From positions 1 to 39,962 of the IMG/VR virus record IMGVR_UViG_3300017776_000044: 39,962 nt of DNA, one strand, 5' to 3'. Of this stretch, positions 1 through 39,962 are shown piece after piece (the first letter of the stretch is position 1; each line of letters opens with the position of its first letter). Both the position numbers and the translations under genes were made by a program. Below the pieces are notes generated by a model. It made no database searches, was not told where the DNA came from, and was given only the letters and a program-made list of their open reading frames with translations. Source of the DNA: a virus.

Positions 1-465
1 AAGGACGCGCTGGACGCTTATAGTCACCTGCCACGTGAGGGGGAGTGGACCTATAGGGAAACGGACAAGCTTCTTGCACAGCGTGCGCGTGGCTTGGGCT
101 TAACTGTGTCGGAAGAAATGGAAGACGTACTAGGTGACGCGTGCCTTGAGCGCATTACGTGGCGCTTCGATAGTCAGTATCACGGGGGGGAGCCGGAAGA
201 CTTAGGCGCTTTCCCTATCTGTGAAATTGAAACGCAAATAGAACACGAAGCATTGCCTTCGTGGTTTACTGGCAAGTCTCCCGAAGAACAGCGTGCAATC
301 ATTGAAGACGTGAACCGCGCTTGTGACCACTATGTGCAAGGTACAAGCGGGTGCACCCAGTGGGCGGCGCTCTTAGTTTACAGCACACTAGACGCGGCTG
401 TTTTCTATTCACTGTCTGACAAAGCACTGCGTGAAGCGCACGCTGAAGTCATGGGGGATGCGTAA
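1..465 (+). CDS. Hypothetical early protein, 5'-truncated
   Basis: The reading frame is open from the first base of the window, so the gene begins upstream and its start is not visible. The protein-like sequence before residue 32 argues against the internal TTG at 94, which has no ribosome-binding site. I recognise no family. The visible 154 residues are acidic, with no signal peptide or membrane segment. The stop overlaps the next ATG (TAATG), so it is probably translated together with the methyltransferase-like gene. If the genome is circularly permuted, its promoter and ribosome-binding site would be those at the right end of the window (39926-39954). Confidence 0.75.
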   Translation, partial: KDALDAYSHLPREGEWTYRETDKLLAQRARGLGLTVSEEMEDVLGDACLERITWRFDSQYHGGEPEDLGAFPICEIETQIEHEALPSWFTGKSPEEQRAIIEDVNRACDHYVQGTSGCTQWAALLVYSTLDAAVFYSLSDKALREAHAEVMGDA

Positions 466-1211
466 TGCCTAAGTTTAATTGCGCTCCCACGGGCTTTAAC
501 GTTGTTAGTCTTTTTGACTATACCGGAAACATGGTGCGTCCGTGGGCTGAAGCGGGGCATCATTGCACCATAGTAGACGTGCAACATGAACGAGAAGGCA
601 TGATTGAACACTTTGAAAGCGGGGGTTCAATCATGGCGTTGCGCATAGACTTAAGCGACATCACCAACGTTGCAAAACTTGCGCGATGGAAGCGCCCCGA
701 AATAATCTTTTCGTTCCCGCCATGCACTGACCTTGCGATAAGCGGGGCGTGCCGCTTTAAGGCAAAGCGCCGGGCAAACCCACACTTTCAGACTGAAGCG
801 GCAAACTTAGCGCGTGCAGCTTGGCAAATGGCAACAGTGCTAAAATACGATTTTGGCATGGTTGTTCCGTGGATGGTGGAGAACCCCGTGTCTGTCTTGT
901 CCACCCTATGGCGCAAGCCCGATTATCGGTTTGACCCGTGCGACTTTGGCGGGTGGATACCGGAAAACCAAGCCGCTCACCCCGATTACCCCGAAGTCAT
1001 ACCGGCTCGCGATGCGTACACAAAACGCACGTGCCTATGGACGGGCGGCGGGTTGCGCTTGCCAGAAAAGCGGAGAGTTGAGCCGCAGTTTTTGGCGTCA
1101 GGTCAAACTCCCTTGCAAAAACTTGGGGGCAACAGGCCACGCACCAAGAAGATTAGAAGCGCGACGCCGCGGGGCTTTGCGTTGGCTATGCACGCGGCTA
1201 ACACTAACTAA
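465..1211 (+). CDS. Orphan DNA cytosine-methyltransferase-like protein
   Basis: Probably a C5-cytosine DNA methyltransferase acting on phage or host DNA, perhaps protecting against restriction. Visible motifs in the usual order: an AdoMet-binding-like loop SLFDYTGN (residues 15-22), the catalytic-type FPPCTDLA (84-91, Cys87), and ENP (139-141) in place of the common ENV. The C-terminal segment has TKRTCLWTGG (186-195), typical of the short phage members. At 248 residues it is shorter than a full bacterial enzyme, and a distinct target-recognition domain is not obvious. No restriction endonuclease lies beside it. Its ATG overlaps the stop of the upstream gene. The family call is by motif; activity and target site are unknown. 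Confidence 0.8.
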   Translation: MPKFNCAPTGFNVVSLFDYTGNMVRPWAEAGHHCTIVDVQHEREGMIEHFESGGSIMALRIDLSDITNVAKLARWKRPEIIFSFPPCTDLAISGACRFKAKRRANPHFQTEAANLARAAWQMATVLKYDFGMVVPWMVENPVSVLSTLWRKPDYRFDPCDFGGWIPENQAAHPDYPEVIPARDAYTKRTCLWTGGGLRLPEKRRVEPQFLASGQTPLQKLGGNRPRTKKIRSATPRGFALAMHAANTN

Positions 1212-1214
1212 ACC

Positions 1215-1230
1215 CATGCGTTCACGCATG
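1215..1230. promoter_or_regulatory. Perfect 16-bp palindrome, candidate operator
   Basis: CATGCGT-TC-ACGCATG is a perfect inverted repeat lying 18 bases before the ATG at 1249, in the only gap between the methyltransferase-like gene and the next gene. It contains the core TGCG-N4-CGCA also found at 2157, 39068 and 39155, and with one mismatch at 39926. It could be an operator for the MarR-like protein, or the upstream half of a phage promoter. Confidence 0.5.
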
Positions 1231-1248
1231 CACCGTAGAGGATACAAG

Positions 1249-1569
1249 ATGAACAGTAAGTTACGCACGCCTAAGCGTGCCCAAGGTCCAGACGTGAGCG
1301 GCGCTCCCGCCTACGTTTGGTCCGTCCAGTCCTACGCCAAGCAGAACACCGTGACTGTCTGGCTTGAGCCGCAGTTTGACAAAGACGTGGGCGACTACGT
1401 CTTTCCGGTCGTGGACGTTTACACCAGAGCCGGAACCGCTGAGTTTCGCCACGTGAACAGACGGGACAGGCAAGCCGTCATGCGCAGCGTGCGCCGGGTG
1501 CCTTGGCGGTCTTTGCCAGACGAAGTGATGGACCTAGTGTCTCAACAGTGGAGCCGTGCGTATGACTAA
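1249..1569 (+). CDS. Hypothetical early protein
   Basis: A 106-residue soluble protein of no recognised family, beginning MNSKLRTPKRAQG, with a basic N-terminus and a run of arginines around residues 69-81. The frame is open much further upstream (from 853), but that part only shadows the methyltransferase-like gene. The ATG at 1249 is chosen because AGAGGA precedes it at a suitable distance and the palindrome at 1215-1230 sits in its leader. Its stop overlaps the next ATG. Early position suggests a host-takeover or regulatory role, which is inference only. Confidence 0.65.
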   Translation: MNSKLRTPKRAQGPDVSGAPAYVWSVQSYAKQNTVTVWLEPQFDKDVGDYVFPVVDVYTRAGTAEFRHVNRRDRQAVMRSVRRVPWRSLPDEVMDLVSQQWSRAYD

Positions 1570-1825
1570 GGTTCAACTAATCAGCGCACATCATGGTTGG
1601 CATCGCCCTGGGGGACGTACTCGCTGGGTCTGCAAGGGGGCGTGGCCTGTGTCCCCTCTGCTTGGACCCGAGGTGCTGGAAACTTTCATGCAGGCCCAGA
1701 CGTTCTTGCGTGAGCATCCAAGTCAGCCGCCACTGCGCTGCATTACTATTACAGACGAAGATAATCAAAGCCGCGTCCTGTTGGAACACGATCACACAGA
1801 CGTACGGATGACCCGGTATGAGTGA
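1562..1825 (+). CDS. Hypothetical early protein
   Basis: An 87-residue soluble protein (MTKVQLISAHHGWH...) of unknown family. A GTG codon two codons upstream could also start it; the ATG at 1562 fits the eight-base overlap with the previous stop. The first third is rich in His, Trp, Gly and Arg. The second half (LRCITITDEDNQSRVLLEHD) looks like beta strands. Its end overlaps the tiny membrane-peptide gene at 1818. Confidence 0.6.
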   Translation: MTKVQLISAHHGWHRPGGRTRWVCKGAWPVSPLLGPEVLETFMQAQTFLREHPSQPPLRCITITDEDNQSRVLLEHDHTDVRMTRYE

Positions 1826-1904
1826 AAAGCTAGCAATTTTTTTTCTTATAATTTTTACGATTGTATATTTAATTTGGTGGAGTTTAACTTGGGGAACGAC
1901 ATGA
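1818..1904 (+). CDS. Putative 28-residue single-span membrane peptide
   Basis: Short gene beginning MSEKLAIFFLIIFTIVYL and ending WGTT. After a short N-terminus with one Glu and one Lys comes an unbroken hydrophobic stretch (about residues 5-23) with a Trp pair at its end, the pattern of a one-pass membrane peptide. The ATG overlaps the stop of the upstream gene by eight bases. The TGA overlaps the next start as ATGA, so it fits exactly into the chain of coupled genes. The DNA is markedly more AT-rich than its neighbours, as expected for Phe/Ile/Leu codons. Function unknown; small membrane peptides in this position of T7-like phages often act on the host. The alternative is a chance reading frame in a short spacer. 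Confidence 0.5.
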   Translation: MSEKLAIFFLIIFTIVYLIWWSLTWGTT

Positions 1905-2119
1905 CTGGTTTGGATACGACACATGAAGATGCGCTGGTGCAAGCTTATGAAAACGTGGATTTCTATGCTGACCTGTTGCATTCCTGCATCTTTGAAACGG
2001 ATACTGGGCGTGTAAAAATAAATGTTTCTGATTCAGACTTGATGCGTTCTCTGTCTGGTCTTATGCAATCAATCTGTGAATTTGAGAGGACGTTTGGCTT
2101 GGCCGAGCGGCGCTCTTGA
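1901..2119 (+). CDS. Hypothetical early protein
   Basis: A 72-residue acidic protein (MTGLDTTHEDALVQAYENV...) of unknown family, likely mostly helical. The frame extends upstream to 1874 only through TTG/GTG codons. The ATG at 1901 is preferred because GGGGAAC precedes it and it overlaps the stop of the small membrane peptide as ATGA. It is the last gene before the putative promoter of the regulator-integrase pair. Confidence 0.65.
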   Translation: MTGLDTTHEDALVQAYENVDFYADLLHSCIFETDTGRVKINVSDSDLMRSLSGLMQSICEFERTFGLAERRS

Positions 2120-2142
2120 CGATGGCCTGTCTGCTTTATACG
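2116..2142 (+). promoter_or_regulatory. Candidate host sigma70 promoter for regulator and integrase
   Basis: TTGACG (2116-2121) and TATACG (2137-2142) are separated by 15 bases, slightly short for sigma70. This is the only spacer between the early genes and the MarR-like gene. The expected start of transcription, about 2149, is just upstream of the palindrome at 2154-2174, an arrangement suited to autorepression. Confidence 0.4.
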
Positions 2143-2153
2143 TGTCAGGTGTT

Positions 2154-2174
2154 GCATGCGTAAACGCAATGCAC
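2154..2174. promoter_or_regulatory. Palindrome upstream of the MarR-like gene, candidate operator
   Basis: Imperfect inverted repeat: a TGCATGCGT arm against ACGCAATGCA with one bulged A. The core TGCG-TAAA-CGCA is at 2157-2168. GGGAGA (2178-2183) follows and serves as ribosome-binding site for the ATG at 2190. The core matches those at 1217, 39068 and 39155. Position immediately downstream of the -10 box suggests repression of this promoter. Confidence 0.5.
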
Positions 2175-2189
2175 ATTGGGAGACATTAA

Positions 2190-2537
2190 ATGCAGATAGA
2201 GAAAAAGACAGTAGCCGCATGCGCTTCACAGCTTGAGGCGTTTGCGGTGTCTGACCCCTACATGAGCTTGCCGCAGGTTCTTACTTTTGTGCGGCTGATC
2301 GAGCTACTCGCTGATTCGGAAGACCGTTGGGTGCGGCAGTCGGACGTGAGTGCAGGCGTACCAGTGACGCAGCCCAGCGTAAGTAGGTGTCTAAGTTACT
2401 GGTCTAAGTTTGGAGACCGAAAGCACCACTTTTTAGAGCTAGCACAAGACCCGCAGGATCGGCGGCACATGTTGGTTGCACTAACTGCAAAGGGGCAGGC
2501 GTTCGCCAGGACAGTCTTCCCGCAACTAAGGGAGTGA
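2190..2537 (+). CDS. MarR-like winged-helix transcriptional regulator
   Basis: A 115-residue DNA-binding protein. Residues about 50-75 (RQSDVSAGVPVTQPSVSRCL) form the helix-turn-helix with the recognition helix. DPQDRRHMLVALTAKGQAF (about 88-106) is the beta-wing and following strand typical of the MarR family. MarR proteins are dimers that bind palindromes of about 16-20 bp, often next to their own gene; such a palindrome lies 16 bases upstream. The gene ends overlapping the Shine-Dalgarno of the integrase gene, so the two are co-transcribed. No CI-type repressor is present, so this is the best candidate for the lysogeny regulator or for control of integration. Ligand, if any, is unknown. 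Confidence 0.8.
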   Translation: MQIEKKTVAACASQLEAFAVSDPYMSLPQVLTFVRLIELLADSEDRWVRQSDVSAGVPVTQPSVSRCLSYWSKFGDRKHHFLELAQDPQDRRHMLVALTAKGQAFARTVFPQLRE

Positions 2538-2539
2538 AA

Positions 2540-3394
2540 ATGCAGACTTTATCCAGCGTAATCAAACAGTGCCGCGGCGTTGTCTTCCGCAACCACCGGG
2601 ACCAGCGAGGCGTGCGCCAACACCTTAACGCCCTGTCTCGCAGCTACCTTGGCCCAATGCCAGTTGAGCATGTCACGGCGCAAGACATACTGGCCTTGGT
2701 GGATGACATGATTAATGCCCAAGCCGCTGACGGCACGGTGGTGCACAGAGTGTCAAAGCTGAACCGCGTGTTAGGCTACGCGTTCGACCGTGGGTTGAGG
2801 ACAACGCCACCTCCCAAGGTAAACATCACCCGCCACACTCGACAGCGCGAGTACGAAATCTTGCCCGAAGTGGAAGACGCATTTGCTGCCGAGCTAGCTA
2901 AGAGGGGCGTGCGGTTTGCGCACCTTTTTAAGTTCTTGTTGTACACTGGCGCACGATACGGCGAGGTGACAAGACTAGACTGGGCAAGCGTCTCGGACTC
3001 GCAAGTTACGTTCCTGGCTAGCACTGTTAAGACGGCGAAGGCGCGCACGTTGCCCCTTTTCCCCCCTGCTGCGGCAGCCATTGCTTGCATGCGCGAAGCG
3101 TACAGCACACAACCTGGCCCGTTCCATTGGGCACAGGATCATCACTATTTTTATCGGCGCTGGAATCCAGCCAAGAAAGCGATTGGCCTGCGTGATGAAA
3201 AAGATTTCGTGCCGCATGCGTGTCGTCACACGTGCATCACTCGTCTTGCCCGTGAGGGTATGAGTACGATGCGCCTTCAACAGTGGGGTGGTTGGGCTAG
3301 TCTCACCATGCTACAACGCTACTCTCATCTCGAAGCGAGCCGCGATTTAAGCGACGCCACGCAACGTTATGCGATTGACAAGCCTCCCGCTTAG
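2540..3394 (+). CDS. int: Tyrosine-type integrase
   Basis: Site-specific recombinase of 284 residues (start ATG 2540; AGGGAG lies six bases upstream; an in-frame GTG at 2534 is an alternative). The catalytic set is complete: Arg139 in TGARYGEV, Lys164 or Lys167 in VKTAKAR, His226 and Arg229 in PHACRHTC, Trp252 in QWGGWAS where many members have His, and the nucleophile Tyr261 in LQRYSHL. The N-terminal 100 residues contain a SAM-like core-binding region. It follows the MarR-like gene and its 3' end is 35 bases from a tRNA-Thr segment, the usual int-attP arrangement. This makes the phage temperate or recently so. Confidence 0.95.
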   Translation: MQTLSSVIKQCRGVVFRNHRDQRGVRQHLNALSRSYLGPMPVEHVTAQDILALVDDMINAQAADGTVVHRVSKLNRVLGYAFDRGLRTTPPPKVNITRHTRQREYEILPEVEDAFAAELAKRGVRFAHLFKFLLYTGARYGEVTRLDWASVSDSQVTFLASTVKTAKARTLPLFPPAAAAIACMREAYSTQPGPFHWAQDHHYFYRRWNPAKKAIGLRDEKDFVPHACRHTCITRLAREGMSTMRLQQWGGWASLTMLQRYSHLEASRDLSDATQRYAIDKPPA

Positions 3395-3410
3395 CGGATA
3401 GGAGTCGAAC

Positions 3411-3492
3411 GGCAGGCACGGAGAAAAGTGGTGCTGGTAAGGTGACTCGAACACCCGACCCACGCATTACGAATGCTTTTTCTTTGCCTGCC
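3411..3492. repeat. 8-bp inverted repeat flanking the attP core
   Basis: GGCAGGCA (3411-3418) and TGCCTGCC (3485-3492) are perfect inverted copies that bracket the tRNA-like core. Purine-rich AGAAAA-like tracts lie just inside each. GGCAGG occurs again at 3520-3525. They could be integrase arm-binding sites; the repeat is short and could be chance. Confidence 0.4.
3429..3478 (-). other. attP: Predicted attP core: 3' half of a tRNA-Thr(CGT)
   Basis: Read on the minus strand, 50 bases fold exactly as the 3' portion of a tRNA. There is an anticodon arm with a seven-base loop TTCGTAA (anticodon CGT), a five-base variable loop, a T arm with loop TTCGAGT, a 3' acceptor strand TACCAGC and terminal ACCA. 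The anticodon stem has one mismatch. The 5' half (acceptor strand and D arm) is absent, so this is not a complete tRNA gene. A tRNA 3' segment directly after an integrase gene is the classic attP core, which restores the host tRNA on integration. A threonine tRNA with CGT anticodon is the predicted attB. Confidence 0.85.
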
Positions 3493-3529
3493 ATTAACGT
3501 GACTGTAAGCATTTCACAAGGCAGGAAAC

Positions 3530-6010
3530 ATGACCGCGAATTTTAGACGCGAAGATGAAGCGCAACGCACCGACAGTGCTTCGACGGAACAGCAAGAACT
3601 AAACAAACAGATGAAGCTGCGTGGCCAGCGCGCTTGGGTCAGTGGGTTTCACCGGCGCATGGCTAGCGGTGACGCCAGCACGCTACCACCTCTCCGTCAT
3701 TTGGCAGGTGGTTTGCACGCTGACCTGACAGATAGGTTAGAAAGACTGAGCGTGCAAGCCCCACCCCCAGGACGGTACGCCAAGGGCAAGTGGGCGCTGG
3801 CGCACTACGTCCAAGCGGCCAACGCGGAAGACGTGGCAAGTGTAATCATCGGGCAAACAATGAACCTCACGATGCGCCAGCTCCACGGCATGGCGTTTGC
3901 GCAGTACGCACGCATCATCGGGGAGCGGGTGCAAGATTATGTTCGACAGTCAGCGTACCTGCGTTCGTTTGCAGTTGACGCGTTTGACTACATCGACAGG
4001 GCCAAACGTGAGAGGTACGGCAACCGCATGGTCAAGCGTCGGCATGTCCGCCGGATCATTGATCGGATTGAGGGCTTTGACCCCCTGCCAGAAACCAGCA
4101 TCACGCAAGCCGCCATTGGTTGCGCAGCGTGGCATCTTATGTCTCTCACCAGTAATCTTTGGGAGGTGCAGAAGCGCCTGACGCCCCGTGGCCACTGGCA
4201 ACCGTGGGTTGTCCTGCGTGACGTGGCTTACTTCCACATTCGTGACCTGGCTGAGCAGTTTGGGGCGCGCCGTATGCTCCCGTTGCCTATGGTTGACGTG
4301 CCGGTAGACTGGCAGGCTGAAATGCCGTGGGCTGGTGGGTATAGTGACATTGGCAAGCGTGCGTTGGTTCGGGGATGGACGCGCAAAGACTGTGACTTGC
4401 TGGGACTGAGCCAGCGGCCAGGTCTGCACGGGGACGTTAAGCTTAACCGTATGGTGGCCGCAGTGAACTTGGTGCAGCGCACGAAATTCCGCATGAACCC
4501 CGTGGTCCTAGAAGCTCACCGATGGATTGTCGAGAACGATATAGCGTGCGAGCTATACCCCCGGTTTGTTGAGAAGCCAACGTTTGAGCCAGCCGTGTGG
4601 GACAACACTGAGACACGTCTGGCTGCACGCAGCGAGCTTAAAGTGGCAAGGGTGCAGCGCACCAAAAATCTGCCAAAGCGCAGCACCGCGGCAATCAATG
4701 ACGTACACATGCACATGTTTGAGGGCAAAGAGTTTTATCTGCCTGCTGCCCTGGGTGTGTACGGCAGGATAATGCACCGCCCGATGATTAATCCGCAAAC
4801 AAGTAAGGGCGTGCGCGGGTGCATGGAGTTCGCACACGCTGAGAGAATTGCCGGGGATGACGCTGCTGAAGAGCTGCTTATCTCGATCGCTAACGATTGG
4901 GGCCAAGACAAAGCGACGTTAAGCGAGCGCGTCGCATGGGTTGAAGAGCATGATGGCATGCTGCGCAGTGTGGCGGCTGACTACAAACGTAACCAAGACT
5001 GGCTGGATCAAGAGGCACCGACAATGGCCTTGCGTGCGGCCCTTGAATACAGCGCTTTTAAGGAGGAAGGTCATGCTTTGGACTCGCATTACGTCTGCTA
5101 CAGGGACCAAACATGTTCGGGACCGTCACATTTTAGCTCTATGCTTCGGGACAGCAGCGCTTACGCAGACCTTGGCTTGGTGTCTACACAATATCGACCT
5201 GACATTTATCGCAGCATCGCTGAGCGCGCTGTTGAAATAGCAAGGGGTATCGACACACCCGTCTGTCAAGCGGTGGCGCGGAACGGCATACCACGAAGCA
5301 TAGCCAAGGCGGTTGTGATGCCTGGTGGTTACGGGGGTACGAAGCTTGGAACCTACCGCAAACTGCGAGATGAAATCGTGGGGGCTAGTGTCGCAGGAGA
5401 AATCGAGCGGCCCTTCGAAGACACGTACGCATACAGCAAAGCGCTTAACGAGGTTGTCTGGCTGGCATACGAAGAGCGGCTAAGTCGCACACGGGACGCA
5501 ATGAAGTGGTTGCGCAGCGTGGCCACTGAGTTTGCCGCACAGAACATACCTATGTCGTGGGTGTCACCAAGTGGTCAGCCAATAAAGTTGGCTAAGTGGA
5601 CGCGCAAAGAGCGCAAAATTGAAACTCTGATCGGCGAGCAACTTTATCGCCCTACCTATTGGGCCGATACTAATGAGCTTGACCCCCACCGCATGCGCAA
5701 CACCCTGCCCGTGGCTTTCGTGCACAGCTACGAGGCCGGTTTTCTGCACAACTCTCTTGCTCGTATGGGGGATGATAACGTCCCCATCAATAGCGTTGTG
5801 CCTATCCACGACTGCATTGGCGTGCACGCTAACGCAGTGACACAAACAGTAAGGACTTTTAAAGATGAGTGGTCCCAACAATACGACGGGCAAGAAATCT
5901 TTGACCGGCACTTTGGAGAGTGGCAAGCAATCTGCCCCAAAATTGAAGAGCCGCCAAAAACAGGCAGTGTCCCCTTTGACCTTGCCACCAGTGACTACTT
6001 CTTCCACTAG
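3530..6010 (+). CDS. Phage single-subunit DNA-directed RNA polymerase
   Basis: T7 gp1-type polymerase of 826 residues (T7: 883) that would transcribe middle and late genes. Palm and fingers motifs are clear: motif A DQTCSGPSHFSSMLRD with Asp526; motif B RSIAKAVVMPGGYG with Arg589, Lys593 and Tyr601 at the T7 spacing; motif C PIHDC with His760-Asp761. The C-terminus ends in aromatic residues (SDYFFH), like the T7 foot. The usual D-x-x-G-R element before motif A is degenerate: VYGR with Gly409 and Tyr411 where T7 has Asp421 and Arg423. The N-terminal 300 residues, including the promoter-recognition region, are divergent. Start ATG follows AGGAAAC. It is the first gene after attP. Confidence 0.96.
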   Translation: MTANFRREDEAQRTDSASTEQQELNKQMKLRGQRAWVSGFHRRMASGDASTLPPLRHLAGGLHADLTDRLERLSVQAPPPGRYAKGKWALAHYVQAANAEDVASVIIGQTMNLTMRQLHGMAFAQYARIIGERVQDYVRQSAYLRSFAVDAFDYIDRAKRERYGNRMVKRRHVRRIIDRIEGFDPLPETSITQAAIGCAAWHLMSLTSNLWEVQKRLTPRGHWQPWVVLRDVAYFHIRDLAEQFGARRMLPLPMVDVPVDWQAEMPWAGGYSDIGKRALVRGWTRKDCDLLGLSQRPGLHGDVKLNRMVAAVNLVQRTKFRMNPVVLEAHRWIVENDIACELYPRFVEKPTFEPAVWDNTETRLAARSELKVARVQRTKNLPKRSTAAINDVHMHMFEGKEFYLPAALGVYGRIMHRPMINPQTSKGVRGCMEFAHAERIAGDDAAEELLISIANDWGQDKATLSERVAWVEEHDGMLRSVAADYKRNQDWLDQEAPTMALRAALEYSAFKEEGHALDSHYVCYRDQTCSGPSHFSSMLRDSSAYADLGLVSTQYRPDIYRSIAERAVEIARGIDTPVCQAVARNGIPRSIAKAVVMPGGYGGTKLGTYRKLRDEIVGASVAGEIERPFEDTYAYSKALNEVVWLAYEERLSRTRDAMKWLRSVATEFAAQNIPMSWVSPSGQPIKLAKWTRKERKIETLIGEQLYRPTYWADTNELDPHRMRNTLPVAFVHSYEAGFLHNSLARMGDDNVPINSVVPIHDCIGVHANAVTQTVRTFKDEWSQQYDGQEIFDRHFGEWQAICPKIEEPPKTGSVPFDLATSDYFFH

Positions 6011-6182
6011 CCCCACCCCCCGTAAACGTAAAGCAAAGGTAAAAGCTTGTGAAAATTGCCGACACATCTTCAAACGCAAGGTTAGCGGAACAACTCTCAG
6101 AACTGAGTGCCGCCGATACCCTGCCCCCGTACCAGTCACTCACGACTACGGATGCGGAGAACATGCGCCTTCGACTCATTAG
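5865..6182 (+). CDS. Small Cys-rich putative zinc-binding protein, nested start in RNAP gene
   Basis: A 105-residue basic protein starting inside the 3' end of the polymerase gene, in another frame; AAGGA lies nine bases before its ATG. The N-terminal 60 residues are low-complexity (Lys, Ser, Thr, Pro). The C-terminal part has CENCRHIF, then TECRRYPAPVPV, then YGCGEHAP. This is the four-cysteine pattern of a widespread small phage/bacterial domain that looks like a zinc knuckle. Overlap with the polymerase is about 146 bases. The conserved Cys pattern, unlikely in a chance frame, supports it. Role unknown. Confidence 0.7.
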   Translation: MSGPNNTTGKKSLTGTLESGKQSAPKLKSRQKQAVSPLTLPPVTTSSTSPTPRKRKAKVKACENCRHIFKRKVSGTTLRTECRRYPAPVPVTHDYGCGEHAPSTH

Positions 6183-6435
6183 ATTGTCTGACGACCTGTC
6201 CATGTCAATCTCCACAGACGGGACAGCGTGCCTATACGATAGCCACCAACTGGACAAGTTGGAAAGCTTGGAGACAAGCAAAGAACAGATGGCGTTGCTT
6301 GACCGTGCCACGGTCGTAGACTTGGACGCTGACGAAGTGCATGCGATAGCGCAATTGCTGAGCTTGCACGTAATTTTTCAACTGATTACCGACGACGAAG
6401 AGGATGACGACGATGACAATTCAACCGTTCACTGA
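6163..6435 (+). CDS. Hypothetical acidic protein
   Basis: A 90-residue protein beginning MRLRLIRLSDDLSMSI and ending in a strongly acidic tail (DDEEDDDDD). The frame is open upstream to a GTG at 6049, but that part lies over the zinc-binding protein. The ATG at 6163 has GGAG five bases before it and is preferred. It overlaps both neighbours (20 and 23 bases). No family recognised; the acidic tail next to the SSB gene resembles tails that bind replication proteins, which is only a suggestion. Confidence 0.65.
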   Translation: MRLRLIRLSDDLSMSISTDGTACLYDSHQLDKLESLETSKEQMALLDRATVVDLDADEVHAIAQLLSLHVIFQLITDDEEDDDDDNSTVH

Positions 6436-7006
6436 GGCTTACCAAGTCCGCAAAGTCATGTTGGGGCGTTGCCGTCTCATGAACAACGTTAAGCGCAAAT
6501 GGTTTTACAACGTGCAGCACCCGAGCAAGATCACCGAGAACTACGAGGTGTGCATTGGCATTCCCGCAGCCGCATGGGAGGCGCTTGAGCCAGACTGGAA
6601 TGTGGCTTTCGATAGCTGGGGCTTGGATCGAGACAGCAAGATCGAACGGGTCACGGAGTTTGACGAGCAGTTGGCTGTGGTTCGCACGGCGCGCAAGTAC
6701 CAAAATAAAGACGGATCGGAATGGGCGCAGCCTAAGATTTTCGACAGCCGTGGCCAGCCTGTTAAGCCTGACCTCATGCCAGGCCACGGGTCCGTGATTC
6801 GACCCACTATTTTGCTGCGGTCCACAGAAAAAGGCGGGACACACTTTATGCAAGTGCAGCCAGCTTCTTTCCAGCTAATCAAACTCGAACAACACGTGGG
6901 GACTTATGACGCAGTGGAAGAAGAAGGTGCCTACGTCGCAGAAAACAGCTACGCGGCTGTCGCGGGTGGGTACGTCGCGGAATCTGAGGTCCAGGCCGAG
7001 TTCTAA
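6413..7006 (+). CDS. Single-stranded DNA-binding protein (T7 gp2.5-like)
   Basis: A 197-residue protein likely to coat single-stranded DNA and contact polymerase and helicase. Resemblance to T7 gp2.5 is in the central beta-barrel segment: IFDSRGQPVKPDLMPGHGS, then strands leading to QLIKLEQHVG. The tail ends in EVQAEF; a terminal Phe after acidic residues is the signature of gp2.5. The tail is less acidic than in T7. Of two in-frame ATGs, 6413 is chosen because AAGAGG is nine bases upstream; it touches the ATG at 6404. It sits between the small acidic gene and the endonuclease, as in T7. Confidence 0.75.
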   Translation: MTIQPFTEAYQVRKVMLGRCRLMNNVKRKWFYNVQHPSKITENYEVCIGIPAAAWEALEPDWNVAFDSWGLDRDSKIERVTEFDEQLAVVRTARKYQNKDGSEWAQPKIFDSRGQPVKPDLMPGHGSVIRPTILLRSTEKGGTHFMQVQPASFQLIKLEQHVGTYDAVEEEGAYVAENSYAAVAGGYVAESEVQAEF

Positions 7007-7415
7007 TCCCGGCAACCTGCAAGATGACGAAGGGTTAATTAAAGGTTTCCGCAGTCAGTTTGAAGAACGCATCGCATCGGACTTGGTGTCAAGAGGCATC
7101 AGGTTTCGGTACGAGCGCGAGGCCGACAAGCTGACGTGGATTAAACCCGCCACACACCACGTTTACACGACGGACTACGTGCTGCTGCTACCTGGCAACC
7201 GACAGATTTACGTCGAAGCTAAGGGGCGGCTGACCGGGGAAGACATGGCGAAAATGATTTTCATTCAGCGACAATACCCAGGGCTGGATATTCGGTTTCT
7301 GTTTGCCAATGCACGCACGTCCGCTGGGCGGCAAAAGAAAAACGCAGGTGAGTGGGCGACACGACACGGATTTGTTTGGGCAGAAAAGGTGGTGCCGGAG
7401 GGATGGTTGACATGA
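6906..7415 (+). CDS. Endonuclease I, Holliday-junction resolvase (T7 gp3-like)
   Basis: Resolves branched DNA and helps degrade host DNA. Catalytic residues of the T7 family are visible: Glu53 in SQFEERI, Asp90 in TTDYVLL, and Glu104-x-Lys106 in VEAKG, with the T7 spacing. The core begins near residue 48; the 45 residues before it are basic, low-complexity and overlap the SSB gene by 101 bases. The true start is therefore uncertain: ATG 6906 (GGGG four bases upstream) or GTG 6966, which has no Shine-Dalgarno. The stop overlaps the primase-helicase ATG as ATGA. Confidence 0.88.
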   Translation: MTQWKKKVPTSQKTATRLSRVGTSRNLRSRPSSNPGNLQDDEGLIKGFRSQFEERIASDLVSRGIRFRYEREADKLTWIKPATHHVYTTDYVLLLPGNRQIYVEAKGRLTGEDMAKMIFIQRQYPGLDIRFLFANARTSAGRQKKNAGEWATRHGFVWAEKVVPEGWLT

Positions 7416-9067
7416 CAACAGAACGGGAGAGCGCAATTCGGAGCCGGTTGCCGTGCCCTATTGAGGGATGCCAAAGCAGCGATGCGTATGCCGAATACAC
7501 CGATCATGGTTTTTGCTTCTCGTGCGGCGGAACCGTGCAGTATGGTGGCACAACACAGGACAGACACGACGTGCCACGTGCCAAGTCGGATAGCGTAGCG
7601 AAGCGCGGACAAATTCAAGCTATCCCCCAGCGTGGGCTGCGTAATATCCAAGTGCTTAAGCGGTACGGGTACGAAGTAGACGAAGACGGTAATCACCTCG
7701 CGCCGTTCTTTCAGCCCTCTGGTTTGGTCGCTGTCAAAGTGCGTACGCCAGACAAACAGTTTTACTTGCAGGGCAAACAGACTGACCGCCTGCCACTGTG
7801 GGGCCAAGGACTTGAAGCACCCAGCAAAAGCAAGACGTTGATTGTGACGGAGGGTGAGATTGATTGCCTCACAGTTGCGTCGCTGCGGTTGGAACACACG
7901 CACTGTGTTAGCCTGCCTCAAGGCAGCAACAGCGCGAAGACTGTATTACGACAAGAGTCCGAGTGGAATTACCTTACTGGCTGGGGGACAGTGGTCCTTG
8001 CGCTAGACGGAGATGACAACGGCGCTGAAGCGACGGAAGTCCTAGCAATGGCGCTGACGACAAGCGGCCAAGACGTTTCTGTGCGGCGTGTTAAGTGGCC
8101 GGTGGGTTACAAAGACGCTAACGATGTAGAGTGCAAGGCGGGGGCTGAGCATAGCCTGCAAAAAATCATTATGGGTTCTGCCCCCTGGCGACCCGAAGGC
8201 ATCCATGCGGCGCGAGACTTGCTGCACTTGCTGCTTGAAGAGGATAAGCCGGGCCTCAAGCCCATGTTCTCGGGTCTTGAAGAAAAGCTGAAGGGATACC
8301 GCCCCGAGCTTTGGACTATCGTTGCTGGCACGGGCGTGGGCAAGTCAACTTTAGCCAGTCACCTGGCTTGGGATTTGATGGCTAATCATGGCGAGCCAGT
8401 TGGCTTGATGCTGCTCGAACAGAACAACAAAAAGACACTACAGCAGCTTATTGGTATCAACATCGGCCAGCCATTGTACCAACAAGCCAACGCTATCCCC
8501 AAGCAAGAGCAGGTCGAGGAAGGGTTGAAGCTCTTTACTGATAACAACTGTTTTATTTTTGACCACTTCGGCTCAACGGATAGCAACGATTTGCTTAAGC
8601 GTATGTCCTTCCTCGCAACGGGTGCGGGGTGCCGATGGATAATCTTCGACCACATCACTATGGCAACCACTTTAGGGTTTGACAGTGACAGCAGTGGCCT
8701 GAGTGAAAGGCAAATGATTGACGCAATCACTACGCGCATTCGCAGTCAGATTGTAGAGGGGTGTGGCGTCGGCGTGATTATGGTTAGCCACACGCGCAAG
8801 GCAACGGGCGGCGGTGAGCATGCAGATGGGTCGGCGTCTGTGCGGATCAGCGACATTCGAGGCAGCGGGTCCATCGGCCAGCTATCTGATGCAATAATAT
8901 CGATTGAAAAAGTGAAGGACAACGATAGCGAGGTCGTTGAAAACATGGTGCAAATGAATGTTCTCAAAAATCGGTGGTGCGGTTCGACGGGTTTTGCGGG
9001 GCTGCTTAAGTACGATGAAGATCGGGGGCTACTCGTTGAAGAGCAAGGCCAGCCAGCAGAATTTTGA
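7412..9067 (+). CDS. DNA primase-helicase (T7 gp4-like)
   Basis: A 552-residue bifunctional replication protein. The N-terminal zinc site uses Cys15, Cys20, Cys35 and Cys38. The TOPRIM primase core has EGEID near residue 147 and DGDDNG around 196. The C-terminal RecA-like helicase has Walker A GTGVGKST (about 306-313), Walker B IIFDHI (about 409), and a conserved VSHTRKA segment followed by the SDIRGSGSIGQLSD loop. ATG 7412 is preferred over 7403 because GGAGGG is nine bases upstream and the start overlaps the endonuclease stop. T7 gp4A is of similar length (566), so nothing is missing. Confidence 0.96.
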   Translation: MTTERESAIRSRLPCPIEGCQSSDAYAEYTDHGFCFSCGGTVQYGGTTQDRHDVPRAKSDSVAKRGQIQAIPQRGLRNIQVLKRYGYEVDEDGNHLAPFFQPSGLVAVKVRTPDKQFYLQGKQTDRLPLWGQGLEAPSKSKTLIVTEGEIDCLTVASLRLEHTHCVSLPQGSNSAKTVLRQESEWNYLTGWGTVVLALDGDDNGAEATEVLAMALTTSGQDVSVRRVKWPVGYKDANDVECKAGAEHSLQKIIMGSAPWRPEGIHAARDLLHLLLEEDKPGLKPMFSGLEEKLKGYRPELWTIVAGTGVGKSTLASHLAWDLMANHGEPVGLMLLEQNNKKTLQQLIGINIGQPLYQQANAIPKQEQVEEGLKLFTDNNCFIFDHFGSTDSNDLLKRMSFLATGAGCRWIIFDHITMATTLGFDSDSSGLSERQMIDAITTRIRSQIVEGCGVGVIMVSHTRKATGGGEHADGSASVRISDIRGSGSIGQLSDAIISIEKVKDNDSEVVENMVQMNVLKNRWCGSTGFAGLLKYDEDRGLLVEEQGQPAEF

Positions 9068-9401
9068 TTTGCTGTATGACGTGCACGATCTTGCATGCAC
9101 GTACGCGTATGACCGGCCCAAGTGGACCCCGTTCAAGGACAAGCTTGGCGAGGAAATCCGGCGGCTAGAAAACGAGTTTGATTCGCTGGATGGGGTGCTG
9201 TCATTGATGCGCCAAGGGGTTGGCTTGACGGCTGACGATTTAATCTCGATGGGGTTTTGGTGGCGCAAGCCCTCAAACGTATGGGCTGAGCTAAGACGAT
9301 ACGGCTATGACTTAGTAGCTTTTCGCACAGGCCATAGACAAAGACGTTATTATCTTAGGGAGTATGCACCCGATGTTACTTGCGGTGGACGGAGAGTTTG
9401 A
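9015..9401 (+). CDS. Hypothetical protein between helicase and polymerase, possible winged helix
   Basis: About 128 residues if started at ATG 9015, which overlaps the helicase gene by 53 bases. TTG 9069 or GTG 9081 would avoid the overlap but lack a good ribosome-binding site. The N-terminal half is helical and charged. LTADDLISMGFWWRKPSNVWAE style residues near 77-97, followed by a short hairpin with basic residues (RTGHRQRRYYLRE), look like a winged-helix DNA-binding fold. The 3' end overlaps the polymerase start by 29 bases. No family assigned. Confidence 0.6.
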   Translation: MKIGGYSLKSKASQQNFDLLYDVHDLACTYAYDRPKWTPFKDKLGEEIRRLENEFDSLDGVLSLMRQGVGLTADDLISMGFWWRKPSNVWAELRRYGYDLVAFRTGHRQRRYYLREYAPDVTCGGRRV

Positions 9402-11127
9402 CAGTTTAGACCCAACTGTTTGCACGGCGCTTTGTTGGGTGGACATAGACACGGGCGATGAACACGACTGCGGGTTAGGCGTGGAGGGCGGCTTGCGGTT
9501 TTTGATGGGCGACCACACACTTGTGTTCCACAACGGCGTAGCGTTTGACCTCCCGGCCCTGCGCAAGCTTTACCCGTGGTTCCAGCCACGCAACCCAATC
9601 GTTGACACTTTAGTTCTGAGCCGATTGGCATACCCTGATTTAGCAGAGCGTGACCTTACTAAGTGGACCGTGCAAGAAATGCGCGAGTTAGATCACCGGG
9701 CAAGACCAGGTAGCCACGCACTTAACACGTGGGGCGTGCGGCTGGGCTTGAACAAAGGCGAGTACAGCGGCGAGTGGACGGATGGATACAACGCAGAGCT
9801 AGCTGAGTATTGTCTTAACGACTGCCGCGTAACGGCACGGCTTTACAAGAAAGTGGCGCAGCTTGGTATCAGCGAAGAGGCGGACAAGTTAGAGCATGAG
9901 TTTGCTGCGGTGTGCGTTGTGATGCAGACGCACGGCTTTGCATTTGACGATCATAAAGCGCGCTTGCTTTACGAAACTTTATTGCGCGCCGTAGATGACA
10001 TTGAAGGTGAGATGCTTGAGACCTTTGGGTCTTGGTACGAGGCAGATGGTCCGCTTGTCGTGCCGAAGCGCAGCATGGCTTACAAGAACAAACCCCACGT
10101 AACCGAGGGCTGCGCGTACCAGAAAGTTAAGCTTGTGCACTTCAACCCGAACAGCCGCGCACACATCGCCAAAGTTTTGCAAGCTCAGGGCTGGAAGCCA
10201 AGCGTGATGACGGAAAGCGGCAAGTTACCCCGCGTGGACGAAAGCATACTGAACAGTATTAGCGACCAGTTTCCAGCGGCGAAGCTGTTAGCGCGCAGCT
10301 TTATGCTAACGAAACGGTTAGGCTTGGTACGCAGTTGGATTGAGCATTCACGCAACGGGCGTATACACGCACGCGTAATCTCCAATTCGGCAAGGACCGG
10401 CCGGACATCTTCAGTTGCTCCCAACATGCAGCAAATTCCAAATTTGGGGAGCGAGTACGGCAAAGAGTGCCGAGAACTTTTTACTGCAAGTGCTGGTCGC
10501 AAGTTACTTGCTGCGGATTTAGACAAGGCAGAGCTGATGGTCTTGGCGCATTACATGCACCCGTACGACAACGGCGCATACGCGAAAATCCTAGCGGATG
10601 GAGATGCCCACCAAACGAACGCAGACGCAATGGGGATTAGCCGGGACAGGGCAAAGGGTGTGGTCTTCGCGATGATTTATGGCAGCGGGGATGAGCGCTT
10701 GGGCCGCATGGCGGGGGCGGACGGTAAGACAGTGCGCAAAAGGCTGTTGGCGGCATTGCCTGCACTCGACGCTCTTATCAAAAAGGCGCGCAAAGTTGCG
10801 AAGAAAGCTAAACAGTTGCGGAGCTTGGACGGGCGCGTCATCCCTATAGACAGTGACCACAAAGCCCTAAACTATTTGATTCAAAGCGCAACAAGTTGCC
10901 TGGCTAAGCATTGGGCCGTGCGTGCAACTCAACTGACAGCGCACCTTGACTGCCACCTTGTTCTATACGTGCACGACGAACTTCAGTTTGACTGTGCAGA
11001 GGAGAATTTGGTTGAGGCTTCGCATGCAATTACGCAAGCATTGCGAGAAGCCAACGATTTCTTTAGTGTTCGCGCACCACTAACTTGTGACGTGAAGGTT
11101 GGCGACAATTGGAGCGAAAGCCATTAG
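9373..11127 (+). CDS. Family A DNA polymerase with 3'-5' exonuclease (T7 gp5-like)
   Basis: Replicative polymerase of 584 residues (T7: 704). Exonuclease motifs: VDGEFD near the N-terminus, FHNGVAFDLP, and YCLNDCRVTARLY. Polymerase motifs: A LLAADLDKAEL (about 378-388); B RDRAKGVVFAMIYGSGDE with Arg424, Lys428 and Tyr436; C YVHDELQFD (about 532-540). The residue matching T7 Tyr526 / E. coli Pol I Phe762 is Phe432. The ATG at 9364 follows AGGGAG by one base; the ATG at 9373 is at proper distance and is taken as start. The thumb region is shorter than in T7, so a T7-type thioredoxin-binding loop is doubtful. Confidence 0.96.
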   Translation: MLLAVDGEFDSLDPTVCTALCWVDIDTGDEHDCGLGVEGGLRFLMGDHTLVFHNGVAFDLPALRKLYPWFQPRNPIVDTLVLSRLAYPDLAERDLTKWTVQEMRELDHRARPGSHALNTWGVRLGLNKGEYSGEWTDGYNAELAEYCLNDCRVTARLYKKVAQLGISEEADKLEHEFAAVCVVMQTHGFAFDDHKARLLYETLLRAVDDIEGEMLETFGSWYEADGPLVVPKRSMAYKNKPHVTEGCAYQKVKLVHFNPNSRAHIAKVLQAQGWKPSVMTESGKLPRVDESILNSISDQFPAAKLLARSFMLTKRLGLVRSWIEHSRNGRIHARVISNSARTGRTSSVAPNMQQIPNLGSEYGKECRELFTASAGRKLLAADLDKAELMVLAHYMHPYDNGAYAKILADGDAHQTNADAMGISRDRAKGVVFAMIYGSGDERLGRMAGADGKTVRKRLLAALPALDALIKKARKVAKKAKQLRSLDGRVIPIDSDHKALNYLIQSATSCLAKHWAVRATQLTAHLDCHLVLYVHDELQFDCAEENLVEASHAITQALREANDFFSVRAPLTCDVKVGDNWSESH

Positions 11128-11136
11128 GAGAGTTCT

Positions 11137-11877
11137 TTGCGTGCTGTTATTGACGCGGACGTTTTAGTCTATCAAGCGTGCCTTGCTGCTACGACCCCGG
11201 CGGAGCATGAGATACATGGTGACGTAGTGATAACCGATTGGCTAAGCACTACGGAAGCTGAGCTGGTCTTTGACAATCTAGCCGAGGCCATTCGAGACCA
11301 GACAGAGGCGACGAGCTTGATGTTTTGTTTGTCGGACAGCGCCAACTACCGCAAAGAGTTATTCCCTGCGTACAAAGCCAATCGCAAAGGCAGGCGTCCG
11401 CTCGGCTGGTCGTTCATGCGTGGGTACTGCACCGACAAGTACGGCGGGTTTAGCAAGCCGACCCTGGAGGGGGATGACCTAGTGGGTATGTACGGCAGTG
11501 AACCTGGCAGCATCATTGTGAGTATCGACAAAGACCTGCGCACCGTGCCGGGACTGCACCTAGACATGGCAGAGCGGGAAGTTATCGAGGTTAGCGCCGA
11601 CGAAGCAAACCTAACTCACATGGTGCAAACGCTTACAGGTGACACCACAGATAATTATCCAGGTTGCCCAGGTCTTGGTAAAGTTAGGGCAGCGCGATTG
11701 CTTGAGACTTGCCACACACCGTCGCAAAGGTGGGAGGCTGTAGTTAGCGCGTATCTAAAAGCAGGCGAAAGTGCAACGGATGCGTTGACGCAAGCACGAC
11801 TTGCGTACATTCTGCGGTCCCCTTCGGAGTATCATTTGGACACAGGAGTTGAGCTTTGGAACCCGCCGACCTCGTAA
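11137..11877 (+). CDS. 5'-3' exonuclease (T7 gp6-like, FEN superfamily)
   Basis: Removes primers and degrades host DNA. The 246-residue protein starts at TTG 11137 with AGGAG upstream; no ATG is available near the conserved N-terminus (VIDADVLVYQAC). Acidic metal ligands are visible in IDADV, in LEGDDLVGM (about 109-117) and SIDKDL (about 129-134). TGDTTDNYPGCPGLGKVRA (about 168-186) is the helix-hairpin-helix-like DNA-binding part with the second metal site. It follows the polymerase by nine bases, as expected for this gene order. Confidence 0.9.
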   Translation: MRAVIDADVLVYQACLAATTPAEHEIHGDVVITDWLSTTEAELVFDNLAEAIRDQTEATSLMFCLSDSANYRKELFPAYKANRKGRRPLGWSFMRGYCTDKYGGFSKPTLEGDDLVGMYGSEPGSIIVSIDKDLRTVPGLHLDMAEREVIEVSADEANLTHMVQTLTGDTTDNYPGCPGLGKVRAARLLETCHTPSQRWEAVVSAYLKAGESATDALTQARLAYILRSPSEYHLDTGVELWNPPTS

Positions 11878-12077
11878 ACTTCCCCCCGCACTACACACAA
11901 GGGATTGAATGCTATGATTACATCAACAGTCACAACATGTCCTATGCGCAGGGGGCAGTGTGCAAGTACATCACCCGTTACAAGCACAAGGGCACCGCGC
12001 TTCAAGACTTGAAAAAGGCCGAATGGTATCTGCGCCAGTTAATTTTAGAAGAAGAAGCTAGAGAGAAACTGAAATGA
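11856..12077 (+). CDS. DUF3310 family small protein
   Basis: 73 residues with the DUF3310 pattern: PPHYTQGIECYDYI, then NMSYAQGAVCKYITRYKHKG, then LKKAEWYLRQLI. The family is widespread in phages and sometimes labelled a nucleotide-kinase-like or nucleotide-metabolism protein; its reaction is not established. Start is TTG 11856 with CAGGAG eight bases upstream, inside the end of the exonuclease gene. Its stop overlaps the reductase start as ATGA, linking it to nucleotide supply. Confidence 0.85.
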   Translation: MEPADLVNFPPHYTQGIECYDYINSHNMSYAQGAVCKYITRYKHKGTALQDLKKAEWYLRQLILEEEAREKLK

Positions 12078-13729
12078 CATTTAGAAATTTTTTCGCCGAG
12101 ACTGTGTTCAACCAGAAATACTCACACGACGGAGCAGAAACATGGCCGAAGCTATGTCGTGCCTTGGTGGACGCTGTTTGTGGCGAGCTTATGCCAGCCG
12201 ACGACAAAGATCAGCTTGTGCAATACATGGTCGATTTTAAGTGGCTTGCTGGTGGGCGCTACCTGGCGAACGCAAACAAACAGTGGAAGGCGTACAATAA
12301 CTGTTTCTTGCTTGCAGCAACGGAAGACACCCGTGAGGATTGGGGCAACCTCTCGCGGTGGAGTGAGCTTTGTTTAACTATGGGCGGCGGAATTGGCATT
12401 GATGCAAGCGCCTATCGACCCAAAGGATCCCCACTTAAGCGCAGTGGCGGCGTTGCGTCTGGCGCAGTCTCTAAGTTGCTTATGATTAATGAGATTGGGC
12501 GGCAGGTAAGACAAGGTGGCGACCGGCGTTCGGCGATGTACGGGTCGCTTAACTGGGAGCATGGCGACATTGACGATTTCTTGAACGCAAAAAATTGGCA
12601 CAACATGCCGATTGCTGGGACTGGCAAAACGATTGCTGATGTTAAGGCAGAGGATTTTAACTTTCCTGCACCTCTCGACATGATGAACATTTCGGTGAAT
12701 TACGACACGAAATGGATTCAAGAATATTATAGAACGGGTGAACCCGGCCGCGTGTTCCGCAAGAACGTAGAGCAAGCCTTGACCACGTCCGAGCCTGGGT
12801 TTTCTTTCAACTTCTTTGAGCATGAGGGTGAGACCTTGCGCAACGCCTGCACAGAGGTTACGTCGCACATCGACACACCACATGACGTGTGTAACCTTGC
12901 GAGCGTTAACTTTTCCCGCATTGAAAACGTGCAAGAGCTGGAAGACGTGACCCGTCTTGTGACAAAATTTCTGCTATGTGGTACTATCGTTAGCGCTTTG
13001 CCCTACCAAGAAGTTTATGATTGCCGGGAAAAAAATCGGCGGCTTGGCGTTGGTATTATGGGCATGCACGAATGGCTCCTGGCGCGTGGGTCCAAGTACG
13101 AGGTGACAGAAGAGTTGCACGAATGGCTAAATGTATACGAGAGCGCATCAGATTCGGAAGCAACAGCGTTCTCGGAAACCCTTGGTGTCTCGCGGCCAAA
13201 GGGCGTGCGCGCCATTGCGCCGACCGGGAGCATTGGCATTCTTGCAGGCACAACAACGGGCATCGAACCGCTGTTTGCTGTCGCTTACAAGCGCCGTTGG
13301 CTGGGTCCAGATAACCAGTGGCAGTACCAATACGTTGTCGATAGCGCGGCGCAAGAGGTCATTGATCGTTACGGTGTGGACCCCGACAAAATTGAAAGCG
13401 CCCTAGACCTCGCCGCCGAGCCAGAACGTCGCCTAAAATTCCAGGCTGACGTGCAGTCGTACGTGGATCAAAGCATCAGTTCGACGGTAAATCTCCCATC
13501 ATGGGGGTCTGACCTCAACAACGAAGACACCCTGGATGATTACGTCCACTTGGTCGCCAGGTACGCAGATAAAATCCGTGGCCTGACGTTTTATGCTGAT
13601 GGCTCGCGTGGCGGTCAGCCTCTAACAGCGGTGCCACACAGCGAAGCTAGCAATCAGCAAGGCATTACGTTTGTCGAAACGCACGACGTGTGTGAGATCG
13701 GCGGCAAAGGGGGTGTGTGTGGCGCTTAA
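12074..13729 (+). CDS. nrdJ: Class II (adenosylcobalamin-dependent) ribonucleotide reductase
   Basis: Reduces ribonucleotides to deoxyribonucleotides for phage DNA synthesis. At 551 residues it is a single-chain, minimal form. Active-site set: Asn257, Cys259 (thiyl radical) and Glu261 in RNACTEV; redox pair Cys77 in NNCFLL and Cys273 in DVCNLASVN; C-terminal shuttle pair Cys540 and Cys549 in the last twelve residues. No ATP-cone is seen at the N-terminus and there is no small-subunit gene nearby, which points to class II, needing host cobalamin. The PTGSIGILAGTTTGIEP loop is the phosphate-binding segment. T7 itself lacks a reductase; B12-dependent ones are typical of marine podoviruses. Confidence 0.92.
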   Translation: MTFRNFFAETVFNQKYSHDGAETWPKLCRALVDAVCGELMPADDKDQLVQYMVDFKWLAGGRYLANANKQWKAYNNCFLLAATEDTREDWGNLSRWSELCLTMGGGIGIDASAYRPKGSPLKRSGGVASGAVSKLLMINEIGRQVRQGGDRRSAMYGSLNWEHGDIDDFLNAKNWHNMPIAGTGKTIADVKAEDFNFPAPLDMMNISVNYDTKWIQEYYRTGEPGRVFRKNVEQALTTSEPGFSFNFFEHEGETLRNACTEVTSHIDTPHDVCNLASVNFSRIENVQELEDVTRLVTKFLLCGTIVSALPYQEVYDCREKNRRLGVGIMGMHEWLLARGSKYEVTEELHEWLNVYESASDSEATAFSETLGVSRPKGVRAIAPTGSIGILAGTTTGIEPLFAVAYKRRWLGPDNQWQYQYVVDSAAQEVIDRYGVDPDKIESALDLAAEPERRLKFQADVQSYVDQSISSTVNLPSWGSDLNNEDTLDDYVHLVARYADKIRGLTFYADGSRGGQPLTAVPHSEASNQQGITFVETHDVCEIGGKGGVCGA

Positions 13730-13904
13730 ACCCCCAGCGATTACTGAAGAGTTGCTTGATTATCTGGCCAAGGTTTTCCCCGACCGCGCCCCAAGCATTG
13801 ATTGGGATGACCGGATGGTTTGGCAGTTGGTAGGAGAGGTGAAGGTGCAGCAGCATCTTCGCCACCTCTATAACCAGCAGCTTGAGAAAAACATGAAAGG
13901 TTAA
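13719..13904 (+). CDS. Conserved hypothetical protein before the virion genes
   Basis: 61 residues (MALKPPAITEELLDYLAKVFPDRAP...), acidic then basic, all helical in appearance, with the DRMVWQLVGEVKVQQHL pattern recurring in marine T7-like phages at this position. The frame is open to 13671 inside the reductase gene. GTG 13719 is chosen because a GGGGG run stands about eight bases before it. GTG 13713 is possible. Function unknown. Confidence 0.7.
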   Translation: MALKPPAITEELLDYLAKVFPDRAPSIDWDDRMVWQLVGEVKVQQHLRHLYNQQLEKNMKG

Positions 13905-13908
13905 GACC

Positions 13909-14175
13909 ATGTGCCTAGGCGGAAACAGCTCCCCATCACCTATGCCCCCTATGCCTGCGCCCCCTCCCCCGCAGCCAGTGGTAATCGTGCAGCCCCCCGA
14001 GGTAACGCCCGAGCCAACGAGAGAGCTAGGGCCAAAGCAGCAAGCACCGGCTATGGCTGGTGGCAATCGGACTGGCGCAAAGCGTGCGGCCCTAATGATT
14101 AAGAGGCCTAAGAACGCTAACGTCTCGCCGCCTGTAAACACCACCGCTTACACGGGGTTAAAAATTAGTGGTTAG
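13909..14175 (+). CDS. Proline-rich small protein
   Basis: 88 residues, starting MCLGGNSS, then a Pro-rich stretch (residues 9-37, about half Pro) and a basic C-terminal half with NRTGAKRAALMIKRPK. No domain recognised. Similar Pro-rich proteins with an MC-GG start lie just before the portal gene in many marine podoviruses and are probably structural. The stop overlaps the portal start. Confidence 0.7.
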   Translation: MCLGGNSSPSPMPPMPAPPPPQPVVIVQPPEVTPEPTRELGPKQQAPAMAGGNRTGAKRAALMIKRPKNANVSPPVNTTAYTGLKISG

Positions 14176-15709
14176 TTCATGCGCAGCGCGCTACGAGGCA
14201 CTAGATAAGCTGCGTCGTAGCTACTTAGACCGGGCGCGGGAGTGCAGTTCGCTGACACACCCGTACCTTTTGCCCCCCGATGGCACCACTAGCGACACGC
14301 GGTTGCTCACGCCAAACCAAGGCGTTGGCTCACGGGGCGTTAACAACTTGGCGGCGCGTTTGCTACTCGCACTCCTCCCGCCTGACATGCCGTTCTTTCG
14401 TCTTGTGCCAACAGATGCGCGAGCGAAACGCATGCTTAAGGCTCAACGTGACCCGAACAATCCAAAGGGCAGTGACGACGCAGATAAAGAGCTTGTCGAA
14501 ATTGAAGACGCGGTGATGGCAGAGGTTGAGCGGAGTGGTATGCGCAGCGCGATCCACGAAGCTCTGAAACATTTGATTGTCGCCGGGAACGCTATGCTTT
14601 ACCTGCCGTCCAACGGGGGCGTGCGGGTCTACAGCTTGGACAAGTACGTTGTCATGCGCGACGACAGCGGCACGTTATTGGAAGCGGTGATTAAAGAGAG
14701 CGTTTCGCCTGCTGTACTAGACGACGAAATGTTGGCGCTGATATCCACGGATAAGGCTGAAGACAACGTAACCGTTTATACAAAGTTCTACCAAGACGGT
14801 GGCCGTTGGCACACGTATCAAGACATTGAAGGCAACATTGTCCCAGGCAGCGAAGGCTCTTGGCCGTTGTCGTCTCCCCCGTTGATTGCTCTGCGGTGGA
14901 ACCAAGTAGACGCCGAAGATTATGGGCGTGGTTTTTGCGAGCAGCACCTTGGGGACTTATCTAGTCTTGAAAGCTTGTCGGCAAATATCCTCGCAGCCAG
15001 TGCAATGGCCAGCAAAATTGTTTACGTTGTTAACCCCAACGGCATAACGGACGTTGACGCACTGGCAAAGGCCGAAAGCGGCCACTTCGTAGCTGGTAAC
15101 GCTGCGGACGTTTCCGTGATCCAGCAAGACAAAGCACTAGACCTTAGCATCGCGGCTCAAACAGCTAGTCAAATAGAGCAACGGCTTGGCCAAAGCTTTA
15201 TGCTTTTTGACGCGATTAACCTTGAAGGCCGGGACCGCGTGACGCGGCGTGAGGTTGAACTGCAACAGCAGAACATGGAGCAGAATCTTGGCGGTGTGTT
15301 CACGTTGCTTGCCCGTGAGCTACAAGACCCACTTGCCCGTGGCCTTATCTCGCGTCTTGAAAAAAACGGTGAGATTACAAAGACGAACGGCATGGTCATG
15401 CCCACGGTCGTCACCGGGACTGCGGCGTTTGGTAGGCAGTATGACCTGCGGAACATGGAAACTCTGATGCAACTTATCGGCGCGCTTGGTGCCGACAAGA
15501 TTGATACCTATGTCAACATAAGTGAGTTCGTGGACCGAGCAGTGACCGCACTTGGCATCAAGAGCGACAAGCTAATTAAGTCAGGCGAACAGTTGCAACA
15601 AGAGCAGCAGGCGCAACAGCAGCAGGTACAGCAGCAGCAGCTTGCGAGCATAGCTCAAAGCGCGGCTCCCCAAGCAGTCAAACAGTTAGCACCTCAAGAG
15701 GTAACTTAA
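14168..15709 (+). CDS. Portal protein (T7 gp8 head-tail connector)
   Basis: 513 residues, close in length to T7 gp8 (536). Recognised by DRARECSSLTHPYLLP near the N-terminus, GSRGVNNLAARLLLALLPP, HLIVAGNAMLYLP, YGRGFCEQHLGDLSSLE and the RVTRREVELQQQNMEQ region. It forms the dodecameric ring at the packaging vertex and binds terminase, scaffold and tail tube. The start is GTG 14168, overlapping the previous gene by eight bases; an out-of-frame ATG at 14179 is not used. The C-terminus is a Gln-rich tail (residues about 476-495). Confidence 0.96.
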   Translation: MVSSCAARYEALDKLRRSYLDRARECSSLTHPYLLPPDGTTSDTRLLTPNQGVGSRGVNNLAARLLLALLPPDMPFFRLVPTDARAKRMLKAQRDPNNPKGSDDADKELVEIEDAVMAEVERSGMRSAIHEALKHLIVAGNAMLYLPSNGGVRVYSLDKYVVMRDDSGTLLEAVIKESVSPAVLDDEMLALISTDKAEDNVTVYTKFYQDGGRWHTYQDIEGNIVPGSEGSWPLSSPPLIALRWNQVDAEDYGRGFCEQHLGDLSSLESLSANILAASAMASKIVYVVNPNGITDVDALAKAESGHFVAGNAADVSVIQQDKALDLSIAAQTASQIEQRLGQSFMLFDAINLEGRDRVTRREVELQQQNMEQNLGGVFTLLARELQDPLARGLISRLEKNGEITKTNGMVMPTVVTGTAAFGRQYDLRNMETLMQLIGALGADKIDTYVNISEFVDRAVTALGIKSDKLIKSGEQLQQEQQAQQQQVQQQQLASIAQSAAPQAVKQLAPQEVT

Positions 15710-16488
15710 TGAGCGATAACCAAATGAACCTAGCTTTCCCCGAGCAGGAGAACGCCGGGCCGTCACTAGAAGAACAGGCTGCGGCCATAGATGCTCAAGA
15801 AAATCAGCAAGAAACGCCGGAAGACGATACGGCTGCGCGACCGGATTGGTTGCCACAAAAATTTAAAACGCCGGAAGACTTGGCTCGTAGCTACACGGAG
15901 CTTGAAAAAAAGCTAGGCCAAAACGCTAAAGCCCAAGAAGAGGCGGTTGAGCAGGCGACAGAGACAGTGGCGCAAGAGGCGGCCACAAACATGGATAGCC
16001 TGATTGCAAACGCGGAGACTGAGTTTGTCGAGGCTGGCGGAGCGCTTAGCGATGGGACGTACGAGCAGTTTGAGGCAATGGGTGTGCCCCGCGCTGTCGT
16101 TGACCAAGTGCGGGACATGCGTCTTGCCCAAGCAGAACAAACCCGGCAGCAAATTATTGGTGAGTTTGGAGGACAAGACACGGTAGACGCCATGTCTACG
16201 TTTGCGGCCTCTAGCTACGACGACGCAATGGTCAGCCGCCTGAACGGGATGCTTGCTAGCAACGACGTGGCAACAGTCCGCATGGCGATGAATCAGATTA
16301 AGACCGATTTCCAGTCGCAGGCTCCAGCGCAAGACCCAACACGGCGCGTAACAGGCCGGAGTTTGCCAGCAATTGAAGGCTTCCGCAGTCAGGGAGAAAT
16401 CATTGAAGCAATTAACGACCCGCGCTATCGCACTGACTCGGCGTATCGTGAGGACGTTGAGCGCCGTATTGGTATGAGCCAGGTTTAA
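15709..16488 (+). CDS. Capsid assembly (scaffolding) protein, T7 gp9-like
   Basis: 259 residues, very acidic N-terminus (Glu/Gln/Asp-rich to residue 45), then RPDWLPQKFKTPEDLARSYTELEKKLGQ, the typical motif of T7-type scaffolds, a helical middle, and a C-terminal part ending in FRSQGEIIEAINDPRY..RIGMSQV that should bind the shell. It would direct procapsid assembly around the portal and then leave. Its ATG overlaps the portal stop (TAATG). Confidence 0.93.
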   Translation: MSDNQMNLAFPEQENAGPSLEEQAAAIDAQENQQETPEDDTAARPDWLPQKFKTPEDLARSYTELEKKLGQNAKAQEEAVEQATETVAQEAATNMDSLIANAETEFVEAGGALSDGTYEQFEAMGVPRAVVDQVRDMRLAQAEQTRQQIIGEFGGQDTVDAMSTFAASSYDDAMVSRLNGMLASNDVATVRMAMNQIKTDFQSQAPAQDPTRRVTGRSLPAIEGFRSQGEIIEAINDPRYRTDSAYREDVERRIGMSQV

Positions 16489-16489
16489 C

Positions 16490-17236
16490 ATGACACAGTT
16501 ACGATTGAGCAATCACGGCTTGGCGCTTGTTGCCTACTACGAAGCGTCTACCAGCATCCAGTTGAGTGACGGCACCACGCCGTTTCCCGGCGGCTACAGC
16601 GAAGTGCCTCTTAAGTTTCGTCGCGTGTACATGGACACTCTCGCTGTGCCTAATGTCCTGACCGTTGGGCTAGGCATCACAACGTACGACATCCCCGACT
16701 TGGTTGAGGGCGCGGTGTACAGTGAGGATGCCGCTTGGAACATGTTTCGCCGTCACATTGTGGGGTACGAGCAAGCCGTGCGCGAAGCTGTAACTGTGCC
16801 GCTGAACCAAAACGAGTTTGACGCTCTAGTTAGCTTTACTTTTAACGTGGGCATCGGCGCTTGGCGCGAATCTACACTCTTGCGTAAGCTCAACAGTAGC
16901 GCACGCGCACAGGCAGCGGATGAGTTTGAGCGGTGGGTTTACGCCGGGGGTCGCAAGCTTGCTGGTCTAGAAAACCGGCGTTTGGCAGAGCGAAAGCTTT
17001 TTCAGACACCTTGGAAGAACGCCCGGCAAAACGTAGCTGCAAGTCGTACTGTGCAAGCGGCAACGGTGGCAACTATTGTGTCTGGGACTACGGCTTTAGC
17101 CCCTGCTATTGGGCCAGCTAACGAGATAGCAGCGTTTGTAAAAAACAATACGTCCTTCGCATTAGTTGCGCTTGCGCTTATTTCGCTGTATTTATTGTAC
17201 GTTCGCTATGACGATTGGCGCAAAGGCAAACGCTGA
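16490..17236 (+). CDS. Lysozyme (GH24-like endolysin) with C-terminal membrane anchor
   Basis: 248 residues. Catalytic domain about 1-175: Glu18 in AYYEAS, Asp49 in VYMDT and Thr64/65 in VGLGITTYD correspond to the Glu-Asp-Thr triad of T4/P22-type lysozymes, followed by EFDALVSFTFNVGIGA and ENRRLAERKLF. After a linker, residues about 222-238 (SFALVALALISLYLLYV) form one membrane span with a basic end (DDWRKGKR), unusual for this family, where anchors are mostly N-terminal. It opens a lysis cassette placed between scaffold and capsid genes and overlaps the i-spanin start (TGATG). Confidence 0.88.
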   Translation: MTQLRLSNHGLALVAYYEASTSIQLSDGTTPFPGGYSEVPLKFRRVYMDTLAVPNVLTVGLGITTYDIPDLVEGAVYSEDAAWNMFRRHIVGYEQAVREAVTVPLNQNEFDALVSFTFNVGIGAWRESTLLRKLNSSARAQAADEFERWVYAGGRKLAGLENRRLAERKLFQTPWKNARQNVAASRTVQAATVATIVSGTTALAPAIGPANEIAAFVKNNTSFALVALALISLYLLYVRYDDWRKGKR

Positions 17237-17460
17237 TGCAAATGATACGAAATCTAATTGCCGCGTTTGGCGCTGGCGTCGCCGTTGCCGTTTACCTCCT
17301 AGTTACAACGCGGAGGCAGAGCGCAGCGATAGACAGACAAGTAAGAGGGGCAGAGCTACTTGGTCGTAGAGCTAACGAAGCACGCGAAGAAGCCCGTCGC
17401 CTTAATGATGATGCTGTTCGTCAGCGCTTGCGCGCAAACGGATGGTATCGAGAAGATTAG
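17236..17460 (+). CDS. i-spanin-like inner membrane protein (Rz-like)
   Basis: 74 residues: one N-terminal membrane span (about 5-23, NLIAAFGAGVAVAVYLLV) followed by a charged helical periplasmic part rich in Arg, Glu and Ala (ELLGRRANEAREEARRLN), as in i-spanins. It is short for the class. ATG 17236 overlaps the lysozyme stop. The o-spanin gene starts inside it in the +1 frame. With the outer lipoprotein it should fuse inner and outer membranes at the end of lysis. Confidence 0.75.
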   Translation: MQMIRNLIAAFGAGVAVAVYLLVTTRRQSAAIDRQVRGAELLGRRANEAREEARRLNDDAVRQRLRANGWYRED

Positions 17461-17575
17461 GGAAAGCACGTGCAGCGCATGGCGCTATGTCTACGTGTCA
17501 CCCTTAGACACACCGCTTACCCAGCGGAGTGCACTAGAGAACAACCTTAGCCGCCAAGCTTATTGCGGCGATTAA
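17360..17575 (+). CDS. o-spanin-like outer membrane lipoprotein (Rz1-like)
   Basis: 71 residues with a lipoprotein signal: basic n-region (KHAKK), hydrophobic PVALMMMLFVSA and lipobox FVSAC with Cys24, then a mature part of 48 residues. The gene begins inside the i-spanin gene in another frame and runs 115 bases past it, the well-known Rz/Rz1 overlapping arrangement. The only start that leaves a complete signal sequence is TTG 17360; the ATG cluster at 17405 would leave too short an n-region. Mature part has an extra Cys pair (STCSAW and AYCGD). Confidence 0.75.
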   Translation: MVVELTKHAKKPVALMMMLFVSACAQTDGIEKIRESTCSAWRYVYVSPLDTPLTQRSALENNLSRQAYCGD

Positions 17576-17578
17576 GAC

Positions 17579-17644
17579 TGCGGCCCTTCGGGACAACCGC
17601 ACACAAACACCCCCTACCCACGGCCCGACCCATCGGACAACCGC
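17579..17644. repeat. Hairpin and direct repeat in the capsid gene leader
   Basis: The 103-base gap before the major capsid gene has TGCGG (17579-17583) pairing with CCGCA (17597-17601) around an inner CCC-TTC-GGG. GGACAACCGC occurs twice (17591-17600 and 17635-17644). It is C-rich and has no T-run, so it is not a terminator. It could stabilise capsid mRNA or mark a promoter; it does not match the TGCG-N4-CGCA element. Confidence 0.4.
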
Positions 17645-17678
17645 TACAGTTTTAACGGCCATCTGAAGGAGTCTTTCC

Positions 17679-18698
17679 ATGGCTAATGCTACCCCATCCC
17701 ATCTCGGTATTCAGAATAGTGCCTCGCACACCGCGTGGTCCTCTGCTTCGTATGCAGACAAAAACGCCCTTTTCCTCAAGGTATTCAGTAATGAAATTCT
17801 GGCGACCTTTAACGCTGCAACCGTCCTTAAAGAACGCACACGCGTGCGTACGATTACAGCGGGTAAATCCGCGTCCTTCGCGGCTATTGGCAAGACCGTA
17901 GCGGAGTACCACGTGCCTGGCACCGAGCTCCTGGGCAATAATTTCCTGCAAGATGAGGTAGTCGTCACGATTGACGATATGCTAATTGCACACACATTTA
18001 TCTCAAATTACGAGGATGCAAAAAATCATTATGATGTTCGTGCTGAGTTCTCGACCCAAATGGGCCAGGCACTAGCACAGACCTACGACCGAAATCTCTT
18101 CGGGTTGGCAGGGTCGAAAGCTATGAACCCATCAAGTTCTGGTATTGCGGACCAAGGTGTGGCTGAACGCATCAACTTGGACACTGACCAAGCGGGTGCT
18201 GGCAACACGACCACCAACACCACCAACGACATCATTGATGGCCTTTACTTGGCTAAGCAAAAGTTTGACGAAAAAAACGTGCAGGGGGAAATCAACTGTT
18301 TCGTTTCGCCAAAGGTCTATTACGCGCTGGTGCAAAACGACAAAGTCCTGAACCGTGATTTCCTTACGTCTGGGAATGGTGACTACGCGAACGCCAACAT
18401 CTTGAAGGTTGCTGGCATGCCTATCATCATGACCAACAACATGGCAGTTAACCACGGAGCTAGCGCAAGCACCGCCAAGTTCCCTGACTTCCAATCCAAA
18501 TACGGGACCGACATGACCTCTATGCTTGCTCTTTGCATGCACAAAGAGGCGCTGGGTACTGTGCAGCTTATGGGCCTGGTAACTGAGTCCAGCTACGACA
18601 TTCGTCGCCAAGGCGAACTGGCTGTAGCACGAATGGCTTGCGGTCACGGCATCATCCGCGAGGAAGGTATCATCGGCGTAACCGGCACGTTTGCCTAA
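17679..18698 (+). CDS. Major capsid protein (T7 gp10-like)
   Basis: 339 residues (T7 gp10A: 345), HK97-fold shell protein. Recognised from the N-terminus (LFLKVFSNEILATFNAATVLKER pattern), GKSASFAAIGKT, YHVPGTELLG, the VVVTIDDMLIAH segment and the C-terminal TESSYDIRRQGELAVARMACGHG. Strong Shine-Dalgarno AAGGAG precedes ATG. It is followed at once by a strong terminator, the T7-like arrangement. No sign of a frameshifted longer form. Confidence 0.96.
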   Translation: MANATPSHLGIQNSASHTAWSSASYADKNALFLKVFSNEILATFNAATVLKERTRVRTITAGKSASFAAIGKTVAEYHVPGTELLGNNFLQDEVVVTIDDMLIAHTFISNYEDAKNHYDVRAEFSTQMGQALAQTYDRNLFGLAGSKAMNPSSSGIADQGVAERINLDTDQAGAGNTTTNTTNDIIDGLYLAKQKFDEKNVQGEINCFVSPKVYYALVQNDKVLNRDFLTSGNGDYANANILKVAGMPIIMTNNMAVNHGASASTAKFPDFQSKYGTDMTSMLALCMHKEALGTVQLMGLVTESSYDIRRQGELAVARMACGHGIIREEGIIGVTGTFA

Positions 18699-18709
18699 CG
18701 TCGCTTTAG

Positions 18710-18736
18710 GGTGGGCCTTCGGGCCCACCTTTTTTT
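18710..18736 (+). terminator. Intrinsic terminator after the capsid gene
   Basis: Eight-base-pair perfect stem GGTGGGCC / GGCCCACC with a TTCG tetraloop, followed by seven T (18730-18736). It corresponds in position to T7 T-phi downstream of gene 10. It probably sets the high capsid-to-tail transcript ratio. Confidence 0.92.
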
Positions 18737-18755
18737 CACAGCTAAGGTAGGGACC

Positions 18756-19352
18756 ATGAGCCTCGCTATTATCAGCAGCACCGAGCTTGAAGCCGTCAAT
18801 GCAATCCTTAACAACATTGGCGAGACCAGCGTAGCTAGCCTGGAAGATGAGACGCTGATTGATGCTCAGATGGCGCGCAGTTTGCTGACGAACGTTAGCC
18901 GCGAAGTGCAAACTAAATCTTGGCATTGGAACACAGACATTGAGCGCAAAATGTTGCGCAATAATAAAGGCGAAATCATCCTGCCAACAAACACTATGAT
19001 GGTTTCCCCGGCGGGTATTGACCGTGACCTTGCGCTAGTCCAGCGCGGCAGGTTTCTTTACGACCGTACTAAGCACACTTACAACTTTGAGAAAGACATA
19101 ACGGTGGACCTGACCATTGCACTGCCGTTTGACGAAATGCCCGAGTCTGCACGTCGCTTTGTTACGTTGCGCGCAGCGCGCATGTTCCAAGAGCAGACAA
19201 TTAGCAGCGAAAGTCTCGCGCAAGGTGATCGGATTGATGAGGCTATTGCGTACAGCACAATGATGAACGAGCATTTGCGCGTCGGCAATTTTAGTATGCT
19301 GAATGATAGCATCACTACGCGCAGCGTTACATTTCGCCGGGGGGTGTATTAA
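18756..19352 (+). CDS. Tail tubular protein A (T7 gp11-like)
   Basis: 198 residues, equal to T7 gp11 (196). Recognised from ELEAVNAILNNIGETSVASL, the tryptophan-containing SREVQTKSWHWNTD and the C-terminal helix region around FVTLRAARMFQE. It forms the ring joining portal to the nozzle. ATG 18756 is preceded by AGGGACC; the frame extends upstream through the terminator but without a plausible start. The stop overlaps the next ATG. Confidence 0.93.
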   Translation: MSLAIISSTELEAVNAILNNIGETSVASLEDETLIDAQMARSLLTNVSREVQTKSWHWNTDIERKMLRNNKGEIILPTNTMMVSPAGIDRDLALVQRGRFLYDRTKHTYNFEKDITVDLTIALPFDEMPESARRFVTLRAARMFQEQTISSESLAQGDRIDEAIAYSTMMNEHLRVGNFSMLNDSITTRSVTFRRGVY

Positions 19353-22300
19353 TGCCGTTGATTTCGGACACAATCCCAAATTTAACTGGCGGCGTATCAC
19401 AGCAAGCAGACAACTTGCGGTACAGCAACACTGCACAAGCGTGTGAAAACGCAATGCTCTCGCCGGTAACAGGTTTGCAGAAACGACAAGCAGCAGAATG
19501 GCTTGGAGAGCTACACCCCCACGGCACTACAAGCGACTTGGTGCTGGATGATAGGGCTGCGGTCCACTGGATTGACCGCGACTTAACCGAACACTACGCG
19601 CTCGTTTTTGACAGCAACGGTCCCCGCGCTTTTGATGCGGACACGGGAGCGTCAATTGAGTGCATCATTGAAAGCGGCGTGGCTGACTATCTTTTTTCTG
19701 ATGGGGCGGGAGGTGTCGCGACTGACTTTGCTAGCGCCCTGCGGTTTGCGACAGTTGCCGACACAACCTTTGTGGCTAACCGCAACGTCACAGTTTTGGG
19801 ATCGACAGACGCAGATTTTTTGCCGCATCATTTTTCTGCCTACCCTCAACTGGCATACGATAGCAAGCGAGGGGGAAGCGGAATTGTTAAGAATAGTGTT
19901 ACGCACTTCCGTTCTGATGCGACTTATAGCCAAACAACATTTGAGTTTTCGAACCCGAAGTACCCCTCAAACACTTTCCGGCACGCGGTAATAAGTGGGG
20001 ACGGGACCACCAAAAATGGCCTGTATGTAGAGCATAGTAACGACAACAACTACGAGTACACCAGCAACTTCAAAGTTAAAATGGTGAGTGCCACTGCTTC
20101 TATGTCGCCGGGAAACACTTACATAATTGTTGAATCCGGCAAGCTCGAACATGATGACAGCTCTTTACAACAAAATATTATAAGCGGACTTGGGTTAGCA
20201 GATGGCAATACTGGTGCGCAAAGCTGGGAGACCTTTAGCGTCGGAAGCTTGCTGACTTCCCGGCATGTGACGACGAAGTTAGGTCCAACTCAATCTTTAG
20301 TTAGCAACACCGGCACGTCGTCCACACCTGTAAGGTTTTCTTTTGCAACGTTAGCCTCACAAACGTATGGACCTAATGGTGCAAAGGCCACGTTGTTTGG
20401 GCGCACAATCTCACACGACTTGGCAATAGAAAACGGGTACTTGCGCATTAGCGATGACAACGGAGCTAGCTATCGGGCGCTGCGCGTAAACGACAACGCA
20501 ACTGCTAAGCTATACAGCACTGCTGCTTTGCGCCCTTGGAGCGGCAGTGACGCAGACACCACGGCAGACATTGATTTTGCAAACGTAGACTTAACAGTTA
20601 CGTCCAACGCTGCGAAGGACGCTACTGCCCAGGCTGTTTGGGATAGCGGGAGCAATTTTGTTGACACACCTAACCAAGACCTTTTTGCGTCAGCGTTTAT
20701 GCCTTCTTCGTCTGCCCAGCTTGCACTCTTGAATGACATAGTTTGGGTTTTAAGCCATTTTGCTGCGGACGATACTCAAGGGGTCTTTAGCACCAAATAC
20801 ACCACCGCTGCGTATGCCCCTCCTAGCGTTGCTCCTGTAAATGCTGACGGCTTGACGTTTACCACTGTGGCCAGTGGGTCTAATCAAGCCCAAGTGCCTA
20901 CTTTCCAGGACTTGCCCAGCCTCTCAGGAACAAGCGCTCCGACATCCGGCACAGTTTATCAAGTTGGCGGCACAGCGATTGGCGATGGTGCCTACCATGT
21001 GATTGCGTATGCAGACGAACTGTCCACCGATTCCCGCTACATTGAAACGTACAGAGAACCTTTTGTACTGGACGAAGCGACTATGCCTGTAAAAGTGCAA
21101 AGGTTGTTTAGCGCAGAGGGCAATCCCCAATTTGTCTTTACGAAGCAAAGCTACGCTCCACGGGTCGCGGGTGACTCCGAGACTAATGTCGTGCCATCTT
21201 TTGTTGGCAGCGAAATCAACGACATTTTTGTGCACGCTGGCAGGCTTGGAGTGTTGTCGGGAGAAAACATCAGCCTAAGCGCCACAGACTTTGGCGAGGT
21301 CAGCAACTTTTTTCGCGGAACCGTGACGCAACTGCTGGACAACGACAGGGTAGACTTGAACGCCTCAACAGGAGAGGTTGCTAAGCTTAACTTTGCTGTA
21401 CCATTCGCAAACACTTTGCTGCTCATGTCGGACACGGCGCAGTACAGATTAGTCAGCAGCGGAGCGCTTACCCCGGCAACATCTGTGATTCAACAGACTG
21501 GTGCATACGCAACGTCACTGCACGCCCGGCCCCAGCGCGTTGGGAGATCAGTCTTTGCTGCCGTAAACGACACTGAGCGCACAACAGTGCGGGAATTTCG
21601 TGCGGACATAGACACTGAAATTCTAGATTCTAATGAAATCACAACACAGGTGCCTAAGTACCTGCCGCCCAACGTTCACAAGCTAGCGTATAGTGCCAAG
21701 AAAAACCTGTTGATTGCCCTATCGCATGCAAAAACGAATGAGTTGTGCATATACAATTATTACGACACTTCAACGCAACGCCTGCAAAGTGCGTGGTCTA
21801 AATGGGCTTTAGACGCTGATACGCACATTGTTAGCGCGGAAGTAATCGAAGACAATTTGCATCTTATCTGCGCTGTAACTGTGCCAGATTACGTGGGGGC
21901 ACTAGAGGCGGCAAACGCAACTGGCACAGCGTTTGGCACTACTCAAGAGCGCACACATATGCTGCGCATTCCGCTTAACGAAGTAACGGAGGCTCGTAGC
22001 AGCACGTTCCCAGTTCTCGCAGATTTTCGTGTGACGCGCTCTCAGTGTGTTACCGTTGAGGGCTACCGGCAAGGGAGTGTAAATGCTTCTAGCCCTGTCG
22101 GATCGTCAGCTTTTAATTTTGCTGCATCACCACTCACCTCAACTAATCTCATAAGCATCCCACTGCCGGATGGGTTGGACTTTTCGGTTGTTGAATTGCC
22201 GTACAAAACTACAGCCACAGACGTGCGGACTATCTTCACAGACAGCACCGCGTACGGCATCAGTGCCCCCTTGTTAGCAGCGTTAAATTTTGAGATTAGC

Positions 22301-22885
22301 AGCACGTCAAGCCAAACGGCATTGGCCGCTGCCACGGGTGCTTTCTTAGCTGCCCCGTCTCAGTCAACCGCAGACGCGATCAACGCAATTGTAGTAAATA
22401 CTGCAAACACCAAAGTCTTAGTGGTGGGACGGTTGGACGGGGTGTTTGCGACACCTGACGACAATGTTTTGGACAACATCACTACTGCCGTCACTCCTAA
22501 CTTTGTCATCGGCAGAGCGTACACCCTCTCGTATGAGCAAAGCCCAATCTTTTACAAAACAGGTGAAGCTAACGTTGGCAAAACAGACGCCCGGTTGCAG
22601 CTTCGATACTTGACGGTCACGTGCGACGAAACAAGCTCGTTTGACGTAGAGGTTACAGCGTCAGGCCGACAGATGCGCAAGTATGATTACGAAGCGTTTA
22701 AGCCAGGCGTGTCTGATTTTACGCTAGGTTCGCGGCGGTTTGCCTCCGAAAGCTTTAGGTTTCCTGTATTCGCGCAAAATCACAACGTCAAGATTGTGCT
22801 TAAAAACAGTACAGTTCTGCCCAGCACCTTAACGTCTATCGAGTGGCAAGGGTTTATCAGCCCAAAGGCGGTGCCTGCGCGATGA
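19352..22885 (+). CDS. Tail tubular protein B / nozzle (T7 gp12-like), enlarged
   Basis: 1177 residues, against 794 in T7. The N-terminus IPNLTGGVSQQADNLR...GLQKRQAAEW is the family signature. GRLGVLSGENISLSATDFGEVSNFF and the region NTLLLMSDTAQYRL match the nozzle core. The last part (RQMRKYDYEAFKPG, VKIVLKNSTVLPSTLTSIEWQGFI) is also typical. The surplus of nearly 400 residues appears as Ser/Thr/Asn-rich beta-type stretches inside the protein (about 150-620 and 880-1000), perhaps extra surface domains. It forms the tail tip and likely contacts fibres. Confidence 0.93.
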   Translation: MPLISDTIPNLTGGVSQQADNLRYSNTAQACENAMLSPVTGLQKRQAAEWLGELHPHGTTSDLVLDDRAAVHWIDRDLTEHYALVFDSNGPRAFDADTGASIECIIESGVADYLFSDGAGGVATDFASALRFATVADTTFVANRNVTVLGSTDADFLPHHFSAYPQLAYDSKRGGSGIVKNSVTHFRSDATYSQTTFEFSNPKYPSNTFRHAVISGDGTTKNGLYVEHSNDNNYEYTSNFKVKMVSATASMSPGNTYIIVESGKLEHDDSSLQQNIISGLGLADGNTGAQSWETFSVGSLLTSRHVTTKLGPTQSLVSNTGTSSTPVRFSFATLASQTYGPNGAKATLFGRTISHDLAIENGYLRISDDNGASYRALRVNDNATAKLYSTAALRPWSGSDADTTADIDFANVDLTVTSNAAKDATAQAVWDSGSNFVDTPNQDLFASAFMPSSSAQLALLNDIVWVLSHFAADDTQGVFSTKYTTAAYAPPSVAPVNADGLTFTTVASGSNQAQVPTFQDLPSLSGTSAPTSGTVYQVGGTAIGDGAYHVIAYADELSTDSRYIETYREPFVLDEATMPVKVQRLFSAEGNPQFVFTKQSYAPRVAGDSETNVVPSFVGSEINDIFVHAGRLGVLSGENISLSATDFGEVSNFFRGTVTQLLDNDRVDLNASTGEVAKLNFAVPFANTLLLMSDTAQYRLVSSGALTPATSVIQQTGAYATSLHARPQRVGRSVFAAVNDTERTTVREFRADIDTEILDSNEITTQVPKYLPPNVHKLAYSAKKNLLIALSHAKTNELCIYNYYDTSTQRLQSAWSKWALDADTHIVSAEVIEDNLHLICAVTVPDYVGALEAANATGTAFGTTQERTHMLRIPLNEVTEARSSTFPVLADFRVTRSQCVTVEGYRQGSVNASSPVGSSAFNFAASPLTSTNLISIPLPDGLDFSVVELPYKTTATDVRTIFTDSTAYGISAPLLAALNFEISSTSSQTALAAATGAFLAAPSQSTADAINAIVVNTANTKVLVVGRLDGVFATPDDNVLDNITTAVTPNFVIGRAYTLSYEQSPIFYKTGEANVGKTDARLQLRYLTVTCDETSSFDVEVTASGRQMRKYDYEAFKPGVSDFTLGSRRFASESFRFPVFAQNHNVKIVLKNSTVLPSTLTSIEWQGFISPKAVPAR

Positions 22886-23373
22886 CCTTTAAAATCGTTG
22901 AAGCTAAGCTGCACCATGTCAATTACGTTGCTGAAAACTTGCGTGAAGCTGACCGCGTGGAGGCCAGTTACATTAACAAGCACCACACGCCTGTCGAGCA
23001 GGTTACGCAAAGCGCCGCCAACAGCAGCATCTTGCTTGCCGGTGAGAGCGACGGCGAGGCGGTTGCGCTTGCTGGCGTAGTGCGTACAGACCAAGACGAA
23101 GTAGGCGTGGCTTGGATGGTTACAACTGATTGGGTCTACGACAACGCCACGACTTTTCTGCGCCGCAGCAGTGACGTGCTAGACGAGATGTATAGCGCAG
23201 GGGACTGGCTAACTTTTGTCAACCTTGTGCACACCAGCAACATTCTGCACGAACGGTGGCTGACGTGGTTGGGCGCGCACTGGCATCCTAAAATCCAAAA
23301 GTTTAATGGAGCGTACTTTCGTGCGTTTTACATGCACCGCGAGGACTTAAAGTATGTGCACCGCAGTAGCTAG
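22882..23373 (+). CDS. GNAT-like virion-region protein (T7 gp13 position)
   Basis: 163 residues starting at ATG 22882, overlapping the nozzle stop as ATGA. It has the outline of a GNAT acetyltransferase fold (ADRVEASYINKHH near the N-terminus, VALAGVVRTDQDEVGVAWMV strands, HTSNILHERWLTWLGAHW helix). The acetyl-CoA loop is not clear, so activity is doubtful. Related proteins stand at the T7 gene 13 position and are needed for virion assembly. The gene overlaps the next by 20 bases. Confidence 0.8.
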   Translation: MTFKIVEAKLHHVNYVAENLREADRVEASYINKHHTPVEQVTQSAANSSILLAGESDGEAVALAGVVRTDQDEVGVAWMVTTDWVYDNATTFLRRSSDVLDEMYSAGDWLTFVNLVHTSNILHERWLTWLGAHWHPKIQKFNGAYFRAFYMHREDLKYVHRSS

Positions 23374-24157
23374 TTTTATTGGGCCGGTGATGAATTTGGC
23401 TATGGCCGGGCAGCAGGCTCAGCTTGCCGGGCAGCAGCGTGCGTTAGCCGACAAGCAGGCGCAGGTTGAGCGGCAAATGCTGCTTGAGCAATATGCGGCG
23501 CAGCAAAAGCAATATGAGACCAACAAGAAGTTGGCGCTCGATAACTACGCACTGCAACAAACGCAGATTGATGAGCAGACTGTCGAGAACGTCAAGGACG
23601 TGCAGCGCCAAGCGTTCGACCAATTGATTGCAGCGCGCAACGTGCAAGGAACAACACAAGCCACTAACGCAACGCTTGGTCGGTCTGGCGTGTCAGTTGT
23701 CGATACGTTAAGCGCAATTGAAACCGAGAGCGGACGCAACGAAAACCGTTTGGCGGCCAGGAGCAAGGCGATGCGGCGGTACGGCCAAGCACAAAAAGAG
23801 CAGGCCAGGTCAGACGCAACTAAGAACATCGCCAGCGTGCTGGAACCTTATATGTCACCCGCAGCAATTGAGGCTATTAACGTGCGTCGGCAAGCTGGCT
23901 ACATCGGTGCACAGCAAACCCAAATCCAAGCGTTTGGTACAGCCATTGGTGCGGTAAGCGGATTCACTAACGCTTTTAGCAGCATCCAGGGCTTGCAGTC
24001 GCAACGCAGCACGATGCAACAATCCAGCGCCATGACAATGACGGGGCTGTCTAATCAGATGCAAGCAAATCAAGCAAACGCCACGATGCGCTCAAGTATC
24101 ACTGACGTGCAAACGCGCAATCTTCTGAATTATAACCCTTATGGACGGCAAAATTAA
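23354..24157 (+). CDS. Internal virion protein, T7 gp14-like
   Basis: 267 residues; the start MCTAVASFIGPVMNLA, a long Gln/Ala-rich coiled-coil (about 20-95) and the conserved RNVQGTTQATNATLGRSGVSVVDTL are typical of gp14 homologues. gp14 is ejected first and forms the channel in the outer membrane. The N-terminal hydrophobic stretch may insert. Last 60 residues are Gln/Met/Ser-rich. The stop overlaps the next ATG (TAATG). Confidence 0.88.
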   Translation: MCTAVASFIGPVMNLAMAGQQAQLAGQQRALADKQAQVERQMLLEQYAAQQKQYETNKKLALDNYALQQTQIDEQTVENVKDVQRQAFDQLIAARNVQGTTQATNATLGRSGVSVVDTLSAIETESGRNENRLAARSKAMRRYGQAQKEQARSDATKNIASVLEPYMSPAAIEAINVRRQAGYIGAQQTQIQAFGTAIGAVSGFTNAFSSIQGLQSQRSTMQQSSAMTMTGLSNQMQANQANATMRSSITDVQTRNLLNYNPYGRQN

Positions 24158-27100
24158 TGGTTGAGTTTATTCGCCCTGTTAATCCCGGTGCCTCCCCAGT
24201 AGCGCAGCGCAATTCTTACTTCCGGCCACAATTGGATGACCGTGAGGCGCGTGCCTTGGGCGAGCTATCTCAGGCATACGGCCAGCTTCGTAGGGCAACA
24301 GGGTCACTTGCTGACAGCTACGGCGCTCTTGGGCAGCGGTTTAACCAACTGAGCAGCGCTGTCATGGAGAGTCAGAGGGAGCAGCTTCGCGGCGAACAGC
24401 GAAGCCAGCAGCTTGGCATCCAGCAAAAAAGGCTAGACCTGCAAACTCAGCAGAATGCCTTTAGCTTACAAGCCCAAAGAGAGCAGTTGCAGCTAGCAAC
24501 GTTACGCGCCGACGAAGCCGAGTTGCAGGATATTCTTAGCGCGGTGGAAGACTACGCGGTCTCTCAAGCGTCTAATAATGGCGCAAGCTTTGCACTAGGC
24601 GAAAGCGTTTTTGCAGGCTTAGGCAGCTTCCCGGTCGTCACTGATGACGTGTCACAAGGTGGGGTAACGGTGCACAACGCAGATGTAGACCCCGAAACCC
24701 TTGCAGCAATCGAGCAGGCCGGTCGCATCAGTGGCGCAAACTACACTGTCACGCCAGCGCTAGGCCGCACAAAAACTCAGTTGTCTGAGATTGGTGTGCA
24801 AACAGACGCAGACTTGCATCTTAACAATCCGGCGCTAACGCCTTGGATTAGCGGCGCGACCGATGAAGTCAAACAGCGTGCGCTGGAAGTTTTTGGCGCT
24901 GACGTAGCCGCCGGAGATACGCCTGCGTTCGAAAGCATGGAAGACGGCGTTCGGTACTTGGGGTTTTGGGCAAGCCACAACGGGGTAGCGGAGGGATCGG
25001 TAGACCAAGCGCTGCGCCGCTGGTTTGACCTTTCACCAACTGGGCCTGTCGAAAACACCGCGTTCGCTGACGACGAAAGCCGTGTTGCCGCTGTGCAAGG
25101 CTATCAGTCCCGCTTGCAAGTTTTGGCGCAGCTTGGATTGTCGCCTGACACTTCCTTATCTGACCCCGCCGTGAAAAGCCTTTTTGTGCAGGGAGTGGTA
25201 CAGATCGAGCTTGGTGTTGAAAAGTTGCCGGATACACCGTGGGGCCAGCTTTTTAGCGAGGGGCAGTCGGCGTACAAGACGGGCAAACTGGTGCGCAACA
25301 CTGCTGGCACCGCCGAGATTTTTGCTGGTAGTCGTGAAGACTACGCGCTGCAACCTGGGCAAACACGTATTAGCCTAGACTTTAACAGCACACCTGGCGG
25401 CACTGGCGCGCTAGTCGTTATTCCAAAAGGTGCGACGCCGCAGCAAAGCAAGTCCGCAAAGGCTTACGTCGATGGTGTGCAAAAGCTTTTTCAAGACTTT
25501 GGATACGAGGGGTACACATTAAGCCAGGGGGATGGCATCCAAGTTAGCGGCGACGGTGCCCGTGGGCTAAGCGACACGATTCACACGGAGCCGTTTTTCA
25601 TTGAAGACCCACAGGCGGCAGAAATTTTCATGCAGCCAGAGTTCCAAAAACGTTACTCCAACTTGCTCATGCGAACGTTGGGTGCAATCGATGGTGCCGT
25701 TATTATGGCTCCCCACGAAGCATCCGCACAAGGCGCAGTGCTAAATGTGAACGGGGCGTCAATTACAGAACGTGAGTTTGCGCTGAAAACCCTAATACCT
25801 GCCTTACAAGACATTGCGAAAGAGGGGCTACCCGGCAACAAAATTAATATTGCGGCGGACAACGGTGTTCGCCCGTTAGCTCTGGATGGCAGTGACGCGG
25901 ACGGCAACATTGCTGTCCAAGCTTTGCAAGGGTACGGCGTACCTATTAATGGCGGCGAGTCTAGTGACGCTATGACCGTGGGATTTACAGACGATGTAGT
26001 GAGTTCTGCTCTACAAAATGCTTTGGGTGCAGACTACACGGAATGGTTTGAAACTGACGGTGCTGCTGACGCAGCCGTGAGTGCAGTACAGGCAGCAGGC
26101 TCAGCGCTGCGCAATGAAATAAACATGTATCGCCGCACTATTGAAGAAAAAACCGGACGCCAGATTGACGAAAAAACTTTGCGCAGCTTGCCTCAAGTGC
26201 AACGTGCGCAACAGCGCTTCTACGAACTGTTTGACGCTGCGCAAACTGACTTGCTTACAAGCGCAATTGAAGACGAAACTTCATCGATCAAGCTAGAGTT
26301 AGACTTAGCGGAAGAAACAAAAATTGTCCCGTTTTTTGAGCGCATGGAAAGTTCGGATTTTAACCGCGCAGTTGCACAGCATGGCGGTTCGCCCATTGAG
26401 TTTTACAAGGCTGTTGTAGCCGCTGAAAGCGGCTTAGGGATCGACCAGATTCAAGCAACTCTGGAGAACGGTGACTTTACAAAGCTTGCTTCGTGGACAG
26501 CCTTTACGCAAAAAATTGAAACGTCCGGCCAAATGGCCAAAGACAACTACGCAATACAAGCTGTGCAGTTAGACGTAACCACAGCTTTGCGGCAGGGCGG
26601 GTCAGCATCGGAGGTGTTGCTGCGGCAGTCGCAAGGTAGTCGCAACCTTTATGTCAAAGACTTAATGTCCAGCCTAACAGCCCTAAGTGCATTAAGCGAA
26701 AACAGTTCCCTCAATCCCGCGCAGTTAAAAACTTTTACGGGCGAGCTTGAGACGTTAACGGAGTTGCTTAGTAACACCACGCTAAGTGATGCACTTTCTC
26801 GGACCAAAGCTTCCGGCGGCAACAAGGGCACGTTGCTGCAAGAAGCAATCGACGTGGCAAATACTGTCAAGGACTATCAAGAGAAGGCGTTTTACGAAAA
26901 CACAAATCAGCAAACAGTTACTAATATAATTAATTCTGACGGCGCACTCCCGCTTACCAAGGTGACTTGGGAACGCGGCGCGGACGGTAACTACCGTGAA
27001 GTTATTAGCAGTGACTTATCCGGGGAAAAAGCTGCACGGACAGAGCTTTTGACAAAAGCATCAGCAGCCGCGTTTGCTACTGGCGACGCGTCAAAACTAA

Positions 27101-28425
27101 TCCCAGTGTTTGAACAGTCCGACACGTGGGAGATGAAGGATTTTGGAACAGCTCTGCTTCAGCAAATACAAGCGGACCCCGACGATGCAGACGGGCTGGG
27201 CCGAAGCGAAGTTGGGCAGTTTAATATGGTGATGGATGCTGCGCTTGCGGCTGGCGTGGACATTGCTAGCGCGTTTGAAGGCGAACCGATTGCTGTGTTT
27301 GCTGCGTCTATGTCACAGCGAGACAACATCAACCCAGCGCAAGCTGCAATGCAAATTAGCCAGGTGGTTTCTGGCGCGTATGACACCACGACTGTTAAGT
27401 ACATCGCCTCAGAAATGCCGATTGCTGGCGTCTCTCCTAACCTGGCGGGGCTAATTCGTTTGGACGTAATGCTTAAAGCACAAGACGCTGGATTAGCGGG
27501 AGCAGGTGCCGAAACGAAAACCCAGCTTCAAAAACTAGCTAACGACTCAGTAAACAATCTATTCAAAACCACGTTGGTAGACGTGGCGTACGTTGAAGGT
27601 GTTGGCGGTGCGTCTAACGTTAAAGCACGCATTATCAATCAAAATCGCAACGCTTTTTCTGGTGTGTCAAACGCCGTCAAAGGTTTTACTGAGCTTGTGA
27701 CCGGCCCAGCGGACTCACCAGAGGCAAACACCGTGCGGATTGCCGCTGCGATTATGGCAGAGCAGTACAGTGGCATACTTGAGGAAGCTAACGCCAAGGG
27801 CGACATAAGCGAAATCTTGGGCAGCTTGGTGTGCGCGCCCGATTCTTGCTTCCTTGCAGAAGGCTCTGACAGTTTTGCAGCACGAACTGTGCTTGCGAAC
27901 GGGAAAGAAGGGACGCCAGGTGTTGTTGCGTTTAGCGGGTTTAACCTTGAAGACGCAGGCTCCAAACCTGTTACGATTCAAACGCAAGACGGTGCTAGCG
28001 CTGCTGGCTGGCTGCTAAACACGGAGACCAGTTTTGACAAAAACTACACGCAGGGCTTGCAGGCTACTGTGCGGCTGTCAAACCAAAAAACTGTAACGTT
28101 TGACGTGGACCCCAGCCAACTTCAAGCACAGTTAGGCGCACGGGCCGCTAATCAAGTTATGGGCAATGGGCCGCTGAATAGCACAATGGTGCAAACTGCG
28201 CTGATTGGTGCGATGCGCGGCGTCGAAGGTTCGTCCGCTATCGCGTACACAATAACCGAAGATACATTGCGTAGCTCGTACAACGTACCGGATGGTCTCG
28301 AAATCGAAAGCGTAGACTTCAGTTACGCATACGCGTTGGGCAGTGACACAGCAGGCTTTGCAGTGAGCAGGGCGCTGATTGACGAGGCTTTACTTAATGG
28401 TCAAACACAAAGGGTCAGCCAATGA
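24157..28425 (+). CDS. Very large internal virion protein, T7 gp15 position
   Basis: 1422 residues, about twice T7 gp15 (747). The N-terminal 130 residues are helical and Gln/Arg-rich (REARALGELSQAYGQLRRAT). The rest is mixed alpha/beta without a domain I can name. No transglycosylase motif is evident. Place and helical N-terminus suggest the inner core/ejection protein forming the periplasmic tunnel with the next gene product. The doubled length suggests fusion with an additional domain, possibly residues 130-480 or the beta-rich last 250. Overlaps the next gene by ATGA. Confidence 0.75.
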   Translation: MVEFIRPVNPGASPVAQRNSYFRPQLDDREARALGELSQAYGQLRRATGSLADSYGALGQRFNQLSSAVMESQREQLRGEQRSQQLGIQQKRLDLQTQQNAFSLQAQREQLQLATLRADEAELQDILSAVEDYAVSQASNNGASFALGESVFAGLGSFPVVTDDVSQGGVTVHNADVDPETLAAIEQAGRISGANYTVTPALGRTKTQLSEIGVQTDADLHLNNPALTPWISGATDEVKQRALEVFGADVAAGDTPAFESMEDGVRYLGFWASHNGVAEGSVDQALRRWFDLSPTGPVENTAFADDESRVAAVQGYQSRLQVLAQLGLSPDTSLSDPAVKSLFVQGVVQIELGVEKLPDTPWGQLFSEGQSAYKTGKLVRNTAGTAEIFAGSREDYALQPGQTRISLDFNSTPGGTGALVVIPKGATPQQSKSAKAYVDGVQKLFQDFGYEGYTLSQGDGIQVSGDGARGLSDTIHTEPFFIEDPQAAEIFMQPEFQKRYSNLLMRTLGAIDGAVIMAPHEASAQGAVLNVNGASITEREFALKTLIPALQDIAKEGLPGNKINIAADNGVRPLALDGSDADGNIAVQALQGYGVPINGGESSDAMTVGFTDDVVSSALQNALGADYTEWFETDGAADAAVSAVQAAGSALRNEINMYRRTIEEKTGRQIDEKTLRSLPQVQRAQQRFYELFDAAQTDLLTSAIEDETSSIKLELDLAEETKIVPFFERMESSDFNRAVAQHGGSPIEFYKAVVAAESGLGIDQIQATLENGDFTKLASWTAFTQKIETSGQMAKDNYAIQAVQLDVTTALRQGGSASEVLLRQSQGSRNLYVKDLMSSLTALSALSENSSLNPAQLKTFTGELETLTELLSNTTLSDALSRTKASGGNKGTLLQEAIDVANTVKDYQEKAFYENTNQQTVTNIINSDGALPLTKVTWERGADGNYREVISSDLSGEKAARTELLTKASAAAFATGDASKLIPVFEQSDTWEMKDFGTALLQQIQADPDDADGLGRSEVGQFNMVMDAALAAGVDIASAFEGEPIAVFAASMSQRDNINPAQAAMQISQVVSGAYDTTTVKYIASEMPIAGVSPNLAGLIRLDVMLKAQDAGLAGAGAETKTQLQKLANDSVNNLFKTTLVDVAYVEGVGGASNVKARIINQNRNAFSGVSNAVKGFTELVTGPADSPEANTVRIAAAIMAEQYSGILEEANAKGDISEILGSLVCAPDSCFLAEGSDSFAARTVLANGKEGTPGVVAFSGFNLEDAGSKPVTIQTQDGASAAGWLLNTETSFDKNYTQGLQATVRLSNQKTVTFDVDPSQLQAQLGARAANQVMGNGPLNSTMVQTALIGAMRGVEGSSAIAYTITEDTLRSSYNVPDGLEIESVDFSYAYALGSDTAGFAVSRALIDEALLNGQTQRVSQ

Positions 28426-31400
28426 CGTGGGTTAGCACTTACGGTTACAATAGCCAGCCAAATGATGCGGGTGTAGTTGGTGGTTTTGCGAAGTCCGTGC
28501 AGTACGGAACAACCGCTAATGTCGTGCGCGCAATGAACGTTGGGCAGCAGCAAAACTTTACGCAGCGCTTAGTGGCTCAGCGCTCTAACCCCTTCGCACA
28601 ACCCGCTGATGAGACTGACGACATCTACAGTGTGGCGGCGAGCGTGGCATCTGACCTTAGCCTAACACCGATGCAGTTTAGCGAGCTTCGCCGGGATGCG
28701 CGTTACTTGGCAAACGGTAAGTATGCGTCTTTTGACCAAGATGTTCGTGACCAGGGGGCTTTTATTGCAAAGCGCGACAAAACCCTAGAGGGTGCCGGTG
28801 TTGCCGCAACCCTGCTTGCTGGGGTGTTAGACCCGGTGGACCTAAGCGTGGCCGTTGCTACAGGCGGCACAGTGGGTGTGCTGTCAAAAGGTGCGCGCCT
28901 GGCAAAATCCACTTCAGTAATTGCGCAGCGTCCTTTTGCCAGCGGTTTCGTTGCTGAAGGTGGCGTTGAAGCTGCGATGCAGCCCTTACGCGGAACACTT
29001 AGTGGTCGAAACGAGGTTGACCCCACAAGCATCATTGCCGCTGGGTTGTTTGGTGGCGTGGGTAGCAGCTTGATTGCAGGGTCTACAAGCAAGCAACTTC
29101 GGAACATTGAAGCAGTAGCCGCTCTTAACCCTAGCGAGCGCAACGTTTTGCGCTTGGTTAACAGCGCGAGCGCAGGCGATGCAGCAACGCAGCCGGTGCG
29201 GGTATTTGGGCAAGATTCCATATTAGGTAATGTTTACGAATGGCTAAGCCCACGACGCAGCGCGCAAATGAGCAAGCTAAGCGAGGTCAACGAAACAGCG
29301 CGCTTGCTCGGGGGCATCCTGCAAGAAAACACTGACGGCAAGATTAGTGCTGGCGCGCCAGAGTTTGAAGCAGAGGTCCGCTTGTTTGATGCGGAGGACG
29401 CACAAGGATTGGCTATTCTGCACCAAACTATTATGGGTGCACTTGAGGACACACCAGTGTCAGTAGACCAAATGCTAGTCGCCGTAGAACGCTACCGCCG
29501 ATTCCGAAACGCTGGCAAAGAAATTACAGCCGACGACTTGCGCTTAGATGCAGAAGTGTTTGCAAAGTTGCGGCCGCAGATTGACGAAATTGCGCAGACC
29601 CTTGACCAGTTTTACGACCAAAAACGTGCGCAAATGGTCGAGAGCAATATCTACCAAAGTGACATTCTTACCGAACTGTCAGGCGCTACTTATAATAAAA
29701 GAGCGTTTAACTACCGGAACATTGTTGCCTTGGGCAATATTCTTGAAGACAAAAAAATGCACAAGTTTGTTGCTGCTGCGATTGTCGCTAAGCAAGGCTT
29801 GCCCAAGGAGTACATTGCGCGCAAGGCAGCGCTTGGTGAGGTGCAGTTAGACGGCATCCGCATTGATGACTTTGGCGACGGGGCCACAATTGAATTTAAG
29901 ACCGCGTTTATCCTGCGCGAGTACGACGCTGCTGTTACCGCCAAAGCCAAGCGCTATATGGATAAGCTTGGTGCAGCGTACTATGACAATGTTAAAGGCC
30001 GACTAAACGGTGCACGCGACGGACGCTCTGATTACTTTACATCAGACGATCTTGAGGAAGAGATTGTCCAAGCGTTAATGCGCGATTTTAACGCGGGTGC
30101 GACGGACGTGGAAGCGGCTGAAATGGCAGAGCTTGTGACAAGCATTCTCGTGCGGAAGACGCGGCCTGACAGCAAAAGACCTGACGCAGATTTTTTGAAC
30201 AGCAAGCTTGCACTAGATGACACCTTTAGCATGTCCCTTAAGGAGCTAGGGTTTGACGACGCAGACGTAGCAAGACTATCCGTAGGGCTAGATGACGCGT
30301 TAGGTAGTCAGCGGATCAGCAAAGGCGACCGTATAAGCTTTGAAGATTTAATCATAAGTGACGCTGTAAATTTGGCCAATTCCGCACGCTGGGGAGCCAA
30401 TAGGCTTAGTGTGCTAGGCAAGCGGGGCATCCTCAAAGACGACGACACTGTTGCTACCAAAGTGCGCCGGATGCGTAAGCAATTTGAAGACTACAAAGAA
30501 AAAGCAAAAAAGCGTGGGACTAGCGTTAAGACGATTGAGCGGGAAAAGCACCGCGTCAATCGTGGCATCTTTGACCTTATGACTTCGGCGGGGCGCAACC
30601 CGAACAGAGCGTACGACGAAATGATTGACGTGGACCCTGTAACCCGCAGTCAAGTTGCAAGCTTTGATTCAGCCTTTGGCCAGATAACAAATGGCGCACG
30701 CAACCTGACAACGGCAGTTTTTCTGCCCCAAGTTTTGTTTGCGCAAATACCGGAGTTTGTCCAAGTGCTGTCCACAGTGGGTGGGGGCAATGTGCGCTTC
30801 TGGAACGAAAACTTTAACATCATCAACGACCTGCGCAGGGCGTCGAAGAGCGGCAGGTTTGATACGCAGACCGCCGAAGACATGGTGTACGTTGCCGGGA
30901 TTGACCCAACAAACAGCATGTTCCGCTTTGACCGGCCAGACTTAAACATGCGCGCTGAAGGCAATTCCCTGGCAGCAAAATTCTACAACTTTTCGGGCGC
31001 AGTGCGAGATAAAATGATGGGCCTCAATTTGCTGAAGCCAATCACGATGCAAATGCGTGCTTTAACATATCGACGCAGCGTGGCCAACTTGTACAAATCG
31101 GCGAACGGTGAGGCCACGCCTTTTGATGAGTACGACCTAGCCGTGGTCATGAACCTCCCCGAAGGGCCACAGCGTGACTTAGCCTTTGATCTGATTAAAC
31201 GATTTGCTGAAGTGGACGCTGACACAGGTGCGGTGCGTAGCTTGCGGACAGACCTTTGGCATGACGTAGGTGAGTCTGCGTCATTGCTTGCCGATGACTT
31301 AGAGCTGCGCTTGAACGAATTTGCGCACCGATTAGTCCAAGAAAGCAGCATGGGTATGTCTCCCGCGATGCTGCAAGGTGGACTCATGAAATACTTTACC

Positions 31401-31976
31401 CAGTTTATGACGTACAGCCTTAACGCTTTTGAAAAGCAAGCCGTGCCGCTGAACGCCAGGGTGCGCAGTGGAAACGCTGAGAAAGCCCGTATGATCCTTT
31501 ATGGGGGATTAGGGGCGAGCATGATGATGTACCTAAGCAAGTTGTACCTAAGCACTTTAGGAATGAGTGAGACTAAGCGCCGAGAGCGTTTTGAAAAGGG
31601 GTTGGCTCCTTCCCGTGTCGCTCAAATGAGCATTAGCTACATTCCAGCAATGGCAGCGCCTATGACTTTTATTGCTCCCATGCTCCAAATCATGAGCAAC
31701 GCGGGGCAAGAAACACAGCTTAGCCGTGGGGCGATTCCAACTGCGCCCACCCTCCAAGCCGCCACCGGGCTACTTGATAGCATGCAAGGTGCAAAGCGCT
31801 TGCTGACTGGCGATCCCACAGAGTATTCGACCACGCAATTGATGCGGTATATAAGTATGGGGGCAAGTCAGCTTCCGTACGTCGTGCCTTTCACAAATTC
31901 AGCAGCCGCAGGTCTCGCGGGTGAGCCAGCTACCTATGGCTTTGGAGCTATGACACCGAAGGACGAAGGACAGTAA
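28422..31976 (+). CDS. Internal virion protein, T7 gp16-like
   Basis: 1184 residues (T7 gp16: 1318). The C-terminal half has the family traits: FLPQVLFAQIPEFVQVLSTV, then NVRFWNENFNII, MGLNLLKPITMQMRAL and the QGGLMKYFTQFMTYSLNAFEKQ stretch near the end, with membrane-active hydrophobic helices. The first 160 residues include a Gly/Ala/Val-rich hydrophobic region. T7 gp16 begins with a lytic transglycosylase domain; I see no such catalytic Glu context at this N-terminus. It would be ejected into the cell envelope and pull DNA in. Confidence 0.85.
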   Translation: MTWVSTYGYNSQPNDAGVVGGFAKSVQYGTTANVVRAMNVGQQQNFTQRLVAQRSNPFAQPADETDDIYSVAASVASDLSLTPMQFSELRRDARYLANGKYASFDQDVRDQGAFIAKRDKTLEGAGVAATLLAGVLDPVDLSVAVATGGTVGVLSKGARLAKSTSVIAQRPFASGFVAEGGVEAAMQPLRGTLSGRNEVDPTSIIAAGLFGGVGSSLIAGSTSKQLRNIEAVAALNPSERNVLRLVNSASAGDAATQPVRVFGQDSILGNVYEWLSPRRSAQMSKLSEVNETARLLGGILQENTDGKISAGAPEFEAEVRLFDAEDAQGLAILHQTIMGALEDTPVSVDQMLVAVERYRRFRNAGKEITADDLRLDAEVFAKLRPQIDEIAQTLDQFYDQKRAQMVESNIYQSDILTELSGATYNKRAFNYRNIVALGNILEDKKMHKFVAAAIVAKQGLPKEYIARKAALGEVQLDGIRIDDFGDGATIEFKTAFILREYDAAVTAKAKRYMDKLGAAYYDNVKGRLNGARDGRSDYFTSDDLEEEIVQALMRDFNAGATDVEAAEMAELVTSILVRKTRPDSKRPDADFLNSKLALDDTFSMSLKELGFDDADVARLSVGLDDALGSQRISKGDRISFEDLIISDAVNLANSARWGANRLSVLGKRGILKDDDTVATKVRRMRKQFEDYKEKAKKRGTSVKTIEREKHRVNRGIFDLMTSAGRNPNRAYDEMIDVDPVTRSQVASFDSAFGQITNGARNLTTAVFLPQVLFAQIPEFVQVLSTVGGGNVRFWNENFNIINDLRRASKSGRFDTQTAEDMVYVAGIDPTNSMFRFDRPDLNMRAEGNSLAAKFYNFSGAVRDKMMGLNLLKPITMQMRALTYRRSVANLYKSANGEATPFDEYDLAVVMNLPEGPQRDLAFDLIKRFAEVDADTGAVRSLRTDLWHDVGESASLLADDLELRLNEFAHRLVQESSMGMSPAMLQGGLMKYFTQFMTYSLNAFEKQAVPLNARVRSGNAEKARMILYGGLGASMMMYLSKLYLSTLGMSETKRRERFEKGLAPSRVAQMSISYIPAMAAPMTFIAPMLQIMSNAGQETQLSRGAIPTAPTLQAATGLLDSMQGAKRLLTGDPTEYSTTQLMRYISMGASQLPYVVPFTNSAAAGLAGEPATYGFGAMTPKDEGQ

Positions 31977-31977
31977 T

Positions 31978-33621
31978 ATGGCCTATACACCAAACACGTA
32001 CAGTACGGACGGCAGCGTTCGTGATTTTAACATAACCTTCCCGTTCCTTCGGGAATCCGACGTGCGCGTAACTGTATTCGATAGCGCAGGTAATGAGCTC
32101 ACGGAAGCAGCGGACTATGATGTAGCCGTGCAGAAACCGGACGCGTCGTTTCAGATACGCTTAGTGCAAAACGGAACGATTAATAACCTTGGTGGTGGGA
32201 CAGCACTTGCGGCTGGAAGCACAGTTACAATTAGCCGCGCTACAGACATTTCGTCTCTTGTCACAGTGTTCCAGGACGGCGCGTCGCTGCGAGCAGACGA
32301 CATTAACGCGCTCATTACGCAGATTAACTTTGCGCTTGCTGAGTTTGGCCAGAACACTACGTCTGCCTTGGGCAAAAACATTACTCAAACAGCGTGGGAC
32401 GCGACAAGCCTGCGCATCACGAACCTCGCGCAGCCCACCGCAAACAACGACGCTGTGCGCAAAGTCGATGTAGACAGCGGCATTGGGCCAGCCATCACGA
32501 CCGTGGCCGGAATCGCGAGCGACGTGACAAGCGTGGCGAGCGGCACGGATACCAGCGGCAGACTGCACCGCCTCAACATCGAGGACGTGGCTGACGACTT
32601 AAACCTTGGCGTGAACAGTGACATTACGACAGTTGCGACCGACATTCGCACCGGTGGTAACAACCACGTTCAAGCCGTCAGCAACAGCATCGCAAACGTG
32701 GACATCCTCTCCGGCAACGACACGGATGGCACGGCGCATCTGGTCAACATAGAGACTGTTGCGGAAGACCTGACTGGCACCAACACTATCGGCACAGTCG
32801 CGGGGTCCATCGCGAACGTCAACACACTGGCAGGCAACGATGCAGGCGGCACAGCCCACCTCACGAACATCAGCGGCCTCGCGCCTCAAGCCACTAACAT
32901 CGGTACGCTAGCGACTGGCACTGATAGCGGAGGCACTGCGTACCTGACGCATCTTGCTAACGCGGCGACAAACGCGGCAGCAGCGAACGCGGCGCTTGAG
33001 GCGTTCAACAGAACGTACCTCGGAGCCTACAGCGCGGACCCTACGGTGGACGGTAACGGAGACGCGCTGACTGACGGCGACCTGTACTTCAACAGCGCGA
33101 CAAACAATCTGAAGTTCTACGACGCGGGTAACGGCGTGTGGATCACGCTCAACAATGCCGTCCAAGTTAACTCGGCTGCGACGCTCAGCGCGGTCGGCGA
33201 CGCAAACTTTGGCACACTGGCTGAAGACGACTTCATTGTTCGCGACGGCAGCAACCCGGCCAAGTGGGTAAACAAGACGCCTGCCCAGTCGCGCTCAGCA
33301 TTGGGGCTTGGCACGGCGGCAGTGCAAAACGTAGACGCCTTCGCGACAGGCGCAGAAGGCAACCTAGCATCCTCCGCGCTGCAACCAAACGCAGCAGCAG
33401 ACTTTGGGTCGCACGCTATCAAGTACAGCAATGTTTATAGCACCCTTTCTGACCTGCAAGCCGTAAGTGCCAGCACCTACCACGGCATGTTCGCGCACGT
33501 TCATGCGACAGGCAAAGGCTACTTTGCTCACGCGGGTAACTGGGTGGAACTAGCAAATCAAACTGACGTTAGCGACAAGGCCACTTCAGGCTTCGCCATC
33601 GCAATGTCCATAGTGTTTTAA
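31978..33621 (+). CDS. Tail fibre protein with T7 gp17-type N-terminus
   Basis: 547 residues. The N-terminal 130 (YSTDGSVRDFNITFPFLRES ... DDINALITQINFALAE) match the virion-anchoring domain of T7 gp17. Residues about 165-345 hold four imperfect repeats of about 40 residues with the pattern V..la.GtD..GtaHL.NIe..A. The part about 345-390 (GDLYFNSATNNLKFYD) is a common fibre element, and the C-terminus is a short receptor-binding region. Trimeric host-recognition fibre. Bases from about 32400 on are visibly richer in G and C than the neighbouring virion genes. No chaperone-type autocleavage motif is seen. Confidence 0.9.
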   Translation: MAYTPNTYSTDGSVRDFNITFPFLRESDVRVTVFDSAGNELTEAADYDVAVQKPDASFQIRLVQNGTINNLGGGTALAAGSTVTISRATDISSLVTVFQDGASLRADDINALITQINFALAEFGQNTTSALGKNITQTAWDATSLRITNLAQPTANNDAVRKVDVDSGIGPAITTVAGIASDVTSVASGTDTSGRLHRLNIEDVADDLNLGVNSDITTVATDIRTGGNNHVQAVSNSIANVDILSGNDTDGTAHLVNIETVAEDLTGTNTIGTVAGSIANVNTLAGNDAGGTAHLTNISGLAPQATNIGTLATGTDSGGTAYLTHLANAATNAAAANAALEAFNRTYLGAYSADPTVDGNGDALTDGDLYFNSATNNLKFYDAGNGVWITLNNAVQVNSAATLSAVGDANFGTLAEDDFIVRDGSNPAKWVNKTPAQSRSALGLGTAAVQNVDAFATGAEGNLASSALQPNAAADFGSHAIKYSNVYSTLSDLQAVSASTYHGMFAHVHATGKGYFAHAGNWVELANQTDVSDKATSGFAIAMSIVF

Positions 33622-33636
33622 AGATAGGAATCAAAC

Positions 33637-34008
33637 ATGCCGAACATTACCAAAGTCACCAGTCTGCAAGGCGAGACCGTCAACGGACAGGCCACGACAA
33701 CGACAGCCTACAGCCTTAGCGGTGTGGCTGACGACACGGGCACCCCTCTCTACACCACGCTGAAAACCAACCTGCTGCTGGTGGCTAACCCGCACGCCAG
33801 CACAGACGCAGTCGCAACCATTAGCTTTACCCCAAACGGCGGCGCGGCGCGCAATCTTGCAGTCGTCACCATCCCTGCACAGGCCTCGCTCGATGTGCTG
33901 AGCGGCCCACTCTACGTCAACGCAAGTGACGCCCTAGGAGTAGCAGTCACCGGCACTAACGTGGACGTGACGGTTAGCTACGAGAAGTTGATGAACAGCG
34001 AGGACTAG
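33637..34008 (+). CDS. Hypothetical fibre-region structural protein
   Basis: 123 residues, Thr/Val/Ala-rich, probably all beta (LLLVANPHASTDAVATISFTP; VVTIPAQASLDVLSG; NVDVTVSYEKL). AGGAATC precedes the ATG. It lies between fibre and the glycine-rich proteins, with similar GC-rich composition. Probably a small baseplate/fibre accessory or a head decoration; not assignable. Confidence 0.7.
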   Translation: MPNITKVTSLQGETVNGQATTTTAYSLSGVADDTGTPLYTTLKTNLLLVANPHASTDAVATISFTPNGGAARNLAVVTIPAQASLDVLSGPLYVNASDALGVAVTGTNVDVTVSYEKLMNSED

Positions 34009-34013
34009 CAACC

Positions 34014-34808
34014 ATGGGACGCAAACATCAGTTCATCGGCGGAATCATCGGGGCCAGTCCGTTAGCGCCTCCACCCTCAATCGACGTTTTAGTCGTAGGT
34101 GGCGGCTCGGCTCGGACACGCCTTCTTGGGGCTGTGTCCTACGCGAGCGGCGGTAACGGGGGTTCTGTGGTCCGCAGGACTTCTTTCAGTGCTGAGTTGG
34201 ATGCTGTTTACGCCGTCACTATCGGTGCAGGGGCCACTTCACTTAACGGCACCTCTAATATCGGCAATCACCTTAATGCGGACGGAGGTTCCACGAGTTT
34301 TGGGACGCTTACGGCTGCTGGGGGCGTTGGGTTATACTCAAACCACTTAGCCAATGCAAATTACACCAACAAGACCAGCGCCGACATTGACGGTGTGGTC
34401 AGCTCTTACAGCGCAGCGGCAGACGGGGGGTCGCTAAATACACGGGGTGCAAGAGGCTCAGGTGCTGGGGGTTCAGCGACAGGGTCTGTGCCGGGGGCGG
34501 CATACGGATATTCGGTAAACGGTACGGACGTGAACACCAACATCAGCGCGGGTGGGAACTGGAGCACATACGGATCCACCGCCAGCTCGGTATCCACCAG
34601 TGGCACACCTTATGGCCGTGGCGGGCAAGGGGGTCACAACGTCGCCTGTCCCGGCGGAGACGGGGTTGTTTACGTCGCGTATCCTACCTCTTCGATCAGC
34701 TCTTATGTCTGGACTGGTGCCACCTCCGACCTGACGCCAATAACGTCGGTTGCTGATTACACCGTCCTACGGATCACCGGAGACGGCAACTTTAGTGTGG
34801 CCGCATAG
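34014..34808 (+). CDS. Glycine-rich adhesin-like protein 1
   Basis: 264 residues. The strand IDVLVVGGGSA at residues 23-33 opens a glycine-rich domain that runs to GDGVVYVAYPTSS (about 217-229), the same beginning and end that mark phage glycine-rich tail domains. Between them are Gly/Ser/Asn/Thr loops. The last 35 residues form a separate beta end. Likely a receptor-binding tip, comparable in principle to polyglycine-loop adhesins of other tailed phages. Shine-Dalgarno is weak (GAGGA), so translation may depend on the upstream gene. Confidence 0.75.
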   Translation: MGRKHQFIGGIIGASPLAPPPSIDVLVVGGGSARTRLLGAVSYASGGNGGSVVRRTSFSAELDAVYAVTIGAGATSLNGTSNIGNHLNADGGSTSFGTLTAAGGVGLYSNHLANANYTNKTSADIDGVVSSYSAAADGGSLNTRGARGSGAGGSATGSVPGAAYGYSVNGTDVNTNISAGGNWSTYGSTASSVSTSGTPYGRGGQGGHNVACPGGDGVVYVAYPTSSISSYVWTGATSDLTPITSVADYTVLRITGDGNFSVAA

Positions 34809-34817
34809 GAGAGCGAT

Positions 34818-35825
34818 ATGACAAAAGACATAATCACAAGCGGCGTCTTCAGCCTCGGGTCACTCGGCGGTGACGGGGCTTCAACCACACGTCCAACACG
34901 GCGCTGGGGTGGGATCACCGGGCGGTCTCTGGTGGATACCTCGACCGACATCGAGTACATCATCGTCGGCGGAGGCGGTGGTGGCGGTGGCTATCACGGC
35001 GCTGGCGGCGGTGGCGGCGGCGTACTGTATGGCACGGCAACGCCCACTACATCATTTGCACTAACTGTTGGTGATGGCGGTGCTCGCAACGCTAATGGCG
35101 GAGACTCTGAGGCGCTTGGTCTGACTGCGATTGGGGGCGGTTCTGGTGGCGCAGGATCTGACAGCGGCGGCGATGGTGGCTCAGGCGGCGGTCGTGGCGG
35201 CTGGACTGGTAGTTTTTCAATCGGCCTCGGGACTGCTGGCCAAGGCTATAATGGCGGTGATTTTATCCAAGTTATTGCCAGTCCACCCGCTGGCGTAGGC
35301 GGCGGCGGCGGCGGTGCTGGTGGCGTAGGCGTCGATGCAGGGTCCAATCGGGCTGGCTCAGGGGGCATCGGCCTAACAAACGCATTCCTAAACACGCTGC
35401 AATACGGCCAGTATTCTGGCGGAAACTACTACGTCGCTGGCGGCGGCGGTGCTGGTGGTTGGCAAAGTGAGAGCGTTTTGCAAGGTAATGGCGGCGTTGG
35501 TGGTGGCGGTCGAGGCGGCTACGGCAGCAGCACCAACTACCAAAGCGGCACCAACGGCTTTGGCGGCGGCGGTGGCGGCAAGCAGCAGAATACAAGCGTA
35601 TCTGGTGCAGGGTCCGGTGGCTCAGGCGTTGTAATCCTGCGCTACCCAAGCACCGCTACGCTAAGCATCCCCTCAAGCTTAACTTACACGCATGATGACA
35701 CGACAGTCGCAGGATTTACGATCACCACATTCACAGGTGGCACTGGTACTGTAGAGGTGGCATCCGGCGGCCTCCAAACGACCGGCGTGATGAGCCTCGC
35801 CGAACACTACCAAACAAAAATCTAA
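34818..35825 (+). CDS. Glycine-rich adhesin-like protein 2
   Basis: 335 residues, about a third Gly. The glycine-rich domain starts at IEYIIVGGGGGGGG (about residue 49) and ends at GSGVVILRYPSTATLS (about 272-287), with many runs of three to seven Gly. This suggests packed polyglycine helices or exposed loops. The N-terminal 45 residues probably attach to the tail, and the C-terminal 45 form a short beta domain. It is a paralogue in plan, not in loop sequence, of the preceding gene. The GGN repeats in the DNA favour slippage and variation. AGGAGAGCG precedes ATG. Confidence 0.8.
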   Translation: MTKDIITSGVFSLGSLGGDGASTTRPTRRWGGITGRSLVDTSTDIEYIIVGGGGGGGGYHGAGGGGGGVLYGTATPTTSFALTVGDGGARNANGGDSEALGLTAIGGGSGGAGSDSGGDGGSGGGRGGWTGSFSIGLGTAGQGYNGGDFIQVIASPPAGVGGGGGGAGGVGVDAGSNRAGSGGIGLTNAFLNTLQYGQYSGGNYYVAGGGGAGGWQSESVLQGNGGVGGGGRGGYGSSTNYQSGTNGFGGGGGGKQQNTSVSGAGSGGSGVVILRYPSTATLSIPSSLTYTHDDTTVAGFTITTFTGGTGTVEVASGGLQTTGVMSLAEHYQTKI

Positions 35826-35835
35826 GGAAATCAAT

Positions 35836-36045
35836 ATGTTAGACACGACGAAAAACTGGTACGCTAGCAAGACAGTATGGGCCGTACTGGTCATGCTGGG
35901 AAGCGTCGCGGCGCGCAACGCCGGGATCGACCTCGGGCCTTTTGAGGACGAGATCAGCGGCCTGATTCTGGATGGCGTCGCGCTTGTCGCTGGGGCTGTG
36001 GGCCTGTGGGGTCGCGTGGTTGCGACTACTAAGCTGACCGGCTAA
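35836..36045 (+). CDS. Holin-like membrane protein
   Basis: 69 residues with the common phage pattern NWYASKTVWAVLVMLGSVAA at the N-terminus and a second hydrophobic segment LILDGVALVAGAVGLWGRV near the C-terminus, giving two probable spans. Proteins of this type in marine and enterobacterial podoviruses are annotated as holins; it would form the membrane lesion for lysis. AAGGAAATC precedes ATG. It is far from the lysozyme-spanin cassette but in the place of T7 holin gene 17.5. Confidence 0.8.
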   Translation: MLDTTKNWYASKTVWAVLVMLGSVAARNAGIDLGPFEDEISGLILDGVALVAGAVGLWGRVVATTKLTG

Positions 36046-36050
36046 CGGAG

Positions 36051-36311
36051 ATGACCGACGTGACTGAAGAAGAAATTGCAACAATCGCAAGGAATGCAGC
36101 GACGCAAGCAGTTGAGGAAACTCTGCGTCGATTGAATCTTAACGATGACGAAAGTGGGCAAGACGTGCACGATTTACGCGAGCTACTTTCGTCCTGGCGC
36201 AGCGCAAAGCGAACTATGTGGACGACCGTTGTTCGCAGCTTCACGCTGTTTGCTTTGGGCGCAATTGCTTTGGGCGTCGTTATGCAATTTCGCAAGAATC
36301 TAGGAGACTAA
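36051..36311 (+). CDS. Single-span membrane protein next to holin
   Basis: 86 residues: a charged helical N-terminal 50 (EEEIATIARNAATQAVEETL; DVHDLRELLSSWRSAKRT) and one C-terminal membrane span (about 63-80, SFTLFALGAIALGVVM) ending in a few basic residues. It could be a holin partner, an antiholin or an unrelated membrane protein. It starts six bases after the holin stop with CGGAG in between, and is followed immediately by the small terminase gene. Confidence 0.7.
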   Translation: MTDVTEEEIATIARNAATQAVEETLRRLNLNDDESGQDVHDLRELLSSWRSAKRTMWTTVVRSFTLFALGAIALGVVMQFRKNLGD

Positions 36312-36312
36312 A

Positions 36313-36537
36313 ATGACAGACAGTACCGAGCATCTGCAAGAGTTGCACAGCGCTTTGGCTAGTGATCTTCTTGCGCGTATTCAATCCGGCGAGGCTACCG
36401 CGCAAGAACTAAGCGTGGCTGTTAAGTTTCTTAAAGACAATCACATAGAAGCAATAGCTACACCGGATAACGATCTTGGGAAACTAATGGCCCACGCCCC
36501 AATCTTTGACGACGACGGCCCTGCAACATTTAATTAG
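36313..36537 (+). CDS. terS: Terminase small subunit (T7 gp18-like)
   Basis: 74 residues, close in size to T7 gp18 (89). HLQELHSALASDLLARIQSGEATAQELSVAVKFLKDNHIEA is the recognisable helical core of the small subunit in T7-like phages of marine bacteria. It should recognise the concatemer and activate the large subunit. AGGAG lies before the ATG. Its place, between lysis membrane proteins and TerL, agrees. Confidence 0.82.
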   Translation: MTDSTEHLQELHSALASDLLARIQSGEATAQELSVAVKFLKDNHIEAIATPDNDLGKLMAHAPIFDDDGPATFN

Positions 36538-36546
36538 GATTTTACC

Positions 36547-36675
36547 ATGAGCCTTTACAAAAACATCAATGCTCGAAAAAAAGCTGGCACAAGCCGCAGT
36601 AAAAAAGACAGCACGGTGTCTGCTAAATCTTACAAGCAGATGAAAAACAAAACCGGCGGTTTTCGCAAAAAGTAA
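36547..36675 (+). CDS. Small basic conserved phage protein
   Basis: 42 residues, starting MSLYKNINARKKAG and ending in FRKK, with about a third Lys or Arg. Very similar short proteins (M-G/S-LY-x-N-I-x-A-x-K/R..., with a Lys-rich end) are found beside terminase genes in many marine podoviruses and siphoviruses; no function is known. AGGATTTTACC precedes the ATG, and it begins nine bases after the small terminase stop. Confidence 0.75.
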   Translation: MSLYKNINARKKAGTSRSKKDSTVSAKSYKQMKNKTGGFRKK

Positions 36676-36676
36676 A

Positions 36677-36704
36677 ACCCCGCGCCTGGGTGGAAGCGCG
36701 GGGT
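36677..36704 (-). terminator. Perfect hairpin upstream of TerL, terminator-like on the minus strand
   Basis: ACCCCGCGC (36677-36685) pairs perfectly with GCGCGGGGT (36696-36704), loop ten bases. On the + strand no T-run follows. On the minus strand the stem is followed by TTTTACTTTTT-like sequence (from the A-run at 36667-36677). So it has the form of an intrinsic terminator for antisense transcription. On the + strand it could act as an RNA processing or stability element. Confidence 0.55.
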
Positions 36705-36798
36705 CAACTAGGGAGGAGGAAGCGACAAAACAAACCGTGTGGGAGAACACAACTTTTTAAGCGAGGCCTCTTAATAAACGTACGAAAGCGCATGAGAT

Positions 36799-38460
36799 TT
36801 GTCAACGGATGTATTCAAAAAAGATTTTCGCAAGTTCCTCTGGCTTGTTTGGCAGCACATTGGTTTGCCCGACCCAACGCCAGTCCAGTACGACATAGCG
36901 AATTACATTCAGGGCGGGCCGAAGCGAAGCATTATTCAAGCGTTTAGAGGTGTCGGCAAATCATACGTAACAAGCGCCTACTCTGCGTGGATTTGGCTTA
37001 ATGATCCTAACGCTAAGGTATTAGTTGTATCCGCAAGCAAAGAGCGCAGCGACGCCTTCTCCACGTTTACTCAGCGCATTATCTCAGAGCTACCTATTAC
37101 GCAGCATTTGCAGCCGAGTATCGAGCAGCGAAACAGCAAGGTTGCCTTTGATGTTGGCCCCGCGACTGCAAGCCACGCACCTAGCTGTAAGTCTGTAGGC
37201 ATCACGGGCACTATCACCGGGTCACGCTGCGATTACTTAATTGCAGATGACGTAGAGGTTCCGAACAACAGCGCGACGCAACTGATGCGCGACAAACTCA
37301 GCGAGCTAGTCAAAGAGTTTGACTCAGTGCTTTCGCCAGGTGGCCGCATCATATACCTGGGCACGCCGCAAACAGAAGACAGCTTGTACACGCGGCTGCA
37401 AGAACGCGGCTATAGCACGCGGATTTGGCCTGCGTTGAAGCCTAGTGAGAACGAGGAAGTTGGCTACGGTGGCACGCTTGCGCCGTACATCAGTCAGCTT
37501 GACGCCCCCGCTGGTAGCACCGTGGACCCGCATCGTTTCTCCGAGACAGACCTGGCCGAACGACAAGCAAGCTACGGTAAAGCCGGGTTTGCCTTACAGT
37601 TCCAACTCAGTACAAGCATGTCGGATGCTGATCGTTATCCGCTAAAGATGCGCGATGTTCTTTTCATGCCGCTTGACCCCGAGACAGCGCCAATGAGTCT
37701 GACGTGGGGTCCGATTGACGACCGCATGATACGACACGTGCCGAACGTGGGAATGAAAGGTGACGGCATGTACGAGCCTATGGCCGTCAGCACAGTCACC
37801 AGCCCGTATACCGGAAGCGTCATGGCGATTGACCCCAGCGGACGCGGCGCTGACGAAACCGGATACGCCGTCGTCAAGATGCTTAACGGCTACCTGTTCG
37901 TTCACGAATGCGGTGGGCTCAAAGGTGGTTACGACGAAGAGACTTTGGGCATCCTGGCAAGCATTGCAGAACGCAATAAGGTCAACGCGGTCATCACTGA
38001 GTCCAACTTTGGTGACGGCATGTTTACCGAACTGTTCCGCCCGGTGCTTCATCGTTCTCACAAATGCTTGGTCGAAGAGGTACGACACAGCAAACAGAAA
38101 GAGCGCCGCATGATTGACACCTTGGAGCCGGTCATGATGCGCCACAAACTTGTAGTGGACCCGAAGGTGGTCGAGACGGATTACCGCTCAGCTAACGCGT
38201 ATGAGGCCACTCAAAGATTAAGCAAGATGCTCATCTACCAGATGACGCGATTGACCTCCGAGCGAGGCGCACTGCGGCACGATGATAGAATCGACGCGCT
38301 TAGCATCGCAGTGGCGTACTGGTCCGAACAGATGGCGGTGGATGAAGCAAAAGGTATAGCCCGTCAGAAACAAGAAGCTTTAGACAACGAGCTACGCAGC
38401 TTCATAAAGCTAGCGGGGAAACACGCGCCCCGGCCACGCTGGGTGGATACCTCTAGGTAA
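36799..38460 (+). CDS. terL: Terminase large subunit (T7 gp19-like)
   Basis: 553 residues (T7 gp19: 586). ATPase: Walker A RGVGKS (50-55), Walker B LIADDVE (Asp150, Asp151, Glu153), coupling motif YLGTPQTED. Nuclease: AIDPSGRGADETG, VITESNFGDG and the C-terminal DDRIDALSIAVAYW supply the acidic metal ligands. It cuts concatemers and pumps DNA through the portal. An in-frame TGA at 36793-36795 excludes a longer form, so the start is TTG 36799, without a clear Shine-Dalgarno; two nearby ATGs are out of frame. The 123-base leader has a strong hairpin and a GGGAGGAGG run. Confidence 0.95.
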   Translation: MSTDVFKKDFRKFLWLVWQHIGLPDPTPVQYDIANYIQGGPKRSIIQAFRGVGKSYVTSAYSAWIWLNDPNAKVLVVSASKERSDAFSTFTQRIISELPITQHLQPSIEQRNSKVAFDVGPATASHAPSCKSVGITGTITGSRCDYLIADDVEVPNNSATQLMRDKLSELVKEFDSVLSPGGRIIYLGTPQTEDSLYTRLQERGYSTRIWPALKPSENEEVGYGGTLAPYISQLDAPAGSTVDPHRFSETDLAERQASYGKAGFALQFQLSTSMSDADRYPLKMRDVLFMPLDPETAPMSLTWGPIDDRMIRHVPNVGMKGDGMYEPMAVSTVTSPYTGSVMAIDPSGRGADETGYAVVKMLNGYLFVHECGGLKGGYDEETLGILASIAERNKVNAVITESNFGDGMFTELFRPVLHRSHKCLVEEVRHSKQKERRMIDTLEPVMMRHKLVVDPKVVETDYRSANAYEATQRLSKMLIYQMTRLTSERGALRHDDRIDALSIAVAYWSEQMAVDEAKGIARQKQEALDNELRSFIKLAGKHAPRPRWVDTSR

Positions 38461-38500
38461 ACATGGAGATTCTACAGACGTAGTGAGAACACGACGCTTA

Positions 38501-38683
38501 TGCAGGCGAAGCAAAAGCTTGGCGATTGCGCACTGAAAGTCGTGCCAAAGAAACGAACATAAAAGAGCAGACCTTAAGGCTTAAGCTCTTAGTTTATACT
38601 TAGTGATTAAGCTTTATGTTTTATAAGGATTTTCTTTGGCTAGACTTTCAGTGCGCAATCGTCACGTTCTAGCTACGCCTGTA
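38501..38683. repeat. 53-bp imperfect inverted repeat with AT-rich centre
   Basis: Arms 38501-38553 and 38631-38683 are exactly equal in length and pair symmetrically. The inner block is 19 bp perfect (38523-38541 with 38643-38661), then two mismatches and ten more pairs (GCCAAAGAAA). The outer block pairs TGCAGGCGAAGC with GCTACGCCTGTA (two mismatches), and the two blocks are joined by a partly paired eight-base stretch. The 77-base centre is AT-rich and contains AAGAGC...GCTCTT and TTTATA words. It could form a cruciform, a long RNA hairpin, a replication origin element or a packaging/terminal signal. Confidence 0.85.
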
Positions 38684-38710
38684 TTACGCCAAGCTCCTGC
38701 TACGCCTGCA
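38672..38710. repeat. Direct repeat GCTACGCCTG
   Basis: GCTACGCCTGTA (38672-38683) and GCTACGCCTGCA (38699-38710) are 27 bases apart, differing in one base. The first copy is part of the right arm of the large inverted repeat. The second pairs even better with the left arm (TGCAGGCGAAGC, one mismatch), so two alternative foldings are possible. Confidence 0.6.
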
Positions 38711-39019
38711 CAAATCGCCATGTGCTTAAACTCGGGCAGAAGCTCTAAGTACCGGGGGTCAAACTAGGCGATTCTCGCGCTCATGTCAAATCGCTTTTGA
38801 TACAAAAATGTGAACGCTAGTTCTAAGAGAGCGGCGCGTCGTGACCCCCCTCTGCCCCCCTGTTTGCCTCTTGTTTTGCCCACGTCCCACGAATAAACCT
38901 AGCGATTACAGCACGGTAACACGCATTGTTAGTGCGTTGTGCATGCCGTGGGGCACGATATGGGCACCTAGACGCATACAATAGTACGTAAGTGTTAGCG
39001 CGGGCCCCATGTCCACATT

Positions 39020-39099
39020 CACGTTAACCTGGGCGCTTGCCTGGGGCGTACCTGGTCAGTGTGTCGTATGCGTACCCGCATGTTTTCTCTCACGTTAAC
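39020..39099. repeat. Direct repeat TCACGTTAAC
   Basis: Two exact ten-base copies at 39020-39029 and 39090-39099, 70 bases apart. The second ends two bases before the TTGACT box. Possible binding sites for a host or phage factor at the early promoter. Confidence 0.5.
39068..39081. promoter_or_regulatory. Palindrome ATGCG-TACC-CGCAT upstream of early promoter
   Basis: A perfect inverted repeat with the same TGCG-N4-CGCA core as those at 1217, 2157 and 39155. It lies 20 bases upstream of the -35 box at 39102, so with 39155 it brackets that promoter. Candidate operator. Confidence 0.45.
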
Positions 39100-39101
39100 G
39101 A

Positions 39102-39130
39102 TTGACTTAACGCAAATAAGAAAATAAGGA
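39102..39130 (+). promoter_or_regulatory. Candidate host sigma70 early promoter
   Basis: TTGACT (39102-39107), 17 bases, then TAAGGA (39125-39130). The -35 is good, the -10 weak, the region between AT-rich. It is the best host-type promoter in the non-coding region and points at the early genes from 39190, as expected for transcription before the phage polymerase is made. Confidence 0.45.
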
Positions 39131-39154
39131 AGCTAACAGCGGGGGCGCAATCGG

Positions 39155-39183
39155 TGCGTTCACGCATTTAACCAATAGGGAGA
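39155..39183 (+). promoter_or_regulatory. Palindrome plus TAGGGAGA element before early genes
   Basis: TGCGTTCACGCA (39155-39166), eleven bases, then GGGAGA (39178-39183). The same arrangement with the same spacing is at 39926-39954; the two share TGCG..CACGC..TTAA.CA.TAGGGAGAA. The end (CAATAGGGAGA) recalls the initiation region of T7-type promoters (ATAGGGAGA). It may be a phage RNA polymerase promoter, an operator, or both; GGGAG also serves as Shine-Dalgarno for the ATG at 39190. Confidence 0.5.
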
Positions 39184-39189
39184 AACACA

Positions 39190-39453
39190 ATGTCACAGCA
39201 ATGCACGGGGGGAAGCATAATGGTTTACGAAATGAAGCTGAAGCTACGCCATGCCGCTAGGCACGATTATGTAGACTACATGCGACGCGAGTTTGCGCGG
39301 TATGGGTTTACGCGTTCGCCACTTACAAATAGTCAAATAGTGCACTGCTGGCGTGCGGGTCTAGACTTTGAGCGCTGTCATGGCGTGGGCTGTGACGTGA
39401 ACAGCGGGTACACGTTTTGGCGTGCCGTTGAAGTGAACGGGGGGCAAGCGTAA
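39190..39453 (+). CDS. Hypothetical early protein
   Basis: 87 residues (MSQQCTGGSIMVYEMKLKLR...), basic, with several His and Cys (HCWRAGLDFERCHGVGCDVN) but no clear metal-binding spacing. Start ATG 39190 has AGGGAG at a good distance; an in-frame ATG at 39220 lacks one. First gene after the non-coding region. Its stop overlaps the next ATG (TAATG). Family unknown. Confidence 0.65.
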   Translation: MSQQCTGGSIMVYEMKLKLRHAARHDYVDYMRREFARYGFTRSPLTNSQIVHCWRAGLDFERCHGVGCDVNSGYTFWRAVEVNGGQA

Positions 39454-39641
39454 TGTTGAACCCAGACAATAGAGACTTTGCGCTTGCGCTTGTGCAAGAC
39501 GAAGGTTTCGACACAGAAGCAATGCTGATTGCGTGCCTTGTTTATATGTCTAACGACGATGTGGGCGACATGTTGCACAGCAACGAGTACCCCACGCCAG
39601 ACGACGAGGGGTGCAGTGATGCCTACGATGCACAAGCTTAG
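39453..39641 (+). CDS. Hypothetical acidic early protein
   Basis: 62 residues (MLNPDNRDFALALVQDEGFD...), strongly acidic, ending in DDEGCSDAYDAQA. Coupled to both neighbours: TAATG at its start and a 23-base overlap with the next gene. Small acidic early proteins in T7-like phages often inhibit host nucleic-acid-binding proteins (for example DNA mimics); this is only a hint from charge and place. Confidence 0.65.
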   Translation: MLNPDNRDFALALVQDEGFDTEAMLIACLVYMSNDDVGDMLHSNEYPTPDDEGCSDAYDAQA

Positions 39642-39903
39642 CAACTATCGCACAACGTGGTTCGCTGAAGGCACCACGGGGGGCGTGACGTACGCAGAAA
39701 CACAGATTGTTTCGTGGACGCAAGACACAGTGACGCTGAACAGTGGCGGCTATGAGACTGTCACGACAAAGCGCAAAATGAACCAAGCGTCTAATCAATT
39801 CGCGCTTGGCTTTGGCGTCTATCAGCGCAAAGACAAATGGTACGTGGACGATGCACAAGGAAACGTGCACGAATTCCACGATGGAATTACCTTGCGTCGC
39901 TAA
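39619..39903 (+). CDS. Hypothetical early protein
   Basis: 94 residues starting MPTMHKLSNYRTTWFAEG at ATG 39619, which has GAGGGG eight bases upstream; the open frame further left only shadows the acidic gene. It looks like a small beta-rich protein: GVTYAETQIVSWTQDTVTLN, VYQRKDKWYVDDAQGN, HEFHDGITLRR. The WYV-D-x-G-N-x-x-F-x-DG pattern resembles short proteins of other podoviruses without known role. Last complete gene in the window. Confidence 0.65.
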   Translation: MPTMHKLSNYRTTWFAEGTTGGVTYAETQIVSWTQDTVTLNSGGYETVTTKRKMNQASNQFALGFGVYQRKDKWYVDDAQGNVHEFHDGITLRR

Positions 39904-39925
39904 TTGCGTGCGTGGTCGTACCTGT

Positions 39926-39954
39926 TGCGGCCACGCGCTTAATCACTAGGGAGA
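39926..39954 (+). promoter_or_regulatory. Second palindrome-like plus TAGGGAGA element at window end
   Basis: TGCGGCCACGCG (39926-39937), eleven bases, then GGGAGA (39949-39954), the same plan as 39155-39183. The palindrome has one mismatch. No start codon follows before the window ends, so it would serve the gene whose 3' part opens the window. An overlapping stem GCGTGG / CCACGC is also possible here. Confidence 0.5.
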
Positions 39955-39962
39955 ACGATAAA

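Follow-up and report, generated by a model that had tools for sequence, protein, structure and literature searches.

The right-hand end and the terminal repeat of T7-group phages are located in the region that corresponds to the stretch following the gene for the large terminase subunit (TerL). A hairpin end of T7 was reportedly mapped ~190 bp leftward of the mature end, and the T7 palindrome found 190 bp left of the repeat is presumably the site to which it was mapped. Phages with known termini served as comparison; the annotation, or a match between the two ends of the record, supplied the position of each terminal repeat. In the interval from TerL to the repeat, palindromes have their centres 190 and 110 bp left of the latter in T7, 183 bp in T3, 210 bp in YeO3-12 (phiYeO3-12), 145 and 69 bp in K11, 112 bp in gh-1, and 108 bp in K1F; the interval contains no clear palindrome in Syn5 or LUZ100. 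Taken singly, the T7-group palindromes are modest above chance, being reached by 1-13 of 200 mononucleotide shuffles. T7 (record L141, 39568-39608), T3 (L142, 37770-37820), YeO3-12 (L181, 39139-39179), and K11 (L183, 40834-40878) share a palindrome of 41-51 bp with AGGGAT...ATCCCT ends, the interior of which has diverged but is still paired, and its centre lies 145-210 bp left of the terminal repeat. In the title of Chung, Nardone and Hinkle (1990), as cited in PMC4925675, a concatemeric hairpin end of T7 is presented as a possible processing intermediate, and the T7 hairpin is also mentioned in a passage of PMC4281155.

A survey of TerL relatives took in 450 bases across and beyond the end of TerL in 33 independent clusters other than that of the phage studied here. 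In 12 of the 33 clusters, the top inverted repeat of the locus falls within this stretch, compared with 1.9 expected (Wilcoxon p 9e-6 for the inverted-repeat score). A post-TerL palindrome is a recurrent, not universal, feature: many of the relatives surveyed show none, and the largest belongs to the clade described below. Some of the repeats elsewhere, such as that of CRP-403, may be no more than terminators between convergent genes. Other long inverted repeats were found at +125 to +245 after TerL in L019, +75 to +210 in L007, and +167 to +284 in L168, with G.T over A.C mispairs of 4:0, 4:1, and 4:1, respectively; unlike the palindrome described below, these may act at the RNA level, for example as terminators. 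L078 has a very strong inverted repeat (score 53.5) far from TerL, 4206-4316 bases past its end.

A 263-bp palindrome directly after TerL

The window, that is, the whole stretch of 39,962 bases analysed here, is an entire virus record designated 'linear', and comparison of the window with itself found no end repeats. Judged by its gene content, the virus is a T7-like phage. Profile searches found genes for a single-subunit RNA polymerase (3530-6010), a primase/helicase, a DNA polymerase, and an exonuclease, together with an endonuclease I of the T7 gp3 type (6906-7415, + strand; PF05367, E 8e-28), which belongs to an enzyme class cutting branched DNA and cruciforms. Both terminase subunits are of T7 type: the small subunit resembles gp18 (36313-36537, + strand; PF11123, E 6e-18; phrog_891) and TerL resembles gp19 (36799-38460, + strand; PF22530, E 3e-40; phrog_38, E 5e-117). 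The nearest named TerL relatives are those of the Roseobacter phages CRP-804, CRP-118, and CRP-403 (62-64%). A tyrosine integrase (2534-3394; PF00589, phrog_1) is encoded with a transcription-regulator-like gene upstream (phrog_9665; region 2190-3394), and given these two genes the phage may be temperate. Glycine-codon-rich GGCGGTGGC repeats (34967-35580) occur within a 335-aa ORF (34818-35825) that probably encodes a glycine-rich protein of the tail or fibre, and an early ORF (39529-39903) is related to Kyanoviridae Gp96 (PF23790, phrog_554).

The imperfect palindrome (quasi-palindrome) starts at 38461, the base directly after the TerL stop codon TAA (38458-38460), and spans 263 bp to 38723, with its midpoint at 38592; these limits were obtained from the self-match and the arm alignment, and no strand is assigned. 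In the self-comparison of the window, the opposite-strand match was 70% identical with an E value of 3e-24. The left arm (38461-38553, + strand; arm alignment and autocorrelation) and the right arm (38631-38723, - strand; repeat search and arm alignment) each measure ~93 nt. They enclose an AT-rich centre, or loop, of 77 nt (38554-38630, no strand; sequence and repeat search). The outer part of the left arm has a 28-nt period and that of the right arm a ~27-nt period. The first-pass annotation had described an inverted repeat with arms of 53 bases around this centre; the repeat is indeed present where it was placed, and its size has to be corrected to the extent given above.

The repeat search defined core arms at 38500-38553 and 38631-38684, which are 54 nt long, 83% complementary, and 77 nt apart. 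They contain the two perfect blocks that had been noticed before, CGATTGCGCACTGAAAGTC (19 bp) and GCCAAAGAAA (10 bp), and both blocks lie in the inner left arm (38523-38553, + strand), which pairs with 38631-38661. The additional copy of the outer arm, pointed out earlier as allowing an alternative fold, was located at 38687-38708 (77% identical), where 38498-38524 can pair with 38687-38713. The palindrome is the top-ranked inverted repeat of the entire window, and in a sliding local self-alignment it scored 52 compared with 18 for the runner-up anywhere in the window, which agrees with the earlier remark that nothing comparable occurs elsewhere. The inverted repeat is therefore confirmed; it has no other long counterpart in the window and is larger than first described. 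Compared with dinucleotide-preserving shuffles, RNA folding gave z values of -8.7 and -13.5 for the two strands. DNA folding gave z values of -11.9 and -11.6 with energies of -72.1 and -70.5 kcal/mol. Folding of both strands, proposed as a check in the first-pass annotation, thus places the element far beyond shuffles as RNA and as DNA.

Nothing convincing is coded between the TerL stop at 38460 and the next ORF of at least 60 aa, the first early ORF at 39190, and the palindrome occupies this position in all three lineages considered below. ORFs in the palindrome itself are of 25-43 aa only and unconvincing. DNA matches to named phages reach the TerL region only, and none covers the palindrome. 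The most conserved non-coding block beside it (38782-38862, + strand; CATGTCAAATCG..ACAAAAATGTGA.CGCTAGTTCTAAG..GACCCCCCTCT) was recovered at a distance of 29-59 bases past the palindrome in each of the three lineages, and is our best guess as a candidate region for the genome terminus. The block begins 190 bp right of the palindrome centre, and the match of this spacing with the T7 distance is suggestive as a coincidence only. A search of the window for further copies of the block, which could have marked a phage promoter, gave none that was convincing. The contig ends of close relatives showed no common end; L001 alone stops at 38956.

The palindrome shared by T7, T3, YeO3-12, and K11 resembles that of the window in lying between TerL and the terminal repeat (in the window, the candidate terminus block), in accompanying a gp18/gp19 terminase, in its capacity to form a DNA hairpin, and in its spacing, with 145-210 bp from centre to repeat and 190 bp from centre to conserved block in the window. 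The window palindrome differs in several ways: it is six times as long as the 41-bp palindrome of T7, has no sequence in common with it or with the AGGGAT...ATCCCT ends of the group, is built from tandem 28-nt units around a long centre, and abuts TerL directly.

Maintained pairing of the arms in related phages

Nine other contigs bear the palindrome at the same place (L001, L002, L086, L087, L088, L089, L137, L003, and L090). L001 is 99.96% identical to the window. L002, L086-L089, and L137 have a TerL about 95% identical to that of the window, and L003 and L090 one that is 84% identical; in both of these further lineages (TerL 95% and 84%) the palindrome is written in different letters. Between the window and L003, the left arms are 53% identical and the right arms 63%. 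Within a genome, arm complementarity is 77% in the window, 71% in L002, and 74% in L003, so the two arms of one genome resemble each other more closely (71-77%) than either resembles its counterpart in a distant lineage (53-63%). The 77-nt centre is poorly conserved among the relatives.

As a null model, both arms were allowed to drift independently from a perfect palindrome, for which ~58% would be expected in the window/L003 and L002/L003 comparisons. The observed pairing exceeds this value, with P of 7e-5 for the window, 7e-4 for L003, and 6e-3 for L002. For the closely related window and L002, the test is of low power (P 0.05 and 0.38). Comparing the window with L003, 14 columns have changed on both sides and are still paired, which are the compensatory changes that the first-pass annotation had suggested looking for in related phages. 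The same annotation had named the loss of paired arms in relatives as grounds for rejection, and the arms are kept as pairs. Independent drift of the arms fails to explain these data, and therefore the pairing has been maintained, either by selection or by copying from arm to arm.

The outer arms form inverted arrays in which a unit of ~28 nt occurs about two to two and a half times, and the inner ~35 nt of the arms lie outside the array. The lag-28 autocorrelation of the left arms is 0.48 in the window, 0.66 in L002, 0.61 in L003, and 0.58 in L090. Three tandem copies at 28-nt spacing are present in L002 (TRF score 113) and two in L003 (TRF score 106). The units of the window are diverged, and the tandem repeat finder reported no 28-nt array there. 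The unit GGCGTAGCAAGAAC showed no excess over chance elsewhere in the window, four of its seven matches being the palindrome itself.

The inner right arm of the window is a perfect 19-bp match to its own left arm, whereas L002 and L003 have a different sequence in common at this position of their right arms (GTAAGT.CTTCC). The simplest reading of these three lineages is that the right arm of the window was rewritten from the left arm.

An RNA stem tolerates G-U pairs, so that G.T mispairs are expected to outnumber A.C mispairs on a strand whose RNA is under selection. The G.T : A.C counts were 8:7 in the window, 8:7 in L002, 8:6 in L003, and 6:7 in L090; pooled over three lineages they were 24:20, without bias in what are small numbers. 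Both strands of the palindrome fold about equally as DNA. A promoter and terminator scan of the junction found nothing at the palindrome, with no T-run or terminator match in 38461-38760, and an Rfam scan of the whole window gave no match. The criteria of an intrinsic terminator (GC-rich stem, short loop, and T-run) do not describe an element with a 77-nt loop and no T-run. The even mispairs and the lack of a T-run or terminator-like site favour action at the DNA level, to be taken with caution given the small numbers.

Possible functions at the proposed concatemer junction

The palindrome is best read as an enlarged version of the T7-group palindromes between TerL and the direct terminal repeat, with a function that we infer by analogy with those phages. 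Of the four options raised in the first-pass annotation, a hairpin for concatemer processing has the strongest support, because the terminase genes are of T7 type, the place directly after TerL is conserved, the arms show compensating changes in relatives with no strand preference, and T7-group phages with known termini have palindromes at the corresponding place. We hold with moderate confidence that the element is a DNA-level palindrome at the concatemer junction whose role corresponds to that of the T7 hairpin site; it may in addition serve as an array for terminase binding. Following the published T7 model, replication would yield concatemers joined head to tail, in which neighbouring genomes share a single terminal repeat at each junction. 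The gp18/gp19-type terminase, perhaps seated on the 28-nt units, would act near the junction, and the palindrome would fold back and close or prime the end left of the repeat. The repeat would then be copied, and each genome would retain both copies. Such a scheme predicts a terminus within about 200 bp right of the palindrome, a hairpin intermediate at the palindrome, and binding of terminase to it.

A more specific form of this proposal, which we offer tentatively, is a fold-back site of inverted 28-nt terminase-binding units in which one arm is copied from the other during concatemer processing. The inner right arm of the window, with its 19-bp match to the left arm, has the look of such a copy. 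If true, the T7 hairpin intermediate would be visible here as an evolutionary footprint.

It is rather unlikely that the element is simply a protein-binding array, in which the inverted 28-nt units would be sites on double-stranded DNA for the small terminase (pac) or another phage protein, and self-complementarity would be a by-product of head-to-head sites and exchange among units. The tandem units of L002 and L003, the lag-28 periodicity in the left arms of all lineages, and the adjoining terminase genes are consistent with such an array. However, the inner ~35 nt lie outside the repeat and yet pair as well in the window (19 bp + 10 bp), and the unit letters vary among lineages (ACACCGCGCTTATA, ACATGGTGAGA), which would be odd for a fixed binding site. 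To our knowledge, no T7-type pac site in the form of inverted 28-nt units has been described, which also counts against it. Lambda cosB and pac arrays likewise have repeated units near the genome end beside terminase genes, but these are not inverted into a long stem, and terminase binding to the units of the window is putative.

An RNA element, namely a long stem at the 3' end of the late transcript that is cut by RNase III or that stabilises or ends the transcript, is unlikely. Both strands do fold strongly as RNA, and the gh-1 stem-loop R13 (37000-37069) is annotated as a putative RNase III site. The inverted repeat of R13 (37003-37061) also follows TerL and lies 112 bp short of the terminal repeat; it differs in being a 59-bp annotated RNA site, whereas the window palindrome carries no RNA-strand signature. 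The mispair counts show no clear excess of G.T, and the T-run, terminator, and Rfam searches described above were negative. Two of the earlier options, a long-stem regulatory RNA and an antiterminator/terminator switch, gain no support from these results, which gave no T-run, no G-U bias in the small mispair counts, and no Rfam match.

A replication origin like phiOR near the T7 right end, with the AT-rich 77-nt centre lying between inverted units, is improbable. The phiOR promoter does lie between TerL and the repeat in T7, T3, YeO3-12, and K11, but no recurring promoter-like sequence of the window phage was recognised at the palindrome, and the centre is poorly conserved.

Still more improbable is an attachment or resolution site for a phage tyrosine integrase or telomere resolvase, although an integrase is encoded in the window. 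N15-type telomere-resolvase sites are also large palindromes in phage DNA, but they are near-perfect and accompanied by a resolvase gene, whereas the window palindrome is imperfect (arms 77%) and no telomere resolvase (PF16684) was found in the record. In five distant genomic relatives (L150, L156, L160, L162, and L175), an integrase match lies 3.7-8.4 kb past TerL on the same contig, which would make the junction an unlikely place for those proviruses to open. An assembly artefact or chance can be set aside, being refuted by the nearly identical L001 and eight further contigs with diverged versions, and no shuffle reaches the palindrome.

How the terminal repeats of T7-type phages are duplicated as concatemers are cut was reportedly left unanswered by the 1990 work on the T7 hairpin. 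The pairing kept amid sequence turnover is comparative evidence that the folded DNA form matters at the junction, and this large palindrome is well suited to tests of the hairpin model. For assembled T7-like phages whose termini have not been mapped, it may also help to predict the genome end from sequence.
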